This document shows positions 1 to 59,611 of a stretch of DNA of 59,611 nucleotides, piece after piece (position 1 is the stretch's first letter; every line of letters begins with the position of its first letter). The notes beneath the pieces are model-generated. The model was not told where the DNA came from and made no database searches. It worked only from the letters and a program-made list of their open reading frames with translations. This DNA is from Pseudomonadota bacterium (GTDB taxonomy: Bacteria; Pseudomonadota; Alphaproteobacteria; Caulobacterales; Caulobacteraceae): positions 1-59,611 of the forward strand of contig JAKBBV010000014.1 of assembly GCA_021808285.1 (NCBI GenBank), written 5' to 3'. Position numbers and translations under genes: made by a program.

Positions 1-117
1 GACGATAACGCCGGGGGCGACGACGCTGACTTGGTTCGGACCGTGGCAAGGTTGATGGGCTTCAAGCGCGTGGGGCCGGACTTGCAAGCAAGGATTGCCG
101 CAGGGCTGGCCACGTAG
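1..117 (+). CDS. C-terminal tail of an unidentified protein (partial)
   Basis: The first reading frame is open from the window edge to a TAG at 115-117 and encodes 38 residues. The tail is acidic at first and then forms a basic amphipathic stretch around GFKRVGPDLQARI. The 5' part lies outside the window, so the family cannot be assigned. The ending resembles the C-terminal helical tail seen in some large helicase or DUF3320-type proteins, but this is only an impression. Codon use is like the neighbouring core genes. Confidence 0.45.
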   Translation, partial: DDNAGGDDADLVRTVARLMGFKRVGPDLQARIAAGLAT

Positions 118-147
118 TCGCGCCGTGGATGGTTGTTGCCTATCGTA

Positions 148-176
148 GGGCTATAGCGAAAACGTAGTGATCATCG
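148..176. repeat. Left copy of imperfect direct repeat flanking vapBC
   Basis: This 29-bp segment (with one more matching base on its left) matches 871-899 at 24 of 29 positions in direct orientation. On the minus strand both copies encode the end of a similar peptide (DDHYVFAIAL here, DEHYVYAIAL in the right copy) just before a stop codon. The pair brackets the toxin-antitoxin genes. It may be a remnant of a duplicated gene 3' end or a target-site-like scar. Confidence 0.5.
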
Positions 177-240
177 CTATCGGTCGTGGCCCGCCACTTG
201 ATATCCTCCGCCCCTCCGCTCCGCCGGCATGGGTCTGGCA

Positions 241-269
241 TTGAATACGACATCATTTGATGCTAAATT
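241..269 (+). promoter_or_regulatory. Candidate sigma70-type promoter for vapBC
   Basis: TTGAAT at 241-246 and TAAATT at 264-269 are separated by 17 bp, each matching 4 of 6 consensus bases. The region is AT-rich compared with its surroundings and lies 26 bp before the vapB start codon. VapBC operons are usually autorepressed at their promoter. No clear inverted-repeat operator was identified. Confidence 0.35.
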
Positions 270-294
270 CGTGCCTGTTGATGGAGGTTGGCAG

Positions 295-492
295 ATGCGC
301 ACAACCCTTGCTTTGGACGATGAACTCGTTGCGAAGGCTGAAGCGTTCACGGGCTTGAAGGAGAAATCGAGTCTGGTCCGTGAGGCCCTTAGGGCCCTCA
401 TCGAGCGCGAGAGCGCGCGACGATTGGCGCGTCTGGGCGGGAGCGAGCCGGCTCTGACGGCGCCGCCGCGGCGACGGCCTCGCGCGGCGTGA
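295..492 (+). CDS. vapB: VapB-type antitoxin (ribbon-helix-helix)
   Basis: Small 65-residue protein starting MRTTLALDDELVAKA, which is the beta strand plus helix typical of type II VapB antitoxins that bind DNA as ribbon-helix-helix dimers and neutralise a PIN-domain toxin. The KSSLVREALRALI segment is the second helix. The basic, proline-rich tail probably contacts the toxin. The ATG at 295 is preferred over an in-frame ATG at 229 because GGAGG at 283-287 is correctly spaced and the family motif begins there. The stop overlaps the vapC start (GTGA), indicating translational coupling. Confidence 0.85.
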   Translation: MRTTLALDDELVAKAEAFTGLKEKSSLVREALRALIERESARRLARLGGSEPALTAPPRRRPRAA

Positions 493-872
493 TCCTGGCC
501 GATACGTCCGTCTGGATCGACCATCTGCGGACGGGTGACAAGGCGCTCGCCGCGCTGCTCGACATGGGGATGGTTCTGGCGCACCCCTTTGTCATCGGCG
601 AACTTGCTTTGGGCAACCCGCATCAGCGCCAAGTCGTGCTGAAGGCTCTGGCGGACCTGCCCCATGCGAGCGTCGCGACAGACTCGGAGGTCCTTCATTT
701 CATCGAGCGTCGTGCGTTGTCGGGGCTTGGGATCGGATATATCGACGCCCATCTGCTTGCCGCCGTGAAGCTAACGGCAGGAGCAGAACTTTGGACGAAC
801 GACAAGAGACTGCATGAGGTTGCCGTTCAATTGGGTTTGGCGCACATCCCCCCTCGATCGCACGGGTCATAG
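489..872 (+). CDS. vapC: VapC-type PIN-domain ribonuclease toxin
   Basis: 127-residue PIN-domain protein, the toxin of a VapBC pair. Family members are Mg2+-dependent endoribonucleases that cut tRNA or rRNA. The acidic catalytic residues are present: Asp5 in LADTSVWIDHL, Glu38 in VIGELALG, Asp86 in GYIDAHLLAA and Asp105 in WTNDKRL, so the toxin looks intact. It starts with GTG at 489, overlapping the vapB stop by 4 nt. The TAG stop abuts the right copy of the flanking repeat. The cellular target cannot be inferred from sequence. Confidence 0.88.
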   Translation: MILADTSVWIDHLRTGDKALAALLDMGMVLAHPFVIGELALGNPHQRQVVLKALADLPHASVATDSEVLHFIERRALSGLGIGYIDAHLLAAVKLTAGAELWTNDKRLHEVAVQLGLAHIPPRSHGS

Positions 873-899
873 GGCTATCGCGTAGACATAGTGCTCATC
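871..899. repeat. Right copy of imperfect direct repeat flanking vapBC
   Basis: Matches 148-176 at 24 of 29 positions. The minus strand reads a short frame from about 965 down to a TGA at 867-869 whose last residues are DDDEHYVYAIAL, similar to the end encoded by the left copy. No long intact frame leads into it, so it looks like a decayed gene end rather than an expressed protein. Confidence 0.5.
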
Positions 900-1200
900 A
901 TCGTCGGCCGCCGTGGTGCTGTCCCGTTCGCCCGAGTCGATCCGAAATGACAGCCGCTCGCGACCTCAGGCCGAAACCGGGTTGACGCTGACCCGCCAGC
1001 CGCGGCCGGAATCCTGGGCGCCGTCGTCCCGGCGCAGCAGCCGGGAAGAAAGACCCCTCTGGCGTTCATGACCCGGGCGCGCCCTTCCCTGCCTATCCTC
1101 TGCGCCGCGAGCTCGAGACGCTGAGCTTTGCCTCCCCAAACCTGGGGCGTGAATGCGGCCACGGGTTGTCACGACCGTGATGGGCGCTCACCCTCCCGGA
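900..1200. other. Stretch without a convincing gene
   Basis: About 300 bases between the vapBC module and the M24 peptidase-like gene. Minus-strand frames in this stretch are short, broken by stops and lack family similarity, and may be debris of the gene whose end is in the right-hand repeat. The plus strand holds only possible upstream starts (1153, 1180) for the following gene. No tRNA, terminator or clear promoter was seen. Confidence 0.4.
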
Positions 1201-1905
1201 ATGAAGATCCCAGCCGACCGATCCGACGGCGAAAGACGCCGCCGCCTCTTGGAGGCAGAGCAACGGGCCCTGTCGCTCCTCGACGCCATCGAAGCTCAAG
1301 GACTGATCGCCCCAGGCCGTTCCGAGAAGGAGGTGGAGGGTGATATCTATGATCTCGCCTCCAGGCGGTTTGGCGTCGATCGGCACTGGCACAAGCGGAT
1401 CGTCCGCGCGGGCCGCAATACCCTGGCCATCGCGGCGGAGGACCCGCCGGTCGTTACGATTGCGGACAATGACCTGGTGTTCCTCGATCTTGGGCCGGTG
1501 TTCGGTGAGTGGGAAGCCGATGTGGGACGAACCTATGTCATGGGCGCCGACCCCGACAGGCGACGTCTGGTGCGTGATCTGGAGACAGAATTCGAGACCG
1601 TCAGGCGCCGGTTCCTCAATGACCCGAACATCACGGGCGCGGAGCTCTATGCCTTCGCTTGCACCTCCGCCCGCTCCGCAGGCTGGCTCTTTGGCGGGAA
1701 AATCGCCGGACACTTGGTGGGCGAGCACCCCCACGCTCTTTGGCCCGGGGAGACGCGTCTGGGCCACATTCGCCCGGAGAACACGACCCGAATGCGCGAT
1801 CCCGACGCCTTCGGACGGGAGCGCCATTGGATACTGGAAATTCACCTCGTGGCGCCCGATGGGGAGTTCGGCGGCTTCTACGAGCGTCTCATGCTTCCTG
1901 ACTAA
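1201..1905 (+). CDS. M24-family metallopeptidase-like (Xaa-Pro aminopeptidase fold)
   Basis: A 234-residue pita-bread fold protein of peptidase family M24, without the N-terminal creatinase domain of classical Xaa-Pro aminopeptidases. Metal ligands are visible: Asp96 and Asp107 (FLDLGPVFGEWEADVGRTYV), His171 (GKIAGHLVGEHPH), Glu213 (WILEIHLV) and a C-terminal Glu in GGFYERL. It therefore probably binds a dinuclear metal centre. The substrate is unknown. The start at 1201 (MKIPADRSDG) fits the usual start of this short subfamily; in-frame ATGs at 1153 and 1180 are possible. It stands alone, with the next gene on the opposite strand. Confidence 0.8.
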   Translation: MKIPADRSDGERRRRLLEAEQRALSLLDAIEAQGLIAPGRSEKEVEGDIYDLASRRFGVDRHWHKRIVRAGRNTLAIAAEDPPVVTIADNDLVFLDLGPVFGEWEADVGRTYVMGADPDRRRLVRDLETEFETVRRRFLNDPNITGAELYAFACTSARSAGWLFGGKIAGHLVGEHPHALWPGETRLGHIRPENTTRMRDPDAFGRERHWILEIHLVAPDGEFGGFYERLMLPD

Positions 1906-1965
1906 GCCGCGCAAGGTCACGCCCGTCCAAGGGACGAAGTTTCGGGTCCGAGATCGGGTCAGACC

Positions 1966-2442
1966 TCAGCGTTCCGAGATACCTACCAGACGCCAAACGT
2001 TGTCCTTGTCGAGCACGAAGGACACTTCCTCGAAAACCGCCTTCTGACTCTTGTTGAGGCCCAGGAGTCCCACCGTGACATAGTCGCCAGCCGGCAACTT
2101 CCCCTGGGGGGCGGGTGCATGAATGCGATTAATGCTGGTCCATTGAAGGTTCTGAACCTGTCCATCCGCGGCCGTGCGCTGCGCCGCGGTCTGGGTAAAG
2201 GAGTCGCGTGGCTCAAGTCCCTTCAGGACCGGTGAGTCCGCATCCCAAAGCGGCCCCGCCGCGCCGCCATCAACCGCGCCGATGGCCCGCATCGCCGCGG
2301 CGACGAAGTCGGTGGGGTTGGGCGAGATCTGGACTGAACCGGACGCCGCCCCTTGGGCCTGAGCCCGCGGCGCTAAGGCGCTAAGGACAACAAAACCAGC
2401 CGCCAGGGCGGCCCATTCGCGAGTACAGAAGCGTGATCGCAT
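1966..2442 (-). CDS. Secreted DUF4019-family protein
   Basis: 158-residue protein with a cleavable signal peptide (hydrophobic core AALAAGFVVLSALA, then APRAQAQ). The C-terminal half (LPAGDYVTVGLL to DKDNVWRLVGIS) matches the pattern of DUF4019 proteins, small exported proteins of unknown role with a final strand pair around a xxDxxWRV-like motif. The ATG at 2442 is chosen because it places the signal peptide at the N terminus; a longer frame starts at 2493. It is likely periplasmic. It is convergent with the M24 gene and divergent from the glutathione transferase gene. Confidence 0.6.
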   Translation of the reverse strand: MRSRFCTREWAALAAGFVVLSALAPRAQAQGAASGSVQISPNPTDFVAAAMRAIGAVDGGAAGPLWDADSPVLKGLEPRDSFTQTAAQRTAADGQVQNLQWTSINRIHAPAPQGKLPAGDYVTVGLLGLNKSQKAVFEEVSFVLDKDNVWRLVGISER

Positions 2443-2604
2443 GGGAAATATCCGATGACTATGCGAGCCGTGTTCGACAGCGGCGGAACGCACGGGTCAA
2501 GCCCACCCGTTTAACGAATCATCTTCGAGCGAGATGAGGAGGAGTAAGGCTCGGGCGCCCGCGCTGGGCAGGGTCGCGGTCTGATGCAGGTTTGGGAGAA
2601 TGTC

Positions 2605-3252
2605 ATGCTGAGGCTTTGGGGCCGCAAAAGCTCGGTCAATGTTCAGAAAGCCTTGTGGCTCGCCTTTGAGCTTGGCCTGGAGCTGGAGACCCCGCAGGTG
2701 GGCGGATCCTATGGCGGCCTGGACCATCCCGCCTACGCCGCCCTTACGCCGATGAAACTCATCCCGGTCCTTCAGGACGGAGAGCTGGCCATCTGGGAGA
2801 GCCACGCCATTCTCAGGTACCTCGCCGCCAAATATGGCGCGCCGGAGTTCTGGCCTGAGACTCCCGCCGACAGGTCCTGGCAGGATCGGTGGATGGAATG
2901 GTCTCAGGCCCACCTTCAGCCGACCTTCATGAATGGGGTCTTCTGGGGGCTTTATCGGACGCCCGAGGCGCAGCGCGATCTTCCCGCGATCGAACGGGCC
3001 GTCGTCGCCTCGGGCCAGGCCTTCACGAAAGTCGAGGAAGCGCTCGCGGACGGAAGGGTTCTCGGCGGCGCCTCGCCAAGCCTGGCGGACATTCCGATTG
3101 GCGCCTTGCTCTATCGGTATTTCTCGCTCGACATCGCCCGGCCTCCCCTGCCGCGCCTTGAAGACTGGTACGCCCGACTGTGCGACAGGCCCGCCTATCG
3201 CAACTCGGTCATGACGCCCTTCGACGAACTCAAGGGACGACTCAGCTTCTGA
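2605..3252 (+). CDS. Glutathione S-transferase family protein
   Basis: 215-residue cytosolic GST with an N-terminal thioredoxin-fold domain (LRLWGRKSSVNVQKALW) and an all-helical C-terminal domain. The ESHAILRYLAAKYG segment is the conserved glutathione-binding loop containing the Glu-Ser pair, and PMKLIPVLQDG carries the cis-proline. GSTs conjugate glutathione to electrophiles or reduce peroxides; the substrate here is unknown. Start 2605 is preferred over 2584 because GGGAGA lies just upstream and homologues begin at MLRLWG. It ends 8 nt from the convergent amidase stop. Confidence 0.85.
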   Translation: MLRLWGRKSSVNVQKALWLAFELGLELETPQVGGSYGGLDHPAYAALTPMKLIPVLQDGELAIWESHAILRYLAAKYGAPEFWPETPADRSWQDRWMEWSQAHLQPTFMNGVFWGLYRTPEAQRDLPAIERAVVASGQAFTKVEEALADGRVLGGASPSLADIPIGALLYRYFSLDIARPPLPRLEDWYARLCDRPAYRNSVMTPFDELKGRLSF

Positions 3253-3260
3253 TCGACGAT

Positions 3261-4595
3261 TCAGGCGATGAGCGGGGCGATACGCTCGGCGATCCGGAGC
3301 AGTTGAGCGTCGGCCATTCTGGCTCCGATCATCATGAATCCGGCCGGGGCCCGGTCGCTCGCCATGGGCAAGCTGATGGCGCATCGGTCGAGGAAGTTGG
3401 CGACGCTGGTATTGCGAAGGGCGAGCGCGTTTTCTCGGGCGAAGGCGGCGGGATCCGAGATCTCCGTGAACCGAGGCGCCAGATTGGGCGTCGTCGGGGC
3501 GATCACCGCGTGGAAGGGCGCGGTGCGCGCCTCGGCATCGGCGATCAGGGACTCTCGTCTCGCGAGCAGATCGAGATAGTCCGCCGCGCTCATGCCGCTT
3601 CCGATTTCGACCCGTGCGAGGACGTTGGGATCATAGGCCTCGCGCCGGTCGAGGAGTCTCGCCCGTCTGTGGGCGGCGTAGGCCTCGGCATTTGACAGCG
3701 TTCCCCGGGCGTTGGCCTCGATCATGGCGTCGAGTTCTGGAAACGGTAGGGCCGCCAAAATCATGCCGGCGGAGGCGATCTTATCGAGGGCTCGCTCCCA
3801 CGCCACGGCCACTTCGGGCGCCACGTCGTCCAGGACGACCCGGTCAGGAATGGCCAGAACGATGTCCGTCATCGGTCCCGGGGCATCGTCCGGGGTCGGG
3901 TCGTCAGCCATGATGCGGTCCAGGATACGGCAGTCGTCAACTGTGCGGCAAAGCGGGCCGATGGAATCGAGGTTCTGAGACAGGGGATAGGCGCCCGCGC
4001 GGCTGATCCTAGACTGGGTCGGCTTGAACCCCACCACGCCGCACCAGGCCGCGGGAATGCGCACCGACCCCCCCGTGTCGGTTCCGATCGCGCATTGCAC
4101 CTGCGCTAGCGCCACGCTGACCCCTGCCCCGCCGCTGGAGCCCCCCGGCGCGCGCTCGGGATCTAGCGGATTCACCGGCTGCGGGACATGGGGGTTGAGC
4201 CCAATTCCGGTGAAGGCGTACTCGCTCATCTGGGTGCGACCCATGATGATGAAGCCCGCAGCCCGGAGGCGCGCCACCACGGCCGCGTCATGCTCGGCGG
4301 GAGCGCGTTCGGCCAGGGCCTTGGCCCCGGCGCGCGTCACCTCTCCCGCCACGTCGAAGAGGTCTTTCACCGAGATCGGGATGCCCGCCCAGGGCGACAA
4401 CGATCGTCCCTTCCTGCGCGCGAGATCGATCTCTTCCGCCTCCTGGCGGGCGCGATCCGCGGCCACGGACACGAAGGCGCGAGGATCCTCGGCGATCGCC
4501 GCCAGGCTCTCTTCGACGAGACTTCGCGCGCTCACGCGCCCTTCCGTCAGTTCCAAAGCGAGACTCGCCAGCGGCATTCGCAGGGAGCTGGTCAT
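3261..4595 (-). CDS. Amidase-signature family amidase
   Basis: 444-residue amidase-signature hydrolase. The Ser-cisSer-Lys triad is visible: Lys77 in PISVKDLFDVAG, the cis-Ser in APGGSSGGAGVS (about 154) and nucleophile Ser177 in GTDTGGSVRIP. Members hydrolyse carboxamides or act as the GatA subunit of the tRNA amidotransferase. This one is somewhat short and has no gatB or gatC next to it, so a catabolic amidase is more likely than GatA. ATG at 4595 with an upstream GAAGGG is used; the open frame extends to 4814. Divergent from the EF-hand gene. Confidence 0.82.
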   Translation of the reverse strand: MTSSLRMPLASLALELTEGRVSARSLVEESLAAIAEDPRAFVSVAADRARQEAEEIDLARRKGRSLSPWAGIPISVKDLFDVAGEVTRAGAKALAERAPAEHDAAVVARLRAAGFIIMGRTQMSEYAFTGIGLNPHVPQPVNPLDPERAPGGSSGGAGVSVALAQVQCAIGTDTGGSVRIPAAWCGVVGFKPTQSRISRAGAYPLSQNLDSIGPLCRTVDDCRILDRIMADDPTPDDAPGPMTDIVLAIPDRVVLDDVAPEVAVAWERALDKIASAGMILAALPFPELDAMIEANARGTLSNAEAYAAHRRARLLDRREAYDPNVLARVEIGSGMSAADYLDLLARRESLIADAEARTAPFHAVIAPTTPNLAPRFTEISDPAAFARENALALRNTSVANFLDRCAISLPMASDRAPAGFMMIGARMADAQLLRIAERIAPLIA

Positions 4596-4692
4596 ATGGT
4601 CGGTGCCCTTCGCCGCTTGGTCCCGGGACGCCGGGACGGCTAGATTGAGTCTTGGCGCCCAGATGGGCGATCCGTTTCTAGGAGAGTGACGC

Positions 4693-5385
4693 GTGGGCGC
4701 AAGTCGCAGGGATATGTTGGCCGGACTGGCGAGCCTTGTCGGCGGCGCGCTCTCCTTCACGGATGGCGCAAGGGCGGACCCCCTGCCCACAGCGGTGATC
4801 CAGAATGTCTTCATAAGCCCCTGTGGCGAGCCATTCCGCGCTGCTCCCGACGCCCCCTATCCCGTCGCCGACTGGTTCGCGCAGGCGGATCGCAATCATG
4901 ACGGCAAACTGGATCACGACGAGTTCACCGCCGACGCCGAACGATTCTTCGCCAAGCTCGATCTCAACGGAGACGGGTTCCTGAGCCCGTTCGAGGTCGC
5001 CAACTATGAAGCCCACGTCGCACCAGAGGTGTTAGGCGGCACGTTCCATGCCCTGTTTAGCGGACGCGGCGCCCTGCTCTGGAAGGTGCAGATGGCGCCC
5101 GGACCGAGCGGCGATGTCGAACCGGAGATGCCCCGGGCCCCCGAGGCCCCCAACGAAGGCGCCGGTGGAGCTTCGCCATACAGCTTCTTCGATGAGCCTG
5201 AGCCCGTTGCCGCGGCCGACGTGCAGTTCAGGGGAATCATCTCTCGCAACGATTTTCTCAAGCTGTCCGACATCCATTTCCGCGCCCTGGATTCCCAGAA
5301 CCGCGGCTATCTGGTCCTGGCGGATCTTCCCGAAACGCCGATGCAGCGACTGCTGCGCAAGCAGCACAGACGCGCTCGCCGATAG
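4693..5385 (+). CDS. Tat-exported EF-hand calcium-binding protein
   Basis: 230-residue protein beginning with GTG and a twin-arginine type signal (SRRDML, then AGLASLVGGALSF), preceded by AGGAGAG. Two canonical EF-hand loops follow at about residues 66-77 (DRNHDGKLDHDE) and 89-100 (DLNGDGFLSPFE), so it probably binds Ca2+ in the periplasm. The C-terminal part contains a Pro/Glu/Ala-rich linker and a degenerate third hand (FRALDSQNRGYLVLADL). No enzymatic domain is visible. The amidase is divergent and the glycosyltransferase gene convergent, so there is no operon partner. Confidence 0.75.
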   Translation: MGASRRDMLAGLASLVGGALSFTDGARADPLPTAVIQNVFISPCGEPFRAAPDAPYPVADWFAQADRNHDGKLDHDEFTADAERFFAKLDLNGDGFLSPFEVANYEAHVAPEVLGGTFHALFSGRGALLWKVQMAPGPSGDVEPEMPRAPEAPNEGAGGASPYSFFDEPEPVAAADVQFRGIISRNDFLKLSDIHFRALDSQNRGYLVLADLPETPMQRLLRKQHRRARR

Positions 5386-5388
5386 GCG

Positions 5389-6840
5389 TCAGGGGCATCC
5401 TGTCCGTAGCACGTCGACCTTTGGCTGGCTGACCAGGAACGCGCGATAGATCAGCGGCGCGGTATGAGGCGCCCCGCGCGCAAGATCGCCAAGGTCCTGA
5501 ACCTTGCCGAAACAGGCCTGCAGGGACCCAGCTGAAAGCCGGCGGGTCAGATCGACGACGACTCCGGGCTGGGCGAGATCAGCGTGACTGGGGGCCAGGG
5601 TCTCCCAGCGGCGTCGTTCGCGAATCTGAATGACGGGCGCCAGGACCGTGCTTTGATCGGCGAGCTGCGCGGCGAGGCCATAGCTCGCGGCGCCAATCCA
5701 GCGGCCGTGAACCTTCTGGAGGAGCCCTTCCAGACGCCGCGCGAAGCCTGGGTAGTCCCGGATCGACTTCGCCGGGTCCACTCGTAGAGGCACGCCAAGA
5801 TAGGGCGCGGCATAAACGCCGGCGGAAAGGCAAAGGGCCAGCCCTGTCAGGGGGGCGACCAGGCGCGCCAGACGGTCGCGCGTCGGCGCGACCGAGGCCG
5901 CCGCCACCGCTAACGCGGGATAAAGCGGCGCCGGCCAATGCGCCTCGACCTGATCGTGCAGGCCATGAATGATGAGATAGACGGCAAATGGCGCGGAGGT
6001 AATGATCGGCAGGCCAAGTTGGGGAGCAAGACCCCTTCTCATCCTTTCGACGGCTCTCAGGGCGAAAACAGCGACAATCGGATTGAGTAGCACGACCTGG
6101 CCTCCGAGAAGACCGATCAGGTAACCGGGGGCGAAGCGGTGCGGCGTCAGGCGACCGAACTGACGGGCGAAAGTCACCCAGTGGTGGGTCGCGTTCCAGG
6201 CCAGGTTCAAAGTGAAGAGCCCGGCGGCGGTCATGAGAGCTAGCCACGGCCACAGTCCCGCAAGGCTTTTGCGCCGCTCCTGCGAGGTCAATACCCAGAG
6301 CAAAGCCCCTGGCGCGAGGAACAGGGCGGAATATTTGGCCAGGCAGCCCAACCCCGCCGCCGCGCCGGCGGCTAACCACCAGAACGGCTGACGTCGCGTC
6401 CGCGCCAGTGCGCACAGACATCCGGTCCAGGCGGTCTCAGCCCCGACGTCAGGAACAGCCAGTTCACCACCAGCGGCTGAGAGTAAAGTCAGATTGAACC
6501 AAAGCGCCGCGCGGAGGGAGGCCGCCTCGTCGAAGTCAAGCTGTCGGGCGAGGTCATAGACCAGCAGCGTGGTCAGGCTGCTGAGCAAGCAAGGCCCCAG
6601 GCGAATCCCGAGACGATCATCGCCCGCAAGACTTTCTCCGGCGGCGATCAGCCAGGCGACGATCGGCGGGTGGTCGTAATAGCCCAGCGCAGGCGCCTGA
6701 GCCCACAGCCGGTAATAGGCCTCGTCCTCCGTCAGGGGCAGAACGACGGCCAGGACAAGGTGGAGGGCGAGAAAGCCCGCGATGATCGTCGCGAGGCGGG
6801 CCGCGGCGCGTTCACCAGACAGCGAGCGAGGTGCTGACAT
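5389..6840 (-). CDS. GT39-family membrane glycosyltransferase (ArnT/PMT-like)
   Basis: 483-residue polytopic protein of the ArnT/PMT superfamily, which transfers sugars from polyprenyl-phosphate donors to lipid or protein acceptors on the periplasmic side. The first loop has the acidic catalytic pair (PLTEDEAYYRLWA, Glu38/Asp39) followed by GYYDHPPIVAWLIA, both hallmarks of the family. About ten hydrophobic segments follow. It starts at 6840 inside the preceding GT2-GtrA gene (29-nt overlap), so the two are translationally linked; that enzyme probably makes the polyprenyl-phosphate-sugar donor. The acceptor is unknown. Confidence 0.85.
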   Translation of the reverse strand: MSAPRSLSGERAAARLATIIAGFLALHLVLAVVLPLTEDEAYYRLWAQAPALGYYDHPPIVAWLIAAGESLAGDDRLGIRLGPCLLSSLTTLLVYDLARQLDFDEAASLRAALWFNLTLLSAAGGELAVPDVGAETAWTGCLCALARTRRQPFWWLAAGAAAGLGCLAKYSALFLAPGALLWVLTSQERRKSLAGLWPWLALMTAAGLFTLNLAWNATHHWVTFARQFGRLTPHRFAPGYLIGLLGGQVVLLNPIVAVFALRAVERMRRGLAPQLGLPIITSAPFAVYLIIHGLHDQVEAHWPAPLYPALAVAAASVAPTRDRLARLVAPLTGLALCLSAGVYAAPYLGVPLRVDPAKSIRDYPGFARRLEGLLQKVHGRWIGAASYGLAAQLADQSTVLAPVIQIRERRRWETLAPSHADLAQPGVVVDLTRRLSAGSLQACFGKVQDLGDLARGAPHTAPLIYRAFLVSQPKVDVLRTGCP

Positions 6841-7963
6841 AGTTCCAAGCGGCGCCGAACAGGGCTCCCGACAGGCCCGCCAGCCACCATAGCGGCGTCC
6901 AGCTATGCACGAGATCGCCGATCGCGAGATTTGCCGCCAGCCCGAGACTGCAGAGAGCACAGAAGCGGAGGTAACCGCTCAAAAGGCGCCAGCCTCGCAG
7001 GCGACGATCGCGATAGGTGATGAGGTTATTGAAGATGAAATTGCTCGTCATCGCGACCAGAGCAGCGCCACCCTGCGCCATCTCGAACCTCAGGCCGGCT
7101 GTCCTTTCAGCATAGAGCACCGCCAAATGGACCAGCACTCCGCTCAGGCCGACCAGGCCGAACAGCAGAAATCTCGGCGGAAGTAGCCCGCGGGTCATCT
7201 TGGAGAGGATGAGGCCGAAATAGTCGAGCACGACCCGGCCGTCGAGCTTGCTGATCCCTGCCTGCCGCTCCGAGAAGGCGTATGGAATTTCGAGGATGCG
7301 CGGAGGCTCTGGTTGAGAGGCGATGACGTCGAACAGGATCTTGAAGCCCTGGTCCGACAGCCGGGGCGTCACCTGTTCCACCAACTCGCGGCGAATCATG
7401 AAGAAGCCGCTGACAGGATCGGTCACATCTGCGCGCAATACGCTCCGGGCGAGCGAGGTCGCGAGCCGACTTCCCGCCAGGCGGATTGGCGATAGACCCC
7501 GCGTGGCCCCGTCGGCGGTGAGATAGCGGCTCCCGATCACCAGATCAGCCCGCCCGCCTCGAAGCGCTCCGAGCATTTGGGGCAGGATCGACTCGTCATG
7601 CTGCAAGTCAGCGTCGATCACCGCGACGTAGGGCGCCGAACTGGCCAGCACGCCTTCAAGAACGGCGCCTGCCAAACCACGACGACCGATGCGGCGCAGA
7701 CATTGAATGCGGGGATCAGTTCTGGCGATCGCCTTCACAGCCGCGGCGGTGCCATCCGGGGAGTTGTCGTCAACGAAGACGGCCTGCCAGGCGACCCCGT
7801 CCAGGGCGCGATCCAGACGCGCCAGCAAAGGCGCCACATTGGCTCGCTCGTTGAAGGTGGGTATGACGACACTGAGCTCCAAACTCTCGGATGCGCCGGC
7901 GCCCCAGGTCAGGGGCGCGTTCTCCGAGTGGGGCGCCGTTTCTGTGGTCAAGCGCGCTGACAT
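6812..7963 (-). CDS. GT2 polyprenyl-phosphate glycosyltransferase fused to GtrA-type domain
   Basis: 383-residue fusion. The N-terminal half is a DPM1/GtrB-type GT2 domain with LSVVIPTFNE, VDDNSPDGT and the metal-binding VIDADLQHDES motif. The C-terminal 120 residues are a four-helix GtrA-like membrane domain (FLLFGLVGLSGVLVHL and three further helices). Such enzymes load a sugar onto undecaprenyl phosphate, and the GtrA part may flip it. The start at 7963 is the first family-consistent ATG. Its start codon overlaps the divergent tusA start, so one of the two starts may be wrong. Confidence 0.83.
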   Translation of the reverse strand: MSARLTTETAPHSENAPLTWGAGASESLELSVVIPTFNERANVAPLLARLDRALDGVAWQAVFVDDNSPDGTAAAVKAIARTDPRIQCLRRIGRRGLAGAVLEGVLASSAPYVAVIDADLQHDESILPQMLGALRGGRADLVIGSRYLTADGATRGLSPIRLAGSRLATSLARSVLRADVTDPVSGFFMIRRELVEQVTPRLSDQGFKILFDVIASQPEPPRILEIPYAFSERQAGISKLDGRVVLDYFGLILSKMTRGLLPPRFLLFGLVGLSGVLVHLAVLYAERTAGLRFEMAQGGAALVAMTSNFIFNNLITYRDRRLRGWRLLSGYLRFCALCSLGLAANLAIGDLVHSWTPLWWLAGLSGALFGAAWNYVSTSLAVW

Positions 7964-8285
7964 GCCATCTCGGTCAAGGATACCCTCCGGCTCTCCATCG
8001 CCGTCTTCCCGCGCGGGAATAGGGGTCAATTCGCCGGAAGAGGAGTCTATTCTTGTCGATGCGCGCGGCCATCGATGTCCCGTGCCGACGTTACGCTTCG
8101 CCAAGGCGCTCCTCGACTCCAAGCCCGGCGTGCGGGTGGAATTGATCGCCGACGATCCCATGGCGCGTATCGATGCCCCACATTACCTCGCCGACTCTGG
8201 TCACGAGCTGATTCTTGCGGAGATCGCCGAGGGCCTGGTGCGCGTGGTGGCCCGAAGACGACGGACTGACAATGAACAGACCTGA
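7962..8285 (+). CDS. tusA: TusA/SirA-family sulfur carrier protein
   Basis: The last 75 or so residues are a TusA fold (ILVDARGHRCPVPTLRFAKAL), with the conserved Cys in RCPVP that carries a persulfide sulfur for tRNA thiolation, molybdenum cofactor or other sulfur relay. The GATGGART-like DARG motif is present. The only ATG in frame near the domain is at 7962, giving a 30-residue Ser/Pro-rich N-terminal extension not usual for TusA. GAGGAG at about 8040 suggests translation might begin later at a non-standard codon. 107 residues as called. Confidence 0.75.
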   Translation: MPSRSRIPSGSPSPSSRAGIGVNSPEEESILVDARGHRCPVPTLRFAKALLDSKPGVRVELIADDPMARIDAPHYLADSGHELILAEIAEGLVRVVARRRRTDNEQT

Positions 8286-8468
8286 ATGCAGGATTCGGAC
8301 AGGGGGAGAGGAGGAGTGCGGCGCGCCGTAGGGGGGGTGACGACGCGCCGCCAGGATGATCGAGGCTCCTCCTGGTCGCCGCCACCGCCACGAGGGACGG
8401 GAAAGGGCGGAAGCAGCGGACGCTCGGGATATAGGCCCCGCAGGCTGAACCCAGGATGAACGGCAAGT

Positions 8469-9599
8469 TCAGATTGCGTTGCAAGCGACAAGTGCGCCGA
8501 TGGCGGCCTCGCTCAGTCCCCAGTCGGCCAGCGCTTCGCGGGAATGCGCGCCGATTCCAGGCGGCGGCCCCGACACCGCCCCGGGCGTCCTTGAAAAGCG
8601 CGGAGCGGGCGCGGGCTGAATCACGCCCTCGATCTCAAGGAAGGTCCCGCGAGCCTTATTGTGGGGGTGCTGGGGGGCCTCATCGAGATCGAGCACTGGG
8701 GCGAAACAGACGTCCGAACCGCCCATGATCGAGGACCATTCGTCGCGTGTCTTGGTGGCGATCACGCGGGCCAGCGCCTCACGAAGCTGCGGCCATTTGG
8801 AGCGATCCATTTGATGGGCGAACTGGGGGTCGGTGATCCCGGTCTTCTCCAGCAGCAGTGCATAGAACTGCGGTTCGATGGAGCCGATGGAGATCCATTT
8901 TCCATCAGAACAGCGATAGGTGTCATAGAAATGTGCTCCCCCGTCGAGGAGATTGGAGCGCCTCTCTCCCGTCCAGGCCCCGGCGGCCTTGAAGCCGTAG
9001 AACATGGCCATAAGGGAGGCGGCCCCGTCGCTCATGGCGCAATCGACGACCTGTCCTTCGCCCGTCCTTCGCGCGTGGATCACGCCAGCCAGGAGACCAA
9101 AGGCCAGGTAGAGGGCGCCGCCTCCGAAATCGCCGACAAGATTGAGCGGCGGAACGGGTTTCTCCTCCGTGCCAATTGCGCTCAGGGCCCCACTGATGGC
9201 GATATAATTCATGTCGTGACCCGCAGCCGAGGCATAGGGACCACTCTGCCCCCATCCGGTCATCCGACCATAGACCAGGGCGGGATTGCGCTTGAGCGCC
9301 ACGTCCGGCCCCAGGCCGAGGCGCTCCATCACGCCGGGTCGGAAGCCTTCGAGCACCGCATCGCAACGCTCCATCAATTCGAGGCACGCAGCGATGGCTT
9401 CAGGCGTCTTGAGGTCCATCGCCACGGAACGACGCCCGCGCGCGGTGATATCAGTGCGCGAGCCGCCCCGCCCGCCGCCCTTGCGATCGATTCGGACGAC
9501 GTCGGCGCCGAGATCAGAGAGGAGCATGCCGCAAAACGGGCCGGGGCCGATGCCTGCAAACTCCAGAACCTTCAATCCCGACAACGGTCCCTGTCCCAC
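8469..9599 (-). CDS. CaiB/BaiF family CoA transferase, AMACR-like
   Basis: 376-residue class III CoA-transferase fold protein closest in pattern to alpha-methylacyl-CoA racemase. Residues matching the racemase catalytic set are visible: His128 in AGHDMNYIA, Asp157 in LVGDFGGG and Glu242 in [10 protein letters not shown]. Such enzymes interconvert 2-methylacyl-CoA epimers during branched-chain fatty acid breakdown. A simple CoA transferase function cannot be excluded. The start is GTG at 9599 with GAGGTG upstream. The thiolase and quinone reductase genes are elsewhere, so there is no degradation operon here. Confidence 0.8.
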
Positions 9600-9801
9600 C
9601 TGCTCACCTCTGCTCCAAGCCGCGCCTTAAGGGGGCGCCCCAAAGGAATAGACTCCCCTGCCCTATCGTCAGGCAAGCGCGAGAAGCGGGTGCATCACCG
9701 GAACGGCGGTAGCCGTCGCCGGTCAGGGTGGGCTGGCCGGGTCCTGGGAAACCGTGCCATTGAAGGGCCGCGTGATTGCGGCATCGGGATCGGAGGGCGC
9801 C

Positions 9802-10326
9802 ATGCAGGGCTTGGGAGTATCGGAGCTGAGCCCACGGATCATGGCGTCGCTCGGCGGACTGGTGATCGTGGCCCTGATTCTGGTTCTGCGAAACTCGCGA
9901 TCTCGGCCCTTACGCCTCGAACGCCTTTGGATTCGACCCGCCATCGCGGGTCTGGCGGTCGTTGCCCTGCTGATCCGTTCCCCGCCCCTGCTTAACCTCG
10001 CCAACGTCGCTCTGCTTCTGGCGTCGCTGGCCGGCGGAGCGGCGCTGGGCTGGCAGCGTGGGAAGCTGACACGACTGGAGCTCGATCCGGCCAGCAAGCA
10101 GCTCACCGCGCGTGTCTCGCCTCTGGGCGTGGTCATCGTCCTGCTGATCGTGGTCGCCCGGACATTCCTTCGAACAGCTGTGGCGGATGGCGAACTGAGC
10201 CTGCACGGGCTCTCCTCCGCCGACAGTCTCGCCGACGCTCTGGTCTTTTTCGCAGCCGCGACGATGGTCACGCAACAGGCGGAAATCATGATTCGCGCTC
10301 GCCGCCTTTTGGCCGCCAGCGCCTAG
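9802..10326 (+). CDS. Integral membrane protein, CcdC/DUF1453-like
   Basis: 174-residue protein with four to five predicted membrane helices (MASLGGLVIVALILVL, AIAGLAVVALLI, VALLLASLAGGAALGW, VVIVLLIVVARTFL). The LRLERLWIRPA segment and the GWQRGKLTRLELDPASKQL loop resemble the CcdC/DUF1453 membrane family, whose function is unclear. The start at 9802 follows GGAGGG; a longer frame starts at 9754. A hairpin with features of a terminator follows the stop. Confidence 0.6.
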   Translation: MQGLGVSELSPRIMASLGGLVIVALILVLRNSRSRPLRLERLWIRPAIAGLAVVALLIRSPPLLNLANVALLLASLAGGAALGWQRGKLTRLELDPASKQLTARVSPLGVVIVLLIVVARTFLRTAVADGELSLHGLSSADSLADALVFFAAATMVTQQAEIMIRARRLLAASA

Positions 10327-10330
10327 TGGC

Positions 10331-10352
10331 GCCGTCCCCCAGACGGCCTTTA
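10331..10352 (+). terminator. Putative intrinsic terminator
   Basis: GCCGTC and GACGGC form a six-bp stem with a CCCCA loop five bases after the membrane-protein stop codon, followed by CTTTA. The T-run is short, so termination strength is uncertain. Confidence 0.45.
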
Positions 10353-10542
10353 GGACCCTATGGGGCCCAAGACTTGAGAACACTGCGAGACCAATCCTGT
10401 TCGCGAAATCGGGCCGCTGCGTCCGGTCTTTGAGCCGGTTCCGCTTGAACTGGATCGCGATCGTGGTCACCGTCCGCCCTAGATTCAGGCGTTTACGCGC
10501 CGTTGGACCTCCCAGGCCGTTTCCATCGGGTCGGACAGCGCC

Positions 10543-13500
10543 CTAGCGTCGGCGCAGGGCGACTCCGCGGGAAAAGGAGCGCTTTGGCGGCGGCCCGGGC
10601 GGCGGCTTGGGGGCCGGCGCTGGCCATGGCGCGAGGGTTGAGAGCGGCTCGTTGCGCGCCAAGGCGGCAAGAACCTTGAGGATCCTTTCCGCCACCCCGA
10701 GGCGGGCAGCCGCAACCGGCCACTCGCCCTTGATCACGAGTTTCTGATCTGGTCGCAGGGCCCAGGCGGCGGCGTTCTTCTGCACGTAGCCCACCAGTCC
10801 TGCCGGGTTGCCAAAACGAATGCCCCGGAAGGAGACAACCGCCCCCTTTGGGCCGATATCGATCTTGGCGATGTGGCTCTCCCGGCACAGCGCCTTGATT
10901 GCGACGACCTTCAGCAGTTGATCCGCTTCGGGCGGCAGGGGGCCAAATCGATCGATAAGCTCGGCCGCCAGAGCTTCGCGGTCCTGAGGATTTTCCGCAT
11001 CGGAGAGCCGTCGGTAGAGCGCCAGGCGGACGTGGAGATCCGGGACATAGCTCTCTGGTATGAGCACCGCCGCCCCGGCATTGATCTGGGGCGACCATCC
11101 CGTCTCGTCGGGCCCAGAAGGTTCCCCTCTCTCCCCCGCCTTCAGGGCGTTCACGGCGTCCTCCAGCATCTGCTGGTACAGCTCGACGCCGACCTCACGG
11201 ATATGACCGGATTGCTCGTCTCCCAGAAGATTGCCGCCCCCGCGGATATCGAGATCGTGGCTGGCGAGTTGGAAGCCGGCTCCCAGACTGTCGAGCGATT
11301 GGAGAACCTGAAGGCGTTTGGCCGCGAGCGGCGAGAGGGGCGTCTCGAATGGAGTGGTCAGATAGGCGAACGCGCGCGCCTTGGCCCGTCCCACCCTTCC
11401 TCGGAGCTGATAGAGCTGGGCGAGGCCAAACATGTCCGCGCGATGCACGATCAGGGTATTCGCAGAGGGAACATCGAGACCCGACTCGACGATCGTCGTC
11501 GATAGAAGAACGTCGAAGCGGCCCTCATAGAAGGCGCTCATCACGTCTTCGAGCTGGCTCGGCGTCATCTGGCCATGTCCGACCGCGACCTTTACCTCAG
11601 GGACCTGTTCGCGGAGGAAGCGTTCGAGTTCCGGCAGGTCCTTGATGCGCGGGACGACGTAGTAGGTCTGACCGCCCCGATACTTCTCGCGCAGGAGCGC
11701 CTCACGGATGGAAACGGGATCCCACGGGGTCACATAGGTTCGCACCGCCAGCCGATCCACAGGCGGGGTGGCGATGATCGACATCTCGCGGATGCCTGAG
11801 AGCGCCATCTGAAGCGTCCGGGGAATCGGAGTCGCGGTCAGCGTCAACATGTGGACTTCGGTGCGCAGGGCCTTGAGGGCTTCCTTATGCTTCACGCCGA
11901 AGTGCTGTTCCTCATCGACGATGACGAGCCCCAGATCCTTGAAGGCCACGGACTTGGACAGCACCGCGTGGGTGCCGACCACGATCTCGATCTCACCCTT
12001 GGCGAGCCCGCTACGGGTTTCGGCCGCCTCCGCCGCGGGCACAAGCCGAGAGAGCCGACGAACCCGGATCGGCCAACCCCTGAACCGCTCGGTGAAGGTT
12101 GAAAAGTGCTGCCGGGCCAGAAGGGTTGTGGGGCAAACGATCGCCACCTGACGGCCGCTCAAGGCCATGACGAAGGCGGCCCGCAGCGCCACTTCGGTCT
12201 TGCCGAAACCCACGTCGCCGCAGATGAGCCGGTCCATCGGCGTGCCCGAGCTGAAATCCTGCAGCACGTCAGCGATGGCGCTCAGCTGGTCGTCCGTCTC
12301 TTCGTAAGGGAAGCGCGCGCAGAACTCATCAAACAGACCCGCCGGCGGGTCCGTGGGATCGACGGATTGCGTCGCCCGGGCTGCGGCGATGGCGATCAAG
12401 CCCTCGGCCATCTCCCGCAAGCGTTCCTTTGCCCTGGCCCGCCGCGCCTGCCAGGCGGCTCCGCCGAGTCGGTCGAGCGCGACGCCGTCGTCCTCCGATC
12501 CGTATCGGGTCAGCAGGTCAATGTTCTCGACCGGCAGGAACAGCTTGGAGTCCGCAGCGTAGAGGAGTTCGAGGCAATCGTGCGGGGCCTCCATGACGTC
12601 CAGCGTCTTGAGCCCCAGATACCGACCGATGCCGTGATCGATATGGACCACGAGGTCACCCGGCGAGAGCGCCGAGGCCTCGGCAAGGAAATTGGTCGCC
12701 CGTCTCCTTCGGCGGGGGCGCGCCAGTCTGTCGCCCAGAATGTCGGTCTCGGAGATGAACGCGGCGTCCAAAGTCTCGAACCCCGCCTCAAGCGGCAGTA
12801 CGGCTCGCAAAAGCCGGTCCGGCGGTGCGGCGAGAGCGGCCGACCAGTCGGGCGCCAAAGTCGTGTCCTTGAGCCCGTGATCGGCGAGCATGGCAGACAG
12901 TCGTTCGGACGATCCCTGCGACCAGGAGGCGAAGACGACTCTTTTTCCCTGACTTTGCAGGACTTTGGCGTGGTTGGCTGCAGCTTCGAAAAGGTTGACG
13001 CTGTCCTGCGCCCGCTCCGCGGCGAAGCTTCGGCCGGCGCGACCACCCAGATCCAAGACCCCGTCCACCTTCTGGAAACTCGTAAATCGTCGCACGGGTC
13101 GGGCCGCGAGGCGGAGTTCCCAGTCTTCAGGCGGCAGGTAGAGCCGCTCCGGCGGCAGGGCGCGGTAATGGGCGCTTCGGTCGGCGGACTCACGGGCTTC
13201 GAACGCATCGACGATCAGACCCCAACGCTCGGCGCGGGCCTCGTCCGCGAGGTGATCGAGCGTTACCAACGCGTCGTTGGGAAGGGCGTCGAACAAGGTG
13301 TCAAGATGATCGTGAAACAGGGGGAGCCAGTGCTCCATGCCCGCCCGCCGGACCCCCTGACTCACCGCAGCATAGAGGGGATCATCCCCCGGCGCCCCGA
13401 ATTGGGCGAGGTAGCCGGAGCGGAAGCGGGCGATGGACTCGGCGTCCATCAAGACTTCGGCGACGGGGGGCAACTCCACAGAGCTGATCTGGCGGGTCGA

Positions 13501-14115
13501 ACGCTGCGTCTCCGGATCAAACGCTCGGATCGACTCCAGGGTGTCGCCGAACAGGTCGAGACGGACAGGAGCCTCGGCGCCCGGGGGAAAAACATCGATC
13601 ACGCCGCCGCGGATCGCGAACTCTCCCCTCTCCTGCACCGTCGAGGCCTTCTGGTACCCGTTGACGGCAAAATAACGTTCGAGTGCAGCCATATCGACCA
13701 CAGCGCCGACTCGCGCCGAGTAGCGCGCCAGGGCGAGAGTCCTAAGCGGAGGAACCCGCTGAATGGCGGTGGCGACGCTGGCCACAAGCAGAACCCGCTT
13801 TCTCGCGCCCGCGTCTTGGTAGAGCTTGCTCAGTGCGGCCATACGCGCCGCCGAGACCCCTGGGGTAGGGCCGACGCGGTCATAGGGCAGGCAGTCCCAG
13901 GCGGGGAACTCGATGGGCTCGACCTCTGGACAGAAAAACCGGAACGCCTCGATGAAGCTTGACGCCCGGGTGGGGTCCCGCGCGAGAAACACCACGGGCC
14001 GAGATTCCGCCCGGACAAGATCCGCCACGACCAGTGCGTCCAGGCCTTCCGGCGCCCCGGTGACATCAAGATGGCCCGGAAACCCGTGAAGGCGCTGAAA
14101 GAGATCTGAACTCAT
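10543..14115 (-). CDS. mfd: Transcription-repair coupling factor Mfd
   Basis: 1190-residue Mfd, the DNA translocase that removes stalled RNA polymerase and recruits UvrA. The order is complete: UvrB-homology N-terminal module, RNA polymerase-interacting domain (GDLVVHIDHGIGRYLGL), RecG-like translocase with Walker A GDVGFGKTE (about residue 635) and DEEQHFG (about 737), QLRGRVGR motif VI, and the C-terminal UvrA-binding region. Length is normal for the family. It follows sdhE on the same strand with a 5-nt gap, a common alphaproteobacterial arrangement. Confidence 0.97.
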   Translation of the reverse strand: MSSDLFQRLHGFPGHLDVTGAPEGLDALVVADLVRAESRPVVFLARDPTRASSFIEAFRFFCPEVEPIEFPAWDCLPYDRVGPTPGVSAARMAALSKLYQDAGARKRVLLVASVATAIQRVPPLRTLALARYSARVGAVVDMAALERYFAVNGYQKASTVQERGEFAIRGGVIDVFPPGAEAPVRLDLFGDTLESIRAFDPETQRSTRQISSVELPPVAEVLMDAESIARFRSGYLAQFGAPGDDPLYAAVSQGVRRAGMEHWLPLFHDHLDTLFDALPNDALVTLDHLADEARAERWGLIVDAFEARESADRSAHYRALPPERLYLPPEDWELRLAARPVRRFTSFQKVDGVLDLGGRAGRSFAAERAQDSVNLFEAAANHAKVLQSQGKRVVFASWSQGSSERLSAMLADHGLKDTTLAPDWSAALAAPPDRLLRAVLPLEAGFETLDAAFISETDILGDRLARPRRRRRATNFLAEASALSPGDLVVHIDHGIGRYLGLKTLDVMEAPHDCLELLYAADSKLFLPVENIDLLTRYGSEDDGVALDRLGGAAWQARRARAKERLREMAEGLIAIAAARATQSVDPTDPPAGLFDEFCARFPYEETDDQLSAIADVLQDFSSGTPMDRLICGDVGFGKTEVALRAAFVMALSGRQVAIVCPTTLLARQHFSTFTERFRGWPIRVRRLSRLVPAAEAAETRSGLAKGEIEIVVGTHAVLSKSVAFKDLGLVIVDEEQHFGVKHKEALKALRTEVHMLTLTATPIPRTLQMALSGIREMSIIATPPVDRLAVRTYVTPWDPVSIREALLREKYRGGQTYYVVPRIKDLPELERFLREQVPEVKVAVGHGQMTPSQLEDVMSAFYEGRFDVLLSTTIVESGLDVPSANTLIVHRADMFGLAQLYQLRGRVGRAKARAFAYLTTPFETPLSPLAAKRLQVLQSLDSLGAGFQLASHDLDIRGGGNLLGDEQSGHIREVGVELYQQMLEDAVNALKAGERGEPSGPDETGWSPQINAGAAVLIPESYVPDLHVRLALYRRLSDAENPQDREALAAELIDRFGPLPPEADQLLKVVAIKALCRESHIAKIDIGPKGAVVSFRGIRFGNPAGLVGYVQKNAAAWALRPDQKLVIKGEWPVAAARLGVAERILKVLAALARNEPLSTLAPWPAPAPKPPPGPPPKRSFSRGVALRRR

Positions 14116-14120
14116 GGCCC

Positions 14121-14399
14121 TTAACCCCCCGCTCGTGTGGCGCCGGCCTTGGCCGGGCTGAATGCCCGAAGGCGTCGCATCAACGGGGTCTCAAAGGCTG
14201 TGGGCGTCGGAATGCGCTTCTGGATCCAGGCGAAGATGTCGTGATCCGGCTGCTCCAGCAGTTGCTCAAACATCGCAAGCTCGTCTTCGCTTAGAGTCGA
14301 GCCCTCGGCATCGAAGAAGCCGCCCAGGATCAGGTCGGCCTCCCGGAAGCCCCGGCGCCACGCGCGGAAGCGAAGTCGTTTCATGCGAGCTGAGTTCAT
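14121..14399 (-). CDS. sdhE: Succinate dehydrogenase assembly factor SdhE
   Basis: 92-residue member of the SdhE/Sdh5 (YgfY, DUF339) family that helps attach FAD covalently to the succinate dehydrogenase flavoprotein. The diagnostic RGxxE motif is seen as RRGFREADLILGGF (Gly17, Glu20). The position between recG and mfd is typical in alphaproteobacteria. Start is uncertain: ATGs at 14411, 14399 and 14384 are in frame and none has a strong ribosome binding site. Confidence 0.88.
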   Translation of the reverse strand: MNSARMKRLRFRAWRRGFREADLILGGFFDAEGSTLSEDELAMFEQLLEQPDHDIFAWIQKRIPTPTAFETPLMRRLRAFSPAKAGATRAGG

Positions 14400-14474
14400 G
14401 GCCGGCGGCATATAGTCGGAGCGCCGGTCCGACGCTAGAACAGACGCCAGATCAGCTGCGACAGGAACTTGGCG

Positions 14475-14717
14475 TCAGGCCGGATCGCGAAGATAGGGCT
14501 CAACGGGACCTGTGAGGCGAAGAGTCAGCGCCCGACCATGTCGGTCGACCTTGGAGCCGACGGAAAGCCGCACCCAGCCTTCGCTCACGCAGTACTCCTC
14601 AACATTAGTCTTTTCCTCACCCCGGAACCGAACGCCCACTCCGCGGGCGAGGAGCTCCGCATCATGGTAGGGACTGTCGGGGTCGACGGACAGGCGGTCA
14701 GGCAGCAACGCGGTCAT
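14475..14717 (-). CDS. DUF3297 family protein
   Basis: 80-residue protein matching DUF3297, a short family of unknown function found mainly in Proteobacteria. The N-terminal LPDRLSVDPDSPYHDAELL and the central EKTNVEEYCVSEGWVRL stretch are the conserved blocks, ending with LTGPVEPYL. It is divergent from recG. No signal peptide or membrane segment is seen, so it is probably cytosolic. Confidence 0.85.
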   Translation of the reverse strand: MTALLPDRLSVDPDSPYHDAELLARGVGVRFRGEEKTNVEEYCVSEGWVRLSVGSKVDRHGRALTLRLTGPVEPYLRDPA

Positions 14718-14800
14718 GGTCCGCCCAATAGCCGGGCCTCGACGGGGCGTCCACCGTCTGCCAGACGGCCCTGTCGCCGAACTCAGTTATGATCCCCTTC

Positions 14801-16873
14801 ATGCGGCCTGCCTCGCTCTTTCCGTTGTTCGCGCCCATCGAGTCGCTACGTGGGGTTGGTGATCGACTCGCCCCTATTCTTCAGCGACACGTCGGTCGCC
14901 GCGTACGCGACCTTGTCTTGCTCAGACCAAGTGCGATTCTGGTTCGTAGCGAGACCCGTATCGCCGATCTCGTCGAAGGCGATGTCGTCATCTTGACGGT
15001 TCGGATCGTAAATCACCTGCCCCCCCGTCGTCCCCGGCAGCCCTGGCGCATCCAAATCGCCGATGAGACCGGGCAAATGGATCTTCTGTTCTTCAAGGGC
15101 TACGGCGCGCATCTGACGGAGCGGCATCCGCTTGGCGCGATCCGCGTCATATCCGGCAAGGTGGAGCGGAACGGCGGGGAGTGGCGCATAGCGCACCCTG
15201 ACTACATCCTCCCCGGCGCGCGCAGGACCGAGATCGCCCTCAAAGAGCCGGTCTATCCGGCCACCGCGGGCTTGACCTCCCGCAACCTCGCCAGACTGGT
15301 GCGTCAAGCCCTGGAGGCGGCGCCGCAATTAGCGGAGTGGCAGGATACCGCTTGGATCTCGCGGCAGGGCTGGCCGAGCTGGCGGATCGCGATCGCGCGC
15401 CTCCATACCCCTGACGGGCCGGAGGCGATCACCCCTCAGGCGCCGGAGCGGCGTCGCTTGGCCTATGACGAGCTCCTCGCTCACCAGCTGGCGCTAGGCG
15501 AGCGACGCGGAATCCAGAAACGCGTGCCGGCCCCTGCCATTCCCCGGTCAAGCCTAGCCGACCGGATCGTGTCCGCTCTGCCATTTCCACTGACGCGCGC
15601 CCAGGTCGAGGCGCGGGAGTCAATCAGCCGCGACTTGGAGAGTGGGGAGAGAATGACCCGGTTGCTGCAAGGCGATGTGGGTTCCGGCAAAACCTTGGTG
15701 GCCCTCCTGGCCATCGCCGATTCGGTCGCAGCCGGACGGCAGGCCGCGCTGATGGCCCCGACCGAAATTCTCGCACGGCAACACTTCGAGACTCTGGCCG
15801 CGCCCCTCGCGGCCCATGGCGTGCGCTCGGCCTTGTTCACCGGACGTCTTAGAGGCGCCGCAAGGGAAGCGCAGGTGGCCGCCTTGCGCTCGGGGGAGAT
15901 CAAAGTCGCTATCGGCACTCACGCCCTGTTCCAGGATGACATCGTATTTGATGGGCTCGCGTTGACCGTGATCGATGAACAGCACCGGTTCGGTGTTTCC
16001 GACCGCGTGCGGCTTCAGGGCAAGGGCGAGGGGGTTCACCTGCTTGCCATGTCGGCGACGCCTATACCCCGCACGCTGGAGCTCACCCTCTATGGCGACC
16101 TGGACGTCTCACGACTGTATGAGAAGCCACCGGGGCGCCGGCCCATTGTGACTCGAGCGTCTCCGATGTCGCGGCTGGGGGAAATTGAGTCACGTCTGTC
16201 CGGGGCGGTCAAGCGCGGTGAGCAGGCATTCTGGATCTGCCCGCTTGTGGCCGAGTCAGAGAAGGTCGACCTGGCCGCAGCCGCGGCTCGGTACGCCGCC
16301 CTCGAACGGCGACTTGGCGACAGAGTGGGCTTGATCCATGGCCGCCTTCCCAATTCCGAGAAGGACGACGTCATGGGGCGGTTCGTCTCTGGGCAAATCG
16401 CAGTCCTGGTGGCGACGACGGTGGTCGAGGTAGGCGTGAATGTTCCCGCGGCGACGATCATGATCATCGAACAGGCGGAGCGCTTTGGCCTGGCCCAGCT
16501 TCATCAGCTCCGTGGACGCGTCGGACGTGGCGCGCGGCCCTCAAGCTGCGTTCTCTTGCACGCCTCCCCTCTGGGTGAAGCGGCAAGGCGACGTCTTGAG
16601 GTTCTGCGGCGCACCGAGGATGGCTTCGAGATCGCCGAACTCGATCTGGAACTTCGCGGCGGCGGCGATCCCTTAGGTCTCGCCCAGAGTGGGTTTCCCG
16701 ACTATCGCCTGGCGGATCCGATCGCGCATCGCGATCTCATTCTCGCGGCGGCGGACGATGCGAGGCTCATTCTCGCTCGCGACCCGCATCTTGAAACCCC
16801 GCGCGGCGAGGCGCTTCGCACCCTGCGGGCCTTGTTCGATTGGCGCGGCGGAAGCATAGAGAGAGCGGACTGA
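14801..16873 (+). CDS. recG: ATP-dependent DNA helicase RecG
   Basis: 690-residue RecG, which remodels stalled replication forks and Holliday junctions. It has the N-terminal wedge (OB-fold) domain, Walker A GDVGSGKT near residue 290, the DEQHRFGV box near 389 and the QLRGRVGRG motif. The ATG at 14801 (MRPASLFPLFAPIESLRG) matches the usual N terminus; another ATG at 14789 is in frame. It runs towards the hldD remnant, with only a weak hairpin between them. Confidence 0.96.
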   Translation: MRPASLFPLFAPIESLRGVGDRLAPILQRHVGRRVRDLVLLRPSAILVRSETRIADLVEGDVVILTVRIVNHLPPRRPRQPWRIQIADETGQMDLLFFKGYGAHLTERHPLGAIRVISGKVERNGGEWRIAHPDYILPGARRTEIALKEPVYPATAGLTSRNLARLVRQALEAAPQLAEWQDTAWISRQGWPSWRIAIARLHTPDGPEAITPQAPERRRLAYDELLAHQLALGERRGIQKRVPAPAIPRSSLADRIVSALPFPLTRAQVEARESISRDLESGERMTRLLQGDVGSGKTLVALLAIADSVAAGRQAALMAPTEILARQHFETLAAPLAAHGVRSALFTGRLRGAAREAQVAALRSGEIKVAIGTHALFQDDIVFDGLALTVIDEQHRFGVSDRVRLQGKGEGVHLLAMSATPIPRTLELTLYGDLDVSRLYEKPPGRRPIVTRASPMSRLGEIESRLSGAVKRGEQAFWICPLVAESEKVDLAAAAARYAALERRLGDRVGLIHGRLPNSEKDDVMGRFVSGQIAVLVATTVVEVGVNVPAATIMIIEQAERFGLAQLHQLRGRVGRGARPSSCVLLHASPLGEAARRRLEVLRRTEDGFEIAELDLELRGGGDPLGLAQSGFPDYRLADPIAHRDLILAAADDARLILARDPHLETPRGEALRTLRALFDWRGGSIERAD

Positions 16874-16886
16874 CGCCTCTTCCGTC

Positions 16887-16901
16887 CCCGCTCCCAGCGG
16901 G
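16887..16901 (+). terminator. Weak hairpin after recG
   Basis: CCCGCT-CCC-AGCGGG forms a compact GC-rich stem 14 bases after the recG stop. No T-run follows, so it may only be a partial or Rho-assisted terminator. Confidence 0.3.
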
Positions 16902-16939
16902 CCCCGGTTACGAAGGGGACAAACACGCGTGACGGCGTA

Positions 16940-17214
16940 CCTGTGCGGCCAGTCTGTCGCCAGATAGGTTTGAACATAGTCTGTGACGGCGTTTTCGATT
17001 GAGGTGGGCGCCTCATTCCACCCAGAAGCCCTGAGTCGCTCCATGCGCGCCTCCGTGAAGTCCTGATAGCGCCCTTTGAGAGCGTCCGTCAGTAGAGCGT
17101 ACTCGATATTCGGCTCGCGGCCGGCGGCGACGGTGACGCGCAGATCTCCGCCGCGATGCTGGAGCCGATGAATCCGGCGCCGCCAGTGACCAGGAAGCGC
17201 GGCGCCCCGCTCAA
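16940..17214 (-). pseudogene. hldD: hldD (rfaD) remnant with large internal deletion
   Basis: ADP-glyceromanno-heptose 6-epimerase is normally about 310-330 residues. Here a TTG start overlaps the hldE stop (TTGA) and opens with the NAD-binding motif FLVTGGAGFIGS, about 23 codons. Near 17144-17152 it jumps, in another frame, to the family's C-terminal end (GREPNIEYALL, GRYQDFTEARMERLRASGW, YVQTYLATDWPHR). About 235 central codons, including the YxxxK catalytic region, are missing, and the original stop is lost. It follows kdsA and hldE. An assembly deletion is the main alternative to a true pseudogene. Confidence 0.82.
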
Positions 17215-18677
17215 CTTCGGTTCCCCAGGCGCTCCACGACACGCGAGGTCGAGTGGCCGGGCGCCAAATCCGCTAGCCTGACCTCTCCACCCCAGCCTTC
17301 CACGAGATCCGCACCCACGATCGTCTCGCGGCTGTAGTCAGCGCCTTTGACCAAGAGGTCTGGCCGAATTGCTCGGATCAGCTCGATGGGCGTATCGTCG
17401 GAGAATTCGACAACGAGATCGACCGCCTCAAGGGCGGCCAAGACCTCCGCTCGGGCGCGGGCCGGATTGATCGGGCGGGTGGGTCCCTTGGCCCGCCGTA
17501 CGGAATCGTCTGAGTTGAGCCCAACGATCAGACGATCGCACCAGGACCTCGCTTGGGTCAGGCAGGCGACGTGTCCAGGATGAAGCAGATCGAAGCAACC
17601 GTTCGTGAAGCCAACCCGCAGACTCTGCTGTCGCCAGCCTGCGGCCGCCTCCGCCGCCGCCTCGTATGAGGCGATCTTTGGCGCTCGGACCTTGCCGGAC
17701 ACCTCCAAGGCCGCCGTCACAAGCTCGCTGGCTGTTACGGCGGCGACGCCCGCCTTTTGCACGACCTTCCATGACGCGAGGAGCGCGAGGCGCGAGGCGA
17801 TGTCTGCAGGCGCTCCAGACGCCATAGCCATCCCCAAGGCCGCGAGCGCGGTGTCGCCCGCCCCTGCCGTGTCGAAAACCTCCGGCGGCGGCAAGGCGAG
17901 GTGCAGGACGGCGCCATCCCTCTGGGCGAGGGAAAGGCCCTTCGCGGCGCGGGTCACCAGCAGGCGTTCTGCAGCGCAGGTCGCCAGCGCCGCCTGCGCG
18001 GCCGCGACGACTTCCTCATCCGACTCCGTGGGAAGATTCGTCGCCCTGCTCAGCTCCTGCGAGTTGGGCTTGAGCACGGCGACCCGCCCATAGGGTGCGA
18101 ACTTCTGCGCCTTGGAGTCGACGATGATCGGCGCTCCTGTCCGCTCAGAGAGGGCCTGACAGGCCGCGATCACCTTTGCGGTGATCGCCCCCTTGCCGTA
18201 GTCCGAGAGTAGAATCGCTCGGGCTTCGGCTCCGAGCTGTTCTATGGTCTGGAGCAAAGCCGCCTCCACCACCGGGGAGGCTTCGATCGCCTGCTCCGTG
18301 TCGACGCGCAGAAGCTGCTGGCCGGCGGCCGAAAAGCGCACCTTCAGGGTGGTTGGACGGGAATTGTCGACCACGAGACCGCAGGCGATCCCTGCCGCCT
18401 CCGCGAGCTTAGCGCACTCGGAGCCTCCTGCATCACTGCCCACGAGGCCCGCAAGGATCGGTCTCCCGCCCATGGCGCCGATATTGCGCGCGACATTGCC
18501 GGCGCCGCCGAGCATCGCCGTCTCATGACCGCGGGCCAGAACAGGGATCGGCGCTTCCGCGGAGACGCGAGATACCTCGCCGTGGACAAAGCGGTCGAGC
18601 ATGACGTCCCCAACGACCAGAATCGCCCTCCCGGCGCCCCGGCTCAACAGGGTGTCGATAAGATCGGCGCTGATCAT
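17211..18677 (-). CDS. hldE: Bifunctional heptose-7-phosphate kinase / adenylyltransferase HldE
   Basis: 488-residue two-domain enzyme. The N-terminal PfkB/ribokinase domain phosphorylates D-glycero-D-manno-heptose 7-phosphate at C1 ([15 protein letters not shown]; catalytic loop [17 protein letters not shown]). The C-terminal nucleotidyltransferase domain ([19 protein letters not shown], with HxGH) adds AMP. The product is ADP-D,D-heptose for LPS inner core. It overlaps the upstream kdsA by 4 nt, and its stop overlaps the start of the hldD remnant. Confidence 0.96.
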
Positions 18678-19540
18678 TGTGCGCCCACGCCATGTTTCGC
18701 CAAGGCGTCAAAGGCGAGAAGCTCAACCAGAAGGGGCTCCAGTTCAGCCAGCGGAATCATGTTGGGCCCATCGGAGGGAGCATGGTCCGGGTCCGGATGG
18801 GTTTCCAGAAAGATGGCGGCCACACCCACCGCCACCGCCGCCCGCGCCAGAACAGGGACGAAGCGCCGCTCGCCCCCCGAACGATCCCCCTTGCCCCCGG
18901 GCTGCTGCACCGAGTGGGTGGCGTCAAACACCACCGGACAGCCGATCTCCTTCAGGATTGGCAAGGCTCGCATATCCGACACCAACGTGTTGTAGCCGAA
19001 CGATACGCCACGCTCGCAGGCCATGACCCTTGGATTGCCCGCCTCAACGGCCTTGGCCACGACGTGCTTCATGTCCCATGGCGCCAGGAACTGCCCCTTC
19101 TTGATATTGATCACCGCCCCGGTCTGGGCGGCGGCGACGATGAGATCGGTCTGACGGCTGAGAAAGGCCGGAATCTGGAGAACGTCCACCGCCTGGGCCA
19201 CCAGGGCGCACTGGGAAGCTTCGTGAACGTCGGTCAGGGTGGGAAGGCCCGTGCGGTCTCTGACCTCGGCGAAGATATCGAGCGCCGCGGAGAGGCCCAA
19301 ACCCCGCGGCGTACGGGATGACGACCGATTCGCTTTGTCGAAGGACGTTTTGTAAATCAGGTCGATGCCCAGGCGCGCGGCCATGGCCGCCAGAGCCTCG
19401 GCGGTTTCCAGAGCATGGGCCCGGCTCTCCATCTGGCAGGGCCCTGCGATGAGGCTGAGGCGGCGTTGGTTGCCCAAATGCAGCGGCTCCCCGCGCGGAC
19501 GCGGGATCTCGATCACCGACTGGGGACAGGCAATAGACAT
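18674..19540 (-). CDS. kdsA: 3-deoxy-8-phosphooctulonate synthase KdsA
   Basis: 288-residue KDO-8-phosphate synthase condensing phosphoenolpyruvate with arabinose 5-phosphate, the first committed step to KDO for LPS. Characteristic stretches are [55 protein letters not shown] and [12 protein letters not shown]. The ATG at 19540 has AAGAGG upstream and fits the family length; the open frame continues to 19801. Divergent from phrB, with start codons 94 bp apart. First gene of the kdsA-hldE-(hldD) operon. Confidence 0.95.
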
Positions 19541-19549
19541 CACACCTCT

Positions 19550-19579
19550 TGATCCGGCGCATGCCGACTCGCGTAGGAA
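19550..19579 (+). promoter_or_regulatory. Candidate RpoE/ChrR-type ECF sigma promoter for phrB-cfa
   Basis: TGATCC at 19550-19555 is separated by exactly 18 bp from TAGGAA at 19574-19579. The ECF sigma factor RpoE, controlled by ChrR in the singlet-oxygen response of Rhodobacter and relatives, recognises TGATCC-N18-TAAGA-like sites, and photolyase and cyclopropane synthase genes are known members of that regulon. The site lies about 55 bp before the phrB start and points towards it. One -10 base differs from the consensus. Confidence 0.65.
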
Positions 19580-19634
19580 TGGCCGACGATGGCCAGGCGA
19601 CGCAAGCTCGGCGGCGCGGTGAGGAGTCCAAAGG

Positions 19635-21062
19635 GTGTCAGCGGCGCCAACGATCTTTTGGTTCAGGGCCGATTTGCGCCTGACTGACAATCCCGCCCTG
19701 ACTGCCGCGCTGGAGCAGGGTTCCGTTCTTCCCGTCTTCATATGGGATGAGACGCCGCCAATTCGACCTCTGGGAGGAGCGGCGCGATGGTGGCTGGACA
19801 AATCCCTTCGCGCCCTGGCCGCGGACCTCGCCGTGCGGGGCGCGCCATTGATCCTGCGTCGCGGGCCGGCCCTTGGCGTGCTGGAAGACCTGATCGCCGA
19901 GACCGGAGCGCAGGAGGTGTTCTGGAACCGCCTTTATGATCCCGCCTCCATCGCGCGAGATTCCGAATTGAAGGCGCGCCTGACGCAAGCGGGCGTTCGT
20001 TGTCGCTCCTATAACGCCTCCTTACTGATCGAACCCTGGGAGGTCGCCACCCAGACTGGCGGTCCATTCCGAGTGTTTTCCGCTTTCTGGCGCGCGGCTG
20101 AACCCCGGGTGGCCTGCTCTGACGGCCTGGCTGCGCCCGCCGCGCTTCGTCCGCCGGAGAAAACGCCGGCAAGCGATCCGATCGATGCCTGGAGCCTTCA
20201 CCCGGAACATCCCGACTGGTCGGGCGGGTTTGGCGAATGGACCCCGGGCGAGTCGGGCGCGGCAAAGCGTCTACAGACATTTCTCGACGAGGCGCTTTTT
20301 GAATATTCCGGCGGACGGGACCGTCCCGACAGGGCTTGGACCTCCAAGCTGTCGCCGCACCTGCATTTCGGAGAGATCGGACCGCGGCAAGTCTGGCGGG
20401 CCGTGCAAGCGCGAGCCCTGACCGGCGCTTCGCTGAAGTCATCGGCGACTTTTCTGAAGGAGCTCGGCTGGCGCGAGTTCAATCACCACCTCCTGTTTCA
20501 TTATCCCAGGACCCCGAGCGATAACCTCGATGCGCGGTTCGACGCCTTTCCTTGGCGGGAGTCGTCAACGGACCTGAAGCTCTGGCAACGGGGAAAGACG
20601 GGATATCCGATCATTGATGCCGGCATGCGGGAGCTTTGGCGCACGGGCTGGATGCACAACCGGGTGCGTATGATCGTCGCGTCGTTTCTCATCAAAGACC
20701 TGTTGATTGACTGGCGCCTGGGCGAGGCCTGGTTCTGGGATACCTTGGTGGATGCAGACATCGCGAATAATGTCGCGGGCTGGCAATGGACGGCAGGATC
20801 TGGAGCCGATGCGGCGCCCTATTTTCGCGTGTTCAATCCCGTTCTCCAGGGCGAGCGCTTCGATCCGGAGGGGGACTATGTGCGGCGCTGGGTCCCAGAA
20901 CTTTCGCGCCTCCCGGCGAGCGCTATCCATGCCCCCTGGCGATCCGACTCCTTGGTTCTTTCAGACGCGGGCGTTCGGCTTGGTGTCACCTACCCCTATC
21001 CGCTCGTCGATCACGCCCAGGCCCGCGACCGTGCTCTGAAACTCTACAAGGAGCTGCCATGA
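19635..21062 (+). CDS. phrB: Deoxyribodipyrimidine photolyase
   Basis: 475-residue class I CPD photolyase that uses light to split cyclobutane pyrimidine dimers. The N-terminal alpha/beta antenna domain starts [17 protein letters not shown]. The FAD-binding domain has [39 protein letters not shown] and [20 protein letters not shown], including the Asp-Ala pattern around the substrate site. The start is GTG at 19635, with GAGGAG at 19621-19626. Its stop overlaps the cfa start (ATGA). A putative ECF promoter lies upstream. Confidence 0.95.
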
Positions 21063-22294
21063 CCCTCGCGCCTCCCATCGTCACAATGCCGCCGGATGTG
21101 GTCGAAGATCTCAGACGCGCGCCGGCGGCTTTTCGCACGGCGGTCTCCATCGCGTCGCGAACCTGGCGCGGCGGGGCGTTGGAGTTTGAGCTTCCGTCCG
21201 GCGGGGTGATCGCCATCCAAGGCCCTGAACCCGGCCCGAGCGGCCGCTTGATCGTCCGCGATTTTCGCTTTGTCGCCCGAGTCCTGACGGGCGCCGATAT
21301 CGGCTTTGGGGAGGGATATATGGCCGGCGAATGGGACTCGCCCGATCTCTCTGCGCTGATGGAGGCGTTCACGCTCAATTTCGATCATCTCGAAGCTCTG
21401 GTGAACGGCCAGCCATGGGTCCGGGCGCTGAACTTCCTGTCGCACCTGGCGCGGCCTAACACCAAGCTTGGCTCTCGCCGAAACATTCATGCGCACTACG
21501 ACCTGGGCAACGACTTTTACGCCCGTTGGCTCGATCCCAGCATGACCTATTCTTCAGCGCGCTTTGAAAGCCCATCTGAGACCCTGACTGAGGGGCAGCG
21601 AAACAAATATGCGGCATTGGCTCGCCAGATAGACCTTCACTCCGATCATCACGTTCTCGAGATTGGCTGCGGCTGGGGGGGCTTTGCAGAGTTTGCGGCG
21701 CACGACATCGGAGCCCGGGTCACGGCGCTCACCATATCCCGCGCGCAACACGAATTCGCCAGTCGCCGTGTGTTTGAAAGAGGACTGGCCGAACGCGTAG
21801 CGGTGCGCCTCATCGACTATCGCGACGTGACAGGGCAGTTTGACCGCGTGGCCTCGATCGAGATGTTCGAGGCTGTCGGCGAAGCCTATTGGCCGCGATA
21901 TTTCGCCAAGATCCGCGAGGTTTTGAGTCCAGGAGGGCGGGCCGGCATACAGGTCATCACCATCCGGGACGAACTCTTCAAGGTCTATCGTCGTCGTTCT
22001 GATTTCATGAGGAAATATATATTCCCCGGCGGCATGTTGCCGTCTGAGACGCGTCTGAAGGAGGAAACCGTTCGGGCGGGTCTCGAATGGCGCAGCATCT
22101 CGCGGTTCGGGCAGAACTACGCCCGCACGCTGTCAGAGTGGGGACAGCGGTTTGAGTCGGCGTGGGAGGAGATCCGGGCGCTTGGATTTGACGACCGGTT
22201 TCGTCGGCTCTGGCGTTTCTATCTTTGTTATTGTGAGGCGGCATTTCGGACCGGTCGGACAGATGTTGCACAGGTGACCCTGGCCAAGATCTGA
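21059..22294 (+). CDS. cfa: Cyclopropane-fatty-acyl-phospholipid synthase family protein
   Basis: 411-residue S-adenosylmethionine-dependent methyltransferase that adds methylene groups to unsaturated membrane acyl chains. The SAM-binding motif VLEIGCGWGGFAEFA is at 199-213, preceded by the HAHYDLGNDFYARWLDPSMTY block and followed by the YRDVTGQFDRVASIEMFEAVG region. The N-terminal 130 residues are the usual lipid-binding extension. Its ATG overlaps the phrB stop. Cyclopropanation protects membranes from oxidative and acid damage, which fits the neighbouring photolyase. Confidence 0.93.
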   Translation: MTLAPPIVTMPPDVVEDLRRAPAAFRTAVSIASRTWRGGALEFELPSGGVIAIQGPEPGPSGRLIVRDFRFVARVLTGADIGFGEGYMAGEWDSPDLSALMEAFTLNFDHLEALVNGQPWVRALNFLSHLARPNTKLGSRRNIHAHYDLGNDFYARWLDPSMTYSSARFESPSETLTEGQRNKYAALARQIDLHSDHHVLEIGCGWGGFAEFAAHDIGARVTALTISRAQHEFASRRVFERGLAERVAVRLIDYRDVTGQFDRVASIEMFEAVGEAYWPRYFAKIREVLSPGGRAGIQVITIRDELFKVYRRRSDFMRKYIFPGGMLPSETRLKEETVRAGLEWRSISRFGQNYARTLSEWGQRFESAWEEIRALGFDDRFRRLWRFYLCYCEAAFRTGRTDVAQVTLAKI

Positions 22295-22337
22295 AAGACC
22301 TCTTGCGCGCCGCGTCATTGAACGCGATGGAGCGGTC

Positions 22338-23348
22338 ATGTCAGCTCCCCCCGCCTGCGCGAGCGTGATCGCGGCGATTGGGTCTACCCCCCTGATCCGG
22401 CTTAAGCGCGCGAGCGAAATGACGGGGTGCGACATCTTCGGCAAGGCGGAGTTTCTCAATCCTGGGCAGTCGGTCAAAGACCGCGCCGCATTGTCTCTGA
22501 TACGCGATGCTGAGCGCCGCGGGCTGTTGAACCCGGGGGGCCGGATCGTGGAGGGGACGGCCGGCAATACCGGCATCGGTCTGGCGCTCGTCGCCTCAGC
22601 GCTAGGATACAAGGCGACAATCGTCGTTCCCCGCACTCAAAGCGAGGAGAAGAAGGACGCCCTCCGCCTCGCGGGCGCCGAGCTTGTGGAGGTTGACCCC
22701 GCGCCCTATTCCAATCCCGGCAATTATGTCCGCTACTCCAGTCGTCTGGCGGAGGAGCTGTCGGCCAGCGAGCCTCGGGGTGTGTTCTGGGCCAATCAGT
22801 TCGACAATCGCGCCAATCGGCAGGCTCATATCGACGGCACCGCGCCTGAGATCTGGGATCAGATGGACGGTCGCATCGATGGCTTCATCTGCGCAGTCGG
22901 AACCGGTGGGACGCTCTCCGGCGTCGCCGAGGGACTCCGATCGCGAGATGAGAGAGTTCAAATTGGCCTCGCCGATCCCGAAGGATCGGCGCTCTATTCC
23001 TATTACAAGACGGGCGAACTGAGGGCCGAGGGGTCGTCGATTTCTGAAGGCATCGGTCAAGGACGGATCACCGGCAATCTTGTGGGTCTCAAAGTCGATT
23101 TCGCTTGCCAGGTCACCGACACCGAAATGCTTGAGGTGATCTACGACCTTGCCCAAAACGAGGGTCTCGTCATGGGCGGCTCGACCGGGGTCAATGTCGC
23201 CGGAGCGATCCGGCTAGCGCGAAGCCTTGGGCCTGGCAGCCGTATCGTCACCGTGCTCTGCGATTATGGCGCAAGATACCAAAGCAAGCTGTTCAACCCT
23301 GCCTTTCTTGCGGCGAAAGGGCTTCCCTCCCCACCATGGCTCAAGTGA
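22338..23348 (+). CDS. cysK: Cysteine synthase (O-acetylserine sulfhydrylase)
   Basis: 336-residue PLP enzyme making cysteine from O-acetylserine and sulfide. PLP lysine Lys47 is in NPGQSVKDRAA, the substrate loop is EGTAGNTGIGLAL and the phosphate-binding loop AVGTGGTLSG. The later part (ISEGIGQGRITGNL, VMGGSTGVNVAGA) is typical of the alphaproteobacterial long form. A GGAG ribosome binding site precedes the ATG. It overlaps the downstream sulfurtransferase by 13 nt. The gap after cfa is 43 bp with no strong terminator. Confidence 0.9.
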   Translation: MSAPPACASVIAAIGSTPLIRLKRASEMTGCDIFGKAEFLNPGQSVKDRAALSLIRDAERRGLLNPGGRIVEGTAGNTGIGLALVASALGYKATIVVPRTQSEEKKDALRLAGAELVEVDPAPYSNPGNYVRYSSRLAEELSASEPRGVFWANQFDNRANRQAHIDGTAPEIWDQMDGRIDGFICAVGTGGTLSGVAEGLRSRDERVQIGLADPEGSALYSYYKTGELRAEGSSISEGIGQGRITGNLVGLKVDFACQVTDTEMLEVIYDLAQNEGLVMGGSTGVNVAGAIRLARSLGPGSRIVTVLCDYGARYQSKLFNPAFLAAKGLPSPPWLK

Positions 23349-24196
23349 CCTCAGACCCGCTGGTGTCGCCCGATTGGCTCCGGGCCCACCTCGTTGACCC
23401 CAACTTGGCGATTCTCGACGCGTCGTGGTTTCTCCCAGGCGGCGAGCTTGATCCCGAGGACGAATTCACAAAGGGACACATCCCAGGCGCCCTACGCTTC
23501 CGCATCGACGAAATTTGCGACCGCACCAGCCCGCTGCCGCATATGCTGCCGTCATCGGCGGCCTTCGCTGAGGCGGTCAGCGCCATGGGGATCGGCGCCG
23601 ACACGACAGTTGTCATCTATGACTCCCTGGGTCTGTTTTCGTCCCCCAGGGTCTGGTGGACCTTTCGTGTTATGGGCTGCAACAACGTCCATGTCTTGGA
23701 CGGAGGACTGCCTGGCTGGGTCTCCCGCGGCTTTCCCCTCGCGACCGGGGCGGCGCGCCCACGACCGCCCAAACGCTTCCCCCCCCGATTCAACGAAGCT
23801 TTGGTCAGGGACCTCGAACAGGTCCGCGACGCGCTCGCCACCGGCGCGGCGCAGATTGTCGATGCCCGTCCGCGCGCACGTTTCACGGGAGCGGCGAGCG
23901 AACCCAGGCCCGGCGTTCGCGCGGGACATATGCCTGGCGCGCTCAATCTGCCCTATGCCGACGTCATTGAAGGGGAGCGGCTCGCCGGCGCGGATAGGCT
24001 TAGAAGCGTTTTCGAGAGCTCGGGTGTCGCTCTGGACCGACCGATCATCACCACCTGTGGCTCTGGAGTGAGCGCTGCGGTGCTGGCCCTGGCGCTGGCG
24101 TCGATCGGGCGCAGGGATGTCGCGGTTTATGACGGGTCCTGGAGCGAGTGGGGCGCCAGAGCGGATACGCCGGTCGTCCAGGGGACCAGCCCATGA
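23336..24196 (+). CDS. sseA: 3-mercaptopyruvate sulfurtransferase (two rhodanese domains)
   Basis: 286-residue tandem rhodanese protein. The N-terminal domain is inactive and the C-terminal domain carries the catalytic Cys241 in TTCGSGVSAAV, the CGSGVxA loop typical of 3-mercaptopyruvate sulfurtransferase rather than thiosulfate rhodanese. It transfers sulfur from 3-mercaptopyruvate to thiols or cyanide. It sits between cysK and metC with overlapping ends, so the three are co-transcribed and probably form a cysteine and sulfur-handling set. Confidence 0.92.
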   Translation: MAQVTSDPLVSPDWLRAHLVDPNLAILDASWFLPGGELDPEDEFTKGHIPGALRFRIDEICDRTSPLPHMLPSSAAFAEAVSAMGIGADTTVVIYDSLGLFSSPRVWWTFRVMGCNNVHVLDGGLPGWVSRGFPLATGAARPRPPKRFPPRFNEALVRDLEQVRDALATGAAQIVDARPRARFTGAASEPRPGVRAGHMPGALNLPYADVIEGERLAGADRLRSVFESSGVALDRPIITTCGSGVSAAVLALALASIGRRDVAVYDGSWSEWGARADTPVVQGTSP

Positions 24197-25350
24197 GACG
24201 TCCCTCGGCGGAGACTCGTCTCATCCATGCCCGGCCCCGGATGACGACCACAGCGCAGACCGTGGGCCCGAGTATTCAGAGGGGCTCGACGGTGCTGATC
24301 TCGGGCGCCGCCGACGTCTATGACGACGCTGCGCCGACTTATGGTCGCATGGGCCTGGCGACGCATCAGGCGCTCTGCGCCGCTCTCTGTGAGTTGGAGG
24401 GCGCCACAAACACCGCGCTTTTTCCGTCCGGACTGGCGGCTATGACGACCGCAATGACGTCCGTGCTTCAGTCGGGTGACGACATCCTCGTCACGGATGC
24501 GATCTATAAGCCGACCCGGCGCTTTTGCCAGAATGTGCTCCATCGATTTGGGGTCTCCGTCAGGTTCCATCCTGCAGACCTCAGCGCCGAGGGCATCTTG
24601 GCCCTCGTGAGGCCTGAGACCCGTTTGATCGTCATGGAGTCTCCCGGCTCCTTGACCCTCGACATGCAGGACGTCCCTGGCGTGGCGCGGTTAGCGAGCC
24701 AGCGGGGTATCCTCACCCTGGTTGACAACACCTGGGCGGCGGGCGCGCTGTTTCGGCCGCTCGACCATGGCGTCGATATCTCCGTCCAGTCACTGACCAA
24801 ATACGCCTGCGGTCATTCCGATATCCTGATGGGCTCCGCCACAACGCGGCGCGCCGATGTCGCCGCCCAGCTTGACCATTCGGTTCGGGACTTTGGCTGG
24901 TCGGTTTCAGCAGACGACGCCTACGGCATCCTTCGGGGACTACGGACCCTGCATACCCGGCTGCGTCAGCAGGGGGAGAGCGCGCTTCGCGTCGCCAACT
25001 GGCTTGAACGCCACGCCAAGATCGCGCGAGTGCTCTACCCGGCCCTGCCCTCCTCCCATGGCTATGAGATCTGGCGTCGCGATTATTCCGGGGCCGCGGG
25101 GCTACTGGCCTTTGAATTCGGGCCACGCACTGATGCTGAGATCAATAGATTCCTCGACCATCTGCGGATTTTCGGCTTGGGTTTTTCCTGGGGCGGGTTT
25201 GAGAGCCTCGCCCTTCCTTGCGATCCGCAGCTTGCCGTGCGGACGTTCCCGGAAAAAGGCCGTGGGCCTCTGATCCGACTGAGCATCGGCTTGGAGACAA
25301 CCGACGACCTCATCGCCGATCTTGAGGCCGCGCTGGCGGTCCTGCCCTGA
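24193..25350 (+). CDS. metC: Cystathionine beta-lyase
   Basis: 385-residue Cys/Met metabolism PLP enzyme. PLP lysine Lys203 lies in SVQSLTKYACGHSD, and the VDNTWAAGALFRPLDHGVDI stretch is characteristic of cystathionine beta-lyase, which cleaves cystathionine to homocysteine, pyruvate and ammonia. Cystathionine gamma-lyase activity cannot be excluded. The start at 24193 overlaps the sseA stop (ATGA); a longer frame begins at 24148. It ends the plus-strand run phrB-cfa-cysK-sseA-metC. Confidence 0.9.
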   Translation: MRRPSAETRLIHARPRMTTTAQTVGPSIQRGSTVLISGAADVYDDAAPTYGRMGLATHQALCAALCELEGATNTALFPSGLAAMTTAMTSVLQSGDDILVTDAIYKPTRRFCQNVLHRFGVSVRFHPADLSAEGILALVRPETRLIVMESPGSLTLDMQDVPGVARLASQRGILTLVDNTWAAGALFRPLDHGVDISVQSLTKYACGHSDILMGSATTRRADVAAQLDHSVRDFGWSVSADDAYGILRGLRTLHTRLRQQGESALRVANWLERHAKIARVLYPALPSSHGYEIWRRDYSGAAGLLAFEFGPRTDAEINRFLDHLRIFGLGFSWGGFESLALPCDPQLAVRTFPEKGRGPLIRLSIGLETTDDLIADLEAALAVLP

Positions 25351-25403
25351 TTCAATGGGGTGGCTTCCGCCCGTCCGAAAGTCCCGCTCAATGTGAAGCG
25401 TCC

Positions 25404-26843
25404 TTAAGGTGACGCATCCAGAACCGTATCCTCCAGCAGTAGGCTCAGATTCCTTTCATGAGCGCCTTTGTCGATACGGTAGAGTGTGAGTGAGGCAAGA
25501 GAGCATAGCGAAATGAAGAAGGTGAAGGGCAGATAAAGCGTCGCGAGGCGATGCATGATGGCTGGATCGACAGTCCCACGGACCGCGTGTGCGGGGAAAT
25601 GCACGAGGGTCAGGAGCAGACCCGTGATCACGGCGCCCACGCCGGCGGTAGCCTTTGGAAGGAGACCGTAGGCGGCATAGAGCAACCCCTCGGAACGCAC
25701 GCCGCTCCGCACGGCGGCATCGTCAACGATGTCGGCGACCATTGAGGCGGCGATAATATAGCCCGCCACGCCCAATCCAGAGGTCACAAAGCCGTCGCCG
25801 GCGAGGAGGGGCAAAATCCAAGGACTGCCGTTAGGCGGCAAAATCCCTACGAGGCGCAAAAAGACCGGTCCGGCCTGGGTTAGCACCGCCAAGGTGAAGA
25901 GGGTCAACATGGCCGGCTTTTTGCCGAACGTTTTGACCAGAAGCGGGGCCGCAAAGACGGCTGCAATGGAACCCAGAGCGTGCAGCGGCGCCAGCCAGCC
26001 ATATTGCCGCGGCGCCAACTCCCAGAAGTGATTGTACATATAGACGCTGAGACCCAGGGTGATGGACTGCGAGATGCCGCTCAGGAACCCGGCCGTCATC
26101 AAGGCGGCAAGCGAGCGGTTCGCCAGCGTCCGGCGGAGCTCCACGACGGTCTCCCGCAAGGAGGGTTTGAGTCTCGCTTGGGGCCTCGGCAGATAGGGAA
26201 CTCTCCGCAGTGTCGTGAGGGCCGAGACACCGGCAAAAATGACACACCCTCCGGCCATAAGGGCGGCCCAATGACCGTAGCCTGGGCGATAGAGCACGCC
26301 GTTCCGGCGAAGGAAGACGAGGTTGAGGAGCATTGAGCCGCCGGCGCCGCCGATGACGCCGAAGAACCATCTGTAAGATTGCAGTCGCGTACGCCCGCCA
26401 TAGTCTGAGGTCAGCTCTGCGGTGAGGGCGTTGCTGGGAATCTCATATAGACTGGCCGACAGCCGAACTACGGTAAGGGCCGCCAAGGTGAACCCGAACA
26501 GGGCCGGGCCGCGAAGCTCCCCTGGCGGATTGAACAAGATGAAGAAGCCCAGGGCAGCCGGCAATATCGCCATAAAGATGTAGGGATGTCTCCGGCCCAT
26601 GCGGCTGCGGGTTCTGTCGGAGCTCATGCCGATGATCGGGTCGGCCAGGGCGTCTATGACGAGCGAGGCCATGATCGCCTGACCAACCAACAGCGGCGGC
26701 GCCCCGAGGACCTGGTTGAAGTAGATCTGGATCAATCCGGCGGAAAGTCCGGTCTGGGCCACTCCATTCAGGAACGCCCCAGAGCCAAATCCCAGACGTG
26801 TTCCTACGCCAAGAGGCGGCGGTCCTTCGGAGCGTCCTCCCAT
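25404..26843 (-). CDS. GPH-type (MelB-like) major facilitator transporter
   Basis: 479-residue polytopic protein with about twelve membrane helices. The segment DALADPIIGMSSDRTRSR followed by MGRRHPYIF is the signature of the glycoside-pentoside-hexuronide:cation symporter family. The conserved membrane Asp residues for cation coupling are retained in helix 2. The substrate is unknown. GAGGGAG precedes the ATG, and the leader contains a small GGAGC/GCTCC hairpin. It is convergent with metC and co-directional with, but separate from, the thiolase gene. Confidence 0.85.
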   Translation of the reverse strand: MGGRSEGPPPLGVGTRLGFGSGAFLNGVAQTGLSAGLIQIYFNQVLGAPPLLVGQAIMASLVIDALADPIIGMSSDRTRSRMGRRHPYIFMAILPAALGFFILFNPPGELRGPALFGFTLAALTVVRLSASLYEIPSNALTAELTSDYGGRTRLQSYRWFFGVIGGAGGSMLLNLVFLRRNGVLYRPGYGHWAALMAGGCVIFAGVSALTTLRRVPYLPRPQARLKPSLRETVVELRRTLANRSLAALMTAGFLSGISQSITLGLSVYMYNHFWELAPRQYGWLAPLHALGSIAAVFAAPLLVKTFGKKPAMLTLFTLAVLTQAGPVFLRLVGILPPNGSPWILPLLAGDGFVTSGLGVAGYIIAASMVADIVDDAAVRSGVRSEGLLYAAYGLLPKATAGVGAVITGLLLTLVHFPAHAVRGTVDPAIMHRLATLYLPFTFFISLCSLASLTLYRIDKGAHERNLSLLLEDTVLDASP

Positions 26844-26858
26844 CCTGTCTCCCTCGTC

Positions 26859-26872
26859 GGAGCTTTTGCTCC
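26859..26872 (-). other. Small hairpin in leader of the MFS gene
   Basis: GGAGC-TTTT-GCTCC on the plus strand (GGAGC-AAAA-GCTCC in the mRNA) lies 16 bp before the transporter start codon, next to its ribosome binding site. Function unknown; it could modestly affect translation. Confidence 0.3.
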
Positions 26873-26943
26873 CTTATCGTGCGACGACGTTGCGGCTAAC
26901 GCGTCGGGACGCCTCTTCCGTCGATCTGGTTTGTCACAGGCGA

Positions 26944-26960
26944 CCCCGGAAAGATCGGGG
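26944..26960 (-). terminator. GC hairpin after the thiolase gene
   Basis: CCCCG and CGGGG, seven bases apart, lie 12 bp beyond the thiolase stop on the minus strand. No T-run follows, so it is only a weak intrinsic terminator candidate. Confidence 0.3.
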
Positions 26961-26971
26961 CGCGACCTCGT

Positions 26972-28207
26972 TCAGATGCGCTCGATGATCATTGCCGGCG
27001 CCATGCCGCCAGCGGCGCAAAGGGTGACGAGTCCGGTATTCAAATCTCGGCGTTCAAGCTCGTCGAGAAGCGCTCCCAAGATGATGGCTCCCGTCGCCCC
27101 AATCGGATGTCCAAGCGCGATCGCTCCGCCGTTGACGTTGACGATGGCCGGGTCGAGGTCCATTTCCCTCATGAACTTCAACGGCACGACCGCGAAGGCC
27201 TCGTTGATTTCAATAAGGTCGATATCCTTGATGGTCATGCCCGCCTTGGCCAGCGCCTTTTTGGCGGCCGGCGCTGGCGCGTTCAGCATCAGCTCCGGGG
27301 AATCGCCCGCCGTCGCCACCGCCCGCACTCGCGCCCGGGGCTTCAGCCCGTGAGCCATGGCGTACTGGGGCGAGGCCATAACCACGGCGCCCGCTCCATC
27401 GACGACGCCAGAGGAATTGCCGGCGTGGTGGACATGGTTGATTTTGACGTCGGGATAGGCGGCTTCCACCAGCTTGCGATAACTCAGTCCCGCTTCATCC
27501 AGCGGAACCTCGTATATCGCCTGAAAGGCGGGCTTTAGGGCCGCCAGCCCCTCAGGCGTCGTTCCGGGCCTGGGATACTCCTCCCGGTCCAGGGCGACAC
27601 GCCCATCGTCGTGATAGACCGGAACCAGGCTTTTCGAAAAATGGCCATTGTCGATCGCCGCGGACGCGCGTCGCTGACTCTCAAGCGCCAGCCCGTCCAC
27701 GTCTTCGCGCGTAAAGCCCTCGAGAGTTGCGATAAGATCCCCACAAATCCCTTGGTGGGGCTGGGGATGGATCGAGCGCAGGTGGGCGTTGCCTGAATCG
27801 AGAGTGGCCCCCGCGGCCCGCGGCAAGGTCGAACCGTAGGACATCGACTCCACGCCCCCCGCGATAACCAGATCCTGGGCGCCAGACATGATTCCCATGG
27901 CGGCCAGGTTCGCCGCGGTAAGTCCGGAGCCACAGAACCGGTCAAGGCTCATCCCTGCGGCGCGAACGTCAAAGCCCGCATCGAGGGCGGCCATGCGTGC
28001 GATGCAGGCGCCCTGCTTTCCGAATTGCGTGCCGCAGCCGGCGATCACGTCGTCGATCTCTGCGGTGTCGAGATCGTTCCGCTCGGCCAAGGCCTTCAGG
28101 ACAGTTGAGAGAATGCGCTGGGGATGAACTTCGGACAAGGCTCCCTTGCCCACCTTGCCGACGCCCCGAGGCGTGCGAGCGGCATCGATAATCCAGGCCT
28201 CTGACAT
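26972..28207 (-). CDS. Acetyl-CoA acetyltransferase (thiolase family)
   Basis: 411-residue thiolase. The acyl-enzyme Cys92 is in DRFCGSGLTAANLAAMG, the catalytic His in GGAIALGHPIGATGA and the second Cys in TLCAAGGMAPAMII. This set supports either biosynthetic (acetoacetyl-CoA forming) or degradative thiolysis. The large NGHFSKSLVPVYHDDGR and DREEYPRPGTT loops are like the degradative or broad-specificity clade. ATG at 28207 with AGGAGAG is used. It could feed acetoacetyl-CoA to PHA synthesis (phaC lies at 35.7 kb), but they are not linked. Confidence 0.88.
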   Translation of the reverse strand: MSEAWIIDAARTPRGVGKVGKGALSEVHPQRILSTVLKALAERNDLDTAEIDDVIAGCGTQFGKQGACIARMAALDAGFDVRAAGMSLDRFCGSGLTAANLAAMGIMSGAQDLVIAGGVESMSYGSTLPRAAGATLDSGNAHLRSIHPQPHQGICGDLIATLEGFTREDVDGLALESQRRASAAIDNGHFSKSLVPVYHDDGRVALDREEYPRPGTTPEGLAALKPAFQAIYEVPLDEAGLSYRKLVEAAYPDVKINHVHHAGNSSGVVDGAGAVVMASPQYAMAHGLKPRARVRAVATAGDSPELMLNAPAPAAKKALAKAGMTIKDIDLIEINEAFAVVPLKFMREMDLDPAIVNVNGGAIALGHPIGATGAIILGALLDELERRDLNTGLVTLCAAGGMAPAMIIERI

Positions 28208-28339
28208 GGCTAGCTCTCCTGCGCGTAGGGACTTTGGCTGAGCTAACAGCGTGACGCGACGGCGCTGCAAGTCATTTTCCCAGAGGGAGGACCAAGCCGC
28301 TCCCTTCACCCATGTCTCCGGGCCGGACAAACGCGTCGA

Positions 28340-28416
28340 TGGCGACCCCGGCAGGACTCGAACCTGCAACCGTCCGCTTAGAAGGCGGATGCTCTATCCG
28401 GTTGAGCTACGGGGCC
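28340..28416 (-). tRNA. tRNA-Arg (TCT anticodon)
   Basis: 77-nt cloverleaf on the minus strand with acceptor GGCCCCG paired to CGGGGTC, discriminator G and encoded CCA. The anticodon loop reads CTTCTAA, anticodon TCT (AGA codons), with the usual GTTCGAGTCC T-arm. Confidence 0.95.
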
Positions 28417-28428
28417 CTGCTAAGCCGC

Positions 28429-28734
28429 TTAGTGTGTCCAGGGCTGTTTGCGCCCGAAGGAGAAATTATCCGCGTAGGCGCGCACGATCACGCGATGCTC
28501 TGGATCCGGGCTCACCTCGAAGGGAAGCCCCCGCTTTTGCGCATAGCCGACGGCCTCTTCACGAGAGGCAAACCGGAGCCTCACCTGTCCGTCCGTGTCC
28601 GCCGTCTCCGTCCATCCCATCAACGGCTCGGGCAAGCGCGCCGAAGTCGGCTCGAACTCCAAAATCCAGACGTGCGTCTTGGCGGCCCCAGACTGGGTCG
28701 CTGACTTCGCAGGGCGATAGATGCGCGCCAGCAT
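28429..28734 (-). CDS. NADH dehydrogenase complex I accessory subunit, NDUFS4-like
   Basis: 101-residue protein of the ETC complex I subunit (NDUFS4/AQDQ, 18 kDa) family. [16 protein letters not shown] and the [29 protein letters not shown] and [16 protein letters not shown] segments match. These are accessory subunits of alphaproteobacterial and mitochondrial NADH:quinone oxidoreductase that stabilise the peripheral arm. The start at 28734 has AAGGAG upstream. It sits between two tRNA genes and away from the nuo operon, as is usual. Confidence 0.88.
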
Positions 28735-28765
28735 GACGTCGACTCCTTCAGCTCCTTGTCCGACA

Positions 28766-28842
28766 TGGTCGGGGCGGCAGGATTTGAACCTGCGACCCTC
28801 TGCTCCCAAAGCAGATGCGCTACCAGGCTGCGCTACGCCCCG
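28766..28842 (-). tRNA. tRNA-Pro (TGG anticodon)
   Basis: 77-nt minus-strand tRNA, acceptor CGGGGCG with CGCCCCG, discriminator A and encoded CCA. Anticodon loop TTTGGGA gives TGG. A second proline tRNA (GGG) is found at 41391-41467. Confidence 0.95.
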
Positions 28843-28915
28843 GATCCCTGTCGGCCGCGCCCTCTTGCCAGAAAAGCGAGAGGCTTCGCAATCTCACACC
28901 CGTCAATCTCGCCGA

Positions 28916-29338
28916 TCAGGTTCGTCGTCGCATCAGTTTGAACACCCCGCTGGCCCGGGCCAAGGTTCGAGACTGCATTCGGGCCTCACCCTCGACAAAG
29001 GCTATGTCCCTGGTCACTCGCGTGGCCCAAGCGGCGCCAGTCACCCAGTCCCCGGCCTTGCCCATATCCAGATAGCCGACCGAAAGGTGCATGGTCACTG
29101 GCGTAGCGCCGGATGCTTGCGCTGCGGCCGCCGCTAGCAGCCCGTCGAGAAAGGCCGACAGCATACCCCCGTGGATCAGCCCGACGCCGTTGCAATGCCG
29201 GTCCAAGGCAAAGAATGCCTGCTCCGCGCCCTCGACGCCAGGACGGTGGAAGAAAGGCCCGTTATGAGCGGAGAATGCGCCTCGCCCGGCTTGGGGCAGG
29301 AACCCGACGGGCGGCGAAGCGGGGCCGTCTCCATTCAT
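28916..29338 (-). CDS. PaaI-family hot-dog thioesterase
   Basis: 140-residue single hot-dog fold protein. The [21 protein letters not shown] motif of PaaI-type acyl-CoA thioesterases is present, including the HGGM loop. The substrate is unknown. Its start overlaps the stop of the upstream DUF192 gene (ATGA), so the two are co-translated; no functional link is obvious. Confidence 0.85.
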
Positions 29339-29835
29339 CCCTGCGGCCGAAGCGGCGTCGTGACCAAATCACCAGGTTGCGCGCCAATCTCCTCCGCTCT
29401 CCCGCCGCGAAGCTCCAGCACCTCGCCGACCTCTACGCCTGACGGAATTGGGGTCTCGTCCAGGGGAACCGCGTTGCGGGCGATCGAGGCGATGCGACCG
29501 TTGGGTAAGATGTAGATTATATCCAGCGGGATCAGCGTGTTCTTCATCCAGAACCACTGCTTCTCCGGCGGGTTGAACTCGAAGATCATTCCGCGATCCC
29601 TGGCGAGGGAGCGGCGGAACATCAGTCCTCGCTCCCGACTCGCCTCCGTGTCGGCGACCTCGACCGTGAACCGGGCGACGCCCTTGGCCGTGCGCACCTC
29701 CAGCGGCTCCGTCTTCAGTGGCGGCGGATGATCTGTTGCCGCCGCGCCGCTGGCGAAGGAGAAAATGCTCGCAACGAAGACAAGACCTAAGACGACGCCA
29801 GGGAGGCGAGGACGCAAATCCGGCACGGAACACAC
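29335..29835 (-). CDS. Secreted DUF192 family protein
   Basis: 166-residue DUF192 protein with an N-terminal signal peptide or membrane anchor (GVVLGLVFVASIFSFASGAAAT). The DUF192 core is clear: ERGLMFRRSL, GMIFEF, WFWMKNTLIPLDIIYI and SGVEVGEVLELRGG. Family function is unknown; a role in extracytoplasmic proteins is likely. The start is GTG at 29835, and another GTG follows 9 bases later. A DUF192 gene next to a double cold-shock gene is a recurrent alphaproteobacterial arrangement. Confidence 0.85.
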   Translation of the reverse strand: MCSVPDLRPRLPGVVLGLVFVASIFSFASGAAATDHPPPLKTEPLEVRTAKGVARFTVEVADTEASRERGLMFRRSLARDRGMIFEFNPPEKQWFWMKNTLIPLDIIYILPNGRIASIARNAVPLDETPIPSGVEVGEVLELRGGRAEEIGAQPGDLVTTPLRPQG

Positions 29836-29898
29836 TCTTTCTGGACAGACGCTCGAAATCTAACGCTCCGAGTACGATTTTCCGTCGCGAAGCGAGCC

Positions 29899-30516
29899 TC
29901 AGGCTTTATCGAATTTCAACTCCGCGACAACCAGCCCTTTAGGGCCTTTGGCTATTTGCACGCGGATTTCATCGCCCGGTTGAAGGTCGTCAACGCCGTG
30001 CCGCCGCAGAACCTCCGCATGGATGAAGATATCTCCCGTGATGTCGACGCTGGTGACGAAGCCGTAGCCCTTGGCGCGGTTGAACCATTTCACGCTCGCG
30101 CGGGTGAACGGGGCGCCCTCGGAACCCAGGCGTACAGCTAGGGCGCGAGCGGCCCTGCGATCGCGCTCACGTGCCTCCTCAGATATGGCTTGCGCCGCTT
30201 TGTGATCGTCATCCGCCTGGAGTTCCAGAACCTCGATCACCTGCCAGCCTCGGGTGCGTTGGACGACTTCACAGACGATATACGCCCCGTCCGGGGCCTC
30301 CTCGTATCCGGACGCTTTCAGAACGCTCATGTGCAAGAGGGCATCCTGTTCTCCGGTCTGGTTGGGATCGTCAGGCACGACAAAACCGTACCCTTTGCCC
30401 GGGTCGAACCATTTGACCCGTCCCTTAACGCGGACCGCCAGCGTGGCGTCGCGTGTCCCAAGCCCCAACTCCGTCACTCCACCCCGCTCCGCCCCTGGTG
30501 AGGATGAATGGTTCAC
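29899..30516 (-). CDS. Protein with two cold-shock domains
   Basis: 205-residue protein containing two CspA-type OB folds: the first at about 29-98 (GRVKWFDPGKGYGFVVPDD), the second at about 140-200 (ASVKWFNRAKGYGFVTSVD). The RNP1 motifs (KGYGFV) and the FIHAEVL RNP2 region are kept, so both probably bind single-stranded RNA or DNA. The domains are joined by a charged linker (RERDRRAARAL). Two-domain forms are common in alphaproteobacteria. Start is GTG at 30516. Confidence 0.9.
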   Translation of the reverse strand: MNHSSSPGAERGGVTELGLGTRDATLAVRVKGRVKWFDPGKGYGFVVPDDPNQTGEQDALLHMSVLKASGYEEAPDGAYIVCEVVQRTRGWQVIEVLELQADDDHKAAQAISEEARERDRRAARALAVRLGSEGAPFTRASVKWFNRAKGYGFVTSVDITGDIFIHAEVLRRHGVDDLQPGDEIRVQIAKGPKGLVVAELKFDKA

Positions 30517-30684
30517 GAAACCGTTCCGACGACAGCCGCCGTGGGGTCAACCGGTCGCGACCACCGCAACCGGCGTCACCCTAGCTGAACGGCGGCCACG
30601 CCCAATTCCGACGCGCGGGAGCCTGAGGGATGATAAAAATTGGGCGATATTATCGGGCGGAACGGGGCACGGGGGACGCACGAC

Positions 30685-30759
30685 TGGTAGGCCCTACGGG
30701 AGTCGAACCCGTCTTCCCAGATTGAAAATCTGATGTCCTAACCGATAGACGAAGGGCCC
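30685..30759 (-). tRNA. tRNA-Glu (TTC anticodon)
   Basis: 75-nt minus-strand tRNA with acceptor GGGCCCT paired to AGGGCCT (one G-U), discriminator A and encoded CCA. Anticodon loop TTTTCAA gives TTC, and the CTTCGTCTA and GTTCGACTCC arms are typical of tRNA-Glu. Confidence 0.95.
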
Positions 30760-30824
30760 GCCCGTTCGGAAGCGCGCCCTATATCCTGCGGCCTGGAGCG
30801 AGCGCAAGTCTAACGGGAGTTCTT

Positions 30825-32615
30825 TCAGCGGCGCGGCTCGGCGATATCGTCGATTTCCATCTGGACGTCTCTGCGTCCGCGCCATTCATCAGGCTTCAAT
30901 CGTCCCGCGACGTGAACCGCAGCGCCACCCGCGAGGAGCCGTCTTCCGAGTGGAGAGTCTGAGGCTCGCCAAGCGATCGCCTTCAGGCCCTGGCCCCCCA
31001 GGCCGGCAAGCCGGCAACGGATATGGCCCCCACGCACTGGCTCCGCGTGTTCAATACGAACGCTGGCCATGGCTAGAACGGGCTCTGGATTGCCAGGGCC
31101 GAACGGCGCGAGGCCCGAGAAGATGTTGAGAGCATCCGCAGCGGCGCCTGGAGATGTAAGCGCATCGATCTCGACCGCATCGACCTCCGCCGCTGTTCTG
31201 GCCTGTTCCGATAGCCGCTCACAGAGAAACTCACGAACCTCAGGGATCATTCCTGCTCTGAGGGTCAGTCCCGCCGCCATGGCATGACCACCGCCGGCCA
31301 TGAGCAGTCCGGCGTCGAACGCCTCATGGATCGCCGAACCAAGATTGACCCCGGGCTGCGAACGGCCCGACCCTTTGGCGATACCCGAAATTGGGTCGAT
31401 GCCAAGAACAACTGTGGTGCGCCGATAGCGTTCGCGCAGTCGGCTCGCGACGATCCCGACCACGCCCGGATGCCATCCCTCGCGCGCAACGACCAAGGCA
31501 GGGGCGTCCAGGCCGAGGTTTCCCTCGCGCTCGAGGGACGCGATGGCCTCCTCAACGATCTGGGCCTCAAGGGATCTGCGTTCTTCATTCAACCGATTCA
31601 GCTCCCGGGCGAGCGCCCCGGCCTCCATAGGATCGTCGGTGGAAAGCAAGGTGGCGCCAAGATCGGATCGTCCAATCCTTCCGCCCGCATTAATACGAGG
31701 ACCGAGGATGAATCCCGCCTCGAAGACCCCGGCCGTTCTGACTTCGACTCCGGCCGCCTCCAGGAGCGCCGAAAGACCGGGATTTTCCCATCGGGACATG
31801 ACCTTCAGGCCCTGAGCGACGAGGGCCCGGTTGAAACCCGCCAGTGGGGTCACGTCGCAAATGGCGCCGAGCGCCGCCAGATCCAGCCAATTGAGGATAT
31901 CCGGCTCAGGGCGCGATGCGAACAGGCCCCGCTTCCGCGCCTCGCGATTCAGCGCTGCTAGCAAAACGAAGGTGACGCCAGCCGCCGCCAGCATGCCCTG
32001 GCCCGAACAGCAGTCAGGACGGTTGGGATTGACCAGCGCCGCCGCGCCAGCGGGCAAGCGCTGCATGAGATGATGGTCGATGACGACAACTCTCAGGCCG
32101 ATATCCGCGGCTGAAGACAGGGCGTCATGGGCGGCGGCTCCGCAGTCGACTGTGACAACGAGCTCCGCGCCGCCGTCCCTGATCCTCCGAAACGCGGCCG
32201 GAGTCGGCCCGAACCCTTCGGTCATCCGGTCGGGTACATAGAGGTTGGGCTCCGCGTCCATGCCGCGAAGCCAGCGCACCAAGAGAGCGGCGCTCGACGC
32301 CCCATCCACGTCATAGTCAGCGAAGACCGTGATCGGTCGTGAGGCAACCAGGGCATCGAGGATCAGTGAGGCGGCCCGATCCATATCGGCAAAGCTTGAG
32401 GGATCAGGAAACAGGGCCTTGAGGGTAGGCGTGAGGAACGTAGCGCCATCCCCAGCCGCCACCCCACGCGAGGCGAGGGCGCGCGCCAGCGGCTCGGCCA
32501 GACCCAGGTGGGACTGATGGGCCTTTACGAGGTCTGGATCCGCAGCGCGGGCGCGCCACTTTCGCCCCGAGACAGATCGGGTCACACCCAGGAAGGAACC
32601 GGATTCACCCTCCAT
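30825..32615 (-). CDS. recJ: Single-stranded-DNA-specific exonuclease RecJ
   Basis: 596-residue DHH-superfamily nuclease that degrades single-stranded DNA 5' to 3' in recombination and mismatch repair. Motif I is FADYDVDGASSAAL, motif III the DHH of VVVIDHHLMQ, and the later DHHA1 region contains GGHAMAAGLT. An OB-fold follows at the C terminus. AGGAGCC precedes the ATG. It follows hom on the same strand with only 27 bp between them; the glpX gene often found between them in relatives is absent. Confidence 0.95.
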   Translation of the reverse strand: MEGESGSFLGVTRSVSGRKWRARAADPDLVKAHQSHLGLAEPLARALASRGVAAGDGATFLTPTLKALFPDPSSFADMDRAASLILDALVASRPITVFADYDVDGASSAALLVRWLRGMDAEPNLYVPDRMTEGFGPTPAAFRRIRDGGAELVVTVDCGAAAHDALSSAADIGLRVVVIDHHLMQRLPAGAAALVNPNRPDCCSGQGMLAAAGVTFVLLAALNREARKRGLFASRPEPDILNWLDLAALGAICDVTPLAGFNRALVAQGLKVMSRWENPGLSALLEAAGVEVRTAGVFEAGFILGPRINAGGRIGRSDLGATLLSTDDPMEAGALARELNRLNEERRSLEAQIVEEAIASLEREGNLGLDAPALVVAREGWHPGVVGIVASRLRERYRRTTVVLGIDPISGIAKGSGRSQPGVNLGSAIHEAFDAGLLMAGGGHAMAAGLTLRAGMIPEVREFLCERLSEQARTAAEVDAVEIDALTSPGAAADALNIFSGLAPFGPGNPEPVLAMASVRIEHAEPVRGGHIRCRLAGLGGQGLKAIAWRASDSPLGRRLLAGGAAVHVAGRLKPDEWRGRRDVQMEIDDIAEPRR

Positions 32616-32642
32616 TGAGCGTCGGCTCCTGGGGGCGCCTCA

Positions 32643-33941
32643 TCAGATGCGCGCCAGCCGCATGAGTCTCGGCGACTGGGTCATGCAGGGCAACGCGGCA
32701 AGGCGGGCTAGCGTCCCGGTGATTGCGGCGGCCTCGGCGGGATGAGTCGTCAGCACGATGGGCACCGAGGTCACATCCTCAAGTCGTTTTTGGAGGAAGC
32801 TGTCGATGGACACCCCACCCTCGGCAAGGGTCTCGGAGATCGCCGCCACCACGCCTGGCTCATCGCGAACCATGAGACGAATATATACGCCTTCCCTTTC
32901 ACGCGCAGGGCGTGGCCCGGTCCCCTGGCCAAGACTCATTGCCGGCGATTGGAATACGGGTCGTTTCGGGTTGGCGATCACGTCAGCGATGTCGGCGGCG
33001 ACGGCCGCAGCTGTCGGCCCGGCGCCCGCGCCCGGCCCTTGAATGAAGAGCTCACCCACCTCAGCTCCGTGAATAAAGAGCGCATTGAGGGCGCCCGCAG
33101 CGCGAGCCAGGGGATGGTCGAGAGGGATGAGTGTGGGGTGAACGCTCACTCTGACCCCGTCCCTGCCCTTTCGGGCCATGGCGATGAGTTTGATCCGGAA
33201 TCCCAGTGCGCCGGCCAGGCGAATGTCGATCAATTCTACGGACTCGATTCCCTCGACCTCAACGCGCGATCCTTCAGGGGCGCCACCAAATGCCAGGGCT
33301 GCGAGAATGGCGATCTTGTGCCCCGCATCCCAGCCTCCGATGTCCGCAGCGGGGTCAGCTTCGGCGTATCCCAGGGTCTGGGCCTGAGCCAGGATTCGGT
33401 CGAAATCCAAACCCGATGCTTCCATCTCCGTAAGAATGTAGTTGCTGGTGCCATTCAGGATGCCCGCCACCGCCTCAATCTCATCGCCGACGAGGGCTTC
33501 TCTCAGTATCTTTACAGCCGGGACACCGCCCATCACCGCCGCCTCGAATCGCAGGGCGAGGCCGCGAGATTCCGCGAAATGGGCGAGTTCGGCGCCGTGC
33601 TGGGCGATCAGAGCCTTGTTCGCCGTAACGACCGCCTTGCCGCTCTCAAGCGCCGCAGTCACCGCCTGGCGGGCGACTCCTTCGGAACCGCCAACGAGCT
33701 CCACAAAGACGTCAATGTCGGGACAACGGGCAAGTGCGACCGGGTCGTCGAACCACGCCATTTGAGAAGTGTCGACATTCCGCACGGCGCCCCGTCGCCG
33801 GGCGCTGACCGCCGTGACCTCGACGCGGCCGCCACCCGGAACGAAGTCCGGCCGCCGGGCGATAAGCCGCAAGAGGCCTTGCCCCACCGTGCCCAACCCC
33901 GCGACGCCAATGCGAAGCGATCGTTTGTCCTGACCGATCAC
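32643..33941 (-). CDS. hom: Homoserine dehydrogenase
   Basis: 432-residue enzyme that reduces aspartate semialdehyde to homoserine for threonine and methionine synthesis. The N-terminal NAD(P)-binding motif is VAGLGTVGQGL, the catalytic middle contains GGVPAVKILREALVGDE and ILNGTSNYILTEM, and the C-terminal ACT domain (YIRLMVRDEPGVVAAISETL) allows allosteric control by threonine. Its ATG overlaps the aminotransferase stop (ATGA). Confidence 0.95.
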   Translation of the reverse strand: MIGQDKRSLRIGVAGLGTVGQGLLRLIARRPDFVPGGGRVEVTAVSARRRGAVRNVDTSQMAWFDDPVALARCPDIDVFVELVGGSEGVARQAVTAALESGKAVVTANKALIAQHGAELAHFAESRGLALRFEAAVMGGVPAVKILREALVGDEIEAVAGILNGTSNYILTEMEASGLDFDRILAQAQTLGYAEADPAADIGGWDAGHKIAILAALAFGGAPEGSRVEVEGIESVELIDIRLAGALGFRIKLIAMARKGRDGVRVSVHPTLIPLDHPLARAAGALNALFIHGAEVGELFIQGPGAGAGPTAAAVAADIADVIANPKRPVFQSPAMSLGQGTGPRPAREREGVYIRLMVRDEPGVVAAISETLAEGGVSIDSFLQKRLEDVTSVPIVLTTHPAEAAAITGTLARLAALPCMTQSPRLMRLARI

Positions 33942-35152
33942 GCGGCGCCTGCCGACACTGAATGGCCAAGACGGACGCCGATCTCACGATCGAGAAACCG
34001 CTTTATATTGCGGGCGGCCTGACGAATGCGATGTTCGTTTTCGACCAGTCCAATGCGGACAAAACCCTCTCCGTGTTCGCCAAACGCGACACCTGGAGAG
34101 ACCGCGACATGAGCGTCTTCCATCAACTTCTTGGCGAAAACCATGGATCCTTGCGCCCGGAAGGGCTCGGGCACCGGCGCCCAGGCGAACATTGAGGCCG
34201 GAGGCGATGGCACCCGCCAGCCTGCGCGGGACAGGGATGAGACGAGGACATCGCGGCGGGAGCGGTAGATCTGCCTGATCTCGTCGACGCATTCCTGCGG
34301 GCCATTCAGCGCGGTGGCCGCAGCGACCTGGATCGGCGTGTAGGCGCCGTAATCGAGATAGGACTTGATCCGCCCCAGAGCGGCGCAGAGCCGGGCATTT
34401 CCCACCACCATGCCGACCCGCCAACCGGCCATGGCGTAGGTCTTTGAAAGGGAGTTGACCTCGACAGCCAAGTCGCGGGCCCCTTCGATCTGGAGGATCG
34501 AAGGGGGCGGGTTATCGTCAAAATAGATCTCTGAATAGGCCACGTCCGAAAGGATCAGGAGATCATGCCTCCGCGCCAGGGCGACGGCCTCGCTGTAGAA
34601 ATCGAGGTCCACCCATTGGGCGGTCGGATTCGACGGATAGCTGAGGATAAGCGCCTTGGCGCCGCCGCTAGACGCCGCCGCGCTGACGCCGGACAGATAG
34701 GCTTCAGGGCTCAGGGCCGGGACATGACGGATGACGCCGCCCGCCATGATGAAGCCGTAGGCGTGAATCGGATAGGCGGGATTGGGACAGATAATGAAAT
34801 CTCCCGGCCCCGTGATGGCCTGGGCGAGATTGGCGAAACCCTCTTTGGAACCCAACGTGGCCACGATCTCTGATTCCGGATCCAGGCGAACGCCGAACCG
34901 ACGTTCGTAATAGGCCGCCATGGCCCGCCTAAGTCCGGTGATGCCCTTCGACACGGAATACCGACCTGCCTTTGGGTCCCGTGCGGTTTCAACCAGCTTT
35001 TCAACGATATGTGCCGGTGTCGGCATGTCCGGATTGCCCATGCCGAAATCAATGATGTCGACGCCCTCTCGACGGAGACGCGCCTTGAGCCGGTTTACCT
35101 CCTCGAAAACATAGGGTGGAAGGTCGTCGATGCGCGGGAATTGCGGCGTCAT
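33938..35152 (-). CDS. Class I/II aminotransferase, AlaC/DAP-aminotransferase-like
   Basis: 404-residue fold-type I PLP aminotransferase. PLP lysine is in NSLSKTYAMAGWRVGM (about 237), and YSVSKGITGLRRAMA, PNPAYPIHAYGF and SYPSNPTAQ match the AlaC (glutamate-pyruvate) and related clade. It starts MTPQFPRIDDLPPYVFEEVN. Start at 35152 fits the family; the open frame extends to 35275. It is translationally linked to hom, and such a linkage is common in alphaproteobacteria. The exact amino donor pair is not determined. Confidence 0.88.
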   Translation of the reverse strand: MTPQFPRIDDLPPYVFEEVNRLKARLRREGVDIIDFGMGNPDMPTPAHIVEKLVETARDPKAGRYSVSKGITGLRRAMAAYYERRFGVRLDPESEIVATLGSKEGFANLAQAITGPGDFIICPNPAYPIHAYGFIMAGGVIRHVPALSPEAYLSGVSAAASSGGAKALILSYPSNPTAQWVDLDFYSEAVALARRHDLLILSDVAYSEIYFDDNPPPSILQIEGARDLAVEVNSLSKTYAMAGWRVGMVVGNARLCAALGRIKSYLDYGAYTPIQVAAATALNGPQECVDEIRQIYRSRRDVLVSSLSRAGWRVPSPPASMFAWAPVPEPFRAQGSMVFAKKLMEDAHVAVSPGVAFGEHGEGFVRIGLVENEHRIRQAARNIKRFLDREIGVRLGHSVSAGAA

Positions 35153-35201
35153 GGCGTCTGGCGATCTGGCTGGGGAGAGACGGGTTTCGCAGGTGGCGAC
35201 G

Positions 35202-35597
35202 CTAATGGGGTCTGGCGGGAGGCTCGGCCGCCGCCCGCGCTTCCCGGGCGAAGACCTCGGCTTGCTCGGCATCATGAGGGTTTATGGGCGGGGGCGGAGC
35301 GGCCCGGGCTCGTCCGCTCTCTGCAAATGCGACACCGCCCTTGAGCGGAAGCCCGAACGTGTCTGGCGCGGTTGCCGCGACGACCTCTTGCCCCGCCTGA
35401 CGAACGCTCAATACGGCTGCGTGGAACCCCGACGCCGATCTCACGCCTGCGGGCATGGGCGGAATAGCGCAAAAGCTCGGCCAAGCCGAGCTCTTATGGC
35501 TTTCCCGGTCTGCGGCATTGCGAGCGGCGGCGCCTCCGGTCCACGCCAGACTGAGGGCTAAAAGCCAAGTTGCAAAATCGACGCCGAAAGCCTTCAT
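35202..35597 (-). CDS. Small exported protein of unknown function
   Basis: 131-residue protein with a signal peptide (LLALSLAWTGGAAA) and a Pro/Ala-rich C terminus. The middle segment (SFCAIPPMPAGVRSASGFHAAVLSVRQAG) has no recognised domain but has normal codon use and lies upstream of the aminotransferase-hom pair, a position where alphaproteobacteria often have a small secreted hypothetical protein. Possibly periplasmic. Confidence 0.5.
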   Translation of the reverse strand: MKAFGVDFATWLLALSLAWTGGAAARNAADRESHKSSAWPSFCAIPPMPAGVRSASGFHAAVLSVRQAGQEVVAATAPDTFGLPLKGGVAFAESGRARAAPPPPINPHDAEQAEVFAREARAAAEPPARPH

Positions 35598-35662
35598 AAG
35601 GCAGAAACTCTTAGGCTAGGACTTTAGGTTGCGGAAGAGCGGCGGGCCTCCAGGAGGGGCGT

Positions 35663-37579
35663 ATGGCGAAGAAACTGACCTCGACAGATGAGAGGAAGCG
35701 GAAGGGCCGAACGGCGAGCGCTCACGTTTCCGCCTCTGAGCCCCCGAGACAACAGGAGACGCCGCTCAGCTCAAGCGCATCCAGCGGAGCTCAACCCGCG
35801 ACTCCGCTCTCCGAGGATCAGCGCTCAGTCATCGAGTCACTTTCGCTTAATCTGGCCAAGGCGGCCATGACCGCCCAGTCAGCGATCGCTCAGGCGACGA
35901 TCAGGCAGGCGGGCGGCGCTCCTATTGGCCTCGATCCCATGCATGTCAGTGGGGCCTGGGGCGAGGTAATGAGCAAGCTTGCGGTGCAGCCCGAGAAACT
36001 GATGCAGGCTCAGGCCGACCTCTATGGCCGCTACCTTGACCTGTGGCGCAACACCGCCCTGAACGTCGCGGGCGAAACCCGCGCACCCGTTGCCTCTCCG
36101 GTCAAGGGCGATAAGCGGTTCCAAGATCCAGACTGGTCGTCCCCCGTCTTCGATTTGGTCAAACAGTCCTATCTGATCACGTCGAATTGGCTGAATGACT
36201 TGGTGGGAGGGGTCGAAGGCGTCGATCCTTTGACCCGGCGCCGCGTTGAGTTTTTTACCCGAATGCTGACGGACGCCTTTGCGCCCTCAAACTTCCTGGC
36301 TTCCAACCCCACCGCGCTTCGGACGCTGTTTGAAAGTCGCGGGGAGAGCCTCCTGAAGGGCATGGAGAACTTCGCTGCGGACCTTGAGCGAGGCGGAGGT
36401 CAGCTGGCCATCAGCCAGACCGATTTCGATCGCTTCGTTGTTGGAGAGAATGTCGCGACGGCTCCAGGGAGCGTCATATTCCAGAACGATCTGCTTCAAG
36501 TGCTCCAGTTCAACTCCACCACGCCCTCCGTGCGCGAGATCCCCCTCCTGATCTTTCCGCCATGGATCAACAAATACTACATTCTCGATCTTCGGCCCGA
36601 AAACTCAATGATCCGCTGGCTCACTGACCAGGGCTTCACCGTCTTCGTGGCCTCGTGGGTGAATCCCGACGCGACCTTGGCCGACAAAACGTTTGAGGAC
36701 TATCTCCACCTCGGCATTTACGCGGCCCTGGGCGCCGTGCTCCAGCAGACGGGTGCAGCGAAGGCGCACACCGTGGGATATTGTATCGGCGGGACACTCT
36801 TGTCCTGCGCCCTGGCCCATATGGCCGCTCGCGGTGATGAGCGGGTGGCCTCGGCGACCTTCTTCGCTGCACAACAGGATTTCGCTGAAGCGGGAGATCT
36901 TCTGATCTTCACCAACGAAGCTTGGCTACAGGACCTGGAGGCTCGAATGGACGCCGCCGGCGGCGTCCTCCCAGGACAGGCGATGGCCGATACGTTCAAC
37001 GCGCTGCGGGCCAACGACCTGATCTGGTCCTACTTTGTGAACAACTATCTGTTGGGAAAGGACCCCAAGCCCTTTGATCTTTTGTTCTGGAACGCGGACC
37101 AGACGCGCATGCCAAGAGCGCTCCACCTCTATTATCTGCGCAAGTTTTATATGGAGAACGCGCTATCGAAGGGTCGACTTGAGCTGGGAGGGGAACTCTT
37201 GGATCTCGGACGGGTCCGGACCCCGGTCTATGTCCAGTCCTCGCGGGAAGATCACATCGCTCCGGCCCGCTCTGTGTTTCGCGGCGCTCGGCTGTTCGGC
37301 GGTCCAACCCGGTTTACCCTGGCGGGCTCGGGCCATATCGCGGGAGTTATCAACCCACCATCCGCTCATAAGTATCAACACTGGACCAATGACCATATTC
37401 CTGAATCATTGGAAGCATGGCTCGCGGGTGCGACCGAGCACCCTGGGTCCTGGTGGGAGCATTGGGCGCAATGGCTCAGGCCGCTGTCGGGCGAAGACGT
37501 GCCCGCCCGAGATCCCACCTCCGGGCCCCTGCCCGCGCTTGAAGCCGCGCCAGGATCCTATGTGAAAGTCAGGTCCTGA
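35663..37579 (+). CDS. phaC: Class I polyhydroxyalkanoate synthase
   Basis: 638-residue PHA synthase polymerising 3-hydroxyacyl-CoA on storage granules. The lipase-like box is HTVGYCIGGTLLS with nucleophile Cys374, with the Asp in QSSREDHIAPARS and the His in AGSGHIAGVINPP completing the triad. The first 60 residues are Ser/Pro/Thr-rich and typical of the class I N terminus. It stands alone here, without phaAB or a phasin nearby, and is convergent with msrB. Confidence 0.95.
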   Translation: MAKKLTSTDERKRKGRTASAHVSASEPPRQQETPLSSSASSGAQPATPLSEDQRSVIESLSLNLAKAAMTAQSAIAQATIRQAGGAPIGLDPMHVSGAWGEVMSKLAVQPEKLMQAQADLYGRYLDLWRNTALNVAGETRAPVASPVKGDKRFQDPDWSSPVFDLVKQSYLITSNWLNDLVGGVEGVDPLTRRRVEFFTRMLTDAFAPSNFLASNPTALRTLFESRGESLLKGMENFAADLERGGGQLAISQTDFDRFVVGENVATAPGSVIFQNDLLQVLQFNSTTPSVREIPLLIFPPWINKYYILDLRPENSMIRWLTDQGFTVFVASWVNPDATLADKTFEDYLHLGIYAALGAVLQQTGAAKAHTVGYCIGGTLLSCALAHMAARGDERVASATFFAAQQDFAEAGDLLIFTNEAWLQDLEARMDAAGGVLPGQAMADTFNALRANDLIWSYFVNNYLLGKDPKPFDLLFWNADQTRMPRALHLYYLRKFYMENALSKGRLELGGELLDLGRVRTPVYVQSSREDHIAPARSVFRGARLFGGPTRFTLAGSGHIAGVINPPSAHKYQHWTNDHIPESLEAWLAGATEHPGSWWEHWAQWLRPLSGEDVPARDPTSGPLPALEAAPGSYVKVRS

Positions 37580-37586
37580 TTGGTCT

Positions 37587-38084
37587 TCAGGCCGACTGAA
37601 AGCGCAGGGCCACTCCATTGTTGCAGTAGCGCAGGCCGGTGGGCCGGGGACCGTCATCGAACAGGTGGCCCTGGTGGCTGAGGCACTGCGCGCAATGGTA
37701 TTCCGTGCGCTCAACGCCGATGGCGAAATCCGCCTTAGTCGCCACGGAGCCCGGTATCACGCGCCAGAAACTCGGCCACCCGGTTCCCGAGTCATACTTC
37801 CATTCCGAGCCGAACAACGGCAGGCCACAGCCGAGACAGACGAAACGGCCGCGCCGGTGCTCGTTGAGTAGCGGGCTGGTAAAGGGACGCTCGGTGCCCT
37901 CACGCCGCATGACCATGTAAGAGGCTGGGGAAAGACGGGCGCGCCACTGGGGGTCAGTCAACTGGCGGTAGGATGAGCCGGCGAAGCGGTCAGCAGCGCT
38001 CGCTCCGCCAAACGGCAAAAGCGCGAGGCCGAAGGTCGCGCCGATCACGTCTCGGCGACTAGCGGGGGGAGATGACGACCACAT
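37587..38084 (-). CDS. msrB: Tat-exported peptide-methionine (R)-S-oxide reductase
   Basis: 165-residue MsrB, which reduces methionine R-sulfoxide. The N terminus is a twin-arginine-like signal (SRRDVIGATFGLALLPFGGASA), so it probably acts in the periplasm. Zinc ligands CLGCG and CAQCL and the catalytic Cys154 in GLRYCNNGVALRF are present, along with SGTGWPSFW. Periplasmic methionine repair needs an electron donor; none is encoded nearby. Confidence 0.92.
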   Translation of the reverse strand: MWSSSPPASRRDVIGATFGLALLPFGGASAADRFAGSSYRQLTDPQWRARLSPASYMVMRREGTERPFTSPLLNEHRRGRFVCLGCGLPLFGSEWKYDSGTGWPSFWRVIPGSVATKADFAIGVERTEYHCAQCLSHQGHLFDDGPRPTGLRYCNNGVALRFQSA

Positions 38085-38143
38085 GCCTTCTCATACGATC
38101 CCAGGTCGCCAATGGTTACCGCACGGATCTCACGCTTGCGTGA

Positions 38144-39091
38144 TCAGAGCCCCTCGCCTTCCTCAAGGCCGAGCATCAAATTAAGGTTCTGAACCGCCGC
38201 GCCGCTCGCGCCTTTGCCCAGATTATCGAGGGCAGCGACAAGCCGGGCTTGTCCCAGCCGATCCGATCCAAAGACATACAGCTCCATATCGCTTCGTCCC
38301 GCCATGGCCTCCGCCTCAATAGCCGTGCGTGCGGCCGACTGCACAAGATCCATAACGCTGATGAATCTGTCTCTCTGATAGGCCCGGGTCAGGATTGCGT
38401 GGAGATCTCGAAGGCTAGGTCCGCCGGATAGCGCCGACATGTGGATGGGAACTTCGACCAGCATTCCTTGCGGAAATCGCGCCACCGCCGGACAAAACAG
38501 CGGCGGCGACTCAAGCCCCGCATGAATCGTCATTTCCGGCACATGTTTGTGTTCGAGATTAACGGCGTAGCTCCGAAAAGCGGTCGACGTCGAAGAGGCC
38601 GAGGCTGGCGCCTCAAACTCTGCGATCATGCTCTTGCCGCCGCCGGTATAGCCGGAGACGCCATGAACGGTGAGTCGGAGGTCGCGCGGCAGCACGCCGG
38701 CCCCGATAAGGGGGCGGACAAGGGCCAGGAACCCGGTGGGCCAGCAGCCTGGGTTCGTCACCCGGCGCGAGCTGGCGATGGCGGCCCGCTGTTCTGGCGC
38801 CAGCTCAGGGAAGCCGTACGTCCAGCCCGCCGCCACCCTATGCGCCGTGGAGGCGTCGATGACACGCACCTTCGGCGAGGTGATCAGGCTCACGGCCTCC
38901 CTTGCCGCAGCATCAGGTAGGCAGAGGATCACGACATCGGCCGAATTGAGCGCCTCAACCCTAGACGCAACGTCCTTGCGTCGTCTCCCGTCAAGCGACA
39001 CCAATGAAAGGTCCGACCGTCCGGCAAGACGCTGGCGAATCTGCAAGCCGGTGGTGCCGGCCTCGCCATCGATGAAAACCCTGGCGGCCAT
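38144..39091 (-). CDS. argC: N-acetyl-gamma-glutamyl-phosphate reductase (type 2)
   Basis: 315-residue NADPH-dependent reductase of arginine biosynthesis, forming N-acetylglutamate semialdehyde. Catalytic Cys116 is in NPGCWPTGF, and the N terminus (VFIDGEAGTTGLQI) is that of the short type 2 AstC/ArgC family. GGAGGG precedes the ATG at 39091. It follows rplM-rpsI, as in many alphaproteobacteria. Confidence 0.93.
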   Translation of the reverse strand: MAARVFIDGEAGTTGLQIRQRLAGRSDLSLVSLDGRRRKDVASRVEALNSADVVILCLPDAAAREAVSLITSPKVRVIDASTAHRVAAGWTYGFPELAPEQRAAIASSRRVTNPGCWPTGFLALVRPLIGAGVLPRDLRLTVHGVSGYTGGGKSMIAEFEAPASASSTSTAFRSYAVNLEHKHVPEMTIHAGLESPPLFCPAVARFPQGMLVEVPIHMSALSGGPSLRDLHAILTRAYQRDRFISVMDLVQSAARTAIEAEAMAGRSDMELYVFGSDRLGQARLVAALDNLGKGASGAAVQNLNLMLGLEEGEGL

Positions 39092-39148
39092 GGCCCCCTC
39101 CCTCTGCGCCAAGCGGCGCGGAAGAGACGTCGCGAGGCGATCCTGGTC

Positions 39149-39619
39149 CTAGCGCTTGGAGAACTGAAAGCTACGACGCGCCTTGGCGCGGCCGTACTTC
39201 TTACGCTCCACCACACGGCTATCCCGCGTCAGGAAGCCGTAGGGTTTCAACACCGTCCGCAGTCCAGGTTCATAATAGGTCAACGCCTTGGATATGCCGT
39301 GCCGAATCGCGCCGGCCTGACCGGATAGACCCGAACCATGGACCGTGGCGTAGATATCGAACTGACCGAGGCGATCGGCGACCTGGAGAGGCTGAGCGAT
39401 CATCATCCGCAACACAGGCCGGGCGAAATAGTCCTCATGATCCCGATCATTGATGACGATGCGACCGCGTCCAGGCTTGAGCCAGACCCGGGCCACTGCA
39501 TTCTTTCGTTTGCCAGTAGCGTAGGCGCGCCCTGAGGCGTCAATCTTGGGTTCAACCGCAACCTGCGCGGTCTCGGCGGCGAGGCGCTGCAGAGCCTCCA
39601 AACCGTGGGTCTCGGTCAT
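39149..39619 (-). CDS. rpsI: 30S ribosomal protein S9
   Basis: 156-residue S9. The C-terminal tail ends RRSFQFSKR and reaches the P-site tRNA, and the body contains [13 protein letters not shown] and [16 protein letters not shown]. An N-terminal extension ([14 protein letters not shown]) is usual in alphaproteobacteria. Follows rplM after 4 bp. Confidence 0.98.
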
Positions 39620-39623
39620 CGGA

Positions 39624-40097
39624 TCAGCTCCGGGCGTTCTTGGCGTTGCGGCCGGCGAAATTCACCAGCTCGGGAGATTGGGCGGAATGAGGATGCTCAG
39701 CGCCGGCGTAAAGTCGCAAATGAGTCATCTGCTGGCGCGCCAGGGGGCTCTCCTTAGGCAGCATTCGCTCCACTGCCTTTTCGAGCACGCGCTCAGGAAA
39801 ACGTCCCTCAAGAACCTTGGCAGCCGTACGCGACTTGATGCCGCCGGGATAACCGGTGTGCCAGAAATATTCTTTCTGGGCGAGCTTGCGACCCGTGAAC
39901 TTCACCTTGTCGGCGTTGATGACCACCACATGATCGCCACAGTCGACGTTAGGCGTATAGTCAGCCCGATGCTTGCCACGCAGACGCATGGCGATGAACG
40001 AGGCGAGCCGACCAACGACGACCCCTTCCGCATCGATCAGGATCCAGCGTTTCTCGACTTCGGCGCCCTTCAGGTGCTGTGTGGTCTTGGTGGTCAT
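39624..40097 (-). CDS. rplM: 50S ribosomal protein L13
   Basis: 157-residue L13, an early assembly protein of the large subunit. [28 protein letters not shown] and [14 protein letters not shown] are characteristic. ATG at 40097 ([11 protein letters not shown]) is preferred over an in-frame GTG at 40109. A promoter with a perfect TTGACA is predicted upstream. Confidence 0.98.
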
Positions 40098-40159
40098 GAT
40101 GAGTTCCACTGTTTTCGGGCATCGATCTTCGCACCAGAGGCCAAGACGATGGAGGCGGC

Positions 40160-40188
40160 CTGCTAGATCGAGGCCGTGGGCGTGTCAA
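40160..40188 (-). promoter_or_regulatory. Predicted promoter for rplM-rpsI-argC
   Basis: On the minus strand TTGACA (40183-40188) is followed after 17 bp by TAGCAG (40160-40165), with the rplM start 63 bp beyond. The -35 is a perfect match, and the -10 matches in TA and A positions. An AT-rich island lies further upstream. Confidence 0.5.
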
Positions 40189-40230
40189 GCCGTTGCTCCT
40201 GAATTTGGCCTCCGAGGGAGAGAAACAGCC

Positions 40231-40269
40231 GTATTTTTATATATTTAATGGCTACGGTAAAATATTACC
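40231..40269. other. AT-rich island with small inverted repeat
   Basis: About 39 bp, mostly A and T, in an otherwise GC-rich chromosome, between the ctaA stop and the rplM promoter. It contains GGTAA-AATA-TTACC (40256-40269). It may end ctaA transcripts or act as an upstream element for ribosomal protein transcription. Confidence 0.4.
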
Positions 40270-41334
40270 CTAGATCCTCTGGGTGCGCCAAGCCAAGGCC
40301 ACGCTAAGGGCGAACATCGCCGAGGCATTCACCTGGTGAACGAGCGCCAGCGGCAGGGGAACGCTCAGCCAGAGGGTTGCGACGCCAAGCGCGGCCTGCA
40401 CCCAGAGGCCGACGGCGAGCGCCGTCGCCAGCACGCGGATCGCCGGCGGCGTTTGGCGCCCCAAAAACGCTCGGAGCGCCGTGACGCTTGCCGCAATGAC
40501 CAGGAGATAGGCCATGACCCGATGGTTGAACTGAACCGCTGCAAGGCCGTGAAGAAAAGTCGCCCTCAGACCTTCTCTCCAATATCCCTCTGGAAACCAT
40601 CGCCCGGCCATGAGCGGCCAGTCTCCGTCGATCAGACCCGCGTGATTGCCTGCGACGAGAGCACCCATCAGGCACTGCAAGAATAACCCGCCCATAAGGA
40701 GGAGGCCTGCCATCGCCCAACCATCTCGACGCTTCTGACTCACGGGGCCAAAACCCGCCTCAAGTGCGGTCCAGGTCAAAGCCCCAAGAAGCGTGAGCGC
40801 CAAGGCGAGATGCGTGGCGAGGCGCTCAGGCAGGACCGCCGTGCGACCCTCCAGCCCACTCTTGACCATCCACCAGCCGACAAGCCCCTGAAGGCCGCCA
40901 AGCCCGAAAAGAATGAGGCATCGCCCTAAAAGACGCGGCGGCAGACGACGCCAAGCCAGGAGTCCGATAAAAGGGGCCAGAAAGACAAGACCCAGGGTCC
41001 GCGCCAACAGGCGGTGTCCCCACTCCCACCAGTAGAGCGCCTGAAAGGCGCGCAGACTCATCCCCTCGTTGAGCAGTCGGTATTGGGCGCTATCACGGTA
41101 AAGGGCGAAAACCCGCAGCCAGTCCGCCTGGGTCATGGGGGGAACGACGCCGGAAATCGGCCGCCACTGGGTAATTGAAAGCCCCGACCCGGTCAGACGA
41201 GTGGCCCCGCCGACCGCGACCATTCCTAGAACCAACGCAGCCACGGCGAACAACCAGACTGCCGCGAGGCCTGAGCGTTCCAACGCGCCTGGGGCGTTGA
41301 ACTGCCCCCGCGTCCCCTCAGTCACACCTGACAT
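40270..41334 (-). CDS. ctaA: Heme A synthase (COX15/CtaA)
   Basis: 354-residue eight-helix membrane enzyme that oxidises heme O to heme A for cytochrome c oxidase. GGATRLTGSGLSITQW and WWEWGHRLLARTLG (first His pair), with FNHRVMAYLLV and HQVNASAMFAL (second pair), supply the heme ligands. Start at 41334 follows a TTG-led frame at 41343. It is convergent with nothing and transcribed towards rplM. Confidence 0.95.
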   Translation of the reverse strand: MSGVTEGTRGQFNAPGALERSGLAAVWLFAVAALVLGMVAVGGATRLTGSGLSITQWRPISGVVPPMTQADWLRVFALYRDSAQYRLLNEGMSLRAFQALYWWEWGHRLLARTLGLVFLAPFIGLLAWRRLPPRLLGRCLILFGLGGLQGLVGWWMVKSGLEGRTAVLPERLATHLALALTLLGALTWTALEAGFGPVSQKRRDGWAMAGLLLMGGLFLQCLMGALVAGNHAGLIDGDWPLMAGRWFPEGYWREGLRATFLHGLAAVQFNHRVMAYLLVIAASVTALRAFLGRQTPPAIRVLATALAVGLWVQAALGVATLWLSVPLPLALVHQVNASAMFALSVALAWRTQRI

Positions 41335-41390
41335 GCGAAACAACTCTCATGTTTTCCCGCGCCCGCCGCCGCCCGAAAGATCAGACAGCG

Positions 41391-41467
<77 letters not shown>

Positions 41468-41573
41468 TCGCGAGAAGGCGGACCTTATAGGGGCGGCGTA
41501 TGGCGGGGGCAATCACCTCATGAGGCGATTTCCAGTCCAAATCCGCACCCAGTTCCAATCAGAGCAGAGGCGC

Positions 41574-41870
41574 TCAGGAGCGCCCGGCGACTCTGGCCTT
41601 GAGAACCTGCGAGGCGCGAAAACCGATCACCCGTCGCGAGGCGATGGTGGCCGCGTCTCCCGTCTTGGGATTTCGCCCTACACGCTCGCGCTTGGTACGC
41701 ACCTGGAACACGCCGAAGCCTGACAGTTTTACCGCCTGACCTTTCTCCATCGCCGCGGCGATCAATTCGAGTGTGCGTTCAACGAGGCGCGCGGAGTCCT
41801 GACGCGTGAGGCTGACCGCGTCGTGCACGGCCTCGGCAAGTTCAGCCCGCGTAACCGTTCTCGACTTCAT
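41574..41870 (-). CDS. ihfA: Integration host factor alpha subunit
   Basis: 98-residue DNA-bending HU/IHF protein. It has the RAELAEAVHDAV dimerisation helices and the beta-arm tip RNPKTGDAATIAS. It pairs with IhfB to bend DNA at regulatory sites. The ATG at 41870 has GGGGAAGGG upstream. It is the last gene of the plsX-fabH-ihfA group, and a small hairpin lies in its leader. Confidence 0.95.
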   Translation of the reverse strand: MKSRTVTRAELAEAVHDAVSLTRQDSARLVERTLELIAAAMEKGQAVKLSGFGVFQVRTKRERVGRNPKTGDAATIASRRVIGFRASQVLKARVAGRS

Positions 41871-41886
41871 CCCTTCCCCCACAGAC

Positions 41887-41904
41887 CGGACAACGGTTTG
41901 TCCG
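41887..41904 (-). other. Hairpin in the fabH-ihfA gap
   Basis: CGGACAA-CGGT-TTGTCCG is a 7-bp stem with a four-base loop, 17 bp ahead of the ihfA start. No T-run follows, so it is more likely a structure in the ihfA leader than a terminator. Confidence 0.4.
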
Positions 41905-41941
41905 TCTCCCTGCCCTCAAGTCAAGGATTTCAGGCAAACTC

Positions 41942-42922
41942 TCATAGCCTGAGCGCGACGGCGCCCCAGGTCAGTCCTCCGCCCATGGCTTCAAGAAGGA
42001 GCAGTTGACCGGGGCGGATGCGACCATCCTCCACCCCTTGTGCGAAGGCCAAAGGAATCGACGCGGCCGAGGTGTTGGCGTGCATCGCCACGGTCGAGAT
42101 CACCTTGGATTCCGGGATCCCCAAGCGCTTGGCCACGCCATCCAAAATACGTTGATTGGCCTGGTGCGGAATGAACCAGTCAATATCAGCGACCTTAACA
42201 CTCGCCCGGTCTGCAGCCATAAGCACAGCCTCGCTGATATTGACGACGGCGTGGCGAAAGACCTCACGCCCCATCATTCGGAGATGGCCCACAGTGCCGG
42301 TCGTGGTCGGCCCACCGTCAACGTAAAGAAGGTCCTGCTTTTCGCCATCGCAGCGCAACGCAAATCCCAGGATGCCGCGATCCGTTCCCTCTCCGGTTCC
42401 AGATATGGGTTCGACGACAACGGCGCCGGCGCCATCGCCAAACAGAACGCAGGTGCCGCGGTCCGTCCAGTCCATCAGACGGGTCATGATTTCCGCCCCA
42501 ATGACCACTGCGCACCTGGACAGGCCCCGCGCTACAAATCCGTCGGCGACACTCATGGCGTACACGAAGCCTGAGCAGACGGCTTGCACGTCAAAGCAGG
42601 GACAGACCGGGACCCCGAGCTTGCGTTGAACGATCGCGGCTGTCGCGGGGAAAGTCAGATCGCTTGTCGTGGTCGCCACGATGATCAGGTCTACCTCCTG
42701 GGGACGACGACCTGCGACCTCGAGCGCACGCTTTGCGGCTTCAACCGCCAGATCCGATGTGGCCTGATCCGGCGCCGCACGGCGTCTTTGGCGAATTCCT
42801 GTCCGCTCGAATATCCAGGCATCGCTGGTGTCGATCATTTTGGCGAGATCGTCGTTGGTCACGACCTCTTCGGGCAGATAGGCCCCGACGCCGGTGACGG
42901 CGCTTCTGACCACCGAACTCAC
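41942..42922 (-). CDS. fabH: 3-oxoacyl-ACP synthase III
   Basis: 326-residue KAS III, which starts fatty acid synthesis by condensing acetyl-CoA with malonyl-ACP. Catalytic Cys116 in VQAVCSGFVYAM, His in FIPHQANQRILDG and Asn in HANTSAASIPLAF complete the triad. Its start overlaps the plsX stop (ATGA). Confidence 0.96.
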   Translation of the reverse strand: MSSVVRSAVTGVGAYLPEEVVTNDDLAKMIDTSDAWIFERTGIRQRRRAAPDQATSDLAVEAAKRALEVAGRRPQEVDLIIVATTTSDLTFPATAAIVQRKLGVPVCPCFDVQAVCSGFVYAMSVADGFVARGLSRCAVVIGAEIMTRLMDWTDRGTCVLFGDGAGAVVVEPISGTGEGTDRGILGFALRCDGEKQDLLYVDGGPTTTGTVGHLRMMGREVFRHAVVNISEAVLMAADRASVKVADIDWFIPHQANQRILDGVAKRLGIPESKVISTVAMHANTSAASIPLAFAQGVEDGRIRPGQLLLLEAMGGGLTWGAVALRL

Positions 42923-43974
42923 GCGATCTGGCTTTCGGTTCCCGACGTTGCGTCAAGCCGGGCGCGGCGACCCAGAGTGTCGGCGACCTCGGTCAGAATG
43001 TCGCTAGAGGCTAGATCAGCCGCCAGCCGCACGGCGTGGGCGAATCCCCTCACATCGGCGCTGCCGTGGCTCTTCACGACGACGCCGTTGAGGCCAAGAA
43101 AGGGCCCCCCATTGATCGTGCTGGGATTGAGCCGTTCGCTCATTTCTCTCAAGGCTCCGCTCGCCACAAAAGCCCCCGCCATGGCCAGGGGACCTGCTGT
43201 AAATGTCTTCCGAAGCTCCGCGCGAAAAAACCGAGCGAGCCCCTCGGCCGTCTTCAAGGCCACGTTGCCGGTAAACCCGTCCGTGACCACGACGTCCACC
43301 GCGCCCTTGGCGATATCATCGCCCTCTACAAAGCCAAGATAGTTGATGTCCAGACTGGGGGATCGAATCAATCGGTCCGCCTCTCGTACCTCTTCATGAC
43401 CCTTATCGTGCTCGACGCCGACATTGAGTAACCCGACGCTCGGGCGCCCTCCCCCGTGCGCCGCACGGTGATAGGCCGAGCCCATGATCGCAAAATCGAC
43501 CAGCCGTGGCGCGTCACAGACCACATTGGCGCCGACATCGAGGACGGAGGTCATGCCGTTAAGGGTCGGCCAATTGGCGACGAGCGCTGGCCTCTCAAGG
43601 TCGCCGATCATCCTCAGAACGAGCCGTGAAATCGCCATCAGAGCCCCGGTATTTCCCGCCGACACAGCGGCGCTTGCCTCACCGGTCCGTACGCTCTCCA
43701 CCGCGTTCCACATCGAGCTGCCCTTGCCTCTCCGCATGGCGTGGGCAGGCTTGGCGTCCATCGCGATCACGCCATCGGCCGGGCGGATCTCGATCCTGCC
43801 CTGTGCCCTGGGCAATTTCCGGATAATCGGCTCCAGGGCTTCGGGATCGCCATGCGCTAGGAAACGAACAGAGCTTCCGATCAGTCCGGCAGCCTCGATC
43901 AGCGCTGGGAGCACCACAGAAGGGCCGTGGTCGCCGCCCATGGCGTCGACGGAAATCACCAGAGGGGCGGTCAA
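42919..43974 (-). CDS. plsX: Phosphate acyltransferase PlsX
   Basis: 351-residue enzyme making acyl-phosphate from acyl-ACP for phospholipid synthesis. Begins [21 protein letters not shown] and contains GDLERPALVANWPT and TDGFTGNVALKTAEG. No ATG is nearby; TTG at 43974, with GGGAG upstream, is preferred. A longer TTG-led frame starts at 44025. Confidence 0.95.
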   Translation of the reverse strand: MTAPLVISVDAMGGDHGPSVVLPALIEAAGLIGSSVRFLAHGDPEALEPIIRKLPRAQGRIEIRPADGVIAMDAKPAHAMRRGKGSSMWNAVESVRTGEASAAVSAGNTGALMAISRLVLRMIGDLERPALVANWPTLNGMTSVLDVGANVVCDAPRLVDFAIMGSAYHRAAHGGGRPSVGLLNVGVEHDKGHEEVREADRLIRSPSLDINYLGFVEGDDIAKGAVDVVVTDGFTGNVALKTAEGLARFFRAELRKTFTAGPLAMAGAFVASGALREMSERLNPSTINGGPFLGLNGVVVKSHGSADVRGFAHAVRLAADLASSDILTEVADTLGRRARLDATSGTESQIA

Positions 43975-44056
43975 CGCAACGGCTCCCTGTCCCTCAGGAC
44001 CCCAAAACGAGCGCGGACGATACAAGGGCGCCGCAACGATGCAAGCCAGGCCGCGA

Positions 44057-44557
44057 TCATGGCAGCAGGCGCTTAAGAGCCGAGAACGGTGAGGCGTCTA
44101 TTTGCGATGGCGCGGGTTGAAAGGCGACTCCCGGCCGACGCGGATAGGGGGGCAGCGCAAGAATGAACTGCTCCCGAAGCATGGCCACGACATCGATCCC
44201 GTCGGCGTCCAGCAGATCCGGAGGGTCATCGGCCTGCAGGTCGACTTGAATTTCAACCCCAATCTGAAGTGGCGCGTGGGGACTCGCTGAAGGGAGTGCT
44301 GTGTAGCGGATATCAATCGTCATGTCGGCGGTGAAAAGCTCAAGGCTGATGCCGCAAGTGCGCGCGACCCTCGCATCCAGTCGACCGACAACCTCCAGCC
44401 CATCCCGCCAATCGGTCACGGAGAGGTCAAGATGAAGCGTCTCGATCTCCTCGAGGTCGAGTTCTGCGCCGATCGCCGCGCGCCACTCAGACGGAACCTC
44501 GCCCTGGAGCCGTCGCGGGCCGCCCCGCCACGGGAGAAAGGCCGGAATCGTGATCAT
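44057..44557 (-). CDS. DUF177 (YceD-like) family protein
   Basis: 166-residue YceD/DUF177 protein, commonly placed before plsX or rpmF. The VVGRLDARVARTCGISLELF stretch is the core, and the acidic DLLDADGIDVVAMLREQFILALPPYPR is the conserved C-terminal motif. YceD proteins are linked to 23S rRNA accumulation in bacteria and plants. It starts by overlapping the chaperone stop (ATGA). Confidence 0.85.
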   Translation of the reverse strand: MITIPAFLPWRGGPRRLQGEVPSEWRAAIGAELDLEEIETLHLDLSVTDWRDGLEVVGRLDARVARTCGISLELFTADMTIDIRYTALPSASPHAPLQIGVEIQVDLQADDPPDLLDADGIDVVAMLREQFILALPPYPRRPGVAFQPAPSQIDASPFSALKRLLP

Positions 44558-45069
44558 GTCGTTTTCCAGACCAAGTCGCCAGCCATGACGTCGACCCCGG
44601 GGATCTCAGTCAACTGAACCCAACGCGCGACGATGCGGTCCGCGATTCGCTCCGAATCGGCCGTGGGCAGGGTCCGCGCGCAGAACGCACGCAAAGCGGT
44701 CGTATCGGGAAGCTCCATAAGCGCTTCGCGCAATCCTTTGGCCCTTCCATAATAGGCTTCGCCCAGGCGTTTCATTCGCCGCGCCATGGATATGTCCGAG
44801 ACCCCCATCTCTCGCATGGCGCCGTCGAGGTGGCTAAGGAAGCGATCAAACAGGGCTTGCCCCTGGATCTCCCCCTCGCGCCCCTCTGCGCGCAGGCGCT
44901 CGATGAGCAAATTGAGGTGCAGGGTCAGCAACTCGAATCGCCCTTCCGGCGTATCGGGCGCTCCCAGTTCGACGTAGAGGGACCTCTCCCGTGACGCGGT
45001 GACGGCGATCGCGTGCAGGCGTTCCGCCCTTTGACTGATCTCCCGCTCCCGCTTCCTTCGGCTCCACAC
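44554..45069 (-). CDS. Ubiquinol-cytochrome c chaperone (CBP3-like)
   Basis: 171-residue helical protein of the CBP3 / ubiquinol-cytochrome c chaperone family. FELLTLHLNLLIERL, FDRFLSHLDGAMREMGVSD and MKRLGEAYYGRAKGLREAL are the conserved segments. In mitochondria CBP3 assists cytochrome b assembly; in alphaproteobacteria it is linked to the bc1 complex. GTG at 45069 with GAAGGGG is preferred; ATG at 45114 is possible. Confidence 0.8.
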   Translation of the reverse strand: MWSRRKREREISQRAERLHAIAVTASRERSLYVELGAPDTPEGRFELLTLHLNLLIERLRAEGREGEIQGQALFDRFLSHLDGAMREMGVSDISMARRMKRLGEAYYGRAKGLREALMELPDTTALRAFCARTLPTADSERIADRIVARWVQLTEIPGVDVMAGDLVWKTT

Positions 45070-45121
45070 AATCGAACACCCCTTCGATCCTAACGACGCC
45101 TTCGTCGCAGCCAAATCGTTT

Positions 45122-45150
45122 GAATTAGTCAGGCGGCCGGATTAGGTCAA
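45122..45150 (-). promoter_or_regulatory. Candidate promoter for CBP3-DUF177-plsX-fabH
   Basis: TTGACC (45145-45150, minus strand) is separated by 17 bp from TAATTC (45122-45127) in the gap between divergent bamE and the chaperone gene. The -35 is strong and the -10 weak. Confidence 0.35.
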
Positions 45151-45187
45151 AACCGGTTGCGGCCCCAGGGCCTAGATGGATGTCTCG

Positions 45188-45673
45188 ATGCGCGCCTTGC
45201 GAACAGCTCTACTGGCCAGCCTCGTTATCACAGCGGTTTATGGCTGTACGCCTGTGAACAGCTATGAGGGATTTCAGGTTGTGGACAACAAGCCCTCGGA
45301 CGTGAAGGCGGGCGTCGACACCCGCTCCACCGTCCAGGCTAAGCTCGGCTCTCCGACTGAAATCGCCACCTTCGATCATAATGAGTGGTTCTATATCACG
45401 CAGGTATCGAGCCAGACGGGCTTCTACCAGCCCCATATCGACAAGCGCGACGTCACCGCAATCACCTTCGCCAAAGACGGCGACAAGGTCGTCCAAGTGC
45501 AGAACTACACCCTGAAGGACGGCCGCGTGGTTGCCTATAACGACCATGTCACGCCGACGCGTGGACGCGAGATGAGCGTCCTTGAGCAGCTTCTGGGCTC
45601 CATCAGCGCAGCTGGCGCCCTGCCGCCCAATCAGGTCAACTCGAACAATCACGGCAATCCCGGCGGTCCCTGA
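45188..45673 (+). CDS. bamE: Outer membrane assembly lipoprotein BamE/OmlA
   Basis: 161-residue lipoprotein, a peripheral subunit of the BAM complex that inserts outer membrane proteins. A signal peptide ends in lipobox VYGC with acylated Cys20, followed by a SmpA/OmlA domain (GVDTRSTVQAKLGSP, EWFYITQ, AITFAKDGDKVVQ). The ATG at 45188 is chosen over 45176 for signal peptide length. Divergent from the chaperone gene; a terminator follows. Confidence 0.93.
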   Translation: MRALRTALLASLVITAVYGCTPVNSYEGFQVVDNKPSDVKAGVDTRSTVQAKLGSPTEIATFDHNEWFYITQVSSQTGFYQPHIDKRDVTAITFAKDGDKVVQVQNYTLKDGRVVAYNDHVTPTRGREMSVLEQLLGSISAAGALPPNQVNSNNHGNPGGP

Positions 45674-45714
45674 GCGGTTCAGACCGATCGTTCTCGCCTG
45701 ATCCGACACCCGAC

Positions 45715-45755
45715 AAGGGGGCGCCGCCTTTGGCGTTACGCCCCTTCTTTGCTTT
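45715..45755 (+). terminator. Intrinsic terminator after bamE
   Basis: AAGGGG (45715-45720) pairs with CCCCTT (45741-45746), with an inner CGCC/GGCG stem and a T-rich tail (CTTTGCTTT). Located 42 bp after the bamE stop. Confidence 0.6.
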
Positions 45756-45816
45756 GACCAGAGCGCATCGACGAGAGCGCGCAGGATCGACGCGCTACCA
45801 CCAGGTCACCCGTCAT

Positions 45817-45846
45817 GCGCGGTCCCCGAGATCTCGAGGACCGCGC
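45817..45846. terminator. Near-perfect 30-bp palindrome after hppA
   Basis: GCGCGGTCC and its inverse GGACCGCGC flank the self-complementary core CGAGATCTCG, with one C/A mismatch pair. It lies 14 bp beyond the hppA stop in the convergent bamE-hppA gap. It could act as an RNA hairpin ending hppA transcription or as a protein-binding site. There is no T-run. Confidence 0.5.
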
Positions 45847-45860
45847 GACATTCCCGCCTG

Positions 45861-48002
45861 TCAGGCCGCGCCGTGCGACAGCACCGCCAGCAGCAACAAG
45901 GCGACGATATTGGTGATCTTGATCATCGGGTTCACGGCGGGCCCAGCCGTATCCTTGTAGGGATCGCCAACCGTGTCGCCCGTGACCGCCGCCTTGTGCG
46001 CCTCCGAGCCCTTGCCGCCGTAGTGACCTTCTTCAATCAGCTTTTTAGCGTTGTCCCAGGCGCCGCCTCCGGAGGTCATGGAAATGGCGACGAAGAGACC
46101 GGTCACGATCACGCCCATCAGCATGGCGCCGAGAGCCGAAAAGGCGTTAGCCTTGCCGGCCAGGGCTTGGATGGCGAAGAAAAGCAGGATCGGTGACACC
46201 ACGGGAAGGAGTGAAGGGACGATCATCTCCCGAATGGCGGCGCGGGTCAGAATGTCCACCGCACGGCCATATTCCGGCTTGGTCTCATAGGTCATGATCC
46301 CGGGGTTCTCCCGGAACTGACGCCGCACCTCAGCCACGACGCTCTCCGCCGCCCGACCCACAGCAGTCATGGACAAGCCGCCGAACAGGAACGGCAGAAG
46401 GCCGCCGAAGAGAAGCCCCACCACGACGTAAGGGTTCGAGAGGTCGAACGCGACGTCGCCGAGACCCGCGAAGAACGACCCGGCCTGGGCGTTCGCCGAG
46501 AAGAAATGCAGGTCCTGGGTGTAGGCCGCGAACAGCACCAGGGCTCCAAGACCGGCCGAGCCGATAGCATAGCCCTTCGTGACGGCCTTCGTGGTGTTGC
46601 CGACGGCGTCAAGAGCGTCGGTGGAGACGCGGACCTCAGCCGGCAGTCCCGCCATTTCCGCGATTCCGCCGGCATTATCGGTCACCGGACCAAAGGCGTC
46701 CAAAGCCACAATGACGCCAGCCAGGGAGAGCATGGTGGTGGTCGCGATGGCCACCCCAAACAGCCCCGCCAATTGGAAGGTGACGATAATGCCTCCGATG
46801 ATCACGAGGGCCGGGGCCGCCGTGGATTCAAGTGACATGGCGAGGCCCTGGATCACATTGGTGCCGTGACCAGAAACCGAGGCCTTGGCGATGGACTTCA
46901 CCGGCCGAAAGTTCGTGCCCGTATAGTATTCCGTGATGATCACGATCAGCGCCGTCACGGCCAGGCCCGTCAAGCCGCACCCGAACATGGACGACGCGGT
47001 GATGAGCTTGTCGCCAGCTTGGACACCGGACGCCGGGACCAGCGCATTGATCACGAACCAGACCGCCCCGGCGGACAGGACGCCGGTCACAATCAGGCCT
47101 TGGTAAAGCGCACCCATGATGTTGTTCGAGCGGCCAAGGCGCACAAAGAAGGCGCCAATGATCGAGGTGACGATACATACGCCGCAAATCGCCAACGGGA
47201 GCACCATCATATTTGCGACGGCATCGCCTGAGGTGCGAAAAAAGATCGCGGCGAGAACCATGGTAGCCACCGTCGTGACCGCATAGGTTTCGAACAGGTC
47301 GGCGGCCATGCCCGCGCAATCGCCGACATTATCGCCGACATTGTCCGCGATCGTCGCCGCGTTACGCGGATCATCCTCCGGAATGCCGGCCTCGACTTTG
47401 CCGACCATGTCGCCACCCACGTCGGCGCCCTTGGTGAAGATCCCGCCGCCAAGACGCGCAAAGATCGAGATCAGCGAAGCGCCGAATCCGAGCGCAACGA
47501 GAGAGTCGATCACCTCGCGGCTTGTCATGTCCAAGTGCATCGGCCCAGTGAGGAAATAGAAATACGAGGCCACGCCGAGCAGCGCAAAACCTGCAACCAG
47601 CATCCCGGTCACCGCGCCGGATCGGAAGGCGAGCGAAAGCCCGGCGGCGAGGCTCTTGGACGCCGCTTGGGCGGTCCGCACATTGGCGCGAACCGAGATC
47701 AGCATCCCGGCAAAGCCCGCAGCGCCGGACAAAACGGCCCCGATCAGGAAACCGATCGCTTCTGTCCGACCGATCAGAACCCACAGCACTCCCAGGATAA
47801 CCACACCTACAAGGCCGATCGTCATGTACTGCCGCCGAAGATAGGCCTGCGCGCCTTCCTGGATCGCCGCGGCAATCTCCTGCATCTTCGCCGTACCGGC
47901 ATCTGCGCGCATCAGCATCAGGGACTGGACGACGCCATAGGCCACGGCCAACAGGCCAGCGGCAATCACAAGGGTCAGGACATGACCGATAGCCGAACTC
48001 AT
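45861..48002 (-). CDS. hppA: K+-insensitive membrane H+-translocating pyrophosphatase
   Basis: 713-residue integral membrane pump that uses pyrophosphate hydrolysis to move protons outwards. The substrate-binding motif [18 protein letters not shown] and the downstream [17 protein letters not shown] hold the Mg-PPi ligands. The GNTTKA motif (Lys near residue 470) is that of K+-independent enzymes, since K+-dependent ones have Ala there. The start at 48002 ([12 protein letters not shown]) fits the family. Its leader has a GGGGT/ACCCC hairpin at 48036-48051. Confidence 0.96.
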
Positions 48003-48194
48003 CTTCGACAAACCCCCTATAGCGTCGGAGCGACCGGGGTCGAATAACCCCACCCCGCGCAAGGCCACGAAAGAGCGAAACAGCGCCCCGAAGCCGGGCG
48101 GTTTCGCATGAAGAGGCGGCAATGCCGTCAAACGCGCCCGGCGTCAACGCGCATACATGAGATCACAGCCCTTGCGACCGGCCAGGTTCCAAGA

Positions 48195-49178
48195 TCAATG
48201 CCGCCAACCGCCCTGGACGTCCTCGACTGGTCCCCCGCGAAACGACGCCTCCACCCACTTGCCATCAGCTTTGGGAGTCGAAAAAGCGCCAAGCGCCACC
48301 ACGGGCGTCCCCGATTCGAGGCAGGCCAGGCGGAAGGCGTCAAATGCCGCCGGCGGCACCGCGCAGATGAGGGCGTAGTCATCGCCGCCGGTCGCCAAAG
48401 ACAGGCGAGCAGCCTGCTCGTTCTCCTGGGCCGCGCACCAGGCGGCGGCGGCGAGAGACAGGGGAAGCTCCTCCAGTCGGACCCTGGCGACGCAGCCGCT
48501 CGCTTTGGCGAGATGCGTCAAATCCGCCAGAAAACCATCTGACACATCAATCGCCGCGTGGGCATGCGCCAGAAGCGCATTGCGAAGGGTTAGCAAGGGT
48601 TTCGGCGTGCGATAGTGACTCGCCAACTCGTCGCTGGGGTCAGAGATGGCGCCCTTGGCGGCCAATAGGCCCAACCAGCCGTCGCCTATGGCGCCGCAGA
48701 CCACAACGAGGTCGTCCGCCCGCGCTCCGTTGCGCAATACGCTGCGGCCGGCCTCAGCCCACCCTAACACCGTCGCGCTGAGTGTCAGCGGACCGGGCGT
48801 CGCGACCGTGTCGCCTCCGAGCAACGCGACTCCGAACAGGACTCCATCCTCGTTGAGGCCTTCAATGAAGGCGTCGCGATAGGCCCAGGGTCGGTCCGCC
48901 GGCCATGCCGTGGTCAAGAAGTAACCGAAGGGACGTGCAGCCTTCGCGGCCAGATCGGACAGGCTCGTCCTCAACAGTCGGCGGGCGATCGTCCCCGGGT
49001 GTTCACCTGGGAGGAAATGAACTCCCTCGACCATGGCATCGACGGAAATGACGAGGTCAAACCCCTGCCGCGCCGGGAGCACGGCCGCATCGTCGCGAAG
49101 ACCCAAAGCGCGCGGGTCGTCGAGGGTGAGCCCTCGGATCCTGTCGATCCAGTCGAATTCGTCAGGCGGCCCAGTCAT
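48195..49178 (-). CDS. thiL: Thiamine-monophosphate kinase
   Basis: 327-residue AIR-synthase fold kinase making thiamine diphosphate from thiamine monophosphate. N-terminal FDWIDRIRG and LRDDAAVLP, Mg-binding [13 protein letters not shown] and [11 protein letters not shown], plus [15 protein letters not shown], are conserved. It starts within the nusB coding region (17-nt overlap), so it is translationally coupled. Confidence 0.93.
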
Positions 49179-49617
49179 CGCGCGCGAGCCGGTCCAACAG
49201 GCCATTTATGAATGCCGTCTCGGCGCCAACGCCAAAGAACGATTTTGCCACCTCGACATACTCGTCGATCGCGATCTGCGCAGGCGTCCGGTAGTGGCCT
49301 CGGAGTTCGTGCACGGCGCACCTCAGAACCGCCCGAACCGTGGCGTCTAGCCGGTCTAGTCGCCAGCCCTCGGCCAGCCGCCCGGTGATCTGAGCGTCGA
49401 TTTCCGATCGCTCGGCGACGACGCCACGCAACAGTTCGCCGAAGAAGAGTTCATCCGCATCCGCCAAGGGCCGTTCTTCAAGATCGCGCCCGAACCGGTG
49501 CTGATCAAACTCCCGGATGACGGCCTCGACGCCAGCGCCGGTCATCTCCATCTGGTAGAGAGCTTGAACGGCGGCAAGTCTTGCCACCGAGCGCGCCTGA
49601 TGTGGGCTATGGGTCAC
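49162..49617 (-). CDS. nusB: Transcription antitermination factor NusB
   Basis: 151-residue all-helical NusB, which with NusE binds boxA of rRNA leaders. N-terminal [18 protein letters not shown] and the C-terminal [18 protein letters not shown] are the conserved blocks. Its start overlaps the nrdR stop (ATGA). The riboflavin genes that usually lie between nrdR and nusB in relatives are absent. Confidence 0.95.
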
Positions 49618-50123
49618 GCTTTCTGCCCGCCCGATCTCGCAGAGGCCTCACCCCCGTCATCGGTAGAATCCTCTCCCAGCCACTCTTCGCCCAGGAATTG
49701 CACGAAGTCGTCGGTCTGGCGAAAATCTCGGTAGACGGAGGCGTAACGGATATAAGCCACGTCATCGAGCTGCTTGAGGGCTCGCATGACCATCTCCCCG
49801 ACCACATGCGACGGCAGCTCCGTCTCGCCAAGGCTTTCGAGCCGACGGGTGATGCCGTTGACCATCCTCTCAATGCGTTCGGGATCCACTGGCCGCTTTC
49901 GCACAGCGACGGTAATCGATCGCACCAGCTTTTCGCGGTCGAATGGCGCGCGACGTCCCGACCTTTTGAGGATCGTGAGCTCTCGAAGCTGCACACGCTC
50001 GAACGTGGTAAACCGACCTCCGCACTGCGGGCACTGCCGCCGCCTCCGGATCGCCGCTCCATCTTCGCTGGGCCGGCTGTCTTTGACTTGGCTCTCGAGT
50101 TCTCCGCAGAAAGGACAGCGCAC
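49614..50123 (-). CDS. nrdR: Transcriptional repressor NrdR
   Basis: 169-residue regulator of ribonucleotide reductase genes. Zinc-ribbon cysteines Cys3, Cys6, Cys31 and Cys34 (RCPFCG, QCPQCG) precede an ATP-cone domain ([19 protein letters not shown]). It binds dATP/ATP and represses nrd promoters. It follows glyA with 3 bp between stop and start. Confidence 0.97.
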
Positions 50124-50126
50124 CGT

Positions 50127-51431
50127 TCAGTCCCTGTAGATGGGGAAGCGTCGGGTCAGAGCCTCAACGTCAAATCGCACTCGCCGTTCCACAGCCGCGT
50201 CGCCGCCCTCGCCGCAGCTCGCCAGGCCATCAATAACGTCGGCGATCCACTGGCCTACCTGGTGGAACTCCGCCTCACCAAAACCGCGCGTGGTCCCAGC
50301 CGGCGTACCCAGGCGCAGACCCGACGTGATCGCCGGAGGTTGCGGATCAAAGGGTATGCCGTTCTTGTTACAGGTGATTCCGGCCCGCTCCAGAGCCGCC
50401 TCGGCCGCCTTACCCGTCACGCCCTTGGGTCGCAGGTCGACCAGCATCAAATGGCTGTCGGTGCCGTTGGAGACGATCGCCAGACCTCGCGACAACAGGC
50501 TGTTGGCCAAGGCTCGCGCCGTGGTCACGACTCGCGCGGCATAGGATCTGAATTCAGGCTGCAATGCTTCGCCAAAGGCCACGGCCTTGGCGGCGATGAC
50601 ATGCATCAACGGCCCGCCCTGAAGGCCCGGAAAGACCGCCGCATCGATCTTCTTTCCAAGCTTGAGATCATTGGACAGGATCATGCCGCCGCGAGGGCCC
50701 CTGAGGGTTTTGTGGGTCGTGGTCGTCACCACATCGGCATAGGGAATCGGGCTAGGGAAAGCGCCGCCCGCCACCAGCCCGGCGAAATGAGCCATATCGA
50801 CCAGCAGTTTCGCGCCTGCCTTATCGGCGGCGCGGCGAAATCGGGCGAAGTCGATCGTACGGCTGTAGGCCGAGCCGCCTGCAATGATCACCTTCGGCCT
50901 GTGAGACTCCGCGGCCTCCTCCATCGCATCGTAGTCAATCAACGAATCCTGCGGCCGAACGCCATAGGAGATCGGTTGAAACCACTTTCCCGATTGATTG
51001 ACCGATTTGCCGTGTGTGAGGTGCCCGCCAGCGGAGAGGTCCATGCCCATAAACACGTCGCCAGGCTGCATCAGGGCCATGAATACCGCCTGATTGGCCT
51101 GAGATCCCGAATGCGGCTGCACATTTGCCCAGGCGCAGCCGAAAAGTTCCCGAGCCCTGGCGAGCGCGAGGCTCTCTACCTCATCGACCCACTCGCAGCC
51201 CCCGTAATAGCGACGCCCTGGGTAGCCCTCGGCATATTTGTTCGTCAGAACCGAGCCCTGAGCCTCGAGCACTGCGCGCGAGACGATGTTCTCAGAGGCG
51301 ATCAATTCGATCTGGGTCTGTTGCCGGTTCAGTTCACGACCGATCGCCGCCGCGACCTCCGGGTCCTGAACCTTGAGAGGGGCATCGCAGAGCCCGCGCG
51401 ACTCAGAGACACTATCTTGGGCAAGACTCAC
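50127..51431 (-). CDS. glyA: Serine hydroxymethyltransferase
   Basis: 434-residue PLP enzyme interconverting serine and glycine with tetrahydrofolate. PLP Lys is in [13 protein letters not shown] (about residue 241), and [26 protein letters not shown] is the conserved N-terminal block, written here in part. It is the first gene of the glyA-nrdR-nusB-thiL run. It is downstream of hemA, the main glycine consumer for heme in alphaproteobacteria. Confidence 0.97.
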
Positions 51432-51513
51432 GGGTTTCCCTCACGGATACGGACAACACCGTCCCGATCCGCAGGCGGCGCGACTGTCGCCAGCGATTGT
51501 CGAGACGAGGATC

Positions 51514-52740
51514 TCAGGCGGCCCTTCCGCCCAGCCGCTGGATATTACACCGCGCCCACAATGCCTCCAACGCCGCCACCAGATGATCCATCATGGCGTC
51601 CGTATGAAATGGGGTCGGTGTGAATCTCAGCCGCTCGGTTCCTTTGGGGACAGTCGGATAGTTGATCGGCTGAACGTAAATCCCGTGGTCATCCAGGAGG
51701 ACATCCGAGATCAGCTTACAATGCACAGGGTCGCCCACCAGAACCGGGACGATATGACTGACCGAGGGCATAACTGGCAAACCCGCCTCGGACAGGCGTC
51801 GCTTGAGCGCTGTCGCGCGCTCTTGATGACGCGCGCGCACCTCGTCATGGACTTTGAGCCAGCGGATGCTGGCAAGCGCCCCTGCGCTCAAAACCGGCGG
51901 CAGCGATGTCGTGAAAATGAACCCGTCCGCGTAGGAGCGGATAGCGTCGATCATGATCGCATCGCCGGCAATATAGCCGCCCATGACGCCGAAAGCCTTG
52001 CCAAGGGTCCCCTCGATGATGTCGATCTGCTCGGCGACGCCATCGCGCTCTGAGATTCCGCCCCCGCGGCGCCCGTAGAGGCCGACCGCGTGAACTTCAT
52101 CGAGATAGGTCAGCGCCCCGTAGCGTTTCGCCAAGGCAACCGTGGCCGCCAGATCGGCGATGTCGCCATCCATGGAATAGACGCTCTCGAAGGCCACCAA
52201 CTTCGGCGCCTCCCGCGGCGCTGCGGCCAGAAGGCTTTCGAGGTGTTCGAGGTCATTGTGCCGAAAGATGTGGCGCGGCCCGCCGCCATTGCGAATGCCG
52301 GCGATCATGGAATTGTGATTCAAGGCGTCGGAAAACATGATCAGTCCCGGCAGGACCTTCTGCAGGGTCGAAAGCGTCGCCTGATTGGAGACATAGCCTG
52401 ATGTGAATAGCAGAGCGGCCCCTTTGCCGTGGAGTTCGGCAAGCTCGCGCTCCAGCTCAACATGATAGGACGTCGTCCCGGAGATGTTCCGCGTGCCGCC
52501 CGAGCCGGCGCCGGCCTCGTCCAGAGCGGCGTGCATGGCCGCAATCACCGCGTCATTCTGCCCTTGACCCAGATAGTCGTTCGAGCACCAGACCACCACA
52601 TCGCGCAACTTCCCCGCAGGCGTGCGCCAGACCGCATGCGGAAAATCGCCGCGCCGTCGCTTGAGATCGGCGAAGACCCTGTATCTGCCCTCGTCGCGCA
52701 CCTGGCGCACGGCGTTCTCAAAAGCAGCCTTGTAGTCCAT
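51514..52740 (-). CDS. hemA: 5-aminolevulinate synthase
   Basis: 408-residue ALAS of the Shemin pathway, condensing glycine and succinyl-CoA. PLP Lys lies in [16 protein letters not shown], with [30 protein letters not shown] and [16 protein letters not shown] also conserved. This rules out the C5 pathway as sole route. The start at 52740 ([11 protein letters not shown]) fits homologues. It precedes glyA by 82 bp. Confidence 0.95.
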
Positions 52741-52808
52741 GATCGCCGAGGCGGCCTCTCTCGTCTGCAGAACCTTCCACCCAACCGCAATGCGAACCGC
52801 CTGGGGGC

Positions 52809-53705
52809 TCAAAGGTCCCCTGCGCGTCCTCGCAGAAGCTGCATTAGGGCCGAAAAGTCCTTGTGGCCATAGCCCAAAGTCTCAAACAGCGCATAGATCG
52901 CCTGAGCCTGGGCTCCCAGCGGTGTCGCCGCGCCGACCTTCGCCGCCGCCTGTTGGGCTAGTTTCAGATCCTTGGACATGAGCGAAGTCAAAAAGCCGCC
53001 CTCATATCCCCGGTTCGAGGGAGCGCTCGGCGCCAGCCCTGGCCAGGGGCAGTAGCTCGTCAGCGACCAGCACTGCCCCGAGGAGTTGCTGGCGATCTCG
53101 AAGAATCGTGCGGGTTCGAGGCCCAGGCGCTCGGCCAGAGCGAAGGCTTCGCCGACCCCAATCATGCTGATGCCTAAAAGCATGTTGTTGCAGATTTTCG
53201 CCGCCTGACCGGCCCCGGCATCTCCGGCATAGGTAATCACACGGGCCATGGGTTCGAGCGACGATTTTACCCTTTCGAACAGCAACTCAGGGCAACCGAC
53301 CATAAAGGCGAGACTTCCCGTCTCAGCACCCGCCACGCCCCCTGAGACCGGCGCATCCGCTGCGAAAAGTCCGACCTCAGAGGCTTCTCGGGCGAGTTGC
53401 CGCGCGGAGTCCACGTCTATCGTTGAACAGTCGATCAGCAGCGCTCCAGTTCGCACCTTCGGGATGAGGGCGTTGCGCCACACTTCGCTCACCTGCGCCG
53501 CCGCGGGCAACATGGTGATGACAAGATCGACGTCAGTCGCTGCCTCCGAAGCAGACGTCGCGATTGCGCATCCGGCTAGGCGCGCCTTCTCAACAGCGGT
53601 GCTGGAGAGATCGAAAGCCTGCACGCGCGCTCCGGCTCGGACAAGATTGGCGGCCATGCCAAGACCCATGTTTCCCAGGCCGATAAATCCAATTGATTGA
53701 GACAT
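52809..53705 (-). CDS. mmsB: 3-hydroxyisobutyrate dehydrogenase
   Basis: 298-residue beta-hydroxyacid dehydrogenase of valine catabolism. N-terminal [18 protein letters not shown] binds [19 protein letters not shown] is the substrate-binding motif and the catalytic Lys lies in [22 protein letters not shown] precedes the ATG at 53705. The Ser-rich [15 protein letters not shown] stretch and C-terminal [10 protein letters not shown] match mmsB rather than other family members. Divergent from the hydrolase gene. Confidence 0.9.
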
Positions 53706-53988
53706 TCCGCCTCCCACGCGTTCAGAATCCGGGTCTAAAGACGCGTCATAGGCCCCGGCTCCGGCTTCGTCAGGACCAAAGTCGTATCCGCGCGCCAAAT
53801 CGATTGACGCGTAGCGGGGCCGGAGGTTGTCGTGTAGGTCTCCGCATAGGCGGGGCGATCAGTCACCCGAAATCGCTCCTGACTGCGCCCTATTCACCGA
53901 GCCGAGCGCCGGATTAGGGCTGTCGGGGGGGACGAACGGCGCCACATTCAAATGCGGGCGGCCCCTGAAAGAGGTTGGATTTTTGTCC

Positions 53989-54669
53989 ATGAGCGAAATC
54001 GCCGTCGAGCCGCCCCCCATCCGGGCCGTGGTCGCGCCGGTCACGCCGCTTCAGCAAAACTGCACCATCGTATGGTGTCAGAAGACCCGTCGCGCCGCGA
54101 TCATCGATCCGGGCGGGGAAGTCCCTCGCCTGCTTCAGGTGCTCGTCCAGCAGAACCTGGTTCTGCAAACGATCTGGATCACGCACGCCCACCTCGACCA
54201 CGCGGGCGGCGCCGCCGAACTTCAAGCTGCGACCGGAGTCCCTATCGAAGGCCCTCATCGCGACGACCAGTTCTGGATCGACGGATTGGAGGAGGCTGGC
54301 CAACGCTGGGGCATGCCGGAGGCCCGGGCGTTCACCCCCTCCCGGTGGCTGGATGACGGTGACCGTGTTGAGTTGGGCGAGACGGAGTTAGAGGTGCTGC
54401 ACTGTCCCGGCCATACGCCCGGCCACGTGGTGTTCTTTCACCGTAAGGCCCGCTTCGCCCAGGTCGGGGATGTGCTTTTCGCCGGTTCGATCGGGCGGAC
54501 CGACTTTCCTCGTGGCAGCTACCCTGATCTCATTCGTTCGATCACAACCAAGCTCTGGCCTCTGGGCGAGGACGTGACATTCGTCCCAGGCCATAATCAG
54601 ATTTCGACTTTCGGGGCCGAGAGGCGCTCGAATCCCTTTGTTTCGGACGAAGCTCTATCCTCCAGCTAG
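53989..54669 (+). CDS. Metallo-beta-lactamase fold hydrolase (YcbL/glyoxalase II-like)
   Basis: 226-residue MBL-fold protein. The metal motif THAHLDHAGG (His66, His68, Asp70, His71), HCPGHTPGHVVF, GDVLFAGSIGRTDFPRG and VPGHNQ supply the remaining ligands for a dinuclear centre. This is the compact form like YcbL, which can act on S-lactoylglutathione, but the substrate is uncertain. Followed after 79 bp by a response regulator. Confidence 0.85.
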   Translation: MSEIAVEPPPIRAVVAPVTPLQQNCTIVWCQKTRRAAIIDPGGEVPRLLQVLVQQNLVLQTIWITHAHLDHAGGAAELQAATGVPIEGPHRDDQFWIDGLEEAGQRWGMPEARAFTPSRWLDDGDRVELGETELEVLHCPGHTPGHVVFFHRKARFAQVGDVLFAGSIGRTDFPRGSYPDLIRSITTKLWPLGEDVTFVPGHNQISTFGAERRSNPFVSDEALSSS

Positions 54670-54748
54670 CGCTCCCTCCACATTGTCGACACGTTCCTTT
54701 CCCGCCAGAAACGCAAACGCCACATTGCGTCCGCAGAGGCTGACATCG

Positions 54749-55501
54749 ATGAACGATCCTGCCGCTCATGCATTGGGGACAGACATGCCAGTCGAACACA
54801 TTCTCCTTGTCGACGATGATCCAGGTATAAGGGACGTGGTTTCTGAATTCCTGTCCCGCCACGGATATGATGTGGAAACGGCGGCTGATGGCGCTGAGAT
54901 GGAGCGGGCGCTTTCTAGAAAATCTCCCGACCTTGTTGTGCTGGACCTTATGCTGCCGGGAGAGGATGGACTTTCGATCTGCCGTCGCCTGGCTCGGCCC
55001 GAGGGACCAGCGATCATCATGCTGAGCGCCATGGGCGAGGAAACCGACCGGATCATCGGTCTGGAATTGGGCGCCGACGACTACCTTCCCAAGCCGTGCA
55101 ATCCTCGTGAGCTCCTGGCCAGGGTGCGTGCGGTTCTGCGCCGTCGTCGCGATGCGCCCTCGCCAGATGGGACATTGGGCGCCGCGTGCGAGTTCGCGGG
55201 CTGGAGGTTAGACCTCGTGCGCCACGAATTGCGATCGCCTAACGGCGTCGTGGTCAATCTGTCGAGCGGAGAGTTCTCCCTCCTTCGAGCGTTCGTTGAA
55301 CATCCTCAGCGCGTTCTGACCCGGGATCAGTTGCTGGAGTATGCCCGCGGCCCCCAATCCGATGCGTTCGACCGCGCCATCGATGTGCCGATCAGCCGAC
55401 TCCGGCGGAAATTGGAGGATGGTGGAGGCTCCGTGGAGCTGATCCGCACGGTGCGTAGCGAGGGCTATATCTTCACGCCGAAGGTCAATCGAACATCGTG
55501 A
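54749..55501 (+). CDS. OmpR/PhoB-family response regulator
   Basis: 250-residue regulator. The receiver has acidic pocket VDDDPG, phosphorylation Asp66 in VVLDLMLPGEDG and Lys115 in YLPKPCNP. The C-terminal winged helix (NLSSGEFSLLRAFVEHPQRVLTRDQLLEY) binds DNA. The start at 54749 follows AGAGG. Its stop overlaps the histidine kinase start. Regulon is unknown. Confidence 0.92.
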   Translation: MNDPAAHALGTDMPVEHILLVDDDPGIRDVVSEFLSRHGYDVETAADGAEMERALSRKSPDLVVLDLMLPGEDGLSICRRLARPEGPAIIMLSAMGEETDRIIGLELGADDYLPKPCNPRELLARVRAVLRRRRDAPSPDGTLGAACEFAGWRLDLVRHELRSPNGVVVNLSSGEFSLLRAFVEHPQRVLTRDQLLEYARGPQSDAFDRAIDVPISRLRRKLEDGGGSVELIRTVRSEGYIFTPKVNRTS

Positions 55502-56844
55502 TGCCAGCCCTCAGGCTGCCGCTGTTTCTGCAGACGCTCGGCCTGATCATCATCAGTCTGGCCGTCGCCCAGACCTTGTCGGTGATCTTGATCCTCAACC
55601 TTCCTCCGCCCCGCCCACAGGTTTACACCGTCCCGGAGATGGCTAATGCGATCCGGAACGCCGAGGCAACTGGTGACCCGGACCTTTCGGGATTCGAGGC
55701 GCACCTCATCCCCGGCGCCCCGAGGGCCAAGACGGTGGCCGGGCGCAGGAAGCGATTTCGCGACGACCTGGCCGCTCAACTGGGGCGGCCTGCAGATACG
55801 ATCATCATCGACCAGAAGCCCGCCCCGTTCATCGCCTTCGGTGTGCGCCGACCTCCGCGTGAGTGGCTCGTCGAGGCGCCTTTGCCGCTGCTGATCGATC
55901 GCTTCTCCATCGATGTCCGGCAGCCATCGGGTCAATGGCTCGTGGTTGGTCCTCGTGCGACAGCGTTCGGCATTGATCCCTGGCAGGAGCGGCTCCTGGT
56001 TATTCTCGCCCTGTCGCTGATCGCCGTGGCGCCTTTGACCTGGCTGTTTTCACGCCGGATCGCTGCGCCGATCGCGGCGCTCGCTGCGGGTGCGGAGCGC
56101 CTAGGTCGTGACCCCATGGCGCCCCCCCTCGCGCTCTCGGGCGCGGCCGAAGTATCAGCCGCCGCCGCCGCATTCAACGAAATGCAGGCCCGGCTTCGGC
56201 GCTATGTGGACGAGCGCATGGGCATGTTAGGCGCCATCGCACATGACCTTCGCACACCGCTGACGCGGATGAGGTTCCGGGTCGAAAGTCTGGATGACGG
56301 CTTAAGGGCGAAGCTTGTGCGGGACATCGATCAGATGGACGCGATGGTCGCCTCGGCGATGGCTTTCATCCGGGACAGCTCGACACCGCATGAGCGCCGC
56401 AAGCTCGAAATCGCCTCGCTCGTTGAAACGGTCATGGACGAGGCCGCTCTGACCGGGGCGGACGCCTGGGTGGAGCGGGCCGAGCGCGTGGTCATTGAGG
56501 GTGATCCCCTGGCCCTGAAGCGGCTGGTCGTAAACCTGGTGGACAACGCCCTCAAATATGGCGCCGCCGCCCGCGCCAGGGTCGGGCGAGAAGGGGGGAT
56601 GGCGGTCATAGAAATTGACGATGACGGTCCGGGTGTGCCCCAAAGCGAAATCGAGAGAGTGTTCGAACCTTTTCACCGCGTGGAAAGCTCTCGAAGCCGG
56701 GAAACTGGCGGGATCGGCCTCGGGCTTGCCGTTGTGCGCGCCGTTGCCCGGGGCCACGGAGGCGACGTCGTGCTGAAGAACCGCCCCCAGGGCGGACTTC
56801 GGGCGCGGGTAACCATCCCCCTCCCCCAGACCACCGGCGCCTGA
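55498..56844 (+). CDS. Membrane sensor histidine kinase (EnvZ-like)
   Basis: 448-residue kinase with membrane helices at about 8-34 and 164-185 enclosing a 130-residue periplasmic domain, a HAMP-like linker, phosphorylated His249 in AIAHDLRTPLTRMRF and an ATPase domain (NLVDNALKYG, DDDGPGVP, GGIGLGLAVVRAV). GTG at 55498 overlaps the regulator stop; ATG at 55501 is equally possible. Partner of the preceding regulator. The signal is unknown. Confidence 0.92.
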   Translation: MMPALRLPLFLQTLGLIIISLAVAQTLSVILILNLPPPRPQVYTVPEMANAIRNAEATGDPDLSGFEAHLIPGAPRAKTVAGRRKRFRDDLAAQLGRPADTIIIDQKPAPFIAFGVRRPPREWLVEAPLPLLIDRFSIDVRQPSGQWLVVGPRATAFGIDPWQERLLVILALSLIAVAPLTWLFSRRIAAPIAALAAGAERLGRDPMAPPLALSGAAEVSAAAAAFNEMQARLRRYVDERMGMLGAIAHDLRTPLTRMRFRVESLDDGLRAKLVRDIDQMDAMVASAMAFIRDSSTPHERRKLEIASLVETVMDEAALTGADAWVERAERVVIEGDPLALKRLVVNLVDNALKYGAAARARVGREGGMAVIEIDDDGPGVPQSEIERVFEPFHRVESSRSRETGGIGLGLAVVRAVARGHGGDVVLKNRPQGGLRARVTIPLPQTTGA

Positions 56845-57019
56845 TCAACAAGGCCGATCTCCGATCGCGCAGCGGTCCTGGGCCTGGGGACCCAAACGCT
56901 CACGCCGAAGCTTCTGAAGCTCACAAAAAGTTTTGCTGGGGTCGAAGCAACCGGATCGCATCTCGTCAGTTATGACCTTGGGCGCTTCACTGCGCCGGTT
57001 GCAGAGGGAGTTCAGGCCC

Positions 57020-57232
57020 ATGGGTCAGTCCTCGGATGGATCGAAGATTCCGAGTCGCCGCGGATTCGCGGCCATGGATCCGGAGCGCCGCCGGGAAATC
57101 GCGCGCCGCGGTGGCGCGAGCGTCCCGCGTGAGAAGCGCAGCTTCACGATGAACAAGGACCTGGCCGCGACAGCCGGTCGCAAGGGCGGCGCCGCGTCTC
57201 GCGGAGGTGGTCGTAAGCCCTCCGCCGTGTGA
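57020..57232 (+). CDS. Short KGG-repeat stress protein
   Basis: 70-residue basic protein with three degenerate KGG/RGG units (RRGFAAMDPERRREIARRGG, SFTMNKDLAATAGRKGG) as in conidiation-specific protein 10 / YciG-type stress proteins. Function is unknown; such proteins are often induced in stationary phase. GAGGGAG at 57004-57010 is well placed for ATG 57020. It follows the two-component genes after 175 bp. Confidence 0.8.
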   Translation: MGQSSDGSKIPSRRGFAAMDPERRREIARRGGASVPREKRSFTMNKDLAATAGRKGGAASRGGGRKPSAV

Positions 57233-57322
57233 GGGATGCCGCAGCGAAGGCCGAACGCACGGCCTGGAAGTCGGAAGGCCACGGGGCCCGGTCGAAAGGG
57301 TCATTAGGGCCGGGATCCCAAC

Positions 57323-58288
57323 CTAGGGAATCAACAGGACCCGCCCCACCGCTTGGCGACCCTCGATATAGGCGTGGGCCGCCGCCGCCTCGCGAAGCGG
57401 AAACTCCCGATCGATCAGCACCTGCCAGTCCCCGCGTGCGGCCTCATCGATGAGTCCTTGAATGAGGTTGTGGACGCGGTCGGAGCTGATCTCCGCCCCG
57501 AGGAAAACGCCAGTCAGCGACCTGTTGCCCCCCATGAGCGTCCCTACATCCACCGTCATCGGCTCACGCCCGGCCGCGCCGACCATGGCGATTCGTCCCC
57601 GATAGCCCAGGCACAAGATCGAGGCTTGGAGGGTCGCCCCCCCGACAGAATCGACAACGACGTCCACCCCCTTGTTATCGGTCAGGCGCATGACGCTCTG
57701 AACCGGGTCCTCCAGGCGGTAGTTCACCCCGTGATCCAGCCCTAGCGGCCTCAGGCGCTCCAGACGTTCATCGCTCGATGCCGTCGCGATAACCCGCGCC
57801 CCGGCCCTTTTGGCGAGTTGAATGGCCGCCACCCCCACACCGCTCGCTCCGGCCTGGACCAGGACCGTCTCCCCGGCCTTCAGTCGCCCGGCCTCAAACA
57901 GACATTCGTGGGCCGTGCCAAAGGTCACTGGGATCACTGAGGCGAGCCGGGAATCAAACCCCTCTGGGATCGGCCAGGCATTACGGGCCGGGACCGATCG
58001 AAGCTCCGCATGCGAGCCGAAGGCATCGGTCGTCGCCACCTTCTGTCCAAGCTGGAGATGGGTGACCTTTTCGCCAACGGCGACGATCTCACCTGCGGCC
58101 TGATATCCGACAATGTGCGGACGGTGTGCAAGCGCCCCGCGGGCGCGGTTCAAAGTATCTCCGCCCTCGATGCTGATCGCTTCCACCCGGATGATCACGC
58201 CTGAGGGACGACAGACGGGGTCTGGAACCTCCTCGTATCGCAAGACCTCCGGGCCGCCGTTTTCGTAATAGACCGCCGCCTTCATCAT
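57323..58288 (-). CDS. NADPH:quinone reductase / zinc-independent alcohol dehydrogenase family
   Basis: 321-residue MDR-superfamily protein, quinone oxidoreductase type, lacking zinc ligands. It has GYQAAGEIVAVGEKV and the nucleotide motif VQAGASGVGVAAIQLAKRAG. It could reduce quinones or enoyl groups with NADPH. It is separated by 1 bp from the VOC gene, so the two are likely co-transcribed. Confidence 0.9.
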   Translation of the reverse strand: MMKAAVYYENGGPEVLRYEEVPDPVCRPSGVIIRVEAISIEGGDTLNRARGALAHRPHIVGYQAAGEIVAVGEKVTHLQLGQKVATTDAFGSHAELRSVPARNAWPIPEGFDSRLASVIPVTFGTAHECLFEAGRLKAGETVLVQAGASGVGVAAIQLAKRAGARVIATASSDERLERLRPLGLDHGVNYRLEDPVQSVMRLTDNKGVDVVVDSVGGATLQASILCLGYRGRIAMVGAAGREPMTVDVGTLMGGNRSLTGVFLGAEISSDRVHNLIQGLIDEAARGDWQVLIDREFPLREAAAAHAYIEGRQAVGRVLLIP

Positions 58289-58289
58289 C

Positions 58290-58880
58290 CTACCTCGCCG
58301 GTTTCGCGCCGTTCGCGCCTGTCACCATGCCTTCGGCTCGCCGCCCCGTCGCCATCATCGGATCATGCGCGATGTCCGCAGGCCCGAAGCCCCTTGTCCA
58401 GGCGGCGAATTCCAAACACACCCCATCGGGATCGAAAAAATAGACCGAACGCACAAAGACGCCGTCGTGGACCTCGGCGCTAACTTGCATCTCCGAGTCG
58501 TCGTGATTGAGAACCGGTGAGAGCTTGACGCCCTTGGATTTCAGTCGTTCGCAATAGGCATCGAACTTGTCGAGCGGAACATTGAAGGCGATGTGGTTCA
58601 TGGAGCCATGCGCGCTGACCATTGAGCCGTGACCCGGCAGGTTCGCTGCGCTCGCCACACCCGGCGCCGCCTCCGGAGCTTCGGGAAACCAGAAAAAGGC
58701 CAAGCTATCGCCGTTCCCGATATCGAAGAAGAAATGCTGCCCCATGCCATGGGGGAGATCGATGGTCTTTATCAACGGCATGCCCAGGACATCACGGTAG
58801 AAGGCGACTGTGCGAGCCATATCCTTGCACACCAGGGCCAAGTGATTGACCCCGCCGAACTCGAACTCGCGCTCGTTCAT
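58290..58880 (-). CDS. VOC (glyoxalase/dioxygenase fold) family protein
   Basis: 196-residue VOC protein with paired beta-alpha-beta-beta-beta modules. Metal-ligand-type residues occur in GGVNHLALVCKDMARTV, the central MNHIAFNV and the C-terminal VYFFDPDGVCLEFA. Extradiol dioxygenase or glyoxalase-like activity is possible; substrate unknown. Start 58880 with GAGGG upstream is preferred over the longer frame from 59072. Confidence 0.85.
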   Translation of the reverse strand: MNEREFEFGGVNHLALVCKDMARTVAFYRDVLGMPLIKTIDLPHGMGQHFFFDIGNGDSLAFFWFPEAPEAAPGVASAANLPGHGSMVSAHGSMNHIAFNVPLDKFDAYCERLKSKGVKLSPVLNHDDSEMQVSAEVHDGVFVRSVYFFDPDGVCLEFAAWTRGFGPADIAHDPMMATGRRAEGMVTGANGAKPAR

Positions 58881-59072
58881 GGGTCGTCCCTCACCCGCCG
58901 TTGATGCGAGTTCCGACGCTAGACCCGCGCCCACGGAGGGTCCAGCCATCCGCAAGGTCAATCGGCAATCCCTGAAGGCGGCTGGCGCGATCAGTTGTGC
59001 GATAAGGGGCCATGGGCTAATGACCGCGCTTCCTGAATGGAACCGGGCCAATGGCCCGCCCGCCGGGGGCAA

Positions 59073-59165
59073 GGTGACGTGGCCGAGTGGCTGAAGGCGG
59101 CGGTTTGCTAAACCGTTGTACGGTATAAAGCCGTACCGAGGGTTCGAATCCCTCCGTCACCGCCA
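59073..59165 (+). tRNA. tRNA-Ser (GCT anticodon)
   Basis: 93-nt class II tRNA with a long variable arm (GTACGGTATAAAGCCGTAC region). Acceptor GGTGACG pairs with CGTCACC, discriminator G and encoded CCA. Anticodon loop TTGCTAA gives GCT, reading AGC/AGT. Confidence 0.95.
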
Positions 59166-59312
59166 GACGCTCAAAAACTCCGTGCGAGTTATGGGGCTGA
59201 GCCCGCGTCGTGCGCTGGACCTAGGGAACAGCATGAGTCGGAAGGGCTCTTCGAGGGGCGTCGCATTCATAGCCCGCGGCGGATCAACGCGACCCTCCAG
59301 ATCCGCGACGCG

Positions 59313-59611
59313 CTAACGAGTCGGATCGAACATCAGGACCCGCAACGTCCCTGAACTCGCCTTCGACCGTTCGTTCGGGGTAGCCGGAGCCTCGGCGTCG
59401 TCCACGGCGACGAACACTGTTCCCGAAGCCGGATCGACGACCAACTGTTGTTTGCCCAAGGCCGTTCGGAACGGCGCGAGCGCCCGGTACTTGTCGGGCA
59501 GAACTTGCTGATACACGGTTATATCGCCGTCCGCCCCGCTGGCGCTGAACAGTCGACGATGCCTTGAATCGAAGGCGACGGAGTCGACGTCGCGCCCGAT
59601 GGCCAGTTCCG
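59313..59611 (-). CDS. C-terminal part of a YncE-like beta-propeller protein (partial)
   Basis: The last 98 residues of a gene running past the window end. The frame is open to the edge and contains repeating propeller blades (DSVAFDSRHRRLFSASGADG, ALGKQQLVVDPASGTVFVAV), ending LRVLMFDPTR. The pattern fits 7-bladed YVTN/YncE-type proteins, mostly periplasmic. Full-length function cannot be judged. Confidence 0.75.
   Translation of the reverse strand, partial: ELAIGRDVDSVAFDSRHRRLFSASGADGDITVYQQVLPDKYRALAPFRTALGKQQLVVDPASGTVFVAVDDAEAPATPNERSKASSGTLRVLMFDPTR

Follow-up and report, generated by a model that had tools for sequence, protein, structure and literature searches.

The stretch of DNA analysed here (the window) covers 59,611 nucleotides from a member of the Caulobacteraceae and carries on its forward strand a gene for a DNA photolyase (phr) and a gene for a methyltransferase of the Cfa/CMAS family, with a kdsA-like gene running in the opposite direction (Table 1). 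The end of phr and the start of the methyltransferase gene (stop codon and ATG) overlap by four bases, which makes it very likely that both belong to one operon. Further downstream on the same strand (22338-25350) are genes for a PALP (cysteine synthase-like) protein, a rhodanese and a PLP enzyme of Cys/Met metabolism, and a PALP gene also stands 3' of the methyltransferase gene in several Caulobacteraceae relatives. They are followed on the strand opposite to phr by a transporter gene (PF13347, MFS_2; 25404-26843); in the published lists of the Rhodobacter regulon, RSP_1089 is entered as a GPH-family symporter.

Table 1. Features of the phr locus (positions are those of the window)
Feature	Position	Strand	Evidence
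kdsA-like gene, divergent, boundary of the promoter region	18674..19540	-	PF00793; start codon at 19540
-35 box TGATCC, putative ECF11-type promoter	19550..19555	+	Sequence; present before phr in 33 of 78 relatives when position 6 may be C or T
-10 box CGTA, followed by GGAA, 16 bases past TGATCC	19572..19575	+	Sequence
GAGGAG, likely ribosome binding site, 8 bases 5' of GTG	19621..19626	+	Sequence; inference
phr, DNA photolyase, 475 aa	19635..21062	+	PF00875, PF03441; best PDB match 4u63, 526.8 bits
ufaM-like gene, SAM-dependent fatty acyl methyltransferase, 411 aa	21059..22294	+	PF02353; synteny with ufaD-ufaO; Ser-Glu-Gln-Tyr

Between the two divergent genes the forward strand reads TGATCC-GGCGCATGCCGACTCGCG-TAGGAA at 19550-19579, and the GTG start codon of phr lies 55 nucleotides past the end of this element, exactly as in the original prediction of a TGATCC-N18-TAGGA motif about 55 bp before the photolyase gene. 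Counted from TGATCC to the TA at 19574-19575 the spacer is 18 bases, and the full form is TGATCC-N16-CGTA (19550-19575) with GGAA directly after it, which is the consensus published for the ChrR-partnered sigma factor of Pseudomonas syringae (PMC5507510). The downstream box of the form originally proposed is better written CGTA, following that consensus. As a prediction, the assignment of the site to the ECF11 type is well supported.

Simple counting does not distinguish the site from chance. The window holds four matches to the loose pattern TGATCC-N16..20-TA, where 3.2 are expected, and 55 matches to TGATCC-N16-CGTA with up to two mismatches, where 43.6 are expected; one of the 55 is exact. 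Across the genome (2.9 Mb) there are 155 matches with at most one mismatch, five of them exact, and the 150 one-mismatch matches suggest that about five exact ones would arise by chance; exact sites therefore appear no commoner than chance, and a lone occurrence would not be significant by count. Two of the exact sites fall within reading frames, C9:21206 in one of 161 aa and C71:47920 in one of 475 aa, and for this reason were dropped as promoters and taken as likely chance matches. Pattern counts were accordingly set aside and conservation was used as the evidence.

Relatives of phr were collected at 80 loci; L060 and L063 were dropped for want of upstream sequence, which left 78. TGATCC-N16-CGTA is found within 250 bp upstream of phr in 31 of the 78, and in 33 when either C or T is accepted at position 6. 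By comparison, 200 dinucleotide-preserving shuffles of the same upstream regions gave a mean of 0.01 sites and a maximum of 1, the reverse strand gave one site, and spacers one base shorter or longer gave two and none, respectively. Both boxes are kept across the relatives while most spacer letters vary, and the base preceding CGTA is G in 24 of the 33 sites (CGTA itself being fixed by the search pattern). Of the 45 remaining upstream regions, 10 have a weaker site by a weight matrix built from the 33, with a score above the 99% level for letter-shuffled sequence; six of the ten read TAATCC-N16-CGTA, and some of the ten are near-copies of one another. At L052 (Caulobacter sp. CCUG 60055), which shares the phr-ufaM arrangement of the window, the match upstream of phr is no more than weak. 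It could be argued that the site is a chance match or a part of the kdsA leader, with phr transcribed from another promoter, given that the match count alone is within chance in both window and genome and that the kdsA start codon is just 10 bases away from the beginning of TGATCC. The conservation of both boxes and of their spacing before phr leaves this explanation hardly any credit, particularly as the site is also present at phr loci where no divergent kdsA adjoins (e.g. L040, L046 and L073), so that it is not a kdsA feature. The site is clearly conserved beyond chance.

The same genome encodes a regulator of the matching kind. On contig C41 a gene for an ECF sigma factor (L117:6029-6706) overlaps by four bases a chrR gene (6703-7377), whose product scored 140.4 bits against TIGR02451 in a profile search of the genome (cut-off 124.5); a second ChrR match, on contig C63, is weak at 31.5 bits and below the cut-off. 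The sigma protein has sigma regions 2 and 4, and its best PDB match is Rhodobacter RpoE (entries 2z2s/2q1z, 5e-41, the next match being at 2e-18); ChrR has two PDB matches, both of them to ChrR (2z2s and 2q1z). The zinc ligands of Rhodobacter ChrR are given as His6, His31, Cys35 and Cys38, and His141, His143, Glu147 and His177 (PMC6852236), and in an alignment to 2z2s_B all eight are identical in the protein encoded here, four in the anti-sigma domain and four in the cupin domain. Next to the pair, divergent from it, lie two genes, one for a protein resembling flavin amine oxidases and one for a DUF1365 protein, and two back-to-back TGATCC-N16-CGTA sites separate the two gene sets, one at C41:20994-21019 (+) before the sigma gene and one at C41:20944-20969 (-) before the divergent pair. 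The ECF11 sigma/ChrR pair that the original prediction had expected in the genome is therefore there, as are further sites of like form, and together they support the ChrR-type singlet-oxygen response that it suggested, in so far as genes and sites can.

Eleven Sigma70_r4_2 matches in the genome leave room for a different ECF sigma factor to use the site in place of the ChrR-partnered one. To set against this, the site and ChrR co-occur across genomes, and among 13 loci comprising the two ChrR matches and the eleven sigma matches, with about 1.5 kb on either side (L001-L013), sites of the TGATCC-N16-CGTA form are found only at the locus of the ChrR pair. We regard use by another sigma factor as quite improbable. 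A heat-shock sigma target comparable to rpoHII in Rhodobacter was not found among these 13 loci, in which only L001 and L007, both belonging to the ChrR pair, have the site.

ChrR was found in 60 of the 78 genomes, in 48 above the cut-off and in 12 with weaker matches at E 1e-15 or better, a boundary that was the analyst's choice. The strict site precedes phr in 31 of these 60 and in 2 of the 18 others (Fisher p 0.002, with genomes counted as independent). The two exceptions are L058 in genome G022, where the site is present and a ChrR match is absent, which speaks for another sigma factor, and L040 in genome G004, with a weak match that just misses the boundary at 1.1e-15. Counting against ChrR control, the strict site is missing before phr in 27 of the 48 genomes whose ChrR is above the cut-off; for 13 of the 27, the photolyase gene found stands apart from the ufa genes discussed below. 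Linkage to ufa genes itself tracks the site, which is present at 28 of 49 linked and 5 of 29 unlinked phr loci (p 0.0008). A group of relatives (L152 and L154-L159), several of them with the site before phr, have at most a divergent ChrR that matches the one encoded here at 32-37%, and the strict site was not found near the sigma pair in these; they perhaps represent a variant anti-sigma group.

The label of the second gene is a part of the original prediction that needs correcting. A photolyase does follow the promoter, and the "CFA synthase" behind it is most likely UfaM, the methyltransferase of the first step of furan fatty acid synthesis, judging by its synteny and by a Gln at the position of His266. 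In Rhodobacter the gene numbered next to phrA (RSP_2143) is RSP_2144 (PMC5507510, PMC7074977), which is called a CFA synthase (CfaS) in the same two papers and has been shown to be UfaM (PMC7380195). Some ufa homologue stands near phr at 51 of the 80 loci. The order phr-ufaD-ufaO-ufaM, all in one direction, accounts for 28 of these 51, and ufaM alone with phr, as in the window, for 19; of the other four, two are cut by contig ends, L070 has phr last and L105 has ufaD by a sigma gene. The names ufaD and ufaO for the genes divergent from sigma-chrR follow from the presence of homologues next to phr and ufaM in relatives, and from published counterparts of RSP_1091 and a DUF1365 protein that occupy these places. 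The DUF1365 gene beside sigma-chrR is the only match to that family in the genome. The ufaM-like gene is in this way linked to ufaD and ufaO, with like sites before phr-ufaM and before ufaD-ufaO.

The active site points the same way. In E. coli Cfa the catalytic bicarbonate is held by the side chains of Glu239, His266 and Tyr317 (PMC11387697), and in the protein from the window the Glu and Tyr are kept and His266 is replaced by Gln. Gln occupies this position in all 45 relatives with long matches (46 of 46 with the window's own); at the position of Cys139, 36 of the 46 have Ser and the remaining 10 Ala. For a control set, CMAS matches were taken from 41 genomes belonging to the order, selected on family score regardless of phr, and 29 loci among the matches listed, besides the window's own, were examined. 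Eight of the 29 encode proteins of the Cys-Glu-His-Tyr type, and at none of these eight is phr, ufaD or ufaO present in the roughly 1.5 kb around, whereas 17 of the 21 Ser/Ala-Glu-Gln-Tyr proteins have such a neighbour (p 0.0001 for these 29 loci). Two Paracoccaceae plasmid proteins are also Ser-Glu-Gln-Tyr, one of them beside genes for an FAD oxidoreductase and a DUF1365 protein. The aligned set does not include the proven UfaM enzymes RSP_2144 and RPA2569, so the Gln signature rests on synteny. In a search for a UfaM bicarbonate-site residue in print, covering mostly non-subscription papers, only PMC7600597 among the matches listed names both UfaM and bicarbonate; going by its title it concerns epoxidised algal esters and, judged unrelated, was rejected as a precedent.

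The promoter might be real and the second gene nevertheless an ordinary cyclopropane fatty acid synthase: its product is a member of the Cfa/CMAS family and, among PDB entries, matches Cfa enzymes best, and the literature lists its Rhodobacter counterpart as CfaS. The demonstration that this counterpart is UfaM, the gene order of the 28 ufa-linked relatives, the uniform replacement of His266 in the aligned proteins and the split in neighbours between His-type and Gln-type proteins all tell against it, and we consider it improbable. The genome does carry a second CMAS gene, which follows chrR (L117:7492-8550 on C41), is above the cut-off and keeps His266, with Phe for Ile268; homologues 59-80% identical to it stand beside rpoE-chrR in several relatives.

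The ufaD and ufaO genes appear to have a history of their own. In the lineage of the window phr and ufaM are together and ufaD-ufaO lie beside rpoE-chrR; in other Caulobacteraceae all four are in one operon. Eight rpoE-chrR loci were available from relatives with phr-ufaM alone, and ufaD adjoins the sigma gene in seven of them, divergently in six and in the same direction in L149, the eighth (L147) being cut by a contig end. With the pattern TGAT[CT][CT]-N16-CGTA, both sites are found at five of these eight loci, one at one locus and none at two (L147 and L149); twelve other rpoE-chrR loci have one site in four cases and none in eight. The loci without a site weigh against the proposed regulation. 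In a tree of 36 UfaD proteins, which leaves out L145 (partial) and L147 (none found), the seven rpoE-linked copies cluster together (100/99), separately from the copies found in operons in the same family. In the tree of the 46 UfaM proteins, those from the Caulobacteraceae do not sort by layout, and L050, for instance, groups with the operon-type L051, L056 and L060; both trees were rooted at the midpoint and their roots are unproven. As the rpoE-linked UfaD copies form a clade apart and UfaM does not follow the split, the ufaD-ufaO pair of the split lineages would have its own ancestry, either through replacement as a module or through old duplicates that were lost differentially. The wider proposal, that the change of His266 to Gln (with Cys139 to Ser/Ala) both marks and helps to cause the turn to methyl-alkene chemistry and that ufaD-ufaO moved as a module, is a tentative one, to which we give slightly less than an even chance. 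What was less to be expected is the Gln signature, together with the separate descent of the ufaD copies linked to rpoE.

Related genes also occur on plasmids. Plasmid pPZ02 of Paracoccus zhejiangensis (L194, 923-8785) carries genes for a sigma factor, an anti-sigma factor, a fasciclin-domain protein, an FAD oxidoreductase, a DUF1365 protein, a CMAS, an MFS transporter, an SDR and a tryptophan-rich sensory protein, a set that is a mobilisable form of the module; a strict site was not found on L194. A Klebsiella pneumoniae plasmid (H39, NZ_CP129856.1) has at 514162-515379 a CMAS gene 40% identical to that of the window, adjoining DUF1365 and DUF2878 genes, an arrangement that resembles a set of furan fatty acid genes carried by a mobile element.

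Taken as a whole, it is highly probable that the site is the promoter of phr-ufaM, read by the organism's own ECF11-type sigma factor under the control of ChrR; we infer the sigma factor that reads the site, the inducing signal and the product of the enzyme. Under this explanation the zinc-binding ChrR anti-sigma factor would hold the sigma factor inactive until singlet oxygen or organic peroxides led to the loss of ChrR, whereupon the freed sigma factor would join RNA polymerase and fire three promoters, those of sigma-chrR, the divergent ufaD-ufaO and phr-ufaM. The photolyase would mend light-damaged DNA, and UfaM would methylate cis-vaccenoyl chains, to give 11-methyl-12-trans-18:1, which UfaD and UfaO would then convert to furan fatty acid. 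The furan lipids may, as in Rhodobacter, be needed for full activation of the sigma factor. A scavenging role for furan lipids is reportedly named in the title of a 2014 paper by Lemke. Each of these steps goes beyond the facts of the sequence and is extrapolated from the known systems in relatives. In Rhodobacter furan fatty acid is described as required for full activation of the sigma factor (PMC6852236). In favour of the explanation, the published core regulon contains rpoE-chrR, photolyase, cfaS and RSP_1091 counterparts (PMC6852236, PMC5507510).

These results indicate a Rhodobacter-type singlet-oxygen response in a lineage of the Caulobacteraceae known here from a draft genome only, and suggest that "cyclopropane synthase" genes beside photolyase genes are probably often ufaM. 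If the one-residue signature is true, UfaM and Cfa, which are confused in annotation, could be separated by a single residue, the capacity for furan fatty acids could be charted across genomes, and the step separating the two chemistries would become testable.

The closest known system is the sigmaE-ChrR (ECF11) regulon of Rhodobacter sphaeroides, comprising rpoE-chrR, phrA (RSP_2143), cfaS/ufaM (RSP_2144) and ufaD-ufaO (RSP_1091-1090); the operon has further downstream genes (RSP_1089-1087), and the comparison was made without these. Both organisms have a sigma-ChrR pair with the same zinc ligands, a photolyase gene with a ufaM-type gene, and ufaD-ufaO beside rpoE-chrR (PMC7074977). Unlike R. 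sphaeroides, the genome described here belongs to a Caulobacteraceae lineage and has a second CMAS gene following chrR. The sigmaE-ChrR system of Caulobacter crescentus is of the same bacterial family and the same kind of regulator, which is the level at which it was compared, gene layout aside; it is reported to be activated by singlet oxygen and organic hydroperoxides (PMC6852236), and a Caulobacter vibrioides control gave a ChrR match above the cut-off. In P. syringae the PSPTO_1043-1042 regulon has the same TGATCC-N16-CGTA consensus and a phrB operon with counterparts of cfaS, RSP_1090 and RSP_1091 (PMC5507510), but there they form one phrB operon, whereas here they occupy two loci, each with its own site. 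The original prediction holds in the main. The regulon is of a known kind, here in a new organism; one of its enzymes takes another name, and a single residue may mark it.
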